Shown piece by piece: positions 1 through 46,346 of a stretch of DNA of 46,346 nt. The notes below the pieces were generated by a model that saw only the letters and a list, made by a program, of their open reading frames with translations, was not told the origin of the DNA and did no database searches. The translations under genes were made by a program, and so were the position numbers. The DNA comes from Candidatus Kuenenia stuttgartensis (GTDB lineage Bacteria > Planctomycetota > UBA11346): contig CAMCAC010000003.1 of NCBI GenBank assembly GCA_945872305.1, forward strand, positions 1 through 46,346, read 5' to 3'. The stretch's first letter is position 1. The number at the start of each line of letters is the position of its first letter.

Positions 1-314
1 TCCTTGCCTCGGGCCCGGGTCTCGGCGCCAAGCACCGTGCCGGCCGCCACCGCCAGGGCCGGATCCCAGGTCGCCGCCAGGGTAATGCCGTTCGGGAGAT
101 AGGTGGTGGCGTCGTCGGCCCCGGGCAGGGGCTGGAAGGTCCCCGGGACCACCTCCTGGCGCACGCCGTGGGGACCGTCGGACATCACCAGGGGCGGGAT
201 CCCCAGCCGGGGCACAGCACCGTTGCGGAAGGTGTCCGCCGCATGGACCATCCCCAGCTTTTCATCAGTGGTCAGAGCGGCGAGAAGCTGGTCGATGCGG
301 GGATCGTCGGTCAT
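1..314 (-). CDS. GH3 family beta-glucosidase, N-terminal fragment (cut by window edge)
   Basis: Open from an ATG at 314 to the left window edge, giving about 104 residues. The visible part begins MTDDPRIDQLLAALTTDEK and carries MSDGPHGVR near residue 48 and NGITLAATWDPAL further on. These match the start of glycoside hydrolase family 3 beta-glucosidases, where SDGPHG-type and LAATW-type motifs line the substrate pocket. The catalytic Asp and the C-terminal domains lie outside the window. No signal peptide is seen, so a cytoplasmic enzyme hydrolysing imported oligosaccharides is inferred. Its ATG overlaps the marC stop (ATGA, 311-314), so it is probably the last or a late gene of a panC-pcrA-marC-GH3 transcript. 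A second, complete GH3 gene lies at 10782-13055. Confidence 0.85.
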   Translation of the reverse strand, partial: MTDDPRIDQLLAALTTDEKLGMVHAADTFRNGAVPRLGIPPLVMSDGPHGVRQEVVPGTFQPLPGADDATTYLPNGITLAATWDPALAVAAGTVLGAETRARGK

Positions 315-952
315 GGGGTTCCCAGGTGGAGGAGCGAGCGCACGCCTTCGAGCATCATCTCCACCGCCAGGGCGCCAAGCATCAGGCCCATCAGGCGCGA
401 GCCGATACCGATGGCGATGGGGCCGATGCGGTCATGCAGGGCCACCGCAAGGCGGAGGGTGATCCAGGTGGCGACGGCGGCGAGGACGATGGGCCCGAGC
501 AGGGACCAGCCGGGCAGGTCCCGGGCCTGGAGGTCCGCGTGCATGACCATGACGGTCAGGATCGAGCCGGGCCCGGCGAGGACCGGGATGCCCAGGGGCG
601 TGATGCCCACATCCGGCTTGGCGACGCCGGCGGCGGTCTCGGCTTCGCTGGTGGTCGTGCGGCTCGGACGGGCGCCCATCATCTCGGCGGCGATCAGGAG
701 CAGGAGCAGGCCGCCGAAGACCCGCAGGCCGTCGAGGCTGACCCCGAACAGGCCGAGTAGCGCCTGGCCGGCATAGGCGGCGGTGGCGAGCACGCAGGCC
801 ACGGTCACCGCCGCAGTGCGGGCGGTGCGCTGGCGACGGACCGCATCGTCATGGGCGGTCATGGTCACGAACAGGGCCGCCGCGGCGACCGGGTTCAGGA
901 TCAGGACCAGGGTGGTCAGACCCTTGGCGAGGACGATCAGGTGCTCGTCCAT
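311..952 (-). CDS. MarC family integral membrane protein
   Basis: A 213-residue hydrophobic protein with about six predicted membrane segments. It begins MDEHLIVLAKGLTTLVLILN, followed by the family's NP motif and a later GIPVLAGPGSILTVM segment. These fit the MarC/UPF0056 family, whose usual length is 200-220 residues. The central loop (about residues 88-110) is polar, as in relatives. MarC was once thought to affect multiple antibiotic resistance, but the transported substrate is unknown, so no transport role is assigned. The ATG at 952 overlaps the stop of the helicase gene upstream, and its own stop overlaps the GH3 start. Both are 4-base ATGA junctions, indicating translational coupling. 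The family call is firm; the function is open. Confidence 0.85.
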   Translation of the reverse strand: MDEHLIVLAKGLTTLVLILNPVAAAALFVTMTAHDDAVRRQRTARTAAVTVACVLATAAYAGQALLGLFGVSLDGLRVFGGLLLLLIAAEMMGARPSRTTTSEAETAAGVAKPDVGITPLGIPVLAGPGSILTVMVMHADLQARDLPGWSLLGPIVLAAVATWITLRLAVALHDRIGPIAIGIGSRLMGLMLGALAVEMMLEGVRSLLHLGTP

Positions 953-3264
953 CAGCCGCGGCTCAGCTTCCCGGCCGCCATGGCCAGGACCATCTCCCGC
1001 CGGCCGGCGCTGGTGAAGTCGATGACCACGGTGCGGTCGCCGGCGGGACCCTTCATGGCCACAACGGTGCCACGACCGTAGATGGCGTGGATGATCGCAT
1101 CGCCGGGGCGCCAGGGATCGTCGTCGAGGACCTGGGCGGCATCGGCGGCGCGCGCGATGGCGGCGTTGCGGCGCTTGGTCGCGGCGCCCTTGGCGGCGGC
1201 GCTCTCGTGGGCCAGCCCTTCGTCGTCGTCCGGGTCTTCGGCGGGCTCGCCGCCACGCCGCTTGAGGGCCGAGCCCTTGGTGAGCAGACCGCTCGCCAGC
1301 GCCTTGGCCATGGTGTAGCCGCCGGCGGGCTCGCTGCGGGCGGTGGTGCGGTCCTTGGATTCGAAGCAGTCCGCCGGCATCTCGCCCAGGAACCGGCTCG
1401 GTTCGTTGCGGAAGGTCTGGCCGTACATGAACCGGCAGCGGGACCGGCTCAGGTAGAGTTCCTCCCGGGCGCGGGTGATGCCGACATACATCAGCCGGCG
1501 CTCCTCCTCCAGGTCGGCGCACTCGTTCTTGCGCATGAGCGGGAGGATGCCCTCCTCGCAGGCGGTGATGAACACCACCGGGAATTCCAGGCCCTTGGCG
1601 GCGTGCAGGGTCATCAGGGTGACCCGTTCGGCGCTGCCGTCGTCGCGCTTCTCGTCGGCGTTGAGCGCCGCCTGGTCGAGGAAGCCGCCCAGCCCCTCGC
1701 TCGGGAACGACTCCAGGTAGGACTCCGCCGCGGAGATGACCTCCTCGATGTTCTCGACCCGCTCCTGGGCCTTGGCCGGCTCCTCGGCCTTCAGGTAATG
1801 ATCCTTGATCCCGCTCATCTCGATCACGCCGCGCACACAGGCGGGCGGATTGCCGAGGGGCAGGGTGCGCAGCATCTTCCAGGTGCGGGCCAAGCCGCGC
1901 AGGGCGGTGGCGGCCCGGCCGACCGCGATGCGCTCCAACAGATCCTCGCGCAGCAGGGCGTCGATCGGGCCGACCCCCTCCTCGTCGCACAGCTCCATGA
2001 GCAGGTCCACGGTCTTGTCGCCCACGCCCCGGGCGGGGACGTTCACCACCCGCAGGAAGCTGGTCCGGTCCGCGGGATTGGCGAGGACCCGCAGGTACGC
2101 GAGGACATGGCGGACCTCCTCACGGTCGTAGAAGCGGGTGCCGCCGACGATGCGGTAGGCGATGCCGCGCCGGCGCAGGCCGTCTTCAAGGTAGCGGGAC
2201 TGGGCGTTGGTGCGGTAGAAGATGGCGATGTCCGCCGGGCGCCGGCCGCCCCGTTCGAGCATGCGCTCCACCGCCGCCGCCACCGCCCAGCTCTCGTCGG
2301 TCTCGTCGTCGACCGCCAGCACGGTGATCGGTTTGCCCTGCACATTGTCGGTGCGGATGGTCTTCTCCATCCGCTTCTGGTTGTTCTCGACCACCTTCTG
2401 GGCCGCGAGCAGGATGGTCTTGGTCGAGCGGTAGTTGGTCTCCAGCAGCACCTTGGTGCACGGCTGGAAGTCCTCCTCGAAGCGCAGGATGTTCTCGTAG
2501 TCGGCGCCGCGCCAGCCGTAGATCGCCTGGTCCGGGTCGCCGGTGGCGCACACGTTGCGGTGCTCGCCCAGGGCGCGGATCAGCCGGTACTGCACATGGT
2601 TGGTGTCCTGGTACTCGTCGACCAGGATGTGGCTGAAGCGGCCCTGCCAGCGGGCGCGCACTTCGGTGTCGTTCTCGAACAGGTGCAGGGGCATCGCCAG
2701 CAGGTCGTCGAAGTCGAGCAGGTGCTCCTCGCGCTGGATGCGCTGCCAGACCTTGTGGCAGGCCTGGGCGACGGTCTCCACATCGTTTGCCGGCTCCAGC
2801 TTGGCGATGTCCCGGACCTGGTTCTTCCACGCCGAGATGCAGTGCATGACCTGGCGGTGGTCGACCACCTTGGTGTCGATCTTCAGCTCGTCGTAGATGC
2901 GGTTGCGGTAGGTCCGCTCCAGGTCGTCGGCGTCCTGCACCGACGGCGCCTGGGTGAAGCCGAGCTTGGCCCACTCCTGGCGCACGATGCGCAGCCCGGC
3001 GGAGTGGAAGGTGGTGATCCACGGCGTCTCCAGCCCGATGAGCTTCCAGACGCGCTCCTTCATCTCGCCCGCCGCCTTGTTGGTAAAGGTGATGGCGAGG
3101 ATGCGGGTCGGATGCACCCCGTGCTGGACGAGGTTGGCGATGCGGTGGGTGATCACCCGGGTCTTGCCCGAGCCGGCGCCCGCCACGACCAGCAGCGGCC
3201 CATCCAGGTGGGCCACCGCCTGGCGCTGCTCGGGATTCATGCCGGCATAGACATCAACGGCCAT
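952..3264 (-). CDS. pcrA: UvrD/PcrA-type ATP-dependent DNA helicase
   Basis: A 770-residue superfamily 1A helicase, a normal length for UvrD/PcrA. Visible motifs, in order, are AGAGSGKT (Walker A, residues 28-35), DEYQDTN (Walker B, about 215), GDPDQAIYGWRGA (motif III), NYRST (motif IV), TLHAAKGLEFPVVF (motif V) and YVGITRAREELYLSR (motif VI). The C-terminus ends in a WRPGDAIIHAIYGRGTVV segment. This matches the Tudor-like RNA polymerase-binding domain of PcrA/UvrD and argues against Rep. The enzyme unwinds DNA 3'-5' in repair and in removing stalled polymerase or RecA. The start at 3264 was chosen over the later ATG at 3240 because it gives MAVDVYAGMNPEQRQAV, the usual short leader. The start codon abuts a heptamer inverted repeat (3265-3401), which leaves only a weak ribosome site (GGAA). 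Confidence 0.95.
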   Translation of the reverse strand: MAVDVYAGMNPEQRQAVAHLDGPLLVVAGAGSGKTRVITHRIANLVQHGVHPTRILAITFTNKAAGEMKERVWKLIGLETPWITTFHSAGLRIVRQEWAKLGFTQAPSVQDADDLERTYRNRIYDELKIDTKVVDHRQVMHCISAWKNQVRDIAKLEPANDVETVAQACHKVWQRIQREEHLLDFDDLLAMPLHLFENDTEVRARWQGRFSHILVDEYQDTNHVQYRLIRALGEHRNVCATGDPDQAIYGWRGADYENILRFEEDFQPCTKVLLETNYRSTKTILLAAQKVVENNQKRMEKTIRTDNVQGKPITVLAVDDETDESWAVAAAVERMLERGGRRPADIAIFYRTNAQSRYLEDGLRRRGIAYRIVGGTRFYDREEVRHVLAYLRVLANPADRTSFLRVVNVPARGVGDKTVDLLMELCDEEGVGPIDALLREDLLERIAVGRAATALRGLARTWKMLRTLPLGNPPACVRGVIEMSGIKDHYLKAEEPAKAQERVENIEEVISAAESYLESFPSEGLGGFLDQAALNADEKRDDGSAERVTLMTLHAAKGLEFPVVFITACEEGILPLMRKNECADLEEERRLMYVGITRAREELYLSRSRCRFMYGQTFRNEPSRFLGEMPADCFESKDRTTARSEPAGGYTMAKALASGLLTKGSALKRRGGEPAEDPDDDEGLAHESAAAKGAATKRRNAAIARAADAAQVLDDDPWRPGDAIIHAIYGRGTVVAMKGPAGDRTVVIDFTSAGRREMVLAMAAGKLSRG

Positions 3265-3401
3265 TCGGGTTCCGGGTTTCGGGTTTCGGGTTTCGGGAGG
3301 GCTGCTGGTGAACTCAGGGGGATTTCGGAGGGATGGACTCCAGGGGCTCCAGACCCACGGATCCACCGGTCCCGAAACCCGGAACCCGGAACCCGGAACC
3401 C
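3265..3401. repeat. Heptamer-built inverted repeat with G-quadruplex motifs (copy 1)
   Basis: The left arm (3267-3297) is four heptamers of type GGGTT(T/C)C plus a final GGG. The right arm (3371-3401) is its inverted counterpart. The 31-base arms match at 29 positions, and the two differences are T opposite G, so RNA from the plus strand could pair along the whole arm by wobble. A loop of 73 bases separates them and has no open frame. GGG runs at 3267, 3274, 3281, 3288 and 3295, each separated by 4 bases, fit the canonical quadruplex pattern. The minus strand has the same five-run pattern at 3371-3401. The element fills the space from the pcrA start codon to 7 bases before the panC stop. Confidence 0.9.
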
Positions 3402-3408
3402 ATGGGGA

Positions 3409-4287
3409 TCAGTCCTCGACCGACACCGGGATGGCGGCCCCTGACAGGGCCACATGGTCGATCAGGCGTACGCCGTCGACGAACACCGCGGCGGCGAGCA
3501 CACAGCGGTCGTTGGCGGTGTCCGCCTCCGCGAAGCCGTGGATGTCCACCACATCGCAGTAGTCCACCTCGACGCCGTCGTGGACCAGGAGCTGGTCATA
3601 GACGTTTTCGCACAGCTTGAGGCTGGTGTGCTCGCCGGCGGCAAAGGCCCGGCGGGCCAGTTCCAGCCCCCGGGGCAGGCCCAGGGCCTTGGCCCGGGAC
3701 TCCGCCGACAGCCGGCGGTTGCGCGAGGACATCGCCAGCCCGTCCGCGTCGCGGACGGTCGGGGCGACCACGATGTCGATGCCCAGGTCCAGGTCGCGGA
3801 CCATGCGCGAGATGATCAGCACCTGCTGGAGGTCCTTCTGCCCGAACACCGCCACGTCGGGACGGACGATCGAGAACAGCTTGTTCACCACCGTGGCCAC
3901 GCCGCGGAAATGGCCCGGGCGGGCCACCGCGCACAGCTTGTCGGTGAGCGGGCCGACCACCTCGACGAAGGTGCAGTAGCCGTCCGGGTACATCTCCTGG
4001 GCGGTGGGCAGGAACACCGCATCGACCCCGGCGGCGGCGAGCTGGCGGCAGTCGTCCTCCAGGGTGCGCGGGTACTTGGCCAGGTCCTCGGGATTGTCGA
4101 ACTGGGTCGGGTTGACGAAGATCGAGGCGACCACCGTGTCGGCCCCCGCGGCCCGGGCCTGGGCCACCAGGCTCAGATGGCCCTCATGCAGGGCGCCCAT
4201 GGTCGGCACGAAGCCGATCCGCCGGCCGTCCCGGGTCCGGGCGCGGCTCCAGGCCCGCTGCTCGGCGATGGTGGTGATGCGGTCCAT
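3409..4287 (-). CDS. panC: Pantothenate synthetase
   Basis: A 292-residue cytoplasmic enzyme that joins pantoate and beta-alanine using ATP, the last step of vitamin B5 synthesis. Sequence evidence is FVPTMGALHEGHLSLV near residue 25 (HIGH-like nucleotide-binding motif), SIFVNPTQF, the FGQKDLQQ motif, RDADGLAMSSRN (with the KMSKS-equivalent loop) and normal family length. The start at 4287 (MDRITTIAEQ) follows GGAAGG about 10 bases upstream. Upstream in-frame sequence has no family similarity, so the longer frame is rejected. The gene is divergent from the FHA gene, 60 bases away. Downstream lie the inverted repeat and pcrA on the same strand. Confidence 0.96.
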   Translation of the reverse strand: MDRITTIAEQRAWSRARTRDGRRIGFVPTMGALHEGHLSLVAQARAAGADTVVASIFVNPTQFDNPEDLAKYPRTLEDDCRQLAAAGVDAVFLPTAQEMYPDGYCTFVEVVGPLTDKLCAVARPGHFRGVATVVNKLFSIVRPDVAVFGQKDLQQVLIISRMVRDLDLGIDIVVAPTVRDADGLAMSSRNRRLSAESRAKALGLPRGLELARRAFAAGEHTSLKLCENVYDQLLVHDGVEVDYCDVVDIHGFAEADTANDRCVLAAAVFVDGVRLIDHVALSGAAIPVSVED

Positions 4288-4347
4288 GCTGGTCCTTCCG
4301 GTCCGCCTTGATCGACCACCGGGGACGGGTATCTCCGGGGCATCCGC

Positions 4348-4857
4348 ATGGCATTCGTCACCATCCGCGTCAAGGGTTCCGAAGGCTACACCAGGGCACC
4401 CCTGGGCAAGGATCGCTGCATCGTGGGCAGGTCCTCGTCGGCGGAGGTCTCGATCCCCCATTCATCCGTGTCCCGGGAACACTGCGTGCTGGTGCTCGAC
4501 GGTGAGTCCTGGCGGGTCGACGACCTGGGCAGCGCCAACGGGACCTGGGTCGGCAAGGACCGGGTCCAGGGCTCCGCGCCCCTGGCAGAGCGGTCGATCA
4601 TCAAGTGCGGCAAGGCCAGGTTGACCTTCCATGTCGGCGAGATGCCGGCGGAAACGGTCCGGGAAGCGGACGACGACGGCCTGGACCTCGATCTGGGCGA
4701 CGGCCCCGACGATGCCGCCGCCGGCGAGGCCCGCCTGCCCGGCGATCCGCTGATGGCCACCCGCTGCGCCGGCTGCGGCATGTGGTTGTCCACCGCCCAC
4801 CGGGGTCCGGGTGAAACCTGGAACTGCCCCCGCTGCGGCCGACGCCAAGGGGATTGA
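4348..4857 (+). CDS. FHA domain protein with C-terminal zinc ribbon
   Basis: A 169-residue soluble protein. Residues about 5-95 form a forkhead-associated domain, which binds phosphothreonine peptides. The key motifs are IVGRSSSAEVSIPHSSVSREH (GR, S and SRxH positions intact) and the DLGSANGT strand with its N-G pair. An acidic linker rich in Asp and Glu (about 105-130) follows. The C-terminus has CAGCGMW and CPRCGRR, a CxxC-x(n)-CxxC zinc ribbon of about 25 residues. It presumably docks onto a protein phosphorylated by a Ser/Thr kinase; one kinase gene is at 20769-22220, but a link is only inferred. The stop is 3 bases before the next ATG, so it is probably co-transcribed with the two envelope genes that follow. 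Confidence 0.88.
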   Translation: MAFVTIRVKGSEGYTRAPLGKDRCIVGRSSSAEVSIPHSSVSREHCVLVLDGESWRVDDLGSANGTWVGKDRVQGSAPLAERSIIKCGKARLTFHVGEMPAETVREADDDGLDLDLGDGPDDAAAGEARLPGDPLMATRCAGCGMWLSTAHRGPGETWNCPRCGRRQGD

Positions 4858-4860
4858 TCC

Positions 4861-6267
4861 ATGAGCGACACCGTCTCCGCCCCGGCCGCCGCCCCCGCGG
4901 CCCCGCCGCGCAAGCCCCGCTGGTTCCGGGCCTGGGCCTGGCTCCTCATCCTGCTCTTCCTGATCGGCTCGGCCCTGCTCGTGACGGTGCTCGCCGACGG
5001 GTGGCTGCGCTCGGCGGTGGTCAGCGCCGCCGCCCGGGCGGGACTCGAACTCGATCCGGCCAGCGACCTGTCCGTCTCCCTGCTCGATGCCCGGGTGCAC
5101 GGCACGGAGATCCGCTTCACCGCCCTCAACGATCCCGCCCGGGCCGAGGTCCTGCGCATCGCCGCGTTCGACGCGGACCTGGCGCTCCTCGACAGCCTGG
5201 GCGAGGGCTCCCTGGTGATCGAGTCCCTGGTCGCCACCGGCGTGCGCGGGGATCTGCGCAAGCGCGGCACCTGGCAGCCCCTGCCCGAGGCCGAGGAGCC
5301 GTCGGAGCCCGGGAAGCCCATCGACTGGGAACGCTACTACCGTCTGACGATGGAGCAGCTCAAACAGTGGTCCGAGCAGCGCGAAGCGGAGAAAAAGAAG
5401 CAGGAGGAAGAAGCCAAACTGCCCCCCGAGCAGCGTCCCAAGCCGCCTCCGGCCCAGGACCGCCCGGCGGAGGACTGGCCCAAGGCCCGCCGCTTCGATG
5501 CCCCGCCCGAGGTGAAGGCCCGTCAGTGGCCCCGGGTGGTGGTCCGCCATCTCGCCATCTCCGGCGAGGCGATCACCATCCCCCATGATTCGCCCCTGGC
5601 GATCACCGGATTCGCGGTGCATGGCGCCGCCCTGGCCATCCCCCTGCGCGGCGAAGAGGTCATGCGCCTCGACGGCGAGGTGCGGACGGCGCAGACCGCG
5701 CCGGCTGCCTTCACCCTGGTCCGCTCCGCCACCGGCGCCGGCAGCCTGGATCTGACCGTGCCCGGCTTCCCCCTGGAACTGCTCGCCGACCGCCGGCTGG
5801 GCGGCGACCGCTTCGCCCGCTACGGCGTCGGCGGCAGTGCGACGGCCGCGATCAGCCAGACCTGGCAGGGCTGGGAGATGCAGGGCCTGCTTTCGGCGAC
5901 CATCGCCGACCTGCGCATGCATCCGACCGGCGGCGACAAGGACCTCAAGCGCACCGCCGACATCGTCAATCGGATCAAGACGCCGATCGCCTGGCCGGTG
6001 CGCTATGCGGGCACGATGTACGCCCCGACCATCACCGACACCGGATTCCAGGCGGCCATGAGCGGCGCCCTTGGCGGCGCCGCCAAGGAACTGATCGCCG
6101 ACGAAGCCGGCAAGCAGGTCGACAAGCAGGTCGACAAGGGGCTCGACAAGCTGCTGGACAAGCACGGCGACAAGCTGGGTGGTGCCGGCAAGGGTGCCGC
6201 GGGCGGCGCCGCGGCGACCGCCGCCGCGGGGACCAAGGGCGTGCTCAACTCCATCCTCGGGCGCTGA
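4861..6267 (+). CDS. AsmA-like membrane-anchored protein, TIGR03545 type
   Basis: A 468-residue protein with a proline/alanine-rich cytoplasmic lead, one membrane segment (about residues 23-45) and a large exported part. The pattern after the membrane segment (GLELDPASDLSVSLLDARVH, then repeats of short beta-strand-like stretches) resembles AsmA/DUF748 lipid-transport or envelope proteins. A charged helical insert rich in Lys and Glu lies at about 160-200. The C-terminus has an amphipathic repeat (QVDKQVDKGLDKLLDK). It is followed 2 bases later by a small DUF2062-like membrane protein. The TIGR03545 and TIGR03546 families are known as an obligate pair, and this order and these sizes fit. Function is unknown; a role in envelope lipid movement is inference. 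Confidence 0.6.
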   Translation: MSDTVSAPAAAPAAPPRKPRWFRAWAWLLILLFLIGSALLVTVLADGWLRSAVVSAAARAGLELDPASDLSVSLLDARVHGTEIRFTALNDPARAEVLRIAAFDADLALLDSLGEGSLVIESLVATGVRGDLRKRGTWQPLPEAEEPSEPGKPIDWERYYRLTMEQLKQWSEQREAEKKKQEEEAKLPPEQRPKPPPAQDRPAEDWPKARRFDAPPEVKARQWPRVVVRHLAISGEAITIPHDSPLAITGFAVHGAALAIPLRGEEVMRLDGEVRTAQTAPAAFTLVRSATGAGSLDLTVPGFPLELLADRRLGGDRFARYGVGGSATAAISQTWQGWEMQGLLSATIADLRMHPTGGDKDLKRTADIVNRIKTPIAWPVRYAGTMYAPTITDTGFQAAMSGALGGAAKELIADEAGKQVDKQVDKGLDKLLDKHGDKLGGAGKGAAGGAAATAAAGTKGVLNSILGR

Positions 6268-6269
6268 CC

Positions 6270-6806
6270 ATGCTGCTCCTCCTCAAGCTCCTGCGTGGGA
6301 TCATCAAAGGCATCGCCAGCCAGGCGGCGCCATGGCAGATCGTGGTCGCCACGATCCTCGGGGTCGTCGCCGGGTTCGTCCCGGTCCTCTCGCCGAGCAT
6401 CGGACCGGGGCTGCTCGGGCTCGCGGCGTTCGTGATCGCCCTGCTGGTGAACTGCCACCTGGGCTCGTTCCTCGCCTGGTTCGGCGTGTGCACCGCCATG
6501 TCCAAGCTGATGCTTCTCGGCCCGGCCATCATGGTCGGGGACCAGCTCGTGCCGGTGGCCCAGTGGGCCGCCTACAACCCGCTGGCTGCGGCCTGCCACC
6601 TCAACCACACCGGGCACCTCGGCAACACGGTCATCGCCGTGCTGCTCGCGCCGCTGGCGGGCTGGATGATGTATCGGCTGACCGTCCGCTTCCGCGCCTG
6701 GCTGCTGGGCTGGCAGGAGCAGCGCCGACGCACCGCCGCCGCCGCCCAGGTGGTCACGACCCCCTGGCTGGTGCGCCTGGGCCTCTGGTTCTTCGGCCTG
6801 GACTGA
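6270..6806 (+). CDS. Small polytopic membrane protein, TIGR03546/DUF2062 type
   Basis: A 178-residue membrane protein with an amphipathic N-terminus and three or four hydrophobic segments (about 20-45, 45-75, 110-135). The IVVATILGVVAGFVPVLSPS and NCHLGSFLAWFGV stretches resemble the DUF2062-like TIGR03546 family. That family is normally paired with the AsmA-like protein encoded just upstream, from which it is separated by 2 bases. It probably forms a membrane complex with that protein. A short palindrome containing its stop codon follows (6801-6819), and the next gene is convergent. The assignment rests on gene pairing and general character, not on a catalytic motif. Confidence 0.6.
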   Translation: MLLLLKLLRGIIKGIASQAAPWQIVVATILGVVAGFVPVLSPSIGPGLLGLAAFVIALLVNCHLGSFLAWFGVCTAMSKLMLLGPAIMVGDQLVPVAQWAAYNPLAAACHLNHTGHLGNTVIAVLLAPLAGWMMYRLTVRFRAWLLGWQEQRRRTAAAAQVVTTPWLVRLGLWFFGLD

Positions 6807-6819
6807 ACCCGGGTCAGTC
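6801..6819. terminator. Palindrome spanning the stop codons of two convergent genes
   Basis: GACTGA (6801-6806) and TCAGTC (6814-6819) pair as a 6-bp stem around the loop ACCCGGG. The left arm contains the TGA of the plus-strand gene and the right arm contains the TCA (stop) of the minus-strand gene. There is no T-run, so it is a weak intrinsic terminator at best. Its placement suggests a two-way transcription end or protection of mRNA 3' ends. Confidence 0.45.
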
Positions 6820-7665
6820 GAATCCCGGCAGGCCCGGGTAGACCCGGGCGAGCAGATCGAGTGCCACCGGACCCGCGGGAAACAATGCCCGCAGATCAGC
6901 CACCCGGACCACCCGCCGCGGGTCGATGCACCACGCCACCACCGATGCGGCGAGGGCCGGATCGTCGATCCCGCCACGCAGCAGACGGTCGATCCGCTCC
7001 CGTCCGGCCTGGGCCCGGCGCTCGCCGTGGGCGCGGGGACCTGGATCCGGGCGGGTCGAGACCAGTTGGACCAGCCCGGTCCGCCACCAGTCCGGTGAGG
7101 GGCCCTGGAGATCCACCGTCAGGGCCACCAGGGCGGCGGCAGTGCGGGTGCGCACGCCATCACCGGCCACCCGGATCATGGGCAGGGCCGGACGCAGGAT
7201 CCTTCCCGGACCGGTCGGCAGGTCATCCACGGCCCGATCGTCCGCGACCACCACCACCGGACCAGCCCAGGGTGGACCGCCCAGGGCGCTGAGGATCCGC
7301 TGGGCATCGACCCAGCCGGCCCGGACCTCCGCGGCCGGACCCAGGACCACCACTCCCTCCGCCGCCGGCGGCAGGGCCAGGGCGGCGGCCCGGCGGGCCG
7401 CCCACAGGGCGAGAACCCCGTCGGTGGCGGGGTCCCGGGGCCAGCGGGCGATGGTCCAGGCCCGCGCGTCACCCGCTTCCAAGGCCCAGGACAGCCGTTC
7501 CGGCCGCGGCAGGGGTCCCGGGGCCGCCAGGGCGGAACGGGTGGCCGGCGCCAGGGCGCGCAACGGCAGCCAGCCGGGCAGCCAGCCGGGCAGGGTGCGC
7601 ACCGCCGAGGCCTGCACCTCGACGATGACCGGTTCGCGCCAGGCAAGGGCGAGGCTGGGATCCAT
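6814..7665 (-). CDS. Hypothetical protein
   Basis: A 283-residue protein not recognised. It is rich in Ala, Pro, Arg and Trp, with no clear signal peptide or membrane segment. It starts MDPSLALAWREPVIVEVQAS with a leucine/tryptophan-rich stretch (TLPGWLPGWLPLRALAP) near residue 23. The centre has alternating hydrophobic strands (EGVVVLGP, GPVVVVADD). The second half is more helical and has PDWWRTGLVQLV and FPAGPVALDLLARVYPGLPG. The PDWWRTGL stretch recalls the loop after the active site in some gluzincin peptidases, but no HExxH motif is present, so no enzyme is claimed. It is convergent with the TIGR03546-type gene and divergent (93 bases) from the next gene. Confidence 0.6.
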   Translation of the reverse strand: MDPSLALAWREPVIVEVQASAVRTLPGWLPGWLPLRALAPATRSALAAPGPLPRPERLSWALEAGDARAWTIARWPRDPATDGVLALWAARRAAALALPPAAEGVVVLGPAAEVRAGWVDAQRILSALGGPPWAGPVVVVADDRAVDDLPTGPGRILRPALPMIRVAGDGVRTRTAAALVALTVDLQGPSPDWWRTGLVQLVSTRPDPGPRAHGERRAQAGRERIDRLLRGGIDDPALAASVVAWCIDPRRVVRVADLRALFPAGPVALDLLARVYPGLPGFD

Positions 7666-7758
7666 CGGAGCCGGATGGTGCCCATCACGGCGGTGGGGGA
7701 ACGAGGAAGCGCCGGCGGGCACTGGCCCCGGCGGGGAGTGCCGCCACACTGGCAAGCG

Positions 7759-8430
7759 ATGTTCCGCCGGCGGACCGACCACGTCTTCAGCACCCTCCAG
7801 CAGGTGCAGCGCCGGATCTCGGAGCAGGGCGGCACCGTGCCCGTCGCGGCCCGCCCCCCCGCGCCGGCCAGCCGGCGGGAGAGCGAAGCCTTCACACCGG
7901 CCGGCCAGGCCGGACCGGGGCCTGGCCCCGCCCCGGTGCCGACGCTCCTGCCCACGGGATTCCCCGAGCCGCCCCGACCGGGGGTCGTCAGCCTGCCCCT
8001 GCCGCTGGTGGTGGTGCTCGCCCTGCTGGTGCTCGCCCTCTGCGCCCTGTGCTTCGTGCTCGGCCGCGTCACCGCCCCGGAAGCGGTGGCGTCGCCCGGC
8101 TTCGCCGACGGAGCCGCCGGCAACCGGGTGGTGGCCGATGCACCCCGGGCCGCGCAACACATCCTGGTCGTGCGACGGATCCAGCGCCCCACCGCAAGCG
8201 ATGTGGAGTCCCTGAAGTCCGACGAGCGGCGGATGAACGGTGCCATGACCCAATACGCCAATCGCGGCTGGCAGCCGTGGTTCCGGGTCGACCGCCGGGA
8301 CAGCGGCGCGATGGTGCTGGCCTACGGCTGGAACGGCAGCCGCTGGGGCGTGGACAAGGCCCGGCACGAGGATCTGTACCAGGCCCTGCTGAAGTCCTAC
8401 CCGTCCGCCGCCTGGGAACTCGCGCCCTGA
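7759..8430 (+). CDS. Single-pass membrane protein with exported C-terminal domain
   Basis: A 223-residue protein of unknown function. The N-terminal about 75 residues are hydrophilic and Pro/Ala-rich (FRRRTDHVFSTLQQVQRRIS). One strong membrane segment follows (VVSLPLPLVVVLALLVLALC, about residues 77-100). The C-terminal about 110 residues are predicted outside and contain ILVVRRIQRPTASDVESL, GWQPWFRVDRRDSGAMVL and SRWGVDKARHEDLYQALLK. The mix of short strands and helices resembles a SPOR-like or other small alpha/beta domain, but no family is assigned. The start at 7759 (MFRRRT) is preferred to the upstream ATG at 7675, because the first 28 residues of the longer frame look like non-coding sequence and lie inside the divergent promoter region. 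Its TGA overlaps the next gene. Confidence 0.65.
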   Translation: MFRRRTDHVFSTLQQVQRRISEQGGTVPVAARPPAPASRRESEAFTPAGQAGPGPGPAPVPTLLPTGFPEPPRPGVVSLPLPLVVVLALLVLALCALCFVLGRVTAPEAVASPGFADGAAGNRVVADAPRAAQHILVVRRIQRPTASDVESLKSDERRMNGAMTQYANRGWQPWFRVDRRDSGAMVLAYGWNGSRWGVDKARHEDLYQALLKSYPSAAWELAP

Positions 8431-9074
8431 GCCCGCATCCCCGGCACGCCGCCCTGTGGGCCGCGGTCACCACGCCGCCCGGGGAGTTGGCCCACGACCG
8501 TCTGCATCTGGAGCGGGTATACGCCTGGGCCCTGCGCTTGGCGCCGGAGGCCGGCGCGGATCCCGACCTGTGCGGCGCCGCGGCCATCGTCCACGATCTC
8601 GCCATGGTGCCCAAGGATGGCGCCGACCGGGCCGAAGGCGGCGCCCGCAGCGCCGTGGTCGCCCGACCGCTCCTCGCCGCCGCCGGCTATGCCGAAGTGG
8701 ACATCGCGGTCATCGCCGCGGCCGTCGCCACCAGTTCCTGGTCGAAAGGTCTGCCGCCCGCACATCCCGTGGGGATGGTGCTCCAGGACGCGGACCGGCT
8801 CGACGCCATCGGCGCCGTCGGACTGCTGCGCACCGTGGCCTGCGGCCAATGGATGTCGCGGCCGGAGCGGCCCGGCCGCTTCTACGATCCCGCCGATCCC
8901 TGCGCCGATGCGGAGCGGCCCCTCGACGACCGCCGCCAGTGCGTGGACCATCTGCCCGCGAAACTGCTCCGCCTGGCCGCCGGCATGCACACCACCACCG
9001 CCCGCGCCGAGGCGGCGCGGCGGCATGCGTTCCTGCTCGCATTTCTTGAGGAATTGCGAGGAGAATTGGGTTAG
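8427..9074 (+). CDS. HD-domain phosphohydrolase, YedJ-like
   Basis: About 215 residues. The family signature is clear: HDRLHLERVYAWAL (first His, then an H-x3-RV helix), AAAIVHDLAMVPK (the metal-binding HD pair) and LQDADRLDAIGAVGLLR (the distal D-A-DRLDAIGA helix). This set matches small HD hydrolases such as YedJ, which are metal-dependent phosphohydrolases with uncertain substrates. There is no ATG or GTG in a sensible place. The likely start is a CTG at 8427 overlapping the upstream stop (CTGA), because relatives have 20-30 residues before the HDxxH motif; a TTG at 8487 would leave almost none. The start is therefore uncertain. The gene ends at 9074, one base before a GC-rich repeat shared with the convergent ndk. 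Confidence 0.8.
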   Translation: MSPHPRHAALWAAVTTPPGELAHDRLHLERVYAWALRLAPEAGADPDLCGAAAIVHDLAMVPKDGADRAEGGARSAVVARPLLAAAGYAEVDIAVIAAAVATSSWSKGLPPAHPVGMVLQDADRLDAIGAVGLLRTVACGQWMSRPERPGRFYDPADPCADAERPLDDRRQCVDHLPAKLLRLAAGMHTTTARAEAARRHAFLLAFLEELRGELG

Positions 9075-9213
9075 CAGGTTGCGGGCCGGGCGGGGCCCGG
9101 CGTTGCGGGCGGGCGCTGCGCGCCACGCGTTGCGGGTTCCGGGCCGCCAGATGTGCAGCGGCAGGAAACGACGAAAACCGCAACGCGAGCGCAGCGAGCC
9201 CGCAACCCGATGC
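9075..9213. repeat. GC-rich inverted repeat between convergent genes (divergent copy 2)
   Basis: The gap between the HD gene stop and the ndk stop is filled by an imperfect inverted repeat. The left arm lies at about 9101-9143 and the right arm at about 9173-9209. Shared blocks, read on one strand, are GTTGCGGGC, GCTGCGC and CGCGTTGCGG in the same order. The extra GGTTGCGGGC at 9078-9087 duplicates the first block. The GGGTTGC and GGGTTCC words also occur in the heptamer repeats at 3265 and 18504, so it may be a degraded or chimeric relative. It holds no open frame. Confidence 0.65.
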
Positions 9214-9669
9214 TCAGACCGGCTCGGCCCACACCGTGTCGGCGCGGGTCCAGGTGATCAGGCCCTCGGGGAACCAGATCTTGAGTTCACGCTCGGCGGC
9301 GGCGGCGCTGTCGGAGCCGTGAACGAGGTTGTTGGCCTTCGACAGGGCGAAGTCGCCGCGGATGGTGCCCGGGGCGGCGGCGCGGCCGTCGGTGGGGCCG
9401 ATCAGGGTGCGGGCGACGCTGATGGCGCTGTCGCCCTCAAGGGCCAAGGCGATCAGCGGGCTGCTCGTCACGAACTCGATCAGGCTCGGGAAGAACGGCC
9501 GCTCCTTGTGCTCGGCGTAGTGGGCGCCGGCGGTTTCGGCGGTGGGCTTCATCAGCTTCATGCCGACGATGCGCAGACCCTTGCGCTCGAAACGGGCCAG
9601 GATCTCGGCCGCGAAACCGCGCTGGAGGGCATCAGGCTTGATGAGGATGAGGGTGCGCTCGACCGGCAT
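9214..9669 (-). CDS. ndk: Nucleoside diphosphate kinase
   Basis: A 151-residue cytoplasmic enzyme that transfers the gamma phosphate of ATP to nucleoside diphosphates through a phosphohistidine. Sequence evidence is TLILIKPDALQRG at the N-terminus, RTLIGPTDGRAAAPGTIRGDFA in the middle and NLVHGSDS containing the catalytic His (about residue 118). WFPEGLITW closes the fold, and the length is slightly above the usual 140-150. The start at 9669 follows AGGAG at 9675-9679, with a 5-base spacer. An upstream in-frame ATG lacks family similarity. The gene stands alone, convergent with the HD gene and divergent from the tRNA. Confidence 0.97.
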   Translation of the reverse strand: MPVERTLILIKPDALQRGFAAEILARFERKGLRIVGMKLMKPTAETAGAHYAEHKERPFFPSLIEFVTSSPLIALALEGDSAISVARTLIGPTDGRAAAPGTIRGDFALSKANNLVHGSDSAAAAERELKIWFPEGLITWTRADTVWAEPV

Positions 9670-9735
9670 GGGATCTCCTAAGTGGGCGGGCATGCTGTGG
9701 TTGTCGCGCCAGAGGCAAGCCGCCCCGGACGGGGG

Positions 9736-9763
9736 CTGGAAAATTCCGCGGACCCCCTATGGT
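9736..9763 (+). promoter_or_regulatory. Possible promoter of tRNA-Ala
   Basis: A -10-like TATGGT (9758-9763) lies 16 bases after a weak -35-like CTGGAA (9736-9741). Initiation would fall about 8 bases before the tRNA. The GC-rich stretch right after the -10 is typical of stable RNA promoters. This is pattern inspection only; the -35 match is poor. Confidence 0.35.
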
Positions 9764-9777
9764 CCCGCCCGTCGCAC

Positions 9778-9853
9778 GGGGATATAGCTCAGTTGGTAGA
9801 GCGGTTCGTTCGCAATGAACAGGTCAGGAGTTCGAATCTCCTTATCTCCACCA
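9778..9853 (+). tRNA. tRNA-Ala (anticodon CGC)
   Basis: A 76-base cloverleaf with encoded CCA. The acceptor stem GGGGATA pairs with TATCTCC (9843-9849) and includes a G3:U70 wobble, the alanine identity element. The D stem is GCTC/GAGC. The anticodon stem GTTCG/TGAAC closes the loop TTCGCAA, giving anticodon CGC, which reads codon GCG. The T arm is AGGAG-TTCGAAT-CTCCT. GCG is a common Ala codon in this GC-rich sequence, consistent with keeping a dedicated CGC isoacceptor. Confidence 0.97.
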
Positions 9854-9855
9854 TC

Positions 9856-9877
9856 GGCCCTGGCACCCGCCAGGGCC
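9856..9877. terminator. Hairpin terminator after tRNA-Ala, shared with the convergent AraC gene
   Basis: GGCCCTGGC (9856-9864) and GCCAGGGCC (9869-9877) form a perfect 9-bp stem with the 4-base loop ACCC. It starts 2 bases after the tRNA CCA and is followed by a short T-containing stretch (TCATTT). The AraC-family stop codon is at 9881-9883 on the other strand, so the hairpin may end transcription from both sides. Confidence 0.75.
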
Positions 9878-9880
9878 GCG

Positions 9881-10726
9881 TCATTTCCCGGCACGGCCAT
9901 CCGGATCCCGGCGCCAGCCGCCAGGGCCGCGGCCACCATGGGCGGCGGCAAACAACCGGTGGAAGTGGCTGCGGTTGGTGAAGCCGACCCGGCGGGCGAC
10001 CTCGGCCACCGGCAGGTCGGTGCCGGTGAGCAGCCGCTCCGCCATGGTCAGGCGCAGACGTGCGACCAACTCCGTGGCGGTGCAGCCCCAGGCGGCCTGG
10101 ACGCAGCGGTTCACATGGGCGGTGCTCCGCCCCGCATGGCGGACCAGGGCCGGCACGCCGGTGCGCAGGTCGTCGCCGCTGTCGCAGGCGGCCACCGCCG
10201 CCGCCAGCCACGCGGGGGGTCGGTGCCGGGGGGCCGGGCCGCCGGCGGTGGTCGCCGCGGCAAGCCACCACCAGAACGCCTCCGCCAACCACGGCGCGGC
10301 GCCCGCGGCGAGCCGCGCGGCCCAGGTCCCGGGATCCGCGCCGGCGAGGGGCCGTACCACGGTCACCGGCCCGGCCAGATCCGGTCCGCCGCCGGCGCGG
10401 ATGCGGGCGAGCACCGGCTCCGCGTGGGCCGGCTCCGCGTGCAGACGCATCTCCACCGTCTCCGGCCGGGAGACGAGGAGCACCTCCGCATCCGGCGCCA
10501 CGAGAAAGACCTCGCCGGGGCCAAGATCCTGGGCCGGGCCCAGGGACCCCTGCACCCGCAAACCTCCCCCCAGGACCACCCCGCCCCAGCGGTGCGCGGC
10601 CCGCTGGCGGGTGCCGGCGGGATCCCGCCACGCATAGCGCTGGGCGAGGAGGGGCCGGGCGCGGCCGAGACCCGCCGGGCGCGGATGGAAGTGGTGTCGG
10701 GGCCCGGCCATCGCTGGACCATACAT
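9881..10726 (-). CDS. AraC-family transcriptional regulator
   Basis: A 281-residue DNA-binding protein. The N-terminal about 160 residues look like a cupin-type effector domain (WGGVVLGGGLRVQGSLG, LGPGEVFLVAPDAEVLL). The last about 100 residues form the double helix-turn-helix AraC domain: GRSTAHVNRCVQAAWGCTATE, LRLTMAERLLTGTDLPVAEV and ARRVGFTNRSHFHRLFAAAHG, the classic second-HTH signature. The start at 10726 (MYGPAMAG) is used; an ATG at 10711 is also possible. It is transcribed away from the GH3 beta-glucosidase gene 55 bases distant. Control of that gene in response to a sugar is the natural inference, with both promoters in the short shared gap. Confidence 0.88.
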   Translation of the reverse strand: MYGPAMAGPRHHFHPRPAGLGRARPLLAQRYAWRDPAGTRQRAAHRWGGVVLGGGLRVQGSLGPAQDLGPGEVFLVAPDAEVLLVSRPETVEMRLHAEPAHAEPVLARIRAGGGPDLAGPVTVVRPLAGADPGTWAARLAAGAAPWLAEAFWWWLAAATTAGGPAPRHRPPAWLAAAVAACDSGDDLRTGVPALVRHAGRSTAHVNRCVQAAWGCTATELVARLRLTMAERLLTGTDLPVAEVARRVGFTNRSHFHRLFAAAHGGRGPGGWRRDPDGRAGK

Positions 10727-10781
10727 TCACGTCGTCAGAGGACATAGACGACCCCCGGGGCCAGCCCCCACGCTCGGTCCC

Positions 10782-13055
10782 ATGACCCTCCCGTACCAGG
10801 ACCCCCGCCGCACTGTCGCCGAGCGGGTCGCGGACCTCCTTCCGCGCATGACCACCGCCGAGAAGGCGGCCCAGTGCTCGGCCCGCTACTGGGGCCGCAC
10901 CCCCGACGGCCGCTGGGCCGAGGTCCCGGACGCGCTGATGGCGGAGCAGATCCCCTTCGGGATCGGCCAGATCTGCCAGACCGGCAAACGGCGCAGCCGG
11001 GCCGAGGCGGCGGCCCTCGCCAACCGCATCCAGCGCTTCTGCCGCGAGCGGACCCGGCTCGGCATCCCGGCGATCTGCCACGAGGAGACCCTGCACGGCA
11101 TGATCGCCAACGGGGTCACCTGCCTGCCGGCGCCCGTGACCATGGCGGCGAGCTTCGCCCCGGATCTCATCGAGGCCGGCTTCGCGGCGGTGGGCGACGA
11201 GGCGGTGCGGGCGGGCATCCGCCAGGGGCTCTCGCCGGTGCTCGACCTCGCCCGGGATCCCCGCTGGGGGCGCAGCGCGGAAACCTTCGGCGAGGATCCG
11301 GTGCTGGCGGCGGCCATGGGGACCGCGGCGGTGCGCGGACTCCAGGGCCCGCCGGAAGAGCCCCTGCGGCTGGCGGCCACCGGCAAGCATTTCGTCGGCT
11401 ACAGCATGGGCGAGGGCGGCCACAACGCGGGTCCCACCGCCCTCTCCCGGTTCGACCTGTGCCATGTCCACCTGCTGCCCTGGCGGGCGGCGATCCGCGA
11501 CGGCGGGCTGGCGGCGGTGATGCCGAGCTACGCGGCGGTGGACGGCGTGCCCTGCCATGGGAATCCCTGGGTGCTGCGCCATCTCCTGCGGGACCGGCTC
11601 GGCTTCGCCGGCATCACCGTGGCGGATTACGGCGGTGTGGCGGAGATCGCCGATCTCCACGCCGCCGCCGGGGATCCCGCGGAGTGCGCCGCCCTGGCCC
11701 TGGAAGCGGGGCTCGATGTGGAGCTGCCGCACGGGGAATGCTACGATGCCGCCCTGGTCCGGATCGCCGAAGCGGATCCGGCGCAGATGGTCCGGCTCGA
11801 CGAGGCGGTGGCGCGGATCCTCGCCCTGAAATTCCGCCTCGGCCTGTTCGACCAGCCGTTCGTGGACGAGGCCGCCGCCGCGGCGCCGGCGGCGGGCGGC
11901 GACGCCGTGGCCCTGCGCTTGGCCGAGGAATCCGCGGTCCTGCTGGCGAATCCCACGGGGATGCTCCCGCTCGATCCGGCACGGCTGCGCCGGGTCGCGG
12001 TGGTGGGGCCCCACGCCCACGAGAACCTGCTCGGGCCCTACTACGGATCGCCGGTGGAATCCGTCGACTACGTCACCGGCCTGCGCCGGGTCCTCGGGCC
12101 CGGGACCACGGTGGTCCACGCCCCCGGCTGCCGGATCACCGGCGAGCCGATCGCCGCCGCGGGGGAGCTGAACCACCGGGACCCGGACAAGGACCACCGG
12201 ACCGCCCGACTGAGCACCCCAGCGGACGATGCCGCGACGATCGCCGCCGCGGTGGCCCTGACCCGGGGCTGCGACCTGACCGTGCTGGTGGTGGGCGACG
12301 ACTTCATGACCTCGGGCGAGAGTTTCCGCGCCGCGCCCAAGGGCGACCGGGCGGATCTCGCCCTGCCCGGGTCCCAGGGCGCCCTGCTCGCGGCCCTGCG
12401 GGCGGCGGGGGTGCCGCTGGTGGTGGTGCTGGCGCACATGGGCGTGATCGCGGATCCCGCGCTGGCGGCGACGGACCTGACCGTGCTCGACATGGGCTGC
12501 CCGGGCCAGGCGGCGGGGCTGGCGACGGCTCGGATCCTGGTCGGGCTGGCGGAGCCCGGGGGCCGGCTGCCTGTCACAGTGCCGCGCTCCGCCGGCCACC
12601 TGCCCGCCACCGGCGACCACGCCCAGGCCGCCCGCCGGGGCTACGGCCTGGATCCCAACCGGCCGCTGTTCCCCTTCGGCTTCGGCCTGTCGTACACCAC
12701 CTGGGAGGTCCGCGATGTGCGCCTGGACCGGGAGCGGATCGCCCTCGGCGAGCCGGCCATGGTCCGCGCCACGGTCGTGAACACCGGGGCCCAGGCCGGC
12801 AGCGAGGTGGTCCAGGTCTACCACCGGGACCGGGTCGCGGCCCGCACCCGGGCGGTGCGGGAACTCGCGGGCTTCACCAAGGTCCGCCTGCCCCCGGGCG
12901 GCGCGGTGGAGATCGCCATCCCGGTGACCCTGGACCGGCTCGGCTACCTGGACGAGGACGCGCTGCCGCGCCAGGAACCTGGACTGCACGACCTGTGGGT
13001 GGCCACCGGCGCCGATCCCCGGGGCGGCATCCCGCTCACCCTCGCTGTCGGCTGA
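10782..13055 (+). CDS. GH3 family beta-glucosidase or beta-xylosidase
   Basis: A 757-residue glycoside hydrolase family 3 enzyme. Domain order is a TIM-barrel N-terminal domain (about 1-320: GLSPVLDLARDPRWGRSAE, TGKHFVGYS), an alpha/beta sandwich C-terminal domain (about 370-600) and a fibronectin-III-like domain (about 655-750: EVVQVYHRD, RELAGFTKVRLPPG). The catalytic nucleophile is Asp 282 in VADYGGV, and the KHF substrate-binding pair is intact. No signal peptide is present, so it probably cleaves imported oligosaccharides inside the cell. The exact sugar cannot be told from sequence alone. Its 3' end overlaps the convergent XRE regulator gene by 20 bases. Regulation by the divergent AraC protein is likely. 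Confidence 0.93.
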   Translation: MTLPYQDPRRTVAERVADLLPRMTTAEKAAQCSARYWGRTPDGRWAEVPDALMAEQIPFGIGQICQTGKRRSRAEAAALANRIQRFCRERTRLGIPAICHEETLHGMIANGVTCLPAPVTMAASFAPDLIEAGFAAVGDEAVRAGIRQGLSPVLDLARDPRWGRSAETFGEDPVLAAAMGTAAVRGLQGPPEEPLRLAATGKHFVGYSMGEGGHNAGPTALSRFDLCHVHLLPWRAAIRDGGLAAVMPSYAAVDGVPCHGNPWVLRHLLRDRLGFAGITVADYGGVAEIADLHAAAGDPAECAALALEAGLDVELPHGECYDAALVRIAEADPAQMVRLDEAVARILALKFRLGLFDQPFVDEAAAAAPAAGGDAVALRLAEESAVLLANPTGMLPLDPARLRRVAVVGPHAHENLLGPYYGSPVESVDYVTGLRRVLGPGTTVVHAPGCRITGEPIAAAGELNHRDPDKDHRTARLSTPADDAATIAAAVALTRGCDLTVLVVGDDFMTSGESFRAAPKGDRADLALPGSQGALLAALRAAGVPLVVVLAHMGVIADPALAATDLTVLDMGCPGQAAGLATARILVGLAEPGGRLPVTVPRSAGHLPATGDHAQAARRGYGLDPNRPLFPFGFGLSYTTWEVRDVRLDRERIALGEPAMVRATVVNTGAQAGSEVVQVYHRDRVAARTRAVRELAGFTKVRLPPGGAVEIAIPVTLDRLGYLDEDALPRQEPGLHDLWVATGADPRGGIPLTLAVG

Positions 13056-13995
13056 TCCCCCTCGCCGGCGGCTTGGCGCGGCGCGGGGGCGCCCCGCGAT
13101 CCCCGCGCAGCACCGTGCCGGGGATGCGGTTGGCGATGGTGGCGAGCACCGCGTCATCGAAGTCGTCGCCCGGGGCCAGGCCCAGGCAGCGGCGGTGGTG
13201 GTCCGGTGCCGGCAGCCAGCCGGGCCAGCACGGGCGGATGCGGGCGGCGGGGAACAGGCCGCAGGCGTCTTCCAGCCGGCGCACCGCCGCCGCCGGCAGG
13301 TCGAGCCCGCCGGCGTGCAGCAGCAGGATCCGCGCCGCCGCCGGATGGCTCACCGGGCGGTCCAGGTCGGTGCCGCTGATCCCGCAGACGATGCCGAGCA
13401 GGAACGACGGCTCGCTCCAGGCGAACAGGGATTGCAGGGTGAGCTGGACCAGCTCCATGCCGCCGCGGTCCTCGGCCAGGCGCAGGAACAGGTGGTCGCC
13501 GTAGGCCGCCAGCTCGCCGTGGTAGCGGTAGCGGACCCGGCCGGCGTCGCGGACTTCGAGCCGGCAGGCGGTGCCCTCGATGCGCAGCAGGCAGCGCTGG
13601 ATGCGGCCGTCGTCGCTGAACGCCAGGGAATGGCTGATCCACCAGCCGTCGTGGAAGCCCCCTTCCGCGCGCAGGCGGCCGTGGGAACCCGCCAGGGCCC
13701 GGGCGTCGTCCCGGGCCTGGGCGGCGCCGGCCCGGGCGGCGCCGAGCCGGGCGAGGATCTCCGGCGGGGTGCGGGCGCTGAGGGCCGATTCCACGAACCC
13801 GTCCCGCTCGTCCCCGCGCAGCTCCAGGGCGTCGGCCCAGGCCACCGCCTGGGCGGCGGTCGGCGCCCGTTTGCCGGCGAGGATGCGGCTCAGGGTCGAC
13901 GGGCTGATGCCGACCCGGGCGGCGAAGGCGGCGGCCTTGAGCCCGCTCCGGCGCAGGCGGAGCAGGAGATCCTCGGCGAAGCGGTCCGCAGCCAT
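13036..13995 (-). CDS. XRE-type HTH transcriptional regulator with large C-terminal domain
   Basis: A 319-residue protein. Residues about 10-65 form a Cro/C1-type helix-turn-helix (LKAAAFAARVGISPSTLSRI, then LAGKRAPTAAQAVAWADAL). The rest is an unrecognised domain with beta-rich stretches (RIQRCLLRIEGTACRLEVRD, YRYHGELAAYGDHLFLRLAE) that could sense a ligand or partner. The last 20 residues are basic and Pro-rich. The start at 13995 (MAADRFAEDL) puts the HTH at the usual distance from the N-terminus. The gene is divergent (112 bases) from the polytopic membrane protein gene and so probably controls it. The gap contains TTGC-N8-GCAA near 14015, a candidate operator half-pair. The 3' end overlaps the GH3 gene by 20 bases. 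Confidence 0.82.
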   Translation of the reverse strand: MAADRFAEDLLLRLRRSGLKAAAFAARVGISPSTLSRILAGKRAPTAAQAVAWADALELRGDERDGFVESALSARTPPEILARLGAARAGAAQARDDARALAGSHGRLRAEGGFHDGWWISHSLAFSDDGRIQRCLLRIEGTACRLEVRDAGRVRYRYHGELAAYGDHLFLRLAEDRGGMELVQLTLQSLFAWSEPSFLLGIVCGISGTDLDRPVSHPAAARILLLHAGGLDLPAAAVRRLEDACGLFPAARIRPCWPGWLPAPDHHRRCLGLAPGDDFDDAVLATIANRIPGTVLRGDRGAPPRRAKPPARGISRQRG

Positions 13996-14094
13996 GGGCG
14001 CAGCCTGCCGGTGTTGCCTCCCAACGCAATTTCTTGCCGAACCGGACGCCTGCCGGCCCTGGCCGCCCTGCTGCCACGGTGCCATGACACCGGC

Positions 14095-14100
14095 GGAGGG
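14095..14100 (+). promoter_or_regulatory. Ribosome-binding site deciding the start at 14108
   Basis: GGAGGG lies 7 bases before the ATG at 14108. The upstream in-frame ATG at 14084 has no comparable site and would place this motif inside the coding sequence. The later start is therefore preferred. Confidence 0.7.
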
Positions 14101-14107
14101 CCCGATC

Positions 14108-15724
14108 ATGGCCAGACCCGTCACCGAACCGTCGCCACTCGCCGGGTTCCTCGCCCTGCCGGCACTGCCCTCGCTGCTCTTTCCGGTCTCGGCCGCCTTT
14201 CTGGCGGCGGGGGCCTGGGGCGTGCTCGGCCCCGCCATGGACGACCCGGAGCGCTTCGCCGAACGGCTGGCGGCGGTGGGCATGGTCCTTGCCTATGCGG
14301 GTGCCCTGGCCGGGGCGGCGTGGCTGCTCTGCCGCTGGCAGGCGGCCAATCCCGACGCCATCGGGGTGATCCTGCTCCTGGCGATGGTCCTGGCCGGCGG
14401 CGGGATGGCCCTCGACACCATCGCCTTCACCAGCCCCCTCGGCGCCCTGGCCATGGGGCTCGGGCTGGTGGCGGTGGCGGCGGGGGCGGCCCGGGTGCTG
14501 CACCGCACAGTGCTGCCCGGGGGACCATGGTGGGCCGCGGCGGCGCTGGTGGCGCTCGCCGTCTGGCACGGGCTCGGCCCGGCCTTGGTGGGCTGGTGGG
14601 CGGGGCTGGAGCAGGCCCTGACCGATCCCGCGGATCCCCTCATGGGCGGCTGGTGGCTCCAACTCGGGCTGGCCTGGCTGGTGGCGTGGATGCCCCTGGG
14701 CAATCCCGCGGACCGGCCGTTCCTGCACCGGCCGATGGCCTGGCGGGTGGTGCTGGTGGCGGCCCTGGTGGCCGGCGGCCTGCACACCGCCAGCCAGGGC
14801 TGGATGGTGATGCTCGACCTGGGCTGGGGTGACCACCTGGCGTGGATCGCGCCGGTGCTGCTCGCCCTGTGGCGGGATCTGCCGTGGACCGGGGCGGCGG
14901 GCAGCGGCCTGCGGGTGCTCACCGCCCTGCTGCCGTTGGCGGTGCTCCTGGCCGGGGCCACCCACGCGGCGCATCTGCCGGCCCATGCGGCGGAGGGCGG
15001 CCTGCGCGGCTGGGGACTGGCCCAGGGCGGCTGGCTCGGCCTGCCGGCGGTCACCGGCGGGCTCATCGCGGTGTGGGCCGCGGTCCAGGGCTGGCGGCGC
15101 CGGGATCCCGCCGCCGGCGGGCTGGCGGTGGCGGCCCTGGCGGCGGGGCTCGCGGTCGTCCCCGGCAACGGCCGGCTGTTCTGCGACGGCATCCCGGCGG
15201 TGCTGGTCCTGGCCCTCGGCCTGGCGGCCTGGGCGGCGCTGCTCCGACGCTGGGCATGGATCACGCTCATCGCCGCCCTGGGCGGGTTCACGGCCTACGC
15301 TTGGATGCTGACCCTGTGGCCCCGGGGCCTGCGTCCGGATCTGGCCTGGGGCGTGGCGGGGGCGTTCGCCCTGCCGCTGCTCGCCGGGGCGTTGCATCCC
15401 GCCCTGTGGCCGGCGGACCTGCGCCGGCTCACCGCCTGGGTGCTCGGCATCCTGGGGGCGATCTGGGCCGGCCACGGCCAGGCGGCGGCGGCCATCGCGG
15501 TGGCGGCCCCGCTCATCGCCGGCTGGCGTGGCCGGGACTGGGCCACCGCCGCCGGCGCCCTGCTCCCCGCCGCCCCGGCAGCGTTCCACTGGCCGGGCTG
15601 GAGCGCCATGGCCGGGGCCTTCGCCCTGGTCGGGGCGGGGCTGGCGGCGTCGCGGCGGCGGCTGCGGCGGGCGGAGATGCCGGCGGAACCGGCCCCGGCT
15701 GCGACCGCCGAGACGCCGGCCTGA
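14108..15724 (+). CDS. Polytopic membrane protein of unknown function
   Basis: A 538-residue, extremely hydrophobic protein with roughly 14 membrane segments separated by short loops. It starts MARPVTEPSPLAGFLALPAL. There are no obvious nucleotide- or metal-binding motifs. Trp and Gly are frequent in the segments (PWWAAAALVALAVWHGLGPA, LGWGDHLAWIAPVLLALWRD), as in some respiratory, glycosyltransferase-type and O-antigen-type membrane proteins, but no family is recognised. The tail (about 510-538) is charged and Ala/Pro-rich. It is divergent from the XRE regulator, its probable controller, and convergent with rny, whose stop codon is 9 bases away. Confidence 0.7.
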   Translation: MARPVTEPSPLAGFLALPALPSLLFPVSAAFLAAGAWGVLGPAMDDPERFAERLAAVGMVLAYAGALAGAAWLLCRWQAANPDAIGVILLLAMVLAGGGMALDTIAFTSPLGALAMGLGLVAVAAGAARVLHRTVLPGGPWWAAAALVALAVWHGLGPALVGWWAGLEQALTDPADPLMGGWWLQLGLAWLVAWMPLGNPADRPFLHRPMAWRVVLVAALVAGGLHTASQGWMVMLDLGWGDHLAWIAPVLLALWRDLPWTGAAGSGLRVLTALLPLAVLLAGATHAAHLPAHAAEGGLRGWGLAQGGWLGLPAVTGGLIAVWAAVQGWRRRDPAAGGLAVAALAAGLAVVPGNGRLFCDGIPAVLVLALGLAAWAALLRRWAWITLIAALGGFTAYAWMLTLWPRGLRPDLAWGVAGAFALPLLAGALHPALWPADLRRLTAWVLGILGAIWAGHGQAAAAIAVAAPLIAGWRGRDWATAAGALLPAAPAAFHWPGWSAMAGAFALVGAGLAASRRRLRRAEMPAEPAPAATAETPA

Positions 15725-15733
15725 GGGACGGCG

Positions 15734-17422
15734 TCAGCGGGCGACGGCGAAGCCGCGCAGTTCACGGATGATCGTGACCTTGATCTCGCCGGGGAAGCGG
15801 ACCTGGTCCTCGATCATGCGGGCGATCTCCCGGGCGGTGCGGATCAGGGAGTCGTCGGCGACCTTGGCGGCGTCGACGATGACCCGCAGCTCGCGGCCGC
15901 CCTGGATGGCGTAGGCCCGCTGGACGCCGGTGAACCCGAGGGCGATCTCCTCGACCTGGGCGATCCGCTTGAGGTGGTTCTCGAGATTGTGGTGGCGGGC
16001 TCCGGGACGGGCGGCGCTGATCGCGTCGGCGGCGGCGGCGAGGGTGGTGTAGGCCGAGATGACCTCGTGGCCCTCGTGGTGGGCGAGGGCGGCGTTGGCG
16101 ACGATCTCGGATTCGCCGTAGCGGAGCAGCGCCTCGTGGCCAAGCACCGGGTGGGAGCCCTCGTGCTCGTGGTCGAGGGCCTTGCCGACATCGTGGAGCA
16201 GTCCGCAGCGCCGGGCCAGGCGCGGATCCAGCCCCAGGTCCGCGGCCATGGCGGCGCACAGGAATGCGACCTCGCGGCTATGGGCGAGGACATTCTGCCC
16301 GTAACTGGTCCGCCAGTGCAGCTTGCCGAGGATGCGCAGGAGCTGGGGATGCAGGCCGCTGATTTCGCAGGCGAGGGCGGTCTCCTCGCCGTGGCGCAAG
16401 GCCTCTCGGTCGATCTCCTGGGTGCACAGGGCGAGGCATTCCTCGATGCGCGCCGGGTGGATCCGGCCGTCCTCGATGAGCATGGCGAGGGCCCGGCGGG
16501 CAATTTCGCGGCGCACCGGGTCGAAGCACGAGATCTCGACCGCCGCCTCGTCCTCGACCAGGATCACATCGACCCCGGCGGCCTGCTCGAACGCCTTGAT
16601 GTTGCGGCCTTCCTTGCCGATGATCCGCCCCTTGTAGTCGGCGTCCGGAAGGATGATGCGATGGCTGGTGGTGGCGGCGGTGTGCTCGGCGGCGTAGCGC
16701 TGGATGGCGCGGGAGATGATCTCGACGCCCTTCTCCTTGGCCGCCTCGGCGATGCGCTTCTCGCTCGCCAGGATGCGCGCCGACTGCTCGGCGGCGAGGG
16801 CGTCGTCGAGGCTGGCGAGCAGCCGTTCCCGGGCCTGCTCAGGGGTCAGGCCGGCGATCTCGGACAGGGCGGCGCGCTGGGCCGCCTCGGCGGCGGCGCC
16901 GGCGGTCTCGAGGTCCCGGGCCCGCTGGGCGAGGGCATCGCCCCGGGCACCCAGCTCGCGTTCCTGGGCGGCGAGGGCGTCCTCGCGGGTGCGCAGGCGG
17001 GCGTCACGCTCTTCGGCGGCGGCGGCCTTCCGGTCGAGGGCCTCGGTGCGGGCGGTGAGGGCGAGATCCCGGTCCCCCAGACTGCGCTCCAGGGCGGCGA
17101 GCCGCGATTCGCGGTCCTGGGCCCGGCGCTCGCGCTCGGCGACCTGGGCATCCTGTTGCCGCTCCTGCTCCGACAGGCGGCGCTCCTGCTCCAACAGGCG
17201 CCGCTCCTGGTCCGCGAGGCGGCGCTCCCGGATGTCCAGGTCGGCGCTGCGGGCCGCGGCTGCGGCCTGGGCGGCGGCGCCTTCGGCGGCGACCCGCTCC
17301 CGGGCGGTGCGCTCGGCGGCAGCCTCGGCCTCGGCCCGGCGGCGGGCGGCGGTCCGGGCGCTGATGAGTCCCATGATCAGGGCGCCCACGAGGGCACCCA
17401 CCAGTCCATATGCCATTTCCAT
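15734..17422 (-). CDS. rny: Ribonuclease Y
   Basis: A 562-residue endoribonuclease that starts mRNA decay at the membrane. The domain order matches the family: an N-terminal membrane anchor (YGLVGALVGALIMGLIS, about 4-22), a long Arg/Glu/Ala coiled coil (about 25-210), a KH RNA-binding domain with YKGRIIGKEGRNIKAFE (about 262-280), and an HD catalytic domain with LLHDVGKALDHEHEGSHP (about 408) and NAALAHHEGHE. The length is slightly above the 510-530 usual in Bacillota, owing to the coiled coil. The start at 17422 (MEMAYG) is used; an ATG at 17416 is equally possible. RNase Y in place of RNase E argues against a proteobacterial host. The gene is divergent from the CDF exporter (88 bases). Confidence 0.95.
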   Translation of the reverse strand: MEMAYGLVGALVGALIMGLISARTAARRRAEAEAAAERTARERVAAEGAAAQAAAAARSADLDIRERRLADQERRLLEQERRLSEQERQQDAQVAERERRAQDRESRLAALERSLGDRDLALTARTEALDRKAAAAEERDARLRTREDALAAQERELGARGDALAQRARDLETAGAAAEAAQRAALSEIAGLTPEQARERLLASLDDALAAEQSARILASEKRIAEAAKEKGVEIISRAIQRYAAEHTAATTSHRIILPDADYKGRIIGKEGRNIKAFEQAAGVDVILVEDEAAVEISCFDPVRREIARRALAMLIEDGRIHPARIEECLALCTQEIDREALRHGEETALACEISGLHPQLLRILGKLHWRTSYGQNVLAHSREVAFLCAAMAADLGLDPRLARRCGLLHDVGKALDHEHEGSHPVLGHEALLRYGESEIVANAALAHHEGHEVISAYTTLAAAADAISAARPGARHHNLENHLKRIAQVEEIALGFTGVQRAYAIQGGRELRVIVDAAKVADDSLIRTAREIARMIEDQVRFPGEIKVTIIRELRGFAVAR

Positions 17423-17510
17423 ATGGACACGCTCTCGCGGCGCGGCGCCGGTCAATGCCAGCCGGGCTCGGCGCTGGTCAGGCCACCACCCGGTCCCAGG
17501 CTGCCCCGCC

Positions 17511-18503
17511 ATGGGCCACGACCACGACCACGCGCACGGACCCGCCGGCCTCGCCGGGGATCCCCGGGTCCGCCGGGCGGCGATGATCAGCCTGGCGGTG
17601 GCCGTCGCCATCCTCGCCATCAAGGTGTGTGCCTGGCTGATCACCGGCTCCGCCACGGTCCTGTCGGATGCCCTGGAATCGGTCATCCATGTGGCCGCAA
17701 CCCTGTTCATGGCCTGGTGCGCGCGGATCTCGGCGGCGCCGCCGGACGCCGAGCACCCCTTCGGCCACGGCCGTATCGAGTTCCTGTCCGCGGGCTTCGA
17801 GGGCGGTGCGGTGGGACTCGCCGCCCTGGGCATCGCCGCGGTGGCCATCGAGGCGTGGTGGTCCGGGCGGGCGCCGGGCAATCTCGACTGGGGCCTGGCC
17901 CTGGTCGCCGGGGCGGCGGCGGTGAACGCCGGCCTGGGCTGGTGGCTGCTGCGCACCGGTCGGGCCACCGGCTCGCCGCTGCTCATCGCCGACGGCCATC
18001 ATGTCCTCTCCGACGTGTGGACGAGCCTGGGCGTGCTCGCCGGCGTCGGAACCATGCTGTTCATCAATGATCCCCTCATGCGCGGCTGGTGCGATGCGGG
18101 GCTGGCCCTGGTGCTCGCGGGCTATGTGTTCTGGGTCGCGGTGCGGCTGGTGCGCGGCGCCGTGGCGGGACTGCTGGACGAGGCCGATCCGCAGCTCCTC
18201 GACCGGGCGGTGGCCGCGCTCAATGCGGTGCGCGAGGACGCCTGGCGGGATGTGCACGGCCTGCGCCTGCGCCGGGACGGGGCGAACATCCTGGGCGAAC
18301 TGCATCTGGTGGTGCCCGAGGGCTGGACCGTGGCCCAGGCCCACGACGCCAGCGAACGGGTCGAGCGCGCCATCCTCGACCAGATCGGCCAGCGCGGCAC
18401 CATCATGGTCCACCTCGACCACGACGGCTCCCACGAATACCGCTACATCCCCTCTGATCAGGGCCCGATCACCGTGGAAAGCGCCACGCGGATGGAGGCG
18501 TGA
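17511..18503 (+). CDS. Cation diffusion facilitator (metal/proton antiporter)
   Basis: A 330-residue inner-membrane exporter of divalent metals such as Zn, Fe, Co or Mn. The N-terminus is His/Asp-rich (MGHDHDHAHG), a likely metal-collecting arm. Six membrane segments are visible. The metal site is indicated by SATVLSDALESVIHVAATLF in segment II and ADGHHVLSDVWTSLG (H-x3-D) in segment V. DAEHPFGHGRIEFLSAG is the conserved loop after segment II. The C-terminal cytoplasmic domain (about 215-320) has the usual ferredoxin-like pattern and ends with several His residues (MVHLDHDGSHEY). Metal preference cannot be read from sequence. The stop codon directly abuts the inverted repeat at 18504. Confidence 0.93.
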   Translation: MGHDHDHAHGPAGLAGDPRVRRAAMISLAVAVAILAIKVCAWLITGSATVLSDALESVIHVAATLFMAWCARISAAPPDAEHPFGHGRIEFLSAGFEGGAVGLAALGIAAVAIEAWWSGRAPGNLDWGLALVAGAAAVNAGLGWWLLRTGRATGSPLLIADGHHVLSDVWTSLGVLAGVGTMLFINDPLMRGWCDAGLALVLAGYVFWVAVRLVRGAVAGLLDEADPQLLDRAVAALNAVREDAWRDVHGLRLRRDGANILGELHLVVPEGWTVAQAHDASERVERAILDQIGQRGTIMVHLDHDGSHEYRYIPSDQGPITVESATRMEA

Positions 18504-18660
18504 TGGTTTCGGGTTTCGGGTTCCGGGTTGCGAGAAAGGTCGCCGCTGAAATACGACGGGGAGGGTGATGCTGGATGCGCGTCCGCCGTGCTCCGAAGAG
18601 GATTGGGTTCCTGTCACACCGAGGATCGACCTCCCGAAACCCGAAACCCGAGACCCGCAA
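18504..18660. repeat. Heptamer-built inverted repeat with G-quadruplex motif (copy 3)
   Basis: The left arm (18505-18534) is a run of heptamers GGGTTTC, GGGTTCC and GGGTTGC. The right arm (18633-18660) is the inverted counterpart, reading GTTGC, GGGTCTC, GGGTTTC, GGGTTTC, GGG on the minus strand. The minus strand has four GGG runs spaced by 4 bases (18633-18656), a canonical quadruplex pattern; the plus-strand arm has three full runs and one GG. The loop of about 98 bases is unlike that of copy 1 (3265-3401) and has no open frame. The element occupies the whole gap between the CDF stop codon and the stop codon of the convergent gene. Confidence 0.88.
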
Positions 18661-19179
18661 CTACCCCTGATTCCCCGCCATGGCGGCGACCTCGTCGCGG
18701 CGGGACCGCCAGGCGGCGGGGTCGGCGGCGGCGTCGATGGTCCGCACCGCCCGGCCGTCGTGGATGGGGGCTTCGGGCTGCTCGTCCTGGGCCTGGACGC
18801 GGCCGTCGGGATGGATGGCGAAACTGTCCGGATACCAACGACGGTGGCCGCTGGGGTCGAAGGCCTGGGGGCCCACCACCCGGGCGCCCCGGGCGGCGAT
18901 GTGGACGACCCCGTCGGCGTCGCGCCAGGCGAGTGCCGGATAGGCGACCCGGTAGGCCTCCTGACCCTCAACGATCTCGCTGGTCGATACCCAGGCGGCC
19001 TGGGTCCGGCCGAGGCCCGGCGCGACCACGATCCAGGTGCGATGGTCCCCGCCCCACTCGACCTGCCAGGCCGCCGCCGGCGCGGCGGTCACGGGCCGCG
19101 ACGATCCCGGACCTGCGGGCGTCGGGGCATCGCCGGCCGCCACCACGGCCGCGAGGACCAGGAGGGGCAGCGGCCGCAT
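18661..19179 (-). CDS. Small exported protein downstream of rpoN
   Basis: A 172-residue protein with a signal peptide (MRPLPLLVLAAVVAAGDA, cleavage near residue 16). The mature part has several strand-like stretches with Trp (WQVEWGGDHRTWIVVAPGLG, AYRVAYPALAWRDADGVVHI, HRRWYPDSFAIHPDGRVQAQ). It ends in a charged helix (DPAAWRSRRDEVAAMAGNQG). No known family is recognised. Its ATG at 19179 overlaps the rpoN stop (ATGA), so it is translated from the same message. The right arm of the inverted repeat runs up to its TAG stop. A periplasmic or surface location is inferred from the leader. Confidence 0.75.
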   Translation of the reverse strand: MRPLPLLVLAAVVAAGDAPTPAGPGSSRPVTAAPAAAWQVEWGGDHRTWIVVAPGLGRTQAAWVSTSEIVEGQEAYRVAYPALAWRDADGVVHIAARGARVVGPQAFDPSGHRRWYPDSFAIHPDGRVQAQDEQPEAPIHDGRAVRTIDAAADPAAWRSRRDEVAAMAGNQG

Positions 19180-20582
19180 CAGAAGACCCGGCGCTGGCGG
19201 GTGGACGGGATGCCGTCCGCGATCCGGTACTTGGTCACCGTGCGCCGGGAGATGTCGAGGTTGTCCTTGGCCAGGATGTCGGCGAGCTCCTGGTCCGAGA
19301 GCGGGTTCTTCTTGTCCTCGGCCTCGATCAGCTTGTGGATCTTCAGTCGGACCGACTTGCTGCTCTCGGCCTCGCCGCCGTCCTGGCTGGCGATGCCGTT
19401 GCTGAAGAAGTCGGCGAGGCGGAGGACCCCGCGCGGGGTCTGGATGTACTTGTCCTTCACCGCCCGGGACACGGTGGCGACATGCATGCCGATGCGGTCG
19501 GCGATGTCCTGGCGGAGGAGCGGACGGAGGTTCTCGACGCCCTGCTCGAGGAATGCCTGCTGGTGCTTGATGATCTCGGTGACGATGCGCAGCAGGGTGC
19601 GCCGGCGCTGGGCCACCGCGTCGATGATGAAGCGGGCGGAGCCGATCTTCTCCTTGAGATACGCCTTTTCCTTGGGGTCGCCGGCGCCGCTGTCGAGGAT
19701 CTGCTGGTACTCGCCGCTCACCTCGACCTTGGGCAGGCGGCCGTCGGGGATCGACACCACCCAGCGGCCCTCCTCGTCCTGCTCCACCATCGAGTCGGGC
19801 ACCACGATGTGGTTGGTGTCGGCGGCGAAGGGCAGCCCGGGCTTGGGATCCAGACGGGCGATGACCTCGACCCCCTCCTGGATGCGCTCGATGGAGGGCG
19901 CCGCGCGGTCCGGATGCTTGGCGGCCAAGGCCTGCTGGACCGCCGGCAGCCGGTTGCGCAGGCAGTCGTCGAGATGGTCGCGGATCAGCTCCATCTCGAA
20001 GGAGTTGTCGCCGGGCTCCCGGGCGAGCTGGAGCAGCAGGCAGTCCTTCAGGTCCCGGGCCCCGATGCCGGCAGGATCGCATCGGCGGATGTGCTCCAGG
20101 GCCTCCTCGGCGTGCTCAAGCCGCTCCTCATGGACCAGGTCGGTCAACGGCACCGTCAGATAGCCGCGACGGTCGAGCTGCCAGCCGATCTCGTGGGCAA
20201 TCTCGCGCACATCCGGATCCATCTCGACGAAGCGGAGCTGCTCGACCAGATGCTCGGCAAGGACCGGCGCCCGTTCCGGAGTGGCCTCAAGGGCCGCCAT
20301 CTTGCTCGGGCCGTCCTCGTCCAGGTTGCGGCGGGCCCGCTTGAGCAGCCATTCCTGGTCGTCGCGTTCACCCTGGTCGAGGGCCTGGGGGCGGACATCC
20401 TCGTCGCCAGCAGGGCCGTCGACGATCTCCAGGGCAGGGTTGGACTCGACCTCGGCCATGATCCGCTCCTCGAGGGCGAGCTGCGGAAGCAGCAGGATCT
20501 CGATCGACTGGATCATCTGCGGCGTGAGCTTGAGCTTCTGCTCGAGCCGCATGTTCAGGTTCTGGCGGAGGCTGATCGACAT
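19179..20582 (-). CDS. rpoN: RNA polymerase sigma-54 factor
   Basis: A 467-residue sigma-54. Region I is Gln/Leu-rich (MSISLRQNLNMRLEQKLKL, TPQMIQSIEILLLPQLALEE), region II is acidic (about 55-110), and the core-binding domain runs to about 270. The promoter-binding part contains HVATVSRAVKDKYIQTPRG (HTH) and the RpoN box SRRTVTKYR (residues 445-453; consensus ARRTVAKYR). The factor directs transcription from -24/-12 promoters and needs an AAA+ activator; none is encoded in this window. The start at 20582 gives the conserved N-terminus. The gene is divergent (186 bases) from a Ser/Thr kinase gene and coupled to a small exported protein. Confidence 0.97.
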   Translation of the reverse strand: MSISLRQNLNMRLEQKLKLTPQMIQSIEILLLPQLALEERIMAEVESNPALEIVDGPAGDEDVRPQALDQGERDDQEWLLKRARRNLDEDGPSKMAALEATPERAPVLAEHLVEQLRFVEMDPDVREIAHEIGWQLDRRGYLTVPLTDLVHEERLEHAEEALEHIRRCDPAGIGARDLKDCLLLQLAREPGDNSFEMELIRDHLDDCLRNRLPAVQQALAAKHPDRAAPSIERIQEGVEVIARLDPKPGLPFAADTNHIVVPDSMVEQDEEGRWVVSIPDGRLPKVEVSGEYQQILDSGAGDPKEKAYLKEKIGSARFIIDAVAQRRRTLLRIVTEIIKHQQAFLEQGVENLRPLLRQDIADRIGMHVATVSRAVKDKYIQTPRGVLRLADFFSNGIASQDGGEAESSKSVRLKIHKLIEAEDKKNPLSDQELADILAKDNLDISRRTVTKYRIADGIPSTRQRRVF

Positions 20583-20768
20583 GGGTCCGAATGGTGCTCC
20601 AGGGCGCCGGCGTGGTGCCGCTAGCAAATGGTAAGCCATCGGCGGCGGCTGCACAAGATGGAACGGGCCGGAACCCGGAAAGCCGGCAGTCCGTGACCCT
20701 CCTGACCCTCTTCGTGAGCATCGGGGGCTTCCCATGACAGGAAACACGTGGTACGGTGGCGTACATCC

Positions 20769-22220
20769 ATGGGCCCTGGAAGCACCGTCCTCATGCCCGG
20801 CAGCGGGTCCCTGCTTGTGCAATTCGACCAAGCCAAGCCGGTTCTCAGCCAGTCCGGCTGGTTCACCGAAGCCATGGCGACCCGCGCCACCGCCGCCATC
20901 GCCCAGGCCGTGGCGATGCCGGGGACCCGGCTGTCCCGCTATCTTGCCGAGCAGGGCATCCTGTCCGCCGAACAGGCGGCGGAGATGGAATGCGTGCTGG
21001 ACCACCAGGGCCACTTCCCCGCCTTCCGCCTGCTGCGCAAACTGGGCGCCGGGGGGATGGGCACGGTGTTCCTGGCCGACCGGGTGGTGGATGGCCGGCG
21101 TGTGGCCCTCAAGACCCTGAATCCCCGGCTCGCGGACGAGGGCGATTTCGTCAGCCGCTTCGAGCGCGAGGCCCAGGCCCTGGCCGGGCTCCGCCATCCG
21201 CACATCGCCCAGGTCGTGGATTCCGGCGGGAGCAACGGCCACCTGTTCATCGCCTTGGAATTCATCGACGGCCCGAGCCTGATGGCGATGGTCAAGGACT
21301 ACCGCCGGCTGCCGGAGCCCTACGCCCTGCGGGTGGTCCGCCAGGTGGCGGACGGCCTCCATCATGTGTGGACCGCCGCCGGCCTGGTGCACCGGGACAT
21401 CAAGCCCGAGAACATCCTTGTCCTGCGCAACCGCTCCGGAACCGATCTCTTCTCGGACCAGGATGTGGCCAAGCTCATCGACTTCGGCCTGGTCAAGCCC
21501 ACCGAGGGCGATGACGAGCGGGTCCGCCTGACCCAGACCGGGATGACCATCGGCACCCCGCTGTACATGTCCCCCGAGCAGATCCGAGGCGAGACCCTGG
21601 ACTGCCGCAGCGACATCTACGCCCTGGGGGCGACGCTCTACCACATGCTCACCGGGACGGTGCCGTTCGCCGGCACCAGCCCGGGGGCGATCATGAGCGC
21701 GCACCTGACCGAGCCGGTCCCCGACCCCGGCACCGTGGTCCCGGAACTGTCCGCCGCCTGCCGGGAACTGGTGCGCACCTGTCTGGCCAAGAAGCCCGCG
21801 GACCGCTTCGCTGATCACATGGCCTTTGCCCGGGCCCTGGACAAGGTCGCCGCCGGCGGTGGCAGCACCACGGTCCGCTTCCTCAAAAAGCCCCTCCGCG
21901 CCCCGGGCAAGCCCCGGGTACCCACCCCGCCACCGCCCCCCTTGCCGATGCCGGGCGCCACACCGGCTCCAGCGGCCGTGGCGCCGGGCGCGGTGGCGAC
22001 GCCGCCGGCCCCGGGAACGGTGATGCCGCTTGCCGCCGCCCGGTCCGCGACCCCGGTCGAGGCCGGTGGTGTCGGCCTGGCCATGCCTGCAGCGCCGGTG
22101 GCCACCGTCCGCTCCCGGGTCTATGACGAGGATCCCCAGGCCCAGGGCATCGGCGTGATGCCCTGGCTGGTGCTGGGGGCGGCCCTGATCTGTTTCCTGA
22201 TCTTCATGGCCCTGTCCTGA
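20769..22220 (+). CDS. Tail-anchored Ser/Thr protein kinase
   Basis: A 483-residue kinase. The N-terminal about 85 residues contain a helical segment (RYLAEQGILSAEQAAEMECV) often found before planctomycete-type kinase domains. The kinase domain has LGAGGMGTVFLAD (P-loop, about 92), VALKTLN (catalytic Lys, about 114), HRDIKPEN (about 208), DFG (about 238) and SPEQ (about 267), all intact, so it should be active. The linker (about 365-450) is Pro/Ala-rich. The last about 22 residues (GVMPWLVLGAALICFLIFMA) form a C-terminal membrane anchor, leaving no extracellular sensor. The ATG at 20769 is chosen; an ATG at 20793 is possible. It could phosphorylate FHA-binding partners; this is inference. pyrB starts 42 bases downstream. 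Confidence 0.93.
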   Translation: MGPGSTVLMPGSGSLLVQFDQAKPVLSQSGWFTEAMATRATAAIAQAVAMPGTRLSRYLAEQGILSAEQAAEMECVLDHQGHFPAFRLLRKLGAGGMGTVFLADRVVDGRRVALKTLNPRLADEGDFVSRFEREAQALAGLRHPHIAQVVDSGGSNGHLFIALEFIDGPSLMAMVKDYRRLPEPYALRVVRQVADGLHHVWTAAGLVHRDIKPENILVLRNRSGTDLFSDQDVAKLIDFGLVKPTEGDDERVRLTQTGMTIGTPLYMSPEQIRGETLDCRSDIYALGATLYHMLTGTVPFAGTSPGAIMSAHLTEPVPDPGTVVPELSAACRELVRTCLAKKPADRFADHMAFARALDKVAAGGGSTTVRFLKKPLRAPGKPRVPTPPPPPLPMPGATPAPAAVAPGAVATPPAPGTVMPLAAARSATPVEAGGVGLAMPAAPVATVRSRVYDEDPQAQGIGVMPWLVLGAALICFLIFMALS

Positions 22221-22262
22221 TCTCGGACTGGCGCCGCCGGGGCGGCCCCTAGCGTTCCCGGC

Positions 22263-23183
22263 GTGCTCACCGCCGGCTCCCACGTCATCTCCATCAGCGA
22301 CTTCAGCCGGGCCGACCTGATCGCGGTCCTCGACCGCGCCGCGGCCATGGAACGCAATCCCGGCAGACCCCTCGACGGCCGCCTGATGGCGACCCTGTTC
22401 TTCGAACCGAGCACCCGCACCCGCCTGAGCTTCGAGGCGGCGATGCTCAAGCTCGGCGGCCGGGTCATCGGCTTCAGCGACGCCGCCAGTTCGTCCGCGA
22501 AGAAGGGCGAGAGCCTGTCCGACACCATCCGCATGGTCGAACGCTACGCGGATGTCATCGTCATGCGCCATCCCCGGGACGGTGCGGCCCGGCTGGCCGC
22601 GCAGGTCAGCCGGGTGCCGGTGATCAACGGCGGCGACGGGGCCAACCAGCACCCGACCCAGACCTTCCTCGATCTCTACACGATCGCCCAGGAATTCCCC
22701 GAGCTGCGCTCCGGGGACCGGGAGCTGGTGGTGGCCTTCGCCGGCGATCTGCGCTACGGGCGCACGGTCCACAGCCTGCTCCACGCCCTGTGCCACTTCC
22801 GGGTCCGTGTCCTGCTCGTCGCCCCCCGGGGCCTGGAGATGCCCGCGGACCACCTCGACCACGCCCGGGCCGCCGGATTGCAGGTCGAGGTCCTGCCGGA
22901 CCTCCAGACCGCCGCCGAGCGCGCCGATGTCCTGTACATGACCCGGCTCCAGGAGGAGCGCTTCCCGGATCCCCTGGAGTTCGACCACATCAAGGCCACC
23001 TACCGGATCAGCGCCGCGACCCTGGCCAAGGCCCAGCCGCGGCTGCGCATCCTCCATCCCCTGCCCCGGGTCCACGAAATCGCCACGGACGTGGACGCCA
23101 CCGTCCATGCCAGCTATTTCACCCAGGCGGCGAACGGCATCCCGGTCCGCCAGGCGGTGCTCGCCACGGTGCTCGGAGCCTGA
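22263..23183 (+). CDS. pyrB: Aspartate carbamoyltransferase catalytic chain
   Basis: A 306-residue catalytic subunit that joins carbamoyl phosphate and aspartate, the committed step of pyrimidine synthesis. Sequence evidence is FFEPSTRTRLSFEAAM (carbamoyl phosphate site, about 46), KGESLSDT, MRHPRDG, NGGDGANQHPTQTFLDLYTI, the GDLRYGRTVHSL hinge and ILHPLPRV (about 264). The start is a GTG at 22263, since no ATG gives a complete N-terminus, and no good ribosome site precedes it. The gene is followed 1 base later by pyrI, as in class B ATCases with separate regulatory chains. Confidence 0.97.
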   Translation: MLTAGSHVISISDFSRADLIAVLDRAAAMERNPGRPLDGRLMATLFFEPSTRTRLSFEAAMLKLGGRVIGFSDAASSSAKKGESLSDTIRMVERYADVIVMRHPRDGAARLAAQVSRVPVINGGDGANQHPTQTFLDLYTIAQEFPELRSGDRELVVAFAGDLRYGRTVHSLLHALCHFRVRVLLVAPRGLEMPADHLDHARAAGLQVEVLPDLQTAAERADVLYMTRLQEERFPDPLEFDHIKATYRISAATLAKAQPRLRILHPLPRVHEIATDVDATVHASYFTQAANGIPVRQAVLATVLGA

Positions 23184-23184
23184 C

Positions 23185-23661
23185 ATGAGCGACATCCCCA
23201 CCGCCAGCCACGGCCGCAACCGGATGGTCGAGGCGATCGCCAACGGCACCGTCATCGACCACATCCCGGCCGCAGTCACCCTCAAGGTCGCCGCCCTGGT
23301 CTCGGGCCCGGACGATCAGGTGTTCATCGGCCAGAACCTGCGCTCGGCACGGCTCGGCCGCAAGGGCGTGGTCAAGGTCAGCGGCCGCCTGCTCACCGGC
23401 CGCGACCTCCAGACCCTGGCCCTGATCGCCCCCGGCGCCTCGATCTGCATCATCCGCAACTACGAGATCGCCGAGAAGCGCCCGGTCGGCGTCCCCGACC
23501 TGTTCGAGGCCATCGCCCGCTGCGCCAACCCCAACTGCGTCACCAACCACGAACGCTGGCCCACCCTGTTCGACGTCACCCACCGCGACCCGCTCCTGGT
23601 CCGCTGCCGCTATTGCGAGCGCACCGTGCCGGCCGCCGACCTGGCTTTGCTCCCCCGATGA
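23185..23661 (+). CDS. pyrI: Aspartate carbamoyltransferase regulatory chain
   Basis: A 158-residue regulatory subunit. The nucleotide-binding domain is visible as NGTVIDHIPAAVTLKVAALV, GRKGVVKVSGRLLT and a SICIIRNYEIAEK strand. The zinc domain has Cys 113, 118, 141 and 144 (C-x4-C-x22-C-x2-C), the four ligands that hold regulatory and catalytic chains together in PyrB-PyrI. The complex is expected to be feedback-controlled by CTP and ATP. The ATG at 23185 follows the pyrB TGA by 1 base. The stop overlaps the next gene (ATGA, 23658-23661). PyrI is known in enterobacteria, archaea and some anaerobic lineages, so it is an informative marker here. Confidence 0.96.
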   Translation: MSDIPTASHGRNRMVEAIANGTVIDHIPAAVTLKVAALVSGPDDQVFIGQNLRSARLGRKGVVKVSGRLLTGRDLQTLALIAPGASICIIRNYEIAEKRPVGVPDLFEAIARCANPNCVTNHERWPTLFDVTHRDPLLVRCRYCERTVPAADLALLPR

Positions 23662-25544
23662 TCCCCACCGCCCGCATCAACGCCTTCTGCCGTGACCATG
23701 GGATCGCCATCGCGGCGAATCCCTGCGTGTCGCCGGACTTCTGCCTGGACTGGCCGGGCCTGGCCCGCCGCCTGCGGGCCGAGGCCCAGCCCTCGGCCAC
23801 CCTGACCCTGGCCCGCTACGCCCATGCCCGCATCGCGGTCGCCGGGGCCTCGCTGGACCTGGTCAGCGACGAGATGGGCGACCATGCCTGGGTGGCCCGT
23901 GGCCATGATGGCAAGGCACCCCTCGGTCTCCTCGCGGACGGCGTGGATCTCGGCGGCGGCCACGCGGGATTCCCGGCCACCTGGGCGAACCTGCTGCGGA
24001 TCAAGAACCTCGTCCAGGAGGCGGATCCCGGCTCCACGGTGTTCCCCACCGCCGCCGGAACCCTGGCCCGCACCTCGATCGGGGTCGGGGCCCGCTTCAC
24101 CACCCTGCACTGGCCGGCGGTCGAATGGGCGATGGCCCACCTGGGCATCAGCCTGACCGCCAACCAGAACAGCATCCCCCGGGAACTGGTGTTCGACGTC
24201 GAGGCGATGCTCGACCACCGCCTGATGAGCGTGCCGTTCCCGTTCATCGGCGCCGCGGTGCCGGAAGGCCACCAGGGCCAGTCCGTCGAGGGCATGAGCC
24301 ACGGCGCCGTGCTGTCCAAACTCAAGACCGGGTTCCACCTGCGCCGCATCCCCTGGGGCTTCAACGCCGACCACCAGCCGGTCGGCGGCGTGTTCGACGC
24401 CCGCGAAGACCGCCTGGTCGATGGCTGCCTGCTCGCCACCTACATCACCTTCGACCTGTCGCCGGAACTGTCGGTGACCAAGGTCCCCGCAGACCCCGCC
24501 GCCTGGGTCGCCGGCGCGGTGCCCGCCGAGGTCATCGCCACCGTCCGCCGCCGGGTCGGCGAGGCGGGGATCGCCCTCGACGACACCGCCTTCGCCACCC
24601 TGCTCTGCCAGGTCTGGCCGGCGGTGCGCAAGATGCAGGTGCGCGACGGCAAGTATGCCGCCGCCCGCGCCGCGGCTTTCACCACCGCCGCCGGCCGCGC
24701 CTATTTCCGCGAACTGTCCATCGACGAACTGCCGGGGCTGACGACCCCCGCCACCCTCGCCACCATGCTCGCCCTGTGCGAGGCCCTGGGCATGCCGGTG
24801 CAGTTCGTCGCCCCGGCCTTCGGCTTCCAGAAGAACTTCCCCTTCGCCGACCAGGCGGAGCTCGAGCGCCGGGTCGCCGCCGCCTGGGCGGTGTGCACGG
24901 CCTTCGGCGTGTCGATCGGCTTCCACTCCGGCTCCGGCAAGTCGGCGGAGAACTACGCCCTGTGCGGGCGGATCACCGGGGGGAACCTGGAGATCAAGAC
25001 CAGCGGCCGCTACACCTACGAGATGGGCTGCGCCCTGGCGACGAGCGCGGATCCCCGGGACCGGGCGTTCTTCGCCGAGTGGTGGGCCTTCACCCGGGAT
25101 CTCGCGGCGGCCTCGGCGTTCAGCGCCGACCAGACCGAGCGGACCATGGCCCGCCAGTTCATCCAGCACGCCCTCGACCGGGCGTCGGTGGCCGGAGACG
25201 CCTTCGCCAGCCCCGCGGTCCTCGCCGGCGTGCTCGCCAAGCTCAGCCCGGACCCGGACCACATGTTCTGGTTCGAGTACAACTTCCTGTGGGTGCTCGC
25301 CGCCGGCGGCAAGGCCGACAAGCAGGCCCTCGGCGATCACGGCCCCGCCGGCTACCGCCAGCGGGCCCGGTTCTACGCGATCAGCGACGCCGGCCGCCTG
25401 GGCTACCTCAAGCGGGTGGCGGAATACCTGTGCTTCCTCTGCGAAACCACCGGCATCGTCCCGGCGGCCCGGGTCGCTGCCGCCCGCCAGCGGCTCGGCC
25501 GCTACCGCACGGGTTCTGAACTGATGGCGGACATCGCCCCCTGA
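23658..25544 (+). CDS. UxaE-like sugar-acid (tagaturonate-type) epimerase
   Basis: A 628-residue cytoplasmic protein. The stretch VSIGFHSGSGKSAENYALCG, followed by TGGNLEIKTSGRYTYEM, resembles the S-GS-K and H/L-x-KT-x-G motifs of the UxaE tagaturonate epimerase family. That family interconverts tagaturonate and fructuronate in pectin uronate use. GFNADHQPVGGVFDAREDRL is a second conserved-looking block (about 238). It is longer than the family's usual about 480-500 residues, so it may belong to a sister family. Its ATG overlaps the pyrI stop, and crcB follows with a TGATG overlap. Sugar ABC genes downstream support a sugar or uronate role, while the coupling to pyrBI is unusual. The call rests on motifs only. 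Confidence 0.5.
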   Translation: MIPTARINAFCRDHGIAIAANPCVSPDFCLDWPGLARRLRAEAQPSATLTLARYAHARIAVAGASLDLVSDEMGDHAWVARGHDGKAPLGLLADGVDLGGGHAGFPATWANLLRIKNLVQEADPGSTVFPTAAGTLARTSIGVGARFTTLHWPAVEWAMAHLGISLTANQNSIPRELVFDVEAMLDHRLMSVPFPFIGAAVPEGHQGQSVEGMSHGAVLSKLKTGFHLRRIPWGFNADHQPVGGVFDAREDRLVDGCLLATYITFDLSPELSVTKVPADPAAWVAGAVPAEVIATVRRRVGEAGIALDDTAFATLLCQVWPAVRKMQVRDGKYAAARAAAFTTAAGRAYFRELSIDELPGLTTPATLATMLALCEALGMPVQFVAPAFGFQKNFPFADQAELERRVAAAWAVCTAFGVSIGFHSGSGKSAENYALCGRITGGNLEIKTSGRYTYEMGCALATSADPRDRAFFAEWWAFTRDLAAASAFSADQTERTMARQFIQHALDRASVAGDAFASPAVLAGVLAKLSPDPDHMFWFEYNFLWVLAAGGKADKQALGDHGPAGYRQRARFYAISDAGRLGYLKRVAEYLCFLCETTGIVPAARVAAARQRLGRYRTGSELMADIAP

Positions 25545-25906
25545 TGGGCTGGGAGGCCCCCCTCCTGGTCGCCGCCGGCGGCGCCGCCGGCTCCCTGGCC
25601 CGGTGGGGCGTGGGTCTCCTGGCCGCGGGCTGCGGCCCGTGGCCGACCCTGGCCATCAACGCCGCCGGCTCCCTGCTCATCGGCGCCCTGGCCGGCTGGG
25701 CCGGCAAGCCCGCCTGGGCCGGCCCGCTGCTGATGACCGGCCTGTGCGGCGGCTTCACCACCTTCTCCGCCTACAGCCTGCACACCCTGGAACTCTGGCA
25801 GGCCGACCGCCCAGGTGCCGCCGCCGGCTACGCCGCCGGCACCGTGGCCGCCAGCTTCGTCGCGGTCGCCGCCGGCTGGTGGTTGGCCCGGCGGTTCACC
25901 GGCTGA
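25544..25906 (+). CDS. crcB: CrcB/Fluc fluoride ion channel
   Basis: A 120-residue protein with four membrane segments, the normal size for Fluc channels, which work as antiparallel dimers and export fluoride. Signature motifs are AAGGAAGSLARWGVG (GGxxGxxxR), LAINAAGSLLIGAL (pore Asn) and GLCGGFTTFSAYSLHT (TTFS sodium and fluoride site). The gene overlaps the UxaE-like gene (TGATG at 25542-25546). No fluoride riboswitch is seen upstream, as there is no untranslated space; expression must follow the upstream genes. A gap of 59 bases precedes the sugar-binding protein gene. Confidence 0.95.
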   Translation: MGWEAPLLVAAGGAAGSLARWGVGLLAAGCGPWPTLAINAAGSLLIGALAGWAGKPAWAGPLLMTGLCGGFTTFSAYSLHTLELWQADRPGAAAGYAAGTVAASFVAVAAGWWLARRFTG

Positions 25907-25965
25907 GGGTCGGCCGGGGCGCTGGCGGCTTGCCGGTCCCCAGGGCGGGTCTATGGCTGGGACCC

Positions 25966-26916
25966 ATGCTGCGCCTCCTCGCCCTGATCCTCGCCACCGT
26001 CGCCGCCCAGGCGGCGGAGACCCGCATCGCGGTGATCCCCAAGGGGACCACCCACGAGTTCTGGAAGTCGATCCACGCCGGGGCCCGGGCGGCGGCGGCG
26101 GAGCTGACCGCGGCGGGGACGCCGGTGACCATCGTGTGGAAGGGCCCCCTCAAGGAGGACGACCGGGCGGGGCAGATCGAGGTGGTCGAGAACCTGGCGG
26201 CGAGCGGGGTGGCGGGGATCGTACTCGCGCCCCTCGATGACCGGGCCCTGGTGGCGCCGGTGGAGTCGGCGGTGCAGTCCGGGCTGCCGGTGGTGGTCAT
26301 CGACAGCGCCCTGCGCACGGAGCGGATCCGCTCGTTCGTGGCCACGGACAACCGCGAGGGCGGCCGGATCGCCGGGCGCCACCTGGCGGGGTTGCTGGGC
26401 GGCAAGGGCCAGATCCTGGTGCTGCGCTACATGGAGGGCTCCGCGAGCACCCTGGAGCGCGAGGCGGGATTCCTGGAGGCGATCACAACCTTCCCGGAGA
26501 TCACCGTGGTGAGCCAGGGCCAGTACGCGGGCCCGACCCGGGACACCGCCCTGACCGCGAGCCAGAACCTGCTCACCCGCTTCGGCGGCCGGATCCAGGG
26601 CGTGTTCACGCCGAACGAGTCGAGCACCGCCGGCATGAACCTGGCCCTGGTCCAGGAAGGGCTGACCGCGGTCCGCCATGTGGGCTTCGACGCCAGCCCG
26701 GCCCTGGTGGCGGCCCTGCGCGCAGGGACCCTGCACGGGGCGGTGGTCCAGGATCCCACCCGCATGGGCTACCTGGGGGTGAAGCACTGCGTCGCCGCCA
26801 TCCGCGGCGAGACGGTGCCGGCCAAGGTCGACACCCCGGTGCAGCTGGTGACCCCGGGCAACCTGGAGGAACCGGCGATCCGCGCCCTGCTCGCCCCGCC
26901 GGGCGAGGGCAGGTGA
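25966..26916 (+). CDS. Sugar ABC transporter substrate-binding protein (RbsB-like)
   Basis: A 316-residue exported protein. The signal peptide is MLRLLALILATVAAQAAE, cleaved near residue 16. The mature part is a type 1 periplasmic binding protein: RIAVIPKGTTHEFWKSIHAG, GIVLAPLDDRALVAPVE, GLPVVVIDSAL, VATDNREGGRIAGRHLAGLL, GVFTPNESSTAGM and VGFDASPALVAALRAG. All are typical of the ribose/galactose/xylose-binding group. The sugar cannot be named from sequence. The GTG of the ATPase gene overlaps its stop (GTGA), so the three transporter genes form one operon. Confidence 0.93.
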   Translation: MLRLLALILATVAAQAAETRIAVIPKGTTHEFWKSIHAGARAAAAELTAAGTPVTIVWKGPLKEDDRAGQIEVVENLAASGVAGIVLAPLDDRALVAPVESAVQSGLPVVVIDSALRTERIRSFVATDNREGGRIAGRHLAGLLGGKGQILVLRYMEGSASTLEREAGFLEAITTFPEITVVSQGQYAGPTRDTALTASQNLLTRFGGRIQGVFTPNESSTAGMNLALVQEGLTAVRHVGFDASPALVAALRAGTLHGAVVQDPTRMGYLGVKHCVAAIRGETVPAKVDTPVQLVTPGNLEEPAIRALLAPPGEGR

Positions 26917-28391
26917 TCCCGCGTCTCGACCTGCGCGGGTTGACCAAACGCTACGGCGCCACCACGGCGCTGGCGGGGGTGGACCTGACCGTGCACCCCG
27001 GCGAGGTCCATGCCCTGGTCGGCGAGAACGGCGCGGGCAAGAGCACCCTGATCAAGATCCTGGCCGGGGTCGTGGCCCCGGACGCGGGAACCATGGCCAT
27101 CGATGGCCGGCCCTGGGCCGGGGCGGATCCCGCCGCCGCCCGGGCCGCCGGCATCGCGGTGGTCCACCAAGAACTGGCCATCGCCCCGGACCTGTCGGTG
27201 GCGGACAACATCTGCCTGGGCCGCTGGCCCGCAGCATCGGGCTGGCTGCGCCGGGGGGAGCGGGACCGCATCGCGGCGGAGGCCCTGTTCCGCCTCGGCC
27301 ACGACCTGCCCCTGCACCGCCGGGCCGGGAATCTCGGCCCCGGGGAGCGGCAACTGATCGAGATCAGTCGCGCGCTGCTTTCGGCGCCACGGATCCTGAT
27401 CCTCGACGAGCCCACCTCGTCCCTGACCCGGGAGGACGCCGAGCGGCTGCTCGGCACGATCCGCCGGCTCGCCCGGGAGGGCGTGGCGGTGATCCTGATC
27501 AGCCACTACCTGGAGGAGGTCTTGGATGTGGCGGACCGTTGGACGGTGCTGCGCGACGGCGCCGCCGTGGCCCGGGGGGCGACCACCGATACCGATGCGG
27601 CGACCCTGGTCCGGCACATGGTCGGGCGCAGCGTGGCCGAGGCCTATCCCCGGGTGCCCCACACCCTGGGGGATCCGGTGCTGGTCCTGGACCGCATCCA
27701 GGCGGCGGGGCGGCCGGCGGTGTCCCTGACCCTGCGGGCGGGGGAGATCCTCGGCATCTTCGGCCTGGTCGGCGCCGGGCGCACCGAGACCCTGCGCGCC
27801 CTGTTCGGCCTGGATCCCGGCGGCGGATCCGCGCGGCTCGACGGCGCTGCGGCGCCGCGCCGGCCGGCGGCGTGGTGGCGGCGGGCCTGCGGCCTGGTGA
27901 GCGAGGACCGCAAGGGCGAGGGGCTGTGGCTCGACCGGTCCATCGCCGACAACCTGACCGCGACCCGGCTCGGGGCCTATGCCCGGGGCGGCTGGCTGTC
28001 CGGCGGCCGGCAGCGCACCGCGGCGGCGGGGTGGATCGAGCGGCTCGGGGTTCGCTGCCGGGATCCCCGCCAACCAGTGGGGGCCCTGTCCGGCGGCAAC
28101 CAGCAGAAGGTCGCCATCGGCCGGCTGCTCCACCATGGCTGCCGCATCCTGCTCCTGGATGAGCCGACCCGGGGCGTGGACATCGGCGCCAAGGCGGAGA
28201 TCTACCGGATGATCGGCGAGCACGCCGCCGCCGGTGGCAGCACCATCGTGGTGAGCTCCTACCTGCCGGAGATCCTCGGCCTGTGCGACACCGCCGCGGC
28301 CCTGGGCCGGGGCGGCCTGTCGCCGGTGCGCCCGGTGGCCGAGTGGACCGAGACGACCCTGTGCGCCGCCGCCCTGGAGACCGCCCGATGA
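26913..28391 (+). CDS. Sugar ABC transporter, double ATP-binding subunit (RbsA/MglA-like)
   Basis: A 492-residue protein with two fused ABC domains. The first has GENGAGKSTLIKILAG (Walker A, about residue 36), a modified signature LGPGERQLIEISRAL and ILILDEPTSSL (Walker B). The second has IFGLVGAGRTETLRALFGL in place of Walker A, the degenerate form normal for the carbohydrate-uptake CUT2 class, then LSGGNQQKVAIGRLL and ILLLDEPTRGVD. The start is a GTG at 26913 overlapping the binding-protein stop. The stop overlaps the permease start (ATGA). It powers sugar import at the inner face of the membrane. Confidence 0.95.
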   Translation: MIPRLDLRGLTKRYGATTALAGVDLTVHPGEVHALVGENGAGKSTLIKILAGVVAPDAGTMAIDGRPWAGADPAAARAAGIAVVHQELAIAPDLSVADNICLGRWPAASGWLRRGERDRIAAEALFRLGHDLPLHRRAGNLGPGERQLIEISRALLSAPRILILDEPTSSLTREDAERLLGTIRRLAREGVAVILISHYLEEVLDVADRWTVLRDGAAVARGATTDTDAATLVRHMVGRSVAEAYPRVPHTLGDPVLVLDRIQAAGRPAVSLTLRAGEILGIFGLVGAGRTETLRALFGLDPGGGSARLDGAAAPRRPAAWWRRACGLVSEDRKGEGLWLDRSIADNLTATRLGAYARGGWLSGGRQRTAAAGWIERLGVRCRDPRQPVGALSGGNQQKVAIGRLLHHGCRILLLDEPTRGVDIGAKAEIYRMIGEHAAAGGSTIVVSSYLPEILGLCDTAAALGRGGLSPVRPVAEWTETTLCAAALETAR

Positions 28392-29431
28392 ATCCCGCCC
28401 GAGAACGGCTGGCCCGCATCCTCGATGCCGCTGGCCCGATCATCGCCCTGCTCGTGGTGGTGGCGGTGCTGCGCGTGACGGTGGGGCCGGACCTGCTCGG
28501 TTGGCGCAACATCCAGAATGTGCTGACCCAGGCGGTGATCGTCGCCACCGGGGCGGTGGGCATGACGGTGATCATCGTCGCCGGCGGCATCGACCTGTCC
28601 TGCGGGGCGGTGATCGCCCTGTGCGCCGTGCTCTGCGCCCGGGTGCTGGGCACTCCGCCGGAGCTCGGCCCCGACGCGGGGCCCATGGCGGCGTGGTGGG
28701 CGTGGCTCGCCGGCCTGCCGGACTGGACCGCGATCCCGGTGGCGGTGCTCGCGGGCGTGCTGGTCGGGCTGCTCAACGGCAGCCTGATCACCGGCCTGCG
28801 CCAGCTCCCGTTCATCGTCACCCTGGGCATGATGGGCGCCGCCCGGGGCGCGGCGAAATGGCAGGCGGACGAGCGCACGGTGACCTTCGACGCGCCCGCC
28901 CTGACCTCGCTCATGGCCCGGCCCCGGCCGCCGATGGCGGATGCCGCCTGGTGGGCGTGGGTGCAGGTGGCGCCGGCGGTGTGGATCCTGCTCGGCCTGG
29001 CGGTGCTCGCCTCGCTGCTCATGCAGGCCACGGTGCTCGGCCGGCAGCTCTACGCGGTGGGCTCCAACGAGGCCGCAGCCCGCCTGTGCGGGATCCGGGT
29101 GCCGTGGGTGAAGATCACCGCCTACGCCATCGGCGGCGCGTGCTTCGGCTGGGCCGGGGCCCTGAGCGCGGCCCGGCTCGCCGTGGGCGATCCGACCACC
29201 GCCGTGGGTCTCGAGCTCGACATCATCGCCGCGGTGATCGTGGGCGGCGCCAGCCTGGGGGGCGGCACCGGCACCGTGGCCGGGGCGGTGGTCGGCGCCC
29301 TGCTCATGGCCTGGCTGCGCAACGGCAGCCTGCTCCTGGGCTGGGCCCCCTACACCCAGGAGATGCTCATCGGCGGCGCCATCGTCGCCGCCGTCGCCCT
29401 GGACCGCTGGCGCCGGCGCGGGCGGGCGTGA
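28388..29431 (+). CDS. Sugar ABC transporter permease (RbsC-like)
   Basis: A 347-residue CUT2-class permease with about nine or ten membrane segments. Diagnostic stretches are NVLTQAVIVATGAVGMTVII, VAGGIDLSCGAVIALCAV (the GGIDLSVG motif), LPFIVTLGMMGAARGAA (normally FIVTLGTM), LGRQLYAVGSNEAAARLCGI and IIAAVIVGGASLGGGTGTVA. An extra hydrophilic Pro/Ala/Trp insert sits at about 94-118 (TPPELGPDAGPMAAWWAWLA). The ATG at 28388 overlaps the ATPase stop. The gene ends at 29431, only 6 bases before the stop of the convergent beta-helix gene. Confidence 0.94.
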   Translation: MNPARERLARILDAAGPIIALLVVVAVLRVTVGPDLLGWRNIQNVLTQAVIVATGAVGMTVIIVAGGIDLSCGAVIALCAVLCARVLGTPPELGPDAGPMAAWWAWLAGLPDWTAIPVAVLAGVLVGLLNGSLITGLRQLPFIVTLGMMGAARGAAKWQADERTVTFDAPALTSLMARPRPPMADAAWWAWVQVAPAVWILLGLAVLASLLMQATVLGRQLYAVGSNEAAARLCGIRVPWVKITAYAIGGACFGWAGALSAARLAVGDPTTAVGLELDIIAAVIVGGASLGGGTGTVAGAVVGALLMAWLRNGSLLLGWAPYTQEMLIGGAIVAAVALDRWRRRGRA

Positions 29432-29437
29432 GCGGGA

Positions 29438-31813
29438 TCAGGGCAGCGTCACCGTCGAGGGGGTGGCGGTCACCGATTGGATCGCCGGAGGCTGGTTCCA
29501 CCACGATCCGGTCAGGACCGCAGCCGGGGCGCCTGGCCGGGTGAGGGCGACCCCGCGCTCGAAGGCGCCGATGTCCGGAGCGGAGCCGGTGATGGCGTCG
29601 TTCAGGGCCGAGATGGTCTTCCCGGCGACGGACCAGGCGGTGGCCGTCACCGCCTGGTCGACGATCGCGGTCGAAGCGGCGCTCGGAACCAGGGCATCGG
29701 GCATCGTGGATCCGCCGGTCAGGTTCAACCCCAGGGACGACAGGGCGCCGGAGGTCCCGTTCCCACCGACGTTGCGGGCCTTGGTGGCCGAGGGGAAATC
29801 ATCGATGGACTTGTAGTTCGTCAGCGACTGCTCGCACAGGAACAGGTTGTCGGTCAGCCAGGTCAGCGGGTAGGTCGCGGAGCTGTTCTCCACGGCGCCG
29901 AAGGGGCCATACACCACGGAATCCCGGGTCCGCTTCACGAGCACGGTGTTGTTGTGCACGATGTACTCGCCACTCGCCTTGTTCTGGAGATGGATGCCCC
30001 ACTCCACGCCCCAGATCGCGTTATGGTGGACGATCGCCCGCCCGGCATAATCCAGGTATACGCCGCCGACGGTGTAGGCGCCGTTACCCGGCACTCCGTC
30101 CACATCCGGCGAAGCGTCGTGCAGCCAGTTGTGGTCGATGCGCTTCCAGCCGAAGTCGTCGGCGGTGTAGATCGCCCCGCAGTCCCAGTCCTGACGGCCG
30201 AAATCACTGATGTCGTTGCGGGTGATCCGGGCCCGCCAGGCGTTGGCCGGGTCCGACCACAGGGCGACATCGCTGATCCACAGGTAGCGGGGATTCAGTC
30301 CCGACCGCCCGGTGTTGCGGATCGTGTTGCCCCGGATGCCGTGGTCCTGGCTCACGGTCACCGGGTCGCCGGTGGTGCTGTAGCCCGCGACACCGGTGTG
30401 GATGCCGGCGGTGTCGCTGGGGATGCAGCCGACCCCCTCGATGAGGTTGTCCTCGATCCGGTTGCGGCGACCGATCACCGACACCCCGTTGCCCGCGGAC
30501 CAGCGGATGCGGGATTCACGCAGGAGATGGTCGCTGCCGCTGATGACCACCCCGGAACTCTGGCCCCACTGGGTCATGAAGTGGCCGCTGGCGTCCGTGT
30601 ACCAGGAGGGATAGCGGACATCGAGCCGCTCCAGGATGCAGTTGCTGGAGGTGGCCAGTCCCCCGGCGCCCCGGTGCGGGTAGGCGACCTCGACGATCCC
30701 ATCGATGGCAGCCCAGGTGCCGGGGGCGTACTGATCGTAATCCCCATCAAGACGACCATCGTTCGTCCGGTAGCCGATATTGTCGCCACCGCTGTCCTTG
30801 TCGGTGGTCACGCCGGCGGCCACGATCCGGAAGCCACGCACCGTGATGTATGACCGGCCCGACAGGTCGAAGGCGAAACGACGGGCGCGGACCTCGACCC
30901 GGCCTGCGGGACTGCGTCCGTCGGGGGCCCACAGGTACAGGGTGCCGGTCTGGGCATCGTGGTACCACTCGCCAGGGGCATCGAGCAGGGAGAGGTCGTT
31001 CCACAGCCAATAGCGGCTGCGCGGGTCGTAGACCGTCTGGCTGAAGTCCTTGCCTGAGCCGCTCGGCGAATGCAGGGTCAACCGGGTGCCGCCGCCGGCG
31101 CGGTCCTGGGATCCCGAGACGATCCCGGTCAGGATCCAGCTCCAGGCCTGGTCGTTGGGCTGGACCAGGATCTCGGCCCCGCGGTAGCCATTGGCGCCCC
31201 GGGCCGGCAATTCGGCATCGTCGACCACCGCCGTGGTCCAGCCGGGCCAGGTGGCGGCGGTGGTGGAGATGGTGTTCTTGCTGACGAAGGCCTCGGTGAC
31301 CGCCTTGGGCGGCCGGGTCGGATCGAGCAGGTCGGTGGCCCCGGCGCTGCTGTTGGGCCACCGGGCCAGGGCCATCATCCGGTCGTCGCAGAGGACGATC
31401 ATCGTCTCGTTGCCGACCTGGGGATCGGCGATGCGGGCGGTGCTTGACGAGAGGATGTCCCGCATCCGGGCGCGGGAGAACCCGGTCGGCAGCGGGGCCT
31501 TCCAGATCGAACCGCTGTGCACCGTCCAGCCGCTGACCGGATCGGCACCGCTCACCGTGACCGCGGCGCCGTCTGCGGCGCGCACGGTGATCCGGGCCAG
31601 GGCGGTGCCGGAACGGGGGAATACCACTGCCTCGCGGTAGATGCCGGACCGGACCGTGACCGTGTCGCCGGGCAGTGCCGCATCCACACCGCGCTGGATG
31701 GTCCGGAACGGGGCGGTGGCGCTGCCCGGGGCGGTGTCGTCGCCGATGTCTGCGACATGGAACTCCGCCGTGGCGGCGGGGAGGAGGGCGGCGAGGGCGA
31801 TCAGGCAGCGCAT
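29438..31813 (-). CDS. Exported right-handed beta-helix protein, possibly a carbohydrate-active enzyme
   Basis: A 791-residue protein with a signal peptide (MRCLIALAALLPAATA). The N-terminal DUF1565-like part (DDTAPGSATAPFRTIQRGVD, LPGDTVTVRSGIYREAV) starts a right-handed parallel beta-helix. Later rungs are rich in Asn and Gly (NCILERLDVRY, NRIEDNLIEGVG, HGIRGNTIRNTGRSG, ARITRNDISDFG, RAIVHHNAIWG, EYIVHNNTVLV). Such folds occur in pectate lyases, GH141-type hydrolases and surface adhesins, so an enzyme is likely but its reaction cannot be named. A tail segment (PGAPAAVLTGSWWNQPPAIQ, then SVTATPSTVTLP) stops abruptly where an Ig-like repeat would begin. The gene is convergent with the permease and follows hemQ on the minus strand after 73 bases. 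Confidence 0.82.
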   Translation of the reverse strand: MRCLIALAALLPAATAEFHVADIGDDTAPGSATAPFRTIQRGVDAALPGDTVTVRSGIYREAVVFPRSGTALARITVRAADGAAVTVSGADPVSGWTVHSGSIWKAPLPTGFSRARMRDILSSSTARIADPQVGNETMIVLCDDRMMALARWPNSSAGATDLLDPTRPPKAVTEAFVSKNTISTTAATWPGWTTAVVDDAELPARGANGYRGAEILVQPNDQAWSWILTGIVSGSQDRAGGGTRLTLHSPSGSGKDFSQTVYDPRSRYWLWNDLSLLDAPGEWYHDAQTGTLYLWAPDGRSPAGRVEVRARRFAFDLSGRSYITVRGFRIVAAGVTTDKDSGGDNIGYRTNDGRLDGDYDQYAPGTWAAIDGIVEVAYPHRGAGGLATSSNCILERLDVRYPSWYTDASGHFMTQWGQSSGVVISGSDHLLRESRIRWSAGNGVSVIGRRNRIEDNLIEGVGCIPSDTAGIHTGVAGYSTTGDPVTVSQDHGIRGNTIRNTGRSGLNPRYLWISDVALWSDPANAWRARITRNDISDFGRQDWDCGAIYTADDFGWKRIDHNWLHDASPDVDGVPGNGAYTVGGVYLDYAGRAIVHHNAIWGVEWGIHLQNKASGEYIVHNNTVLVKRTRDSVVYGPFGAVENSSATYPLTWLTDNLFLCEQSLTNYKSIDDFPSATKARNVGGNGTSGALSSLGLNLTGGSTMPDALVPSAASTAIVDQAVTATAWSVAGKTISALNDAITGSAPDIGAFERGVALTRPGAPAAVLTGSWWNQPPAIQSVTATPSTVTLP

Positions 31814-31886
31814 GCCGGTATCCGCAGCAGGGACGGGGCCGTAACGGAGCCGATCCGATGACCGCCGACGCGGTGGTTGAGACGGT

Positions 31887-32705
31887 TCAGCGGCCCGACA
31901 GCCAGGAGAGGATCCGCTCGCGATGGGCGCGCAGGCCGATCAGGAATTCGCCGAACTCGGCGAAGCGGGAGCTGGCAGGGTCGAAGCGCATGTCGGTGAC
32001 CAGCTTCTTGAAGACCATGGGGTCGTCGGCGTGGAGATCCACGCCCCACTCCCAGTCGTCGAGGCCGATGGCGCCGCTGATGATCTGGTCCACCTGGCCG
32101 GCGTAACGGGCGCCCAGGCGGCCGTGGCCGCGCATGTAGGAGCGCCGCTCGTCCAAGGGCAGGGCGTACCAGTTCCAGGTCTCGCCCCGGCGCTTGGACA
32201 TGGGGTACCAGCAGACATGGCTGCGGGCGGGAATCGGGCGGAACACGCGGTCGTTGAGGGCCTGCTTCTGGACCTCGGTCTCGGCGGCGACCGCCTGGGC
32301 GTGCTCGGGGGTGCCGGGGGCGATGCCGCGCCGGGCGACCACCTGGGCGGCGATGCCGGAGGCTTCGTACAGGCTGGCCTCGACCACGCTCAGGAACGAG
32401 CCGGTGGGGCGGAGGAAGCCGTGGAAGTCCAGGCGCCGGAACGCCGACTGGGCCTCCTGCAGTTCGGCGGCGGTGCGCCGGTAGATGATCACCAGGAGAT
32501 CCGCCTTCTGGCCGATGGTCAGCCAGGCGCCGGCGTCGCCGCCGGTCTTGGCCGCCTCGATCCAGTCAGCGAACACCGCCGCGTGGTGGTCCCGGTCGCG
32601 CTCCTCCAGGTGCCACCACAGGTTCTGGTCGAGCCGCCACTGCTCATGGAGGACGAACCAGCCGTCGACGGTCTGGGGGGCTTCCTGGGATTCCGTGGCG
32701 CTCAT
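31887..32705 (-). CDS. hemQ: Coproheme decarboxylase HemQ (chlorite dismutase family)
   Basis: A 272-residue enzyme that converts coproheme to heme b in the coproporphyrin-dependent pathway of monoderms and several other phyla. Sequence evidence is CWYPMSKRRGETWNWY, with catalytic Tyr 167 and the Lys of MSKRR, then GHGRLGARYAGQVDQIISGA, GLDDWEWGVDLHADDP and FKKLVTDMRFD. These conserved blocks distinguish HemQ from true chlorite dismutases, which carry a distal Arg. The start at 32705 (MSATESQEAPQT) is preferred over longer in-frame sequence that overlaps topA. A hairpin (32708-32730) directly precedes the ATG and may hide the ribosome site. No other heme gene is in the window. Confidence 0.93.
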   Translation of the reverse strand: MSATESQEAPQTVDGWFVLHEQWRLDQNLWWHLEERDRDHHAAVFADWIEAAKTGGDAGAWLTIGQKADLLVIIYRRTAAELQEAQSAFRRLDFHGFLRPTGSFLSVVEASLYEASGIAAQVVARRGIAPGTPEHAQAVAAETEVQKQALNDRVFRPIPARSHVCWYPMSKRRGETWNWYALPLDERRSYMRGHGRLGARYAGQVDQIISGAIGLDDWEWGVDLHADDPMVFKKLVTDMRFDPASSRFAEFGEFLIGLRAHRERILSWLSGR

Positions 32706-32707
32706 GC

Positions 32708-32730
32708 GCCGCACCCTAGCCGGGTGCGGC
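32708..32730 (-). terminator. Hairpin between topA and hemQ (terminator or ribosome-site cover)
   Basis: GCCGCACCC (32708-32716) and GGGTGCGGC (32722-32730) form a perfect 9-bp stem with a 5-base loop. On the coding (minus) strand the stem ends 2 bases before the hemQ ATG, so it overlies the position of the Shine-Dalgarno sequence. The only G-rich candidate (AGGG) lies in its loop and stem. It starts 24 bases after the topA stop and has no T-run. Confidence 0.6.
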
Positions 32731-32754
32731 GGGCGACAATCAGCGGACGCGGAC

Positions 32755-35412
32755 TCAGCGTTTCTTCGCAGGCGCCTTCGCCGGCTTCGCCGCGGCGGTG
32801 CGCGCGACCCACCGGCCGCCTTCCCACCACCACTGCTCGCCGGTGGGTTCACCGTCGCGTTCGGCCGAGAGATACTGGGCCTTGTCGGAGCGGCTGTAGC
32901 GGATCACCACCGGATTGCCTTTGGCGTCGGCCTGGGGGCCGTCCGCCAGGTGGTGGTGCTTGGGATCCAACTCCGCCCGGTGGGCGGCGAGTTCCCGCAC
33001 CAGCGGGTTGCGGGTCTCACGCACCTTCGGGTACAGGTTCGAGGCGAGGAAGATGCCCGCGGCGCCATCGCGGAGGACGAAGTGACCGCCCTTGGTGCAG
33101 GGCAGTTCCGGCATCCCCACCGGCTTGGCCTTGGGCGGGGCGGCCTCGCCGGAGCGCAGGAGCTTGCGGGTGTTGGCGCAGACGGGGTAGCCGGTGCAGC
33201 CGAAATACTTGCCGAAGCGCCCGGTCTTGAGCTGCATCGGCTTGCCGCACTTGTCGCATTCGATCGTCGGGCCTTCGTAGCCGCGGATGCGGAAGCTGCC
33301 GGTCTCGATCACCGTGCCGCCGCAGTCGGGGTTGCGGCCGCAGATGTGCAGCTTGCGGTCCTTGTCCACCAGCCAGGCGTCCATGGCGGTGCCGCACAGG
33401 TGGCAGCGCCGGCGGGCGCGCAGGTCCCGGGCGTCGGCGTCGCTGCCCTCCTCGCTCTCGCCGTCGTCCGAGGTGCCCACGGCCTCGTCGCCGCGCACCA
33501 GGTTGATGGTCGCGGAGCACTTCTCCTTGGGCGGCAGGTCGTACCCGGAGCAGGACAGGAACACGCCGGTCTTGGCGGTGCGCACGCCCATCTTCCGGCC
33601 GCAGGTCGGGCAGTCGATGTCGGTCGGGTGGACCGTCGCCCGCTCCATGGTCTCGTCGGCGGTGGCGAGCTTGGCCTTGAAGTCCTTGTAGAACGCGTCG
33701 AGGGCCTGCTTCCAGGGGCGTGAGCCCTCGGCGATGCGGTCCAGGTCCCCTTCGAGCCCGGCGGTGAAGCCGTAGTCCATGAGCTCCGGGAACGCCTGCT
33801 GAAGGCGGCCGGTGACGACATCGCCGAGCTTCTCGGCGTGAAACCGGCGGCCCTCCAGGCGGACATAGCCGCGGTCCTGGATGGTGGTGATGATCGCGCC
33901 GTAGGTGGACGGGCGGCCGATGCCTCGCTTTTCGAGTTCGGTGACCAGGGAACCTTCCGAGTAACGCGGGGGCGGCTTGGTGAAGTGCTGGGTCGGCTCC
34001 ACTGCCTTCAATCGCAGGCGCTCGCCGACGGTGAGCGGCGGCAGGGGCTGGTCCTCCTGCTTGGCCGGGGGCAGGACCTTCTGCCAGCCGTCGAAGCGCA
34101 GGACCCGGCCGCGCACCGCCAGCTCGTGGCGGCCGGCGCGGATGGTGGCCAGGGCGGTGTCGAACTCCGCCGGCGGCATCTGGCTGGCCAGGGTCTGGCG
34201 CCAGATCAGGTCGTAGAGCCGCTGGGCGTCGGGCTCCGCATCCAGATCGTCGGCGCGGACCGCGGGATCCGTGGGCCGGATCGCCTCGTGGGCCTCCTGG
34301 GCGCCCTCCTTCGAGGCGTAGCGCACCGGCTCCGCCGGCAGGTACTTGGCGCCGAACTGGCTCTGGATCCGGGCCCGGACCGCGGTCAGGGCGTCGGCGC
34401 TCAGGTTCACCGAGTCGGTACGCATGTACGTGATGTGGCCGGCCTCGTACAGGCGCTGGGCCAGGGTCATGGTCTTCTTGACCGAGAACCCGAGGCGGAT
34501 CGACGCCGCCCGCTGGAGCGACGAGGTGATGAACGGGGCCGAGGGGAACGAGCGCTGGGCCTTCTGCTCAAGATCGGCCACCGCGTACTCCGCGGCGTTC
34601 AGGGCCTTCACCGCCGCGTCGGCGGCGGTCTTGGAGGTCGGGCGGAACGGCTTGCCGTCCTCGCGCACCACCTGGGCCCGCAGGGGCTGGCGGCCGTCGA
34701 GGGCGGTCCACACCTCCCAATATTCCTCGGGGACGAAGGCGTGGATCTCGCGCTCGCGCTCGACCACCAGCCGCACCGCCACCGACTGCACCCGGCCGGC
34801 GGACAGGCCGCGGGCGACCTTGGCCCACAGCAGGGGCGAGACCTGGAAGCCGACCACCCGGTCGAGGAAGCGGCGGGCCTGCTGGGCCTCGACCCGGGGC
34901 ATGTCGATGTCGCCGGGGCGCTCGAAGGCCGCCTGGATCGCCGGCTTGGTGATCTCGGAGAAGGTGACCCGGCGGAAGCGGTCGGCGGGGCCGCCGATGA
35001 CCTCGCGCAGGTGCCAGGCGATGGCCTCCCCCTCGCGGTCGAGATCGGAGGCGAGGTAGACCGCTTCGGCCTTGGCGGCGGCGGCGCGCAGCTCGTCGAC
35101 CACCTTCTCCTTGCCCGGGACGATCTCGTAGCGGGCCTCCCAGCCGTGCTCGGGATCGACGCCCATGCGCCGGATGAGGGCGGTTTTCGCCTTGGTGGCC
35201 TTCTCGGCAGGGGTCAATTTGGTCTTGCCGGCCGCCCGGAGCTTGGCCTGGGCCTCCCGGGCCTTGGCCAGGGGGTCCTCCTCGGACTCGCCGCCGCTGG
35301 GCAGGTCGCGGATGTGCCCGATCGAGGATTTCACGAGGAAATCCTTGCCCAGGTACTTGTTGATGGTCTTGGCCTTGGCCGGCGACTCGACGATGACCAG
35401 GTATCGAGCCAT
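32755..35412 (-). CDS. topA: DNA topoisomerase I (type IA)
   Basis: An 885-residue enzyme that relaxes negative supercoils by transient single-strand breaks. The TOPRIM domain begins [19 protein letters not shown] and includes [15 protein letters not shown]. The catalytic Tyr is residue 329 in [10 protein letters not shown]-type context ([11 protein letters not shown]). The active-site cleft has [17 protein letters not shown], and [18 protein letters not shown] follows. Three C-terminal zinc ribbons are visible ([41 protein letters not shown]), then a W-rich DNA-binding part and a short Lys/Ala/Pro tail ([10 protein letters not shown]). A Lys-rich insert (about 48-90) follows HIRDLPSGG, as in many GC-rich bacteria. 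The start is supported by GGAGG 4 bases upstream. Confidence 0.97.
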
Positions 35413-35416
35413 GGAT

Positions 35417-35421
35417 CCTCC
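35417..35421 (-). promoter_or_regulatory. Shine-Dalgarno site of topA
   Basis: CCTCC on the plus strand reads GGAGG on the coding strand, 4 bases before the ATG at 35412. It is one of the strongest ribosome sites in the window and fixes the topA start at [10 protein letters not shown]. Confidence 0.75.
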
Positions 35422-35505
35422 GCGGGGGCGCAGTCAACCCACCGGCCCCCGGGCGGTCAAGCCCGGCACCCTTGGCGGCGCCCGGGTGCCCCACAGGATG
35501 CCGGC

Positions 35506-36873
35506 ATGCCGATCCCGCCTCGCGATGCCGTCACCTTCCTCCTCGAACCGGAATTGCACATGCTGGCGGGGGTCAACGCCGCCGCGGCGGAGGGCCGGCG
35601 CAGCCGCATGCGGGAGTCCCCGGCGTCTTTTTACCGCGGTGCCAACGCCTTGAGCGCCTTGTGGATGGTCAACCACCTGCCGTCCTCGATCCCCTGGGTC
35701 TGGGCGGTGGGCGACGCCCATCCCGGCAATTTCGCCACCTTGGCGGTGGGCCCCCAGAACCGGGACGGCATCAGCCCGGTGCGCTTCGACGTGGCGGATG
35801 TGGATGACGAACACCCCGCCCCGTGGTGCTGGGATGCGGTCCGGCTGCTGGCCGGCTTCCGCCTGCAACGGCCCGACCTCACGGGGGATGAGCTGGGCGC
35901 CCTGGCCGAGGCCCACCTGGACGAATACCGGCGGACCATCGCCGACAACCGGGCTGGGGACCCGCGTTGGACGCGCATCGACCTGGACGGACTGCCGGAG
36001 CCCCTCAAGGCGACCATCGCCGAGGAGAGCCAGCCCAGCCGGCGGCAATCCCACATGGCTGAGCTGGTGGACGGCAACCGCCTGCGCCGGGGCAAGAAAG
36101 GCCATGACGCCGCCGGCAAGGACTGGCTGATCCCCACCCTCAAGGCGGTCTGGGCCCGGGGGGACATGCCGGACTTCGAGATCCAGGACATCGTCGAACG
36201 GCTCGCCGGCGGCGGCGTATCCAGCCGGGGCCGCCGGCGCTGGCTGGTCCTGGTCAAGGAGCGCGTGCGCGTCGAGGGTGAAGCCCGCTGGATCCAGCGC
36301 ATCGTCGAGCTGAAGGAGCGGCGCCCGTCGGTGCTCGCCCGCTGGGTGCCCGCCAGCCCGTTCCCGGCCATGGGCCGGGCGGCGGCCACGGTGCCCATGG
36401 GCCGGGATCCATTCCACGCGGTGGTCCCGGCCGCCCCGGACCCCCTGCTGGCCCGCTCCCGCTGCCACTGCCGCACCCCCATCGACCTCGCCGCCTGCGA
36501 TGACGGCGACCTGACCCGGGCCGCCCGGCTCTACGGCCAGCTCCTGGCCGCCTTCCACTGCCGCGGCCTCATGCACCTGGCGGTGGACCGCAACCCCCTC
36601 GCCGCCGCCGACAAGCCGGCGGCCAAGGATCTCGCCCGTTGGGCCGAGGCCCTGGCGGACTGGAACCGGGAGGCCGCCGCCGAGTTCGGGGTCGAGGGGG
36701 CGTCTGTGAAGGGATCGCCCAAGGCCAAGACCAAGGCGTCCCCGGCGAAGGCGGTCACCGCCCCGGCGAAGGCCGCGGACAAGCCCGCCAAGGCGGTCAG
36801 CGCGAAGGCCGTAAAGGCCGTGAAGACAGCAAATGCCAAGCCCGGCGGTGCCAAGGTGACCGCCAAGCGCTGA
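35506..36873 (+). CDS. DUF2252 family protein with Ala/Lys-rich tail
   Basis: A 455-residue protein. The DUF2252 core is shown by SPASFYRGANALSALWM (family motif FYRG), AVGDAHPGNFATLAVG (GDAHxxNF), RFDVADVDDEHPAPWCWDAV (the D-DFD-like acidic motif), VLVKERVRVEG and YGQLLAAFHCRGL. The family resembles aminoglycoside-phosphotransferase and kinase-like folds, but its substrate is unknown. The last about 60 residues are a low-complexity tail of Ala, Lys, Pro and Val (AKAVTAPAKAADKPAKAVSA, then AKAVKAVKTANAK) like the tail of bacterial histone H1-like proteins. The gene is divergent from topA (93 bases), which also ends in a Lys/Ala/Pro tail. The start at 35506 gives MPIPPRDAVTFL. Confidence 0.85.
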   Translation: MPIPPRDAVTFLLEPELHMLAGVNAAAAEGRRSRMRESPASFYRGANALSALWMVNHLPSSIPWVWAVGDAHPGNFATLAVGPQNRDGISPVRFDVADVDDEHPAPWCWDAVRLLAGFRLQRPDLTGDELGALAEAHLDEYRRTIADNRAGDPRWTRIDLDGLPEPLKATIAEESQPSRRQSHMAELVDGNRLRRGKKGHDAAGKDWLIPTLKAVWARGDMPDFEIQDIVERLAGGGVSSRGRRRWLVLVKERVRVEGEARWIQRIVELKERRPSVLARWVPASPFPAMGRAAATVPMGRDPFHAVVPAAPDPLLARSRCHCRTPIDLAACDDGDLTRAARLYGQLLAAFHCRGLMHLAVDRNPLAAADKPAAKDLARWAEALADWNREAAAEFGVEGASVKGSPKAKTKASPAKAVTAPAKAADKPAKAVSAKAVKAVKTANAKPGGAKVTAKR

Positions 36874-36908
36874 GTCCGGTCCCGCATCCGCCACCCGGGA
36901 CGGCTCAG
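36870..36908. terminator. Imperfect palindrome spanning two convergent stop codons
   Basis: CTGAGTCCGGTCCCG (36870-36884) pairs with CGGGACGGCTCAG (36896-36908) apart from two unpaired bases, around an 11-base loop. The left arm holds the TGA of the DUF2252 gene and the right arm the stop of the minus-strand gene. There is no T-run. It follows the same arrangement as 6801-6819. Confidence 0.5.
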
Positions 36909-37435
36909 GGGACCATCGGCGCCTCGACCTCGGCCGGGGTCGGGGCCGGACGCGCCGATGCCATGCGCCGACGGACCTCGGCGACGAACGCCTTGTCACG
37001 GTTCTTTTCCGCCGACAGGACCAGGGTGATCACCGACTCAGTGGCGCTCACCGTGAGCACGCTGTCCTCCATCCAGCCGTCGACCCGTTCCAACGCCAGG
37101 TCCTCGATGTGCTCGAAGCGGGCGAAGCTCAGCCAACGCTCCTCGATGTCGACGCCCCAGGAGTAGACCCCGCGGTCGGTGAGGAGATTGCCGTCCTCGG
37201 ACGGATCGAAGACCCCGGTCGAGTAGAAATAGAGGATCTGCTCGTCGGGGGAGAGGTCAGCGATGGCCCGGACCACCCGCTCATGCCGTTCCGGGAGGTC
37301 GGCGCCCCGGCTCACCTTGGTGTCGAGCCCCCAGGCCGCCACGGCGACAGCGAACGCCATGAAGGCCAGAATGGGGAGGACGATGACCGCCGTCCCGGTG
37401 ACGATGAGGGCGATGTGCCAGCCGCGCAGGGCCAT
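36905..37435 (-). CDS. Small membrane-anchored protein of unknown function
   Basis: A 176-residue protein. The N-terminus is a membrane segment (HIALIVTGTAVIVLPILAFM, then AFAVAVAAWGL, about residues 6-37). The remainder looks like a compact strand-rich domain: DEQILYFYSTGVFDP, LLTDRGVYSWG, ERWLSFARFEHIEDLALERV and DSVLTVSATESVITLVLSAE. These have the spacing of a bacterial PH-like fold ('turns on in the presence of ...' loops and a closing helix), which is inference. The start at 37435 (MALRGWH) is chosen because upstream residues are not hydrophobic and overlap the strong hairpin region. It lies 111 bases after hppA on the same strand, separated by a hairpin. Confidence 0.68.
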   Translation of the reverse strand: MALRGWHIALIVTGTAVIVLPILAFMAFAVAVAAWGLDTKVSRGADLPERHERVVRAIADLSPDEQILYFYSTGVFDPSEDGNLLTDRGVYSWGVDIEERWLSFARFEHIEDLALERVDGWMEDSVLTVSATESVITLVLSAEKNRDKAFVAEVRRRMASARPAPTPAEVEAPMVP

Positions 37436-37499
37436 GGGGTGCGCTCCTGGGCCGGAGCATGGGACCGCCCGCCAACGGTCGAGTGCCACCCCGGATGAC

Positions 37500-37542
37500 G
37501 GTGAGCCGGGGCGGACCGGCAAGCGGCCCGCCCCGGCTCACC
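37500..37542 (-). terminator. Strong hairpin after hppA
   Basis: GGTGAGCCGGGGCGG (37500-37514) and its exact complement CCGCCCCGGCTCACC (37528-37542) form a perfect 15-bp stem with a 13-base loop. It begins 4 bases after the hppA stop codon in the direction of transcription. There is no T-run, so it may act as a Rho-type or attenuating end, or protect the hppA mRNA 3' end, between hppA and the small membrane protein gene. Confidence 0.7.
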
Positions 37543-37546
37543 GGGC

Positions 37547-40084
<2,538 letters not shown>

Positions 40085-40133
40085 GGGACAGGCTCCTGAC
40101 ACCACTGTTTGGAGTTCTTGAGCCTGTTATCTG

Positions 40134-40142
40134 ATTATTGCA
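40134..40142 (-). promoter_or_regulatory. Probable extended -10 promoter of hppA
   Basis: On the minus strand TGCAATAAT matches an extended -10 (TGn followed by a hexamer with 5 of 6 consensus bases). It is followed by about 50 bases to the hppA ATG. The surrounding 40100-40160 is the most AT-rich stretch in the window. A weak TTGATC lies at 40154-40159. Confidence 0.45.
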
Positions 40143-40211
40143 GACATGCCCCTGATCAATGCAGCGCCGACATGGATGATACGCCTGCTCGGCGCATGGC
40201 CCGACCCAACA

Positions 40212-40721
40212 TCAGCCGGGCTGACCGACCCCAAGCCGGGCGATCCACGCCTCGAGAAGCGCGTCGTCCCAGTCGGAAATCGGATGGTGCCGACTGCCGC
40301 CTGGGTGCCTGGTCACCGCCATTCCACTGGCGCCATCGCCATCCACATCCGCTCGCAGACCAAGGACTTGAACCGGAAATGGACCGGCAGCCAACGGTTC
40401 CCAACGCCCCCGGTGCCGATCAAGTCGTTCACCGGGCATGGTGCCGAGAGGGCCGGGGCAGTCCGGTGGTGCGGCCAGCCGCACCAGTTCCAGGTCCCAG
40501 CTCCGGGCCAAACGCTCACGCCAGCCGGCGGTGGCGGCGGGGGCCGTGGGCTCGACCAGGACCGTGAACGGCCCCGGCCCCGCGAAGGCCGTCTGGACCA
40601 GTCCCGCCAGGGCGAGCCCCTCCCGGTCCCGGGTCCACAGGATCGCCGCCGGTCCCGGTTCCGCCGCGGCGGCGCGCAGGGCGACCAGCGCATCGGCGAC
40701 GAACCGGTCCACGGCGTCCAT
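40212..40721 (-). CDS. CysD/PAPS reductase-like protein with degenerate PP-loop
   Basis: A 169-residue protein. Its layout follows sulfate adenylyltransferase subunit CysD and PAPS reductase. FVADALVALRAAAAEPGPAA leads into ILWTRDREGLALAGLVQTAF where relatives have SGGKDS then VLLHLVRKAF; PFTVLVEPTAP corresponds to the PVLHIDTG strand; GWRERLARSWDLELVRLAAP corresponds to FRDRLAREWGLELIV. GRWEPLAAGPFPVQVLGLRAD and HHPISDWDDALLEAWIARLG correspond to the gIRrdE and HPLxxWTExDVW blocks. The SGGKDS nucleotide loop is replaced by TRDREG, and the C-terminal zinc/substrate part is missing, so catalysis is doubtful. The ATG overlaps the purK stop. The homology is inferred by eye. Confidence 0.55.
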   Translation of the reverse strand: MDAVDRFVADALVALRAAAAEPGPAAILWTRDREGLALAGLVQTAFAGPGPFTVLVEPTAPAATAGWRERLARSWDLELVRLAAPPDCPGPLGTMPGERLDRHRGRWEPLAAGPFPVQVLGLRADVDGDGASGMAVTRHPGGSRHHPISDWDDALLEAWIARLGVGQPG

Positions 40722-41830
40722 CAGCCGTCCAGGCCGGGGAGTTCAAGCCCGGTCACCGCCGCGAGCCGGCGCAGCCGTCCGAGCAGCGCCGCGTGGTCAT
40801 CGGCGACCACGGTCAGGTGTCCGATCTTCCGCCCGGGCCGGGGCTCCTTGCCGTAGTGATGCAGGTGCACGCCGGGTTCTGCGAGCACCGCGCGCAGGTC
40901 GGGAAAGTCGCCGATCAGGTTGACCATCGCCGCGGCGCCGCGCACCCGGGTCGAGCCCAGGGGCAGGCCGGCGACGGCGCGGATGTGGTTCTCGAACTGG
41001 GAGCACTCGGCGCCCTCGATGGACCAGTGTCCGGAGTTGTGGACCCGGGGCGCCATCTCGTTGCCGAGGAGGCGGCCGCCGACCCGGAAGAACTCCACCG
41101 CCAGCACGCCGACGTAGTCGAGACGGGCGAGCAGCCGGCCCGCGGCGGCCTCGGCCTCGGCCTGGAGCCCGGCGGTGCCCCGGCCGGGACAGATCGACAG
41201 ACGCAGGATGCCGTCCCGGTGGTGGTTCTCGACCAGCGGGTAGAACGCGGTGGCGCCGTCGCCGCCGCGCACGGCGATCAGCGAGCATTCGCTGTCGAAG
41301 GGCACGAAGCCCTCGTAGATCAGCGGTGAGCGGCCCAGTTCGGCCCAGGCGGCATCGAGATCCTCGGACCGGCGCAGGACCTTCTGGCCCTTGCCGTCGT
41401 AACCGAAGCGGCGGGTCTTGAGGACGCCGGGCAGACCGATGGCCGCCACCGCGGCATCGAGATCGGCCCGGCTGTCCACCGCCCGGTACGGCGCCGTGGG
41501 CAGGCCGCAGGCGTTGAAGCAGTCCTTCTCCGGAATGCGGTCCTGGCTGATCGCCAGGGCCCCGGCGGCGGGCCGCACGGCGACGCCGAGCCCCGCCAGG
41601 CGCTCCACCGCGGCGGCGGGCACGTTCTCGAACTCGTAGGTCACCGCCGTGCAGCCGGCGGCCAGCCGGGCCAGGCCGGCGGGATCGTCGTAGGGCGCCA
41701 CCACCAGCTCGGCGCAATGGCCGGCGGGGCTGTCGGCATTCGGGTCCAGGGTCCGCACCCGCAGACCCAGGGGCACCGCCGCCAGGGCGAGCATGCGGGC
41801 GAGCTGGCCGCCGCCGAGGATGCCGATCAT
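40721..41830 (-). CDS. purK: N5-carboxyaminoimidazole ribonucleotide synthase
   Basis: A 369-residue ATP-grasp enzyme that carboxylates AIR with bicarbonate and ATP in purine synthesis, feeding PurE. Sequence evidence is [20 protein letters not shown] at the N-terminus (the GGGQLG-type motif), [47 protein letters not shown] (ATP-grasp lid), [37 protein letters not shown] and [20 protein letters not shown]. The length is normal. It is joined at both ends by ATGA overlaps, to purE upstream and to the CysD-like gene downstream. Confidence 0.97.
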
Positions 41831-42348
41831 GCGCCGGCTCCCGGCGCCGGCAGCCGTGGATCGGGATCCGCCAGGACCTTGCCGGTCTGTTCGGCGCGGA
41901 AGCGTTCCAGCCGGGCGCGGATCTCGGGCTGGTCATGGGCCAGGATCGCCGCCGCAAGCAGGGCGGCGTTGATCGCCCCGGCCCGGCCGATGGCGACGGT
42001 GCCGACCGGGATGCCGGCGGGCATCTGGACGATGGACAGCAGCGAGTCCTGTCCGCTCAGGGCCTTGGACTGGACCGGCACGCCAAGCACCGGCAGACGG
42101 GTGTGGGCGGCGGTCATGCCCGGCAGGTGGGCGGCGCCGCCGGCGCCGGCGATGATCACCCGCAGACCGCGCCCGACGGCGGCCTTGGCGTAGTCCGCCA
42201 TCAGGTCCGGGGTGCGGTGGGCGCTCACCACCCGCACCTCGTGCGGGACGGCGAGGTCGTCGAGGGTGCGGCTGGCGTGCTCCATGGTCTCCCAGTCGGA
42301 CCGGGAGCCCATGATCACGCCGACAAGGGGGGCGGCGGCATCGGGCAT
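41827..42348 (-). CDS. purE: N5-carboxyaminoimidazole ribonucleotide mutase
   Basis: A 173-residue class I PurE that moves the carboxyl group of N5-CAIR to carbon 4. Sequence evidence is [20 protein letters not shown] (the GSxSD substrate loop), [18 protein letters not shown] (the SAHRTP motif), [20 protein letters not shown] and [20 protein letters not shown], then [18 protein letters not shown]. The start at 42348 gives the standard short N-terminus. The last about 25 residues extend beyond the usual end and are Pro/Ala-rich. purK begins in the stop codon (ATGA). Confidence 0.97.
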
Positions 42349-42377
42349 GGCCGCAGGGTGGCGCGGGCCGGCGCGGC

Positions 42378-42863
42378 TCAAGCCGGGGCGGTGCGCGGCC
42401 GGCGGGCCAGGGGATCCGCCCAGGGAGGCAGGGCGTCGAGCAGCCAGCCGATCAGAAGCGCCGCCGGCCCCGCCAGGACAACCGTCAGCAGCATCTCGGT
42501 GGCGGACGACCCGCCCCAGCCACCCAGGGCCAGATCCGCGCCGGCGATCAGCCCGGCCCCGGTCATGGCCACCACCGCGGTGGTCATCGGCCCCGGGAAC
42601 AGCCACGGACGGAGCAGCGGACCCAGGGCGCTCGCCGCCACGAAGGCCAGGCTGTGGAAGCCCGTGCTCGCCGGATCCACCGCATCGACCAGGAATCCCG
42701 TCGCCAGCGCGCGCCAGGGCACCGCAGCGCCCTCGCGTGCGGCCACCATCCACGCCACCACCGCCCAGGGCAGCAACGGACACCACGGCGCCACCTCGCG
42801 CAGGGGCGCCATCGCCACCGCCAGGGGCGTGACGAGCACCAGGGACCAGCCCAGCCAACGCAT
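42378..42863 (-). CDS. MreD-like integral membrane protein
   Basis: A 161-residue hydrophobic protein with about five membrane segments. [20 protein letters not shown], followed by [15 protein letters not shown], resembles the conserved MreD block (gLleDlls..plG..al...l...l..r). The size is also right for MreD, the rod-shape factor that works with MreB and MreC. Those partners are not nearby, so the call is tentative. It lies 29 bases upstream of purE on the same strand and could be the first gene of the purEK transcript. The start at 42863 (MRWLGWS) begins the first membrane segment. Confidence 0.45.
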
Positions 42864-42939
42864 GGCCGGATGGTGGAGGGCGGCGCGCCGCCGCCAGATC
42901 GCGGTTGCCCGGGACCGGCGGAGCGGGCACCGTCCGGCC

Positions 42940-44940
42940 ATGCGCCGCATGCTCGTCCCCGCCCTCGTCCTGGCCCTGGCCGGCGCTGCTCCCGGCGCCG
43001 ACCTGACCGCCACCGCCAGCGGTGCCGACGCGATCAGCCCCGCCGAGGCCGCCCGGCTCCTCCAGGGCACTCCCCTGCGCTGGCCGGCGGGTCCCACGAC
43101 CCTGGCCGAGGCGGTGGCCCGCCTCGCGGTCGAGGGCAACCGGGTGCAGCTCGGCGACGGCCTGGATCCGATGGCGGTGCGCGAGCTCTCGGCCCTGGAC
43201 GGGCTCTGGTGGGACGGCGTGCTCCTGGTCGCCCGGACCTGGGGGGCGGACCTCCTGCCCGCGGAGGGGGTCGACGATGGCTCCGCGGATTGGGTGGAGG
43301 CAGCGGACGGATCCGGGACCCAGATGTGGCGGCTGGGCATGACCTCCCTGCCGCCGGTGCTCGCCCCCGGCAGCCGGTCGCTGCGCACCCTGGCGGGACC
43401 CTGTCTCATCGAGTGGCCGGCCCCGGAGATCACCAGCGGGGAGCGCATGACGACCCTGACCGGCCGGGTTCTCGCCCGGGTCGAGCCGCGGTTCGCCCGC
43501 TCGGGCCAGGGCAACGCCTATCTGCGCCGATCCCTGCCCGACGACCAGCTGCCCGGCCCCGAGGACGGGGTCCTGCTGCTGGGACCGGACGGCGGCATCC
43601 AGGCCCTGCTCGACCTGCAATTGATCAATCCGTGGACGGCGAGCGGGGCCCTCGCCCCGGGTGATCGCCTGACCATCAGCCTGCCCGAGGGCCCGGTGCT
43701 GATCGAACGCACCGGCGCGACGGTGACCCTCTCCTTCACCGCCGAGGGCCCGGCCCGTCTGTTCGACGGGGTGGAATTCGGCCCGGCCGAGGACCCCCTG
43801 CGCCCCATCGGGCAGCGCCGCGAGCGCAAGCGCCAGGGCATCACCATGGCCTTCACCTTTGCCGACCTGCCGGCGGAACCCCTGCCGGTCCGGGTGCAGG
43901 GAAACCGGCCGGCCGGGGGGCGCACCCTGGCGCCGGGGATCCTGGACCTCGCCCTGCTTCCCGACACCCCGGCACTCCCGTCCGCGACCCGGGCCCAGCA
44001 CGGCCCGACCCGGGTCGCCTGGACCGGCGGTCAGCGCTCGCTCACCGCTGCGGTTGCCGCCCTGCAGATCGGCGGCAACCGCCTGGTGCTGCCGTTCGGC
44101 GCCGATGGCGCGCGGGTCCACGACCTGCCGCCCTATGACGGACCATGGTGGGGTGGCGCGCTGCTGGTGGCCCGGACCTGGGGCTATGGCGTGCAACCGG
44201 CCAAGGATCCGGGCCAGGCGGTGCACCTGGTGGCCGGCACCACGGTCGGCGCCGCCGCGGGACCCTGGCTCATCCGGGTCGCCGAGGTCCACCGGCGCAG
44301 CGTGCGCACCGCCGCGGGACTGGACCGGCGGGCGGATGTGCGGCTCCGCATCGATCCCGAGCCGCGACTCGCCGCCCCGCCGGACGGGGTGGATGTCCTC
44401 TGGGCCACCTCCGCGCTGCTCGATGGCGGCCTGACCGCCACGGTGGACAAGGCCGATCCCGAGCCGGACGGTGAGGTCGGGGACGATGCCATCCTCACCG
44501 CCGCCTGCCTGCTCCGCCACCTGCCGGACGGACCGGGCGTCGCCACGCTGTCGGGCATGCTCCAGGCGGACATCAGCGATCCGATCGAGATCGGCACCGA
44601 CCTGTCCCTCGGCGGATCCCGCTGGCTCACCATCGGCGGCGTCCGCTGGCTCTTCACCCTCACGCCCGTGGAGGGCGAAGAACCGGCCAACACCGGCGAC
44701 AGGCCGCCGGCCGCCCGTCTGCGCATCACCGGCCCCCCGGGTCAGGCGCACGACCTCGACCCCAGCCTGAGCGATCCCGCCGGCACCGAGTTCGCCATCG
44801 CCGACCTGACGGTGGAGGGCGACACCCTGATCCTGGATCTCGCGACCCCGCCGCCGGATCCCCTGACCATCCGCCTCTCCACCGGCATCGCCCACGGCAC
44901 CATGGCGGTGCCGTTCACGATCAACGTCCCCCTGCCCTGA
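42940..44940 (+). CDS. Exported protein with two copies of a [10 protein letters not shown] domain
   Basis: A 666-residue protein with a signal peptide ([20 protein letters not shown]). Two regions repeat the same pattern. Copy A (about 52-110) has [20 protein letters not shown], then [20 protein letters not shown]. Copy B (about 364-425) has [20 protein letters not shown], then [20 protein letters not shown]. Each copy is followed by a GPxLI(R/E) strand, then [20 protein letters not shown] or [13 protein letters not shown], and then a predicted strand-rich region. This layout resembles unnamed exported proteins of planctomycetes with an 'FWEAL' core; that resemblance is from memory. No catalytic motif is seen. 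The gene is 4 bases before the FRG-domain gene, so both are probably co-transcribed. Confidence 0.75.
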
Positions 44941-44943
44941 CCC

Positions 44944-45801
44944 ATGGACACCATCGGCGCCGCCGCGTTGTGGACCTTCCTTGCCGAGCGACGGGACGCG
45001 GTGCGCACCACCAACGGCGAGGTGCGCTCCGATCCCGGCCACCCGGTCGCGGACTACCCGGAGCTCGCGGCGCGCATCGCCGAGCTCCAGTTCCGCAACC
45101 GGGACGCGGTGCTGCTGTTCCGCGGCCAGTCCCGGCTGCACCACAACCGCAGCGGCAACGCGACCCTGGCCCCCTCCATCTTCCGCTCCGGCCCCGCGCG
45201 GCGGGGCTGGCCGGCGACCCTGCGCCAGCGCTTCGCCACCCTGGCGACGGCGGACCGCGCCCTGGGGGAGCGCTGGCGGGATGACGGGCTGTTCGGACGC
45301 AGCCGGGTCCTCCGCCACCGCCTCGTCCGCTGGGCGATCCTCCAGCATTACGAAGTCTGCCCGACGCCGCTCCTCGATGTCACCGCCAACCTGCGCATCG
45401 CCGCCTCGTTCGCCGCCGACGGCGCCGGGGACGAGGCGTACCTCTGCGTCCTTGGCCTGCCGCAGCTGCACGGTGCGATCACCGCCAGCGCGGAAGCCGG
45501 CATCCAGGCCATCCGCCTGGCCAGCGCCTGCCCGCCCCGGGCGGTGCGCCCGCACATCCAGGAGGGGTACCTCCTCGGCGAATACCCGCACATCGACTCC
45601 CCGGAACAGGGCGCCCACTACGACGCCCACGAGGTGGATTTCGGGCGCCGGCTCATCGCCGTCTTCCGCTTCCGCCCCGCCACCTTCTGGACCCCCGCCT
45701 TCCCGATGATCCCCCGGGACGCCCGCTACCCGGGCCCGGAGCTGGATCCTCTGCAGGCGTTGACCGCGGAGCTCGCCGCCGGGCTGGCGGCTGCAGGCTA
45801 G
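44944..45801 (+). CDS. FRG domain protein
   Basis: A 285-residue soluble protein. The FRG domain is shown by [20 protein letters not shown] near residue 55 (the F-R-G name motif), [33 protein letters not shown] and [20 protein letters not shown]. The last two form the conserved QHxGxPTxLLDxTxxxxxAxxFA signature. The rest ([20 protein letters not shown]) completes the domain, with a short C-terminal helix. FRG proteins are widespread, and their biochemical role is unproven. It follows the duplicated exported protein by 3 bases. The tail meets the convergent partial gene 7 bases later. The start at 44944 is the first ATG after the upstream stop. Confidence 0.85.
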
Positions 45802-45808
45802 ACGTCGG

Positions 45809-46346
45809 TCACACCGCCGCGCGGACGCGCTTGGCGAGTTCCGCGGCGGCGAGGTGCTGGGTGGCGAGGTCGGCGCCAAGGGTGAGGTCCGGGAAGCTGC
45901 GCAGCTGTTCGTCGAGTTCCTGGCTGAGGCGTTCCCGCCTCGCCTTGTCGGCGATGCGGGCGAGGTACCCGCGGTGTTCCATGAGCACCGTGCGGGTGGC
46001 GGCGATGCGGTCGCGCTCGCGGCCGAGGGTATCGCCGATCTCCCGGGCGAGATGGAGCAGGCGGCCTTCCGCGGCGCCGGCGCCGCCCTGCATGGCGAGG
46101 GACAGGCAGTCCTCGGTCAGATGCCACAGCTCCCGCACCCGGGGCAGCAGGCCCAGGGCCACCGCGAGGCGGTTGGCATCCGCAACCGCGTCGGCGGCGA
46201 TGCCGAGCAGGTGGCGGCTGCGTTCGTGGGCCTTCTTGGCGGTGGCGTCGCCGCGCTGGGCGGCGGTGAGCCGGACCTGGGCCGCGTCGAGCCAGCGGTC
46301 CAGGCGTTCCAGGCCGGCGGCGGGCAACCGGGACCAGCCGGGGGCG
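45809..46346 (-). CDS. Helical protein, partial (cut by window edge)
   Basis: An open frame runs from the right window edge to a stop at 45809, giving about 178 residues; the true start is outside. The visible part is almost entirely helical and charged ([80 protein letters not shown]), with the heptad-like spacing of coiled coils. No motif allows a family call. A TTG at 46327 could be read as a start, but the frame continues in coding style to the edge, so this is treated as partial. It is convergent with the FRG gene. Confidence 0.6.

Follow-up and report, generated by a model that had tools for sequence, protein, structure and literature searches.

Quadruplex-forming heptamer repeats of the types GGGNATC and GGGGA(C/T)T have been described in Xanthomonas and Nostoc (Rehm et al. 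2015, PMC4692102). Repeats of the GGGAATC type prefer four units, and two Xanthomonas genomes (X. campestris/citri) contain 70 and 75 such repeats paired convergently, respectively. According to the same study, the role of the heptamer repeats remains to be elucidated, and neither a function nor an origin is given for them. Here we describe a related family, found by following up an inverted repeat in a 46,346-nt stretch of Candidatus Kuenenia stuttgartensis DNA (the window). The source genome, G000, comprises 2.92 Mb in 275 contigs and is 78.65% complete.

The new elements resemble the repeats of Rehm et al. in their G-run heptamers, their preference for four units, their intergenic position and, for Xanthomonas, their convergent pairs. 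In both cases the G strand leads away from the nearest ORF (sense after a stop, antisense before a start). They differ in the heptamer itself, which is GGGTTYC in G000, in their near-fixed arms of 31-32 bp ending in GGGA and in the pairing of most loci. Furthermore, there is evidence here that pair and interior were inserted together as a single unit, and different genera of one family carry different words. This insertion as a unit is what would be new, judging from sequence comparison; otherwise the elements appear to be kin of the known heptamer repeats.

Two other systems are close. Like REP/BIME/REPIN dimers (GTAG and CGTC families; Di Nocera et al. 2013, PMC3733652), the elements are small, dispersed, intergenic and species-specific, with inverted dimers of variable spacing, singletons, clusters and a location after stop codons. 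However, the REP unit is palindromic and tagged, whereas the G000 unit is neither, and a link to RAYT transposases was not found. MITEs and TIRtron-derived TIR repeats share terminal inverted repeats, a short non-coding interior and whole-unit empty sites, but the G000 element has no target-site duplication and its terminal repeat is built from tandem copies of a 7-bp word. We consider it probable that the family consists of short, apparently non-autonomous mobile elements, with ends made of four G-rich heptamers plus GGGA, that insert whole and have the arm as their functional part.

Results

An inverted pair of heptamer arrays between panC and pcrA

The inverted repeat upstream of pcrA has 32-nt arms that are complementary at 30 of 32 positions (94%) and separated by 71 nt. 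The left arm, GGGTTCC(GGGTTTC)3GGGA, occupies positions 3267-3298 of the plus strand, the interior 3299-3369, and the right arm, (GGGTTCC)3GGGTTTCGGGA, positions 3370-3401 of the minus strand. The original prediction had 31-base arms around a 73-base loop, which is the same repeat less one closing pair. Its five GGG runs with 4-nt spacing on each strand were confirmed. Both neighbouring genes, named from Pfam matches, lie on the minus strand. The ATG of the pcrA/uvrD-family helicase gene (952-3264) is at 3264, 2 bp from the left arm, and the stop codon (3409) of panC, encoding pantoate-beta-alanine ligase (3409-4287), is 7 bp from the right arm. The gene transcript is therefore the minus strand, in which the stem has two C-A breaks and is still stable (-96.6 kcal/mol, z -5.1). 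The unbroken stem that had been predicted for plus-strand RNA, with T opposite G, does exist on that strand, but it is the non-coding one.

The window contains 12 GGGTTNC array matches, compared to 0.36 expected, and none of 100 dinucleotide shuffles reached 12. A second, more degenerate element lies at 18505-18661, flanked by a cation-efflux gene on one side and by a convergent gene with no Pfam match on the other. Its left arm (18505-18535, plus strand) begins 1 bp past the cation-efflux stop codon, its interior (18536-18631) is 96 nt long and its right arm (18632-18661, minus strand) touches the stop codon of the convergent gene. The window also holds a tRNA-Ala gene (anticodon CGC, 9778-9853) with spurious ORFs overlapping it, and a GC-rich intergenic repeat of the CGCAACGCG type (9101-9206). 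Similar copies of this repeat occur on several other contigs, and one such copy falls within the loop of the L029 element.

The repeat is a genome-wide family with a fixed arm

Across the whole G000 genome we found 63 exact 19-mer array matches, while a reversed control pattern gave none. A census of arm pairs covering 1.77 Mb of the 2.92 Mb yielded 23 inverted (convergent) pairs and 13 single arms, and no outward-facing pair closer than 3 kb. A repeat confined to this locus would have counted against the original prediction; instead there are dozens of loci. Its proposed kinship with the GGGNATC class stands as a relationship in kind: this is a genuine family of quadruplex-capable heptamers in inverted arms, with a consensus, GGGTTYC, that is not of the GGGNATC or GGGANTN type. 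An assembly artefact is unlikely, since the family occupies dozens of independent sites flanked by intact genes and the same word is present in cultured bacteria such as Wenzhouxiangella sediminis. A literature search for heptamer strings returned, judged by title, unrelated subjects only. The GGGTTNC family was named in no paper found, as had been anticipated, but inverted heptamer pairs as such were already reported by Rehm et al. (PMC4692102).

Elements are about 80-275 bp long, mostly 105-170 bp. The arm is nearly always (GGGTTYC)4GGGA, 31-32 bp, and is about 98% conserved outside the T/C position. Its inner end (GGGA) is sharp, while the outer end is fuzzy and starts with GGG, GG or G. 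Some loci carry additional arms, oriented alike and spaced by linkers of 5-6 bp (L010 in G000 and L283 in the related genome G002). The sixth letter of the heptamer is other than T in 41% of cases, and the T/C pattern along the arms is random. Cytosine deamination was rejected as the source of this variation because the G-to-A changes that should accompany it on the opposite strand are seldom seen.

Interiors, by comparison, are unrelated to each other in G000, including that of the panC-pcrA copy. No common interior was found among G000 copies (best match 26.8 bits, shuffled maxima up to 25.4), and in 1.97 Mb of G000 the interiors had no donor copies; the only hits were short ones attributable to chance and those of a single unrelated repeat family. 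Neither a transposase nor any other ORF lies inside an arm pair in the 1.77-Mb census, and no parent transposon with the same ends was found there.

Elements abut genes of many kinds

Genes were called with a codon-usage caller trained on G000. Loci are intergenic, and the 5' end of the G strand is nearest the ORF edge. Of 24 arms beside a stop codon, 23 are at a distance of -1 to 8 nt; of 22 beside a start codon, 10 are no more than 10 nt away, and some of the others reflect uncertain starts. The gaps holding pairs are co-directional (18), convergent (3) or divergent (2). The median native gap between co-directional genes is 12 bp. Since most element-bearing gaps, minus the element, resemble these native gaps, the arms appear to abut genes.

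The neighbours of the family are many unrelated genes, so we regard pcrA as incidental, and the suggestion that the element could control a helicase is unsupported. It was correctly predicted that the element abuts the pcrA start codon and takes the place of its ribosome-site region. However, this loss means little because a Shine-Dalgarno-like motif precedes only 32% of called G000 genes (15% in shuffled sequence).

The proximity to stop codons, with arms 0-8 nt away, and the stable folds on both strands (z about -5) would suit an intercistronic RNA hairpin, in which the arms pair in the panC-pcrA mRNA and steer processing or translation of pcrA, with selection on the pairing. It is also the case that E. 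coli REPs at most 15 nt from a stop codon can stall ribosomes (discussed in PMC12306157). However, arms within a pair are no more alike than arms across loci (permutation p 0.87-0.89), and on transcribed strands the disruptive C-A mismatches (20) outnumber the tolerated U-G wobbles (10). With no extra likeness within pairs and this mismatch bias, RNA pairing does not seem to be a maintained feature. Elements also occur in convergent and a few divergent gaps. We therefore consider the hairpin explanation quite unlikely, and arm pairing as the selected feature was rejected: there is no covariation, and the mismatch bias is in the wrong direction.

At most loci, relatives lack the whole unit

Relatives were searched with protein pieces flanking the elements, and gene distances were determined by hand from match coordinates, which makes them good to a few nt. 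The distance between panC and pcrA is 162 in G000, compared to 34, 21, 34 and 46 in four relatives (G001, G018, G016 and G013). The difference, 116-141, matches the 135-bp element rather than the 64 bp of its arms; the interior is missing from the relatives along with the arms. Similar results were obtained for hemE-hemG (128 versus 31 and 20; element 113), for the gene pair at L021 (190 versus 11, 11, 20 and 14; element 138) and for that at L013 (222 versus 39, 57 and 5; element 157). In G002, the distance is about 137 for galK-ykgJ (versus 6-9 in two congeners), about 140 from uppS to the next gene (versus about 0) and 334 at L233 (versus 170-185; element 126). Because the spacing in relatives lacks the whole unit, the loop came in together with the arms at most loci, and insertion of the arms only is contradicted there. 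The arm pairs tested thus behave as MITE-like units, with terminal inverted repeats and an empty site in relatives.

There are two departures from this pattern. At L274 in G002 the difference is about 66 bp for an element of 228 bp, an exception that fits insertion of the arms only. The accB-accC distance is 129 in G000 (element 105) and 28 in G001. In three further relatives, however, it is 110-178; G018, which is among these three, has an array of its own there. The same gap thus holds arrays in both the G000 and G018 genera, in differing words, and some gaps may therefore be insertion hot spots.

These distances bear directly on whether tandem-repeat growth by slippage occurred at both edges of a native gap, with the loop being the original gap. 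Arms do sit at gap edges, array lengths are free in other phyla, and the L274 spacing fits, as do the terminator-like hairpins that three interiors carry in the manner of native 3' regions. However, the loop too is missing from relatives at most testable loci, the array length is fixed near four units, and where more units occur they form tandem arms with 5-6 bp linkers instead of longer arrays. Slippage is improbable on this evidence, and the panC-pcrA distances in the four relatives already go most of the way to refuting it.

It should also be noted that fuzzy outer edges are unusual for transposon ends. The mobile-element reading is weakened by this fuzzy edge, by the lack of a target-site duplication (none detected; p 0.51 and 0.16), by the absence of a transposase from the pairs of the 1.77-Mb census and by the unrelated interiors in G000. 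The L274 spacing, the terminator-like hairpins and the accB-accC distances in three relatives weaken it further.

Conservation of the arms points to sequence rather than structure

Deviation from the arm consensus is 1.3% for the G runs, 2.1% for TT and 0.5% for C; only the sixth position is free. A quadruplex requires G runs and not an exact TT and C, so that all loop letters would be free to drift. As TT and C are kept about as well as the G runs, a quadruplex alone is insufficient to account for the conservation. This makes it unlikely that each arm is a G-quadruplex switch that folds in DNA or RNA as a roadblock or as a guard of mRNA 3' ends, an explanation that also leaves the whole-unit insertion unaccounted for. 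In its favour are the five G runs per arm, a preference for four units like that of the Xanthomonas repeats, and the K+-dependent quadruplexes formed by oligonucleotides of those repeats (PMC4692102). The conservation pattern points to selection on the arm sequence itself, which would be read by the mobilising machinery or by another protein. Gene conversion among arms is an alternative source of the conservation.

Y1 transposases lie apart from the arrays

REP dimers are likewise intergenic, downstream of genes, inverted, variably spaced, and found as singletons and tandem groups (PMC3733652), and two Y1_Tnp (IS200/RAYT-like) genes are present in G000. Together with the missing target-site duplication, this would be compatible with a REP/REPIN-type element mobilised by an IS200/IS605-like (Y1) transposase, RAYT or TIRYT. 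However, by the definition in PMC3733652 the arm consensus has no palindrome and no GTAG or CGTC tag. Neither Y1 gene is flanked by arms; within 6 kb of either, the only array is one short match 3.4 kb away. We consider such mobilisation doubtful, and a RAYT link is unsupported in the roughly two-thirds of the genome that was read.

The two Y1 genes (13300-14500 in L136 and 5000-6100 in L059) each lie beside their own palindromic repeat (CCCAGGGCAACGCCCTGGG; GCCGAGCATTGCTCGGC), and the GCCGAGCATTGCTCGGC type has 24 copies in 1.97 Mb of G000. Conventional REP-like families coexist with the heptamer elements in this genome.

Relatives use the same design with other words

Among 97 relatives, few genomes have any match of the G000 type, and almost all of these have no more than two; the eight in G096 are, where read, not inverted pairs. 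Other genomes of the same family carry different G-run heptamers, GGGGTCC in G002, G018 and G015 and GGGGGTC in G009, while yet others have no such arrays, even within the genus of G002. The G002 arm is (GTCCGGG)4GTC, 31 bp, in convergent pairs as in G000. A young G002 subfamily has its interior in common, one end of which carries AAAGACAGGATCGGTGATG (13 matches scoring 30 bits or more, versus 0 in 20 shuffles), and on sequence grounds has the appearance of decaying copies of a mobile element. Homology of the unit is visible only in G002; G000 interiors are mutually unrelated while the arms are intact.

The shared G002 interiors also bear on telomere-like healing, whereby broken ends would be capped by G-rich repeats and then joined over filler DNA. 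A G strand running 5' to 3' away from the flank on both sides, a fixed inner and fuzzy outer boundary, a random T/C pattern and no target-site duplication are what such healing would leave, but interiors in common point to a unit that was copied, not to random filler. We regard it as highly improbable.

Several further observations were made in other genomes. At L246, L252, L258 and L270 in G018, a conserved CATTGCCCC lies outside about half of the GGGGTCC arms read, suggesting a longer end or a preferred target. At L279 and L286 in G002, elements that cross a gene end lengthen the predicted protein by an arm-encoded tail, GPGSGVRGPGS. Sporadic GGGTTYC arrays, mostly unpaired and of free length, occur in many phyla. 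In Bacteroidetes UWMA-0293 (L174, L178 and L181), free-length GGGTTCC arrays with no inverted partners start a few bases past a TAG, apparently the same placement as in G000 in an unrelated phylum. The G000 element had no match in plasmids or phages; five viral contigs carry longer unpaired arrays.

Discussion

In the mobile-element reading that we favour, an arm-interior-arm unit would have entered whole into a panC-pcrA gap of about 9 bp. Insertions would survive mainly in short intergenic gaps, so that arms come to abut stop or start codons. Afterwards the interior would decay while the arm sequence is kept, which would make the arm the functional part, a putative recognition sequence for a recombinase or another binding protein.

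A wider extension is that G-rich heptamer arrays in several phyla, Xanthomonas included, are the ends of one overlooked mobile class, in which four copies of a short, species-specific word form the terminal repeat and the word is read or written by a putative repeat-reading enzyme. We offer this only tentatively, as unlikely. The occurrence of the same design with another word in related genomes suggests that G-rich repeats of this kind, which are poorly understood in bacteria, spread as mobile units. With whole-unit empty sites, an origin of heptameric quadruplex repeats from mobile elements becomes testable, and the difference in word among genera of a single family provides a lead to the protein reading it. 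Such repeats should not be taken as dedicated regulators of whichever gene adjoins them.

Follow-up and report, generated by a model that had tools for sequence, protein, structure and literature searches.

What is the inverted repeat that lies at 18504-18663 of the window, the latter being the whole stretch of 46,346 nucleotides of Candidatus Kuenenia stuttgartensis DNA (genome G000) analyzed here? The repeat occupies the entire gap between a gene encoding a CDF-family cation-efflux protein (17511-18503, plus strand, TGA stop codon at 18501-18503) and a hypothetical gene in convergent orientation, located downstream of rpoN (18661-19179, minus strand). Its left arm (18504-18535, plus strand) begins directly after the TGA and consists of the heptamers TGGTTTC, GGGTTTC, GGGTTCC and GGGTTGC (18504-18531), followed by GAGA. 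The right arm (18632-18663, minus strand), read from 18663 to 18632, consists of TAGTTGC, GGGTCTC, GGGTTTC and GGGTTTC, followed by GGGA. Between both arms lies a loop (18536-18631) to which no strand is assigned. The initial annotation had placed the arms in contact with both stop codons. This is indeed the case, and the right arm even includes the TAG of the minus-strand gene (18661-18663) as its outermost bases, such that the element is three bases longer than originally reported.

Taken alone, this element (denoted copy 2) is only just distinguishable from chance as an inverted repeat: its two arms agree at 26 of 32 positions, and in dinucleotide shuffles of the whole window (n = 20) the top-scoring 32-nt inverted pair at a distance of up to 250 nt has 23-25 matches. 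Its status as a repeat is nevertheless certain, because it recurs across the genome. The 14-mer GGGTTNCGGGTTNC, a GGGTTNC dimer, is found 119 times in the 2.9-Mb genome versus 0 times in the reversed control; it occurs 0-6 times per genome in 58 relatives. The window itself contains a second element, copy 1 (3267-3401), in the gap between panC and pcrA. Its arms have 30 matches; the left one (3267-3298, plus strand) lies 2 nt away from the start codon of pcrA, the right one (3370-3401, minus strand) 7 nt away from the stop codon of panC, and a unique loop without assigned strand (3299-3369) separates them. The description of copy 2 as facing arms that share the heptamer set of copy 1 is hence borne out, and extends to the genome as a whole.

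Within this genome, the arm sequence is found at 34 sites. At 22 of these it occurs as pairs, which always face each other, and in every pair the G-rich strand runs from the gene toward the loop on either side. The arm consensus (about 32 nt) consists of KGGTTYC, three units of GGGTTYC and a terminal GGGA. Among 62 candidate arms, 28 correspond perfectly to the consensus and 50 score at least 28/32, with most of the variation at the Y positions and at the outermost base. The loops, with one exception, are not copies of one another or of other genomic sequence beyond chance. The loop of copy 2 is single-copy in the genome and unrelated to the loop of copy 1, as had been surmised. The exceptional loop (L069, 385-488) overlaps another dispersed intergenic repeat (GCAACCCGCAACGCGATGCCCGCAGGGCGAGCCCGCAACGGGC-like), which is also found at 9101-9145 of the window, at 2454-2507 of L066 and at 1486-1540 of L076.

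Whether the elements were acquired can be judged from orthologous gaps, which were located and measured in 22 genomes of the same family. The genes cysW and cysA overlap by 4 nt (ATGA) or are separated by 5 nt in 6 of 6 relatives measured; the distance between nuoD and nuoE is -4 to +2 nt in 12 of 17 relatives, and between panC and pcrA at most 18 nt in 10 of 18. In G000 the same three gaps span about 136-172 nt, almost entirely made up by the element. Many relatives have element-free orthologous gaps that measure just -4 to +18 nt. Judging from this sequence comparison, the complete arm-loop-arm block therefore represents inserted DNA in at least three of the four gaps tested. The fourth gap, accB-accC, is less clear: it measures at least 60 nt in 17 of 19 relatives, and therefore part of it may be old. 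The initial annotation had suggested that absence at the orthologous site would indicate movement, and such absence is found for these other copies. The two genes flanking copy 2 were not found adjacent in relatives in the same-family search, whose query was partly approximate (92% identity of its match in the own genome). Two outcomes had been named as contrary to a spreading element, namely an invariant presence of the same sequence at the same site in relatives, or a lack of arms in all other gaps of the genome; neither was observed.

We note two further observations on gaps. In the rpoD-MFS gap of L067, the loop (2034-2119) opens with a terminator-like hairpin, GCCCCTGGTTCGCCAGGGGC; here the sequence between the arms may be older intergenic DNA and not filler. 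A different family of hairpin-rich repeats, CGAACGCGCCTCCGGCGCTGCCCCC, occupies operon gaps in relatives where heptamer arms are missing, namely L109 and L114 (accB-accC of G017 and G009, respectively) and L127 (nuoD-nuoE of G022). The copies of G017 and G009 align with z = 28.

On the most economical reading, and with a confidence that we put at about one half, copy 2 represents one copy of a lineage-specific, arm-defined, spreading inverted-repeat element, in which the arm would be the part that functions or replicates. Each element pairs two facing arms, each about 31 nt long (in G000 four units of GGGTTYC plus GGGA), with a filler that is specific to its site, and it is the arms that recur and turn over. 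The arms would be propagated by some activity that recognizes or writes them, and new blocks would survive mainly in tight co-directional or convergent gaps, where they interrupt no coding sequence and no divergent promoter. Transcribed into RNA, the block could fold into a long hairpin touching a stop or start codon, and an effect on expression, if any, is probably a consequence and not the origin. The earlier suggestion of a spreading unit under selection for its arms agrees well with dozens of copies, conserved arms and unique loops.

The main rival to a spreading repeat is a functional hairpin, active in both directions, which terminates, protects or insulates transcripts at the borders of genes and whose arms are retained for pairing. 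The placement of the elements is in line with such a role. The median distance between arm and gene is 4 nt, with 30 of 40 ends within 10 nt; genes were called by codon usage and individual starts may err, but pcrA, accC, cysA and others start at or near the profile start. Occupied gaps are co-directional in 16 cases, convergent in 3 and divergent in 1 (background gaps: 75, 20 and 32, respectively), that is, divergent gaps account for 1 of 20 occupied gaps versus 32 of 127 in the background. Likewise, the predicted RNA fold of copy 2 is strong, with z-scores of -3.5 on the plus and -3.8 on the minus strand, and the differing heptamers at one orthologous gap described below suggest a conserved role. 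Against this reading, paired arms show no covariation, being no more similar to each other than arms from different elements (p = 0.74), and copy 2 lacks a U-tract terminator, as no short G+C-rich stem followed by a T-run is found. The elements also lie within the conserved operons accB-accC, cysW-cysA and nuoD-nuoE, where most relatives have no element, and in the accB-accC gap of G018 (L110) both arms, as read by eye, differ in unit length, with a 7-nt unit (GTCCGGG) in the left and an 8-nt unit (GTCCGGTC) in the right arm. A consensus scan of the copy 2 loop detected no promoter-like or terminator-like site, and a comparison of copy 2 with known RNA families gave no assignment and one sub-threshold match, located outside the element. 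We consider a regulatory hairpin possible, with roughly half the weight given to a spreading repeat. The alternative label of an end-of-gene element holds insofar as arms touch stop codons, but start codons are adjoined about as frequently and the elements occur inside conserved operons. The accB-accC gap of G019 (L100) harbors a lone GTCCGGTC arm.

Related genomes make use of the same architecture with other words, in part in the same gaps. In the panC-pcrA gap, the unit is GGRGTCC in G015, GGAGTGC in G020, GTTCTCC in G010 and an octamer, GTCCGGAA, in G022; in the accB-accC gap, it is GAGCTRC in G015, GGGGTCC in G002, G018 and G021, and GAGCTTK in G012; and elements with other heptamers are found between nuoD and nuoE in G010 and G017. 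Some of these assignments were read by eye and fall under the detection limit of the automated pair detector. A gap occupied in both G010 and G017, which are congeners, shows no detectable homology of the loops. Overall, 6 of 60 orthologous gaps are occupied versus a background of 1.7% (p = 5e-4), or 7 of 60 with a looser detector (p = 2e-5), both p-values ignoring the relatedness between genomes. The dialects are unevenly distributed: GGRGTCC dimers occur 299 times in G015, 370 in G002, 196 in G018, 37 in G021 and 27 in G017, and 0-1 times in the remaining 18 genomes, including congeners and G000. A GTYCGG-like core is common to many dialects. We also observe that many contigs of G002 (C6, C14, C15, C18, C25) start at most 25 bases from a GGGGTCC arm; the repeats thus probably break short-read assemblies, so that real copy numbers exceed our counts. 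Beyond the family, metagenome-assembled genomes labelled as Chloroflexi, Acidobacteria, Hydrogenedentota, Blastocatellia and others carry facing GGGTTYC pairs, as does the complete genome of Ca. Desulfobacillus denitrificans; the arms of these pairs often vary more in length.

A word-free search of 1.08 Mb of family DNA, for which some stretches of G015 and G002 had been picked because they contain matches, yielded inverted tandem-arm pairs at periods of 7 (30 pairs), 8 (8 pairs) and 9 (5 pairs), and none at periods 4-6 or 10-12. At period 7, the 30 inverted pairs stand beside 1 direct and 0 mirror pairs. Across dialects, arms most often measure 31 nt (four units and three further bases); by segment measure, arm lengths range from 17 to 38 nt with a median of 31 and cluster at four units. 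Arms begin and finish on the same triplet.

The four-unit rule bears on the proposal that the elements are G-quadruplex regulatory elements, selected for four G-runs per arm. Most arms in G000 have four or five GGG runs and hence match the predicted quadruplex pattern, and the repeats of Xanthomonas and Nostoc form quadruplexes in vitro (PMC4692102). However, arms of 31 nt with the same architecture are built in related genomes from the GGG-free heptamers GAGCTAC, GATGTCC and GTTCGGC. Since arms retain about 31 nt even without GGG, the four-unit rule is not explained by quadruplexes, which are largely refuted as its general cause. In copy 2, moreover, the four GGG runs are complete on the minus strand only, as stated by the initial annotation, and the plus-strand arm lacks them. 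The remark on quadruplexes is thus true of the dialect of G000 but is not general, and we regard selection for quadruplexes as highly improbable.

A third account invokes replication slippage and template switching, in which a heptamer is expanded on the spot and strand switching produces the inverted counterpart, without any mobility. Units within one arm do resemble each other more closely than they resemble units of other arms (p = 0.017 in G000, with a far stronger effect in G015). As this resemblance exceeds chance, local copying of units is, on the sequence evidence, a contributor to arm evolution; the homogenization within arms is equally compatible with local slippage, and arrays of variable length exist in some other genomes. 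Slippage alone accounts poorly for one heptamer that dominates an entire genome and is missing from congeners, for the near-fixed arm length, for the expansion of gaps from about 0 to more than 100 nt including a unique loop, and for arms that resemble their own partner no more than the arms of other elements. We consider it unlikely as an explanation of the elements, and less probable than a regulatory hairpin. Copying may also involve larger units: in L046 (contig C6 of G000, 2517-2735), a single left arm stands opposite three tandem right arms with a 36-nt period, suggesting that arms (28 nt plus about 8) are able to multiply as units within an element. The same 36-nt spacing is found in L051, on the left side.

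If the arms of the spreading repeat are propagated, the question is by which route. Transposition of the whole unit is not supported, because loops are not copied together with the arms, and the element edges show no target-site duplication (flank k-mers are shared as in shuffled pairings, p = 0.62). A derivative of a MITE or DDE transposon is accordingly not supported, there being neither such a duplication nor internal sequence common to the copies. Another candidate is a REPIN-type element with a RAYT tyrosine transposase as its mobilizing enzyme, a design that likewise consists of two facing repeats with variable spacer in gaps; Y1 transposase genes are present in G000. The arms, however, are non-palindromic and lack the GTAG tag, none lies close to the strong Y1 gene of G000, and across G000 and its relatives no mobilizing enzyme was found, in that Y1 counts do not track element counts (27 matches and no Y1 gene in G017; 13 Y1 genes and no matches in G008). 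A REPIN origin is accordingly very doubtful. In L078 (contig C1 of G000, about 750-1500), a repeated segment (translated GTALVMRRHLRQEGSAA and similar) adjoins a Y1 transposase ORF (1486-1938) and is possibly the REP family served by this RAYT-like gene. More speculatively, and with little probability in our judgment, a dedicated species-specific activity might write a fixed 31-nt arm in its own dialect onto the two ends of an intergenic break or junction, the ends being joined via filler; template changes from species to species, with reuse of sites, would then amount to a telomere-like end-capping or marking within a bacterial chromosome.

Two aspects are new: the near-constant arm length across related genomes, including heptamers unable to form quadruplexes, and the species-specific dialects, of which different ones occupy the same operon gaps. 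The question thereby moves away from quadruplexes and becomes what it is that copies or reads an arm of 31 nt with seven-base periodicity, and the comparative sites given here allow such copying or reading to be tested.

Several known systems share features with these elements. Invertible promoters also have inverted repeats flanking a short intergenic segment, but here the same arms are found at dozens of unrelated genes and also in convergent gaps without a promoter to flip. Eukaryotic foldback transposable elements resemble the elements in their inverted arms of short tandem subrepeats and in loops that differ between copies, yet they are much longer and generate target-site duplications, which the elements of G000 lack. 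REP/REPIN elements, associated with RAYT transposases, consist of GTAG- and CGTC-tagged REPs, each of which is a palindrome (PMC3733652). Dispersed intergenic facing pairs, species-specific families and varying spacers are common to both systems. In contrast, the arm consensus of G000 consists of tandem heptamers without internal palindrome or GTAG/CGTC tag, and neither the strong Y1 gene nor the Y1 counts indicate a linkage to a transposase. The heptamer repeats GGGAATC in Xanthomonas and GGGGA(C/T)T in Nostoc, two unrelated groups, were described in 2015 as quadruplex-forming and without an assigned function (Rehm et al. 2015, PMC4692102). They are intergenic, located near stop codons on the coding strand and near start codons on the non-coding strand, and rare between divergent genes; Xanthomonas harbors 70-75 facing inverted heptamer pairs per genome; and the number of units varies widely (2-26), with a preference for four that was linked to G-quadruplexes (PMC4692102). 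The elements of G000 have in common with them the GGG-initial tandem heptamers, the preference for four units, and facing intergenic pairs near ORF ends that are rare in divergent gaps. They differ in the unit (GGGTTYC instead of GGGNATC or GGGGAYT), in a near-fixed arm of about 31 nt ending in GGGA, in relatives where some of the same gaps hold other heptamers, including ones devoid of G-runs, and in an insertion into operon gaps that is evident from comparison. The closest precedent is therefore the paired GGGAATC heptamers of Xanthomonas (Rehm et al. 2015), and the elements of G000 are a variant of that repeat class.
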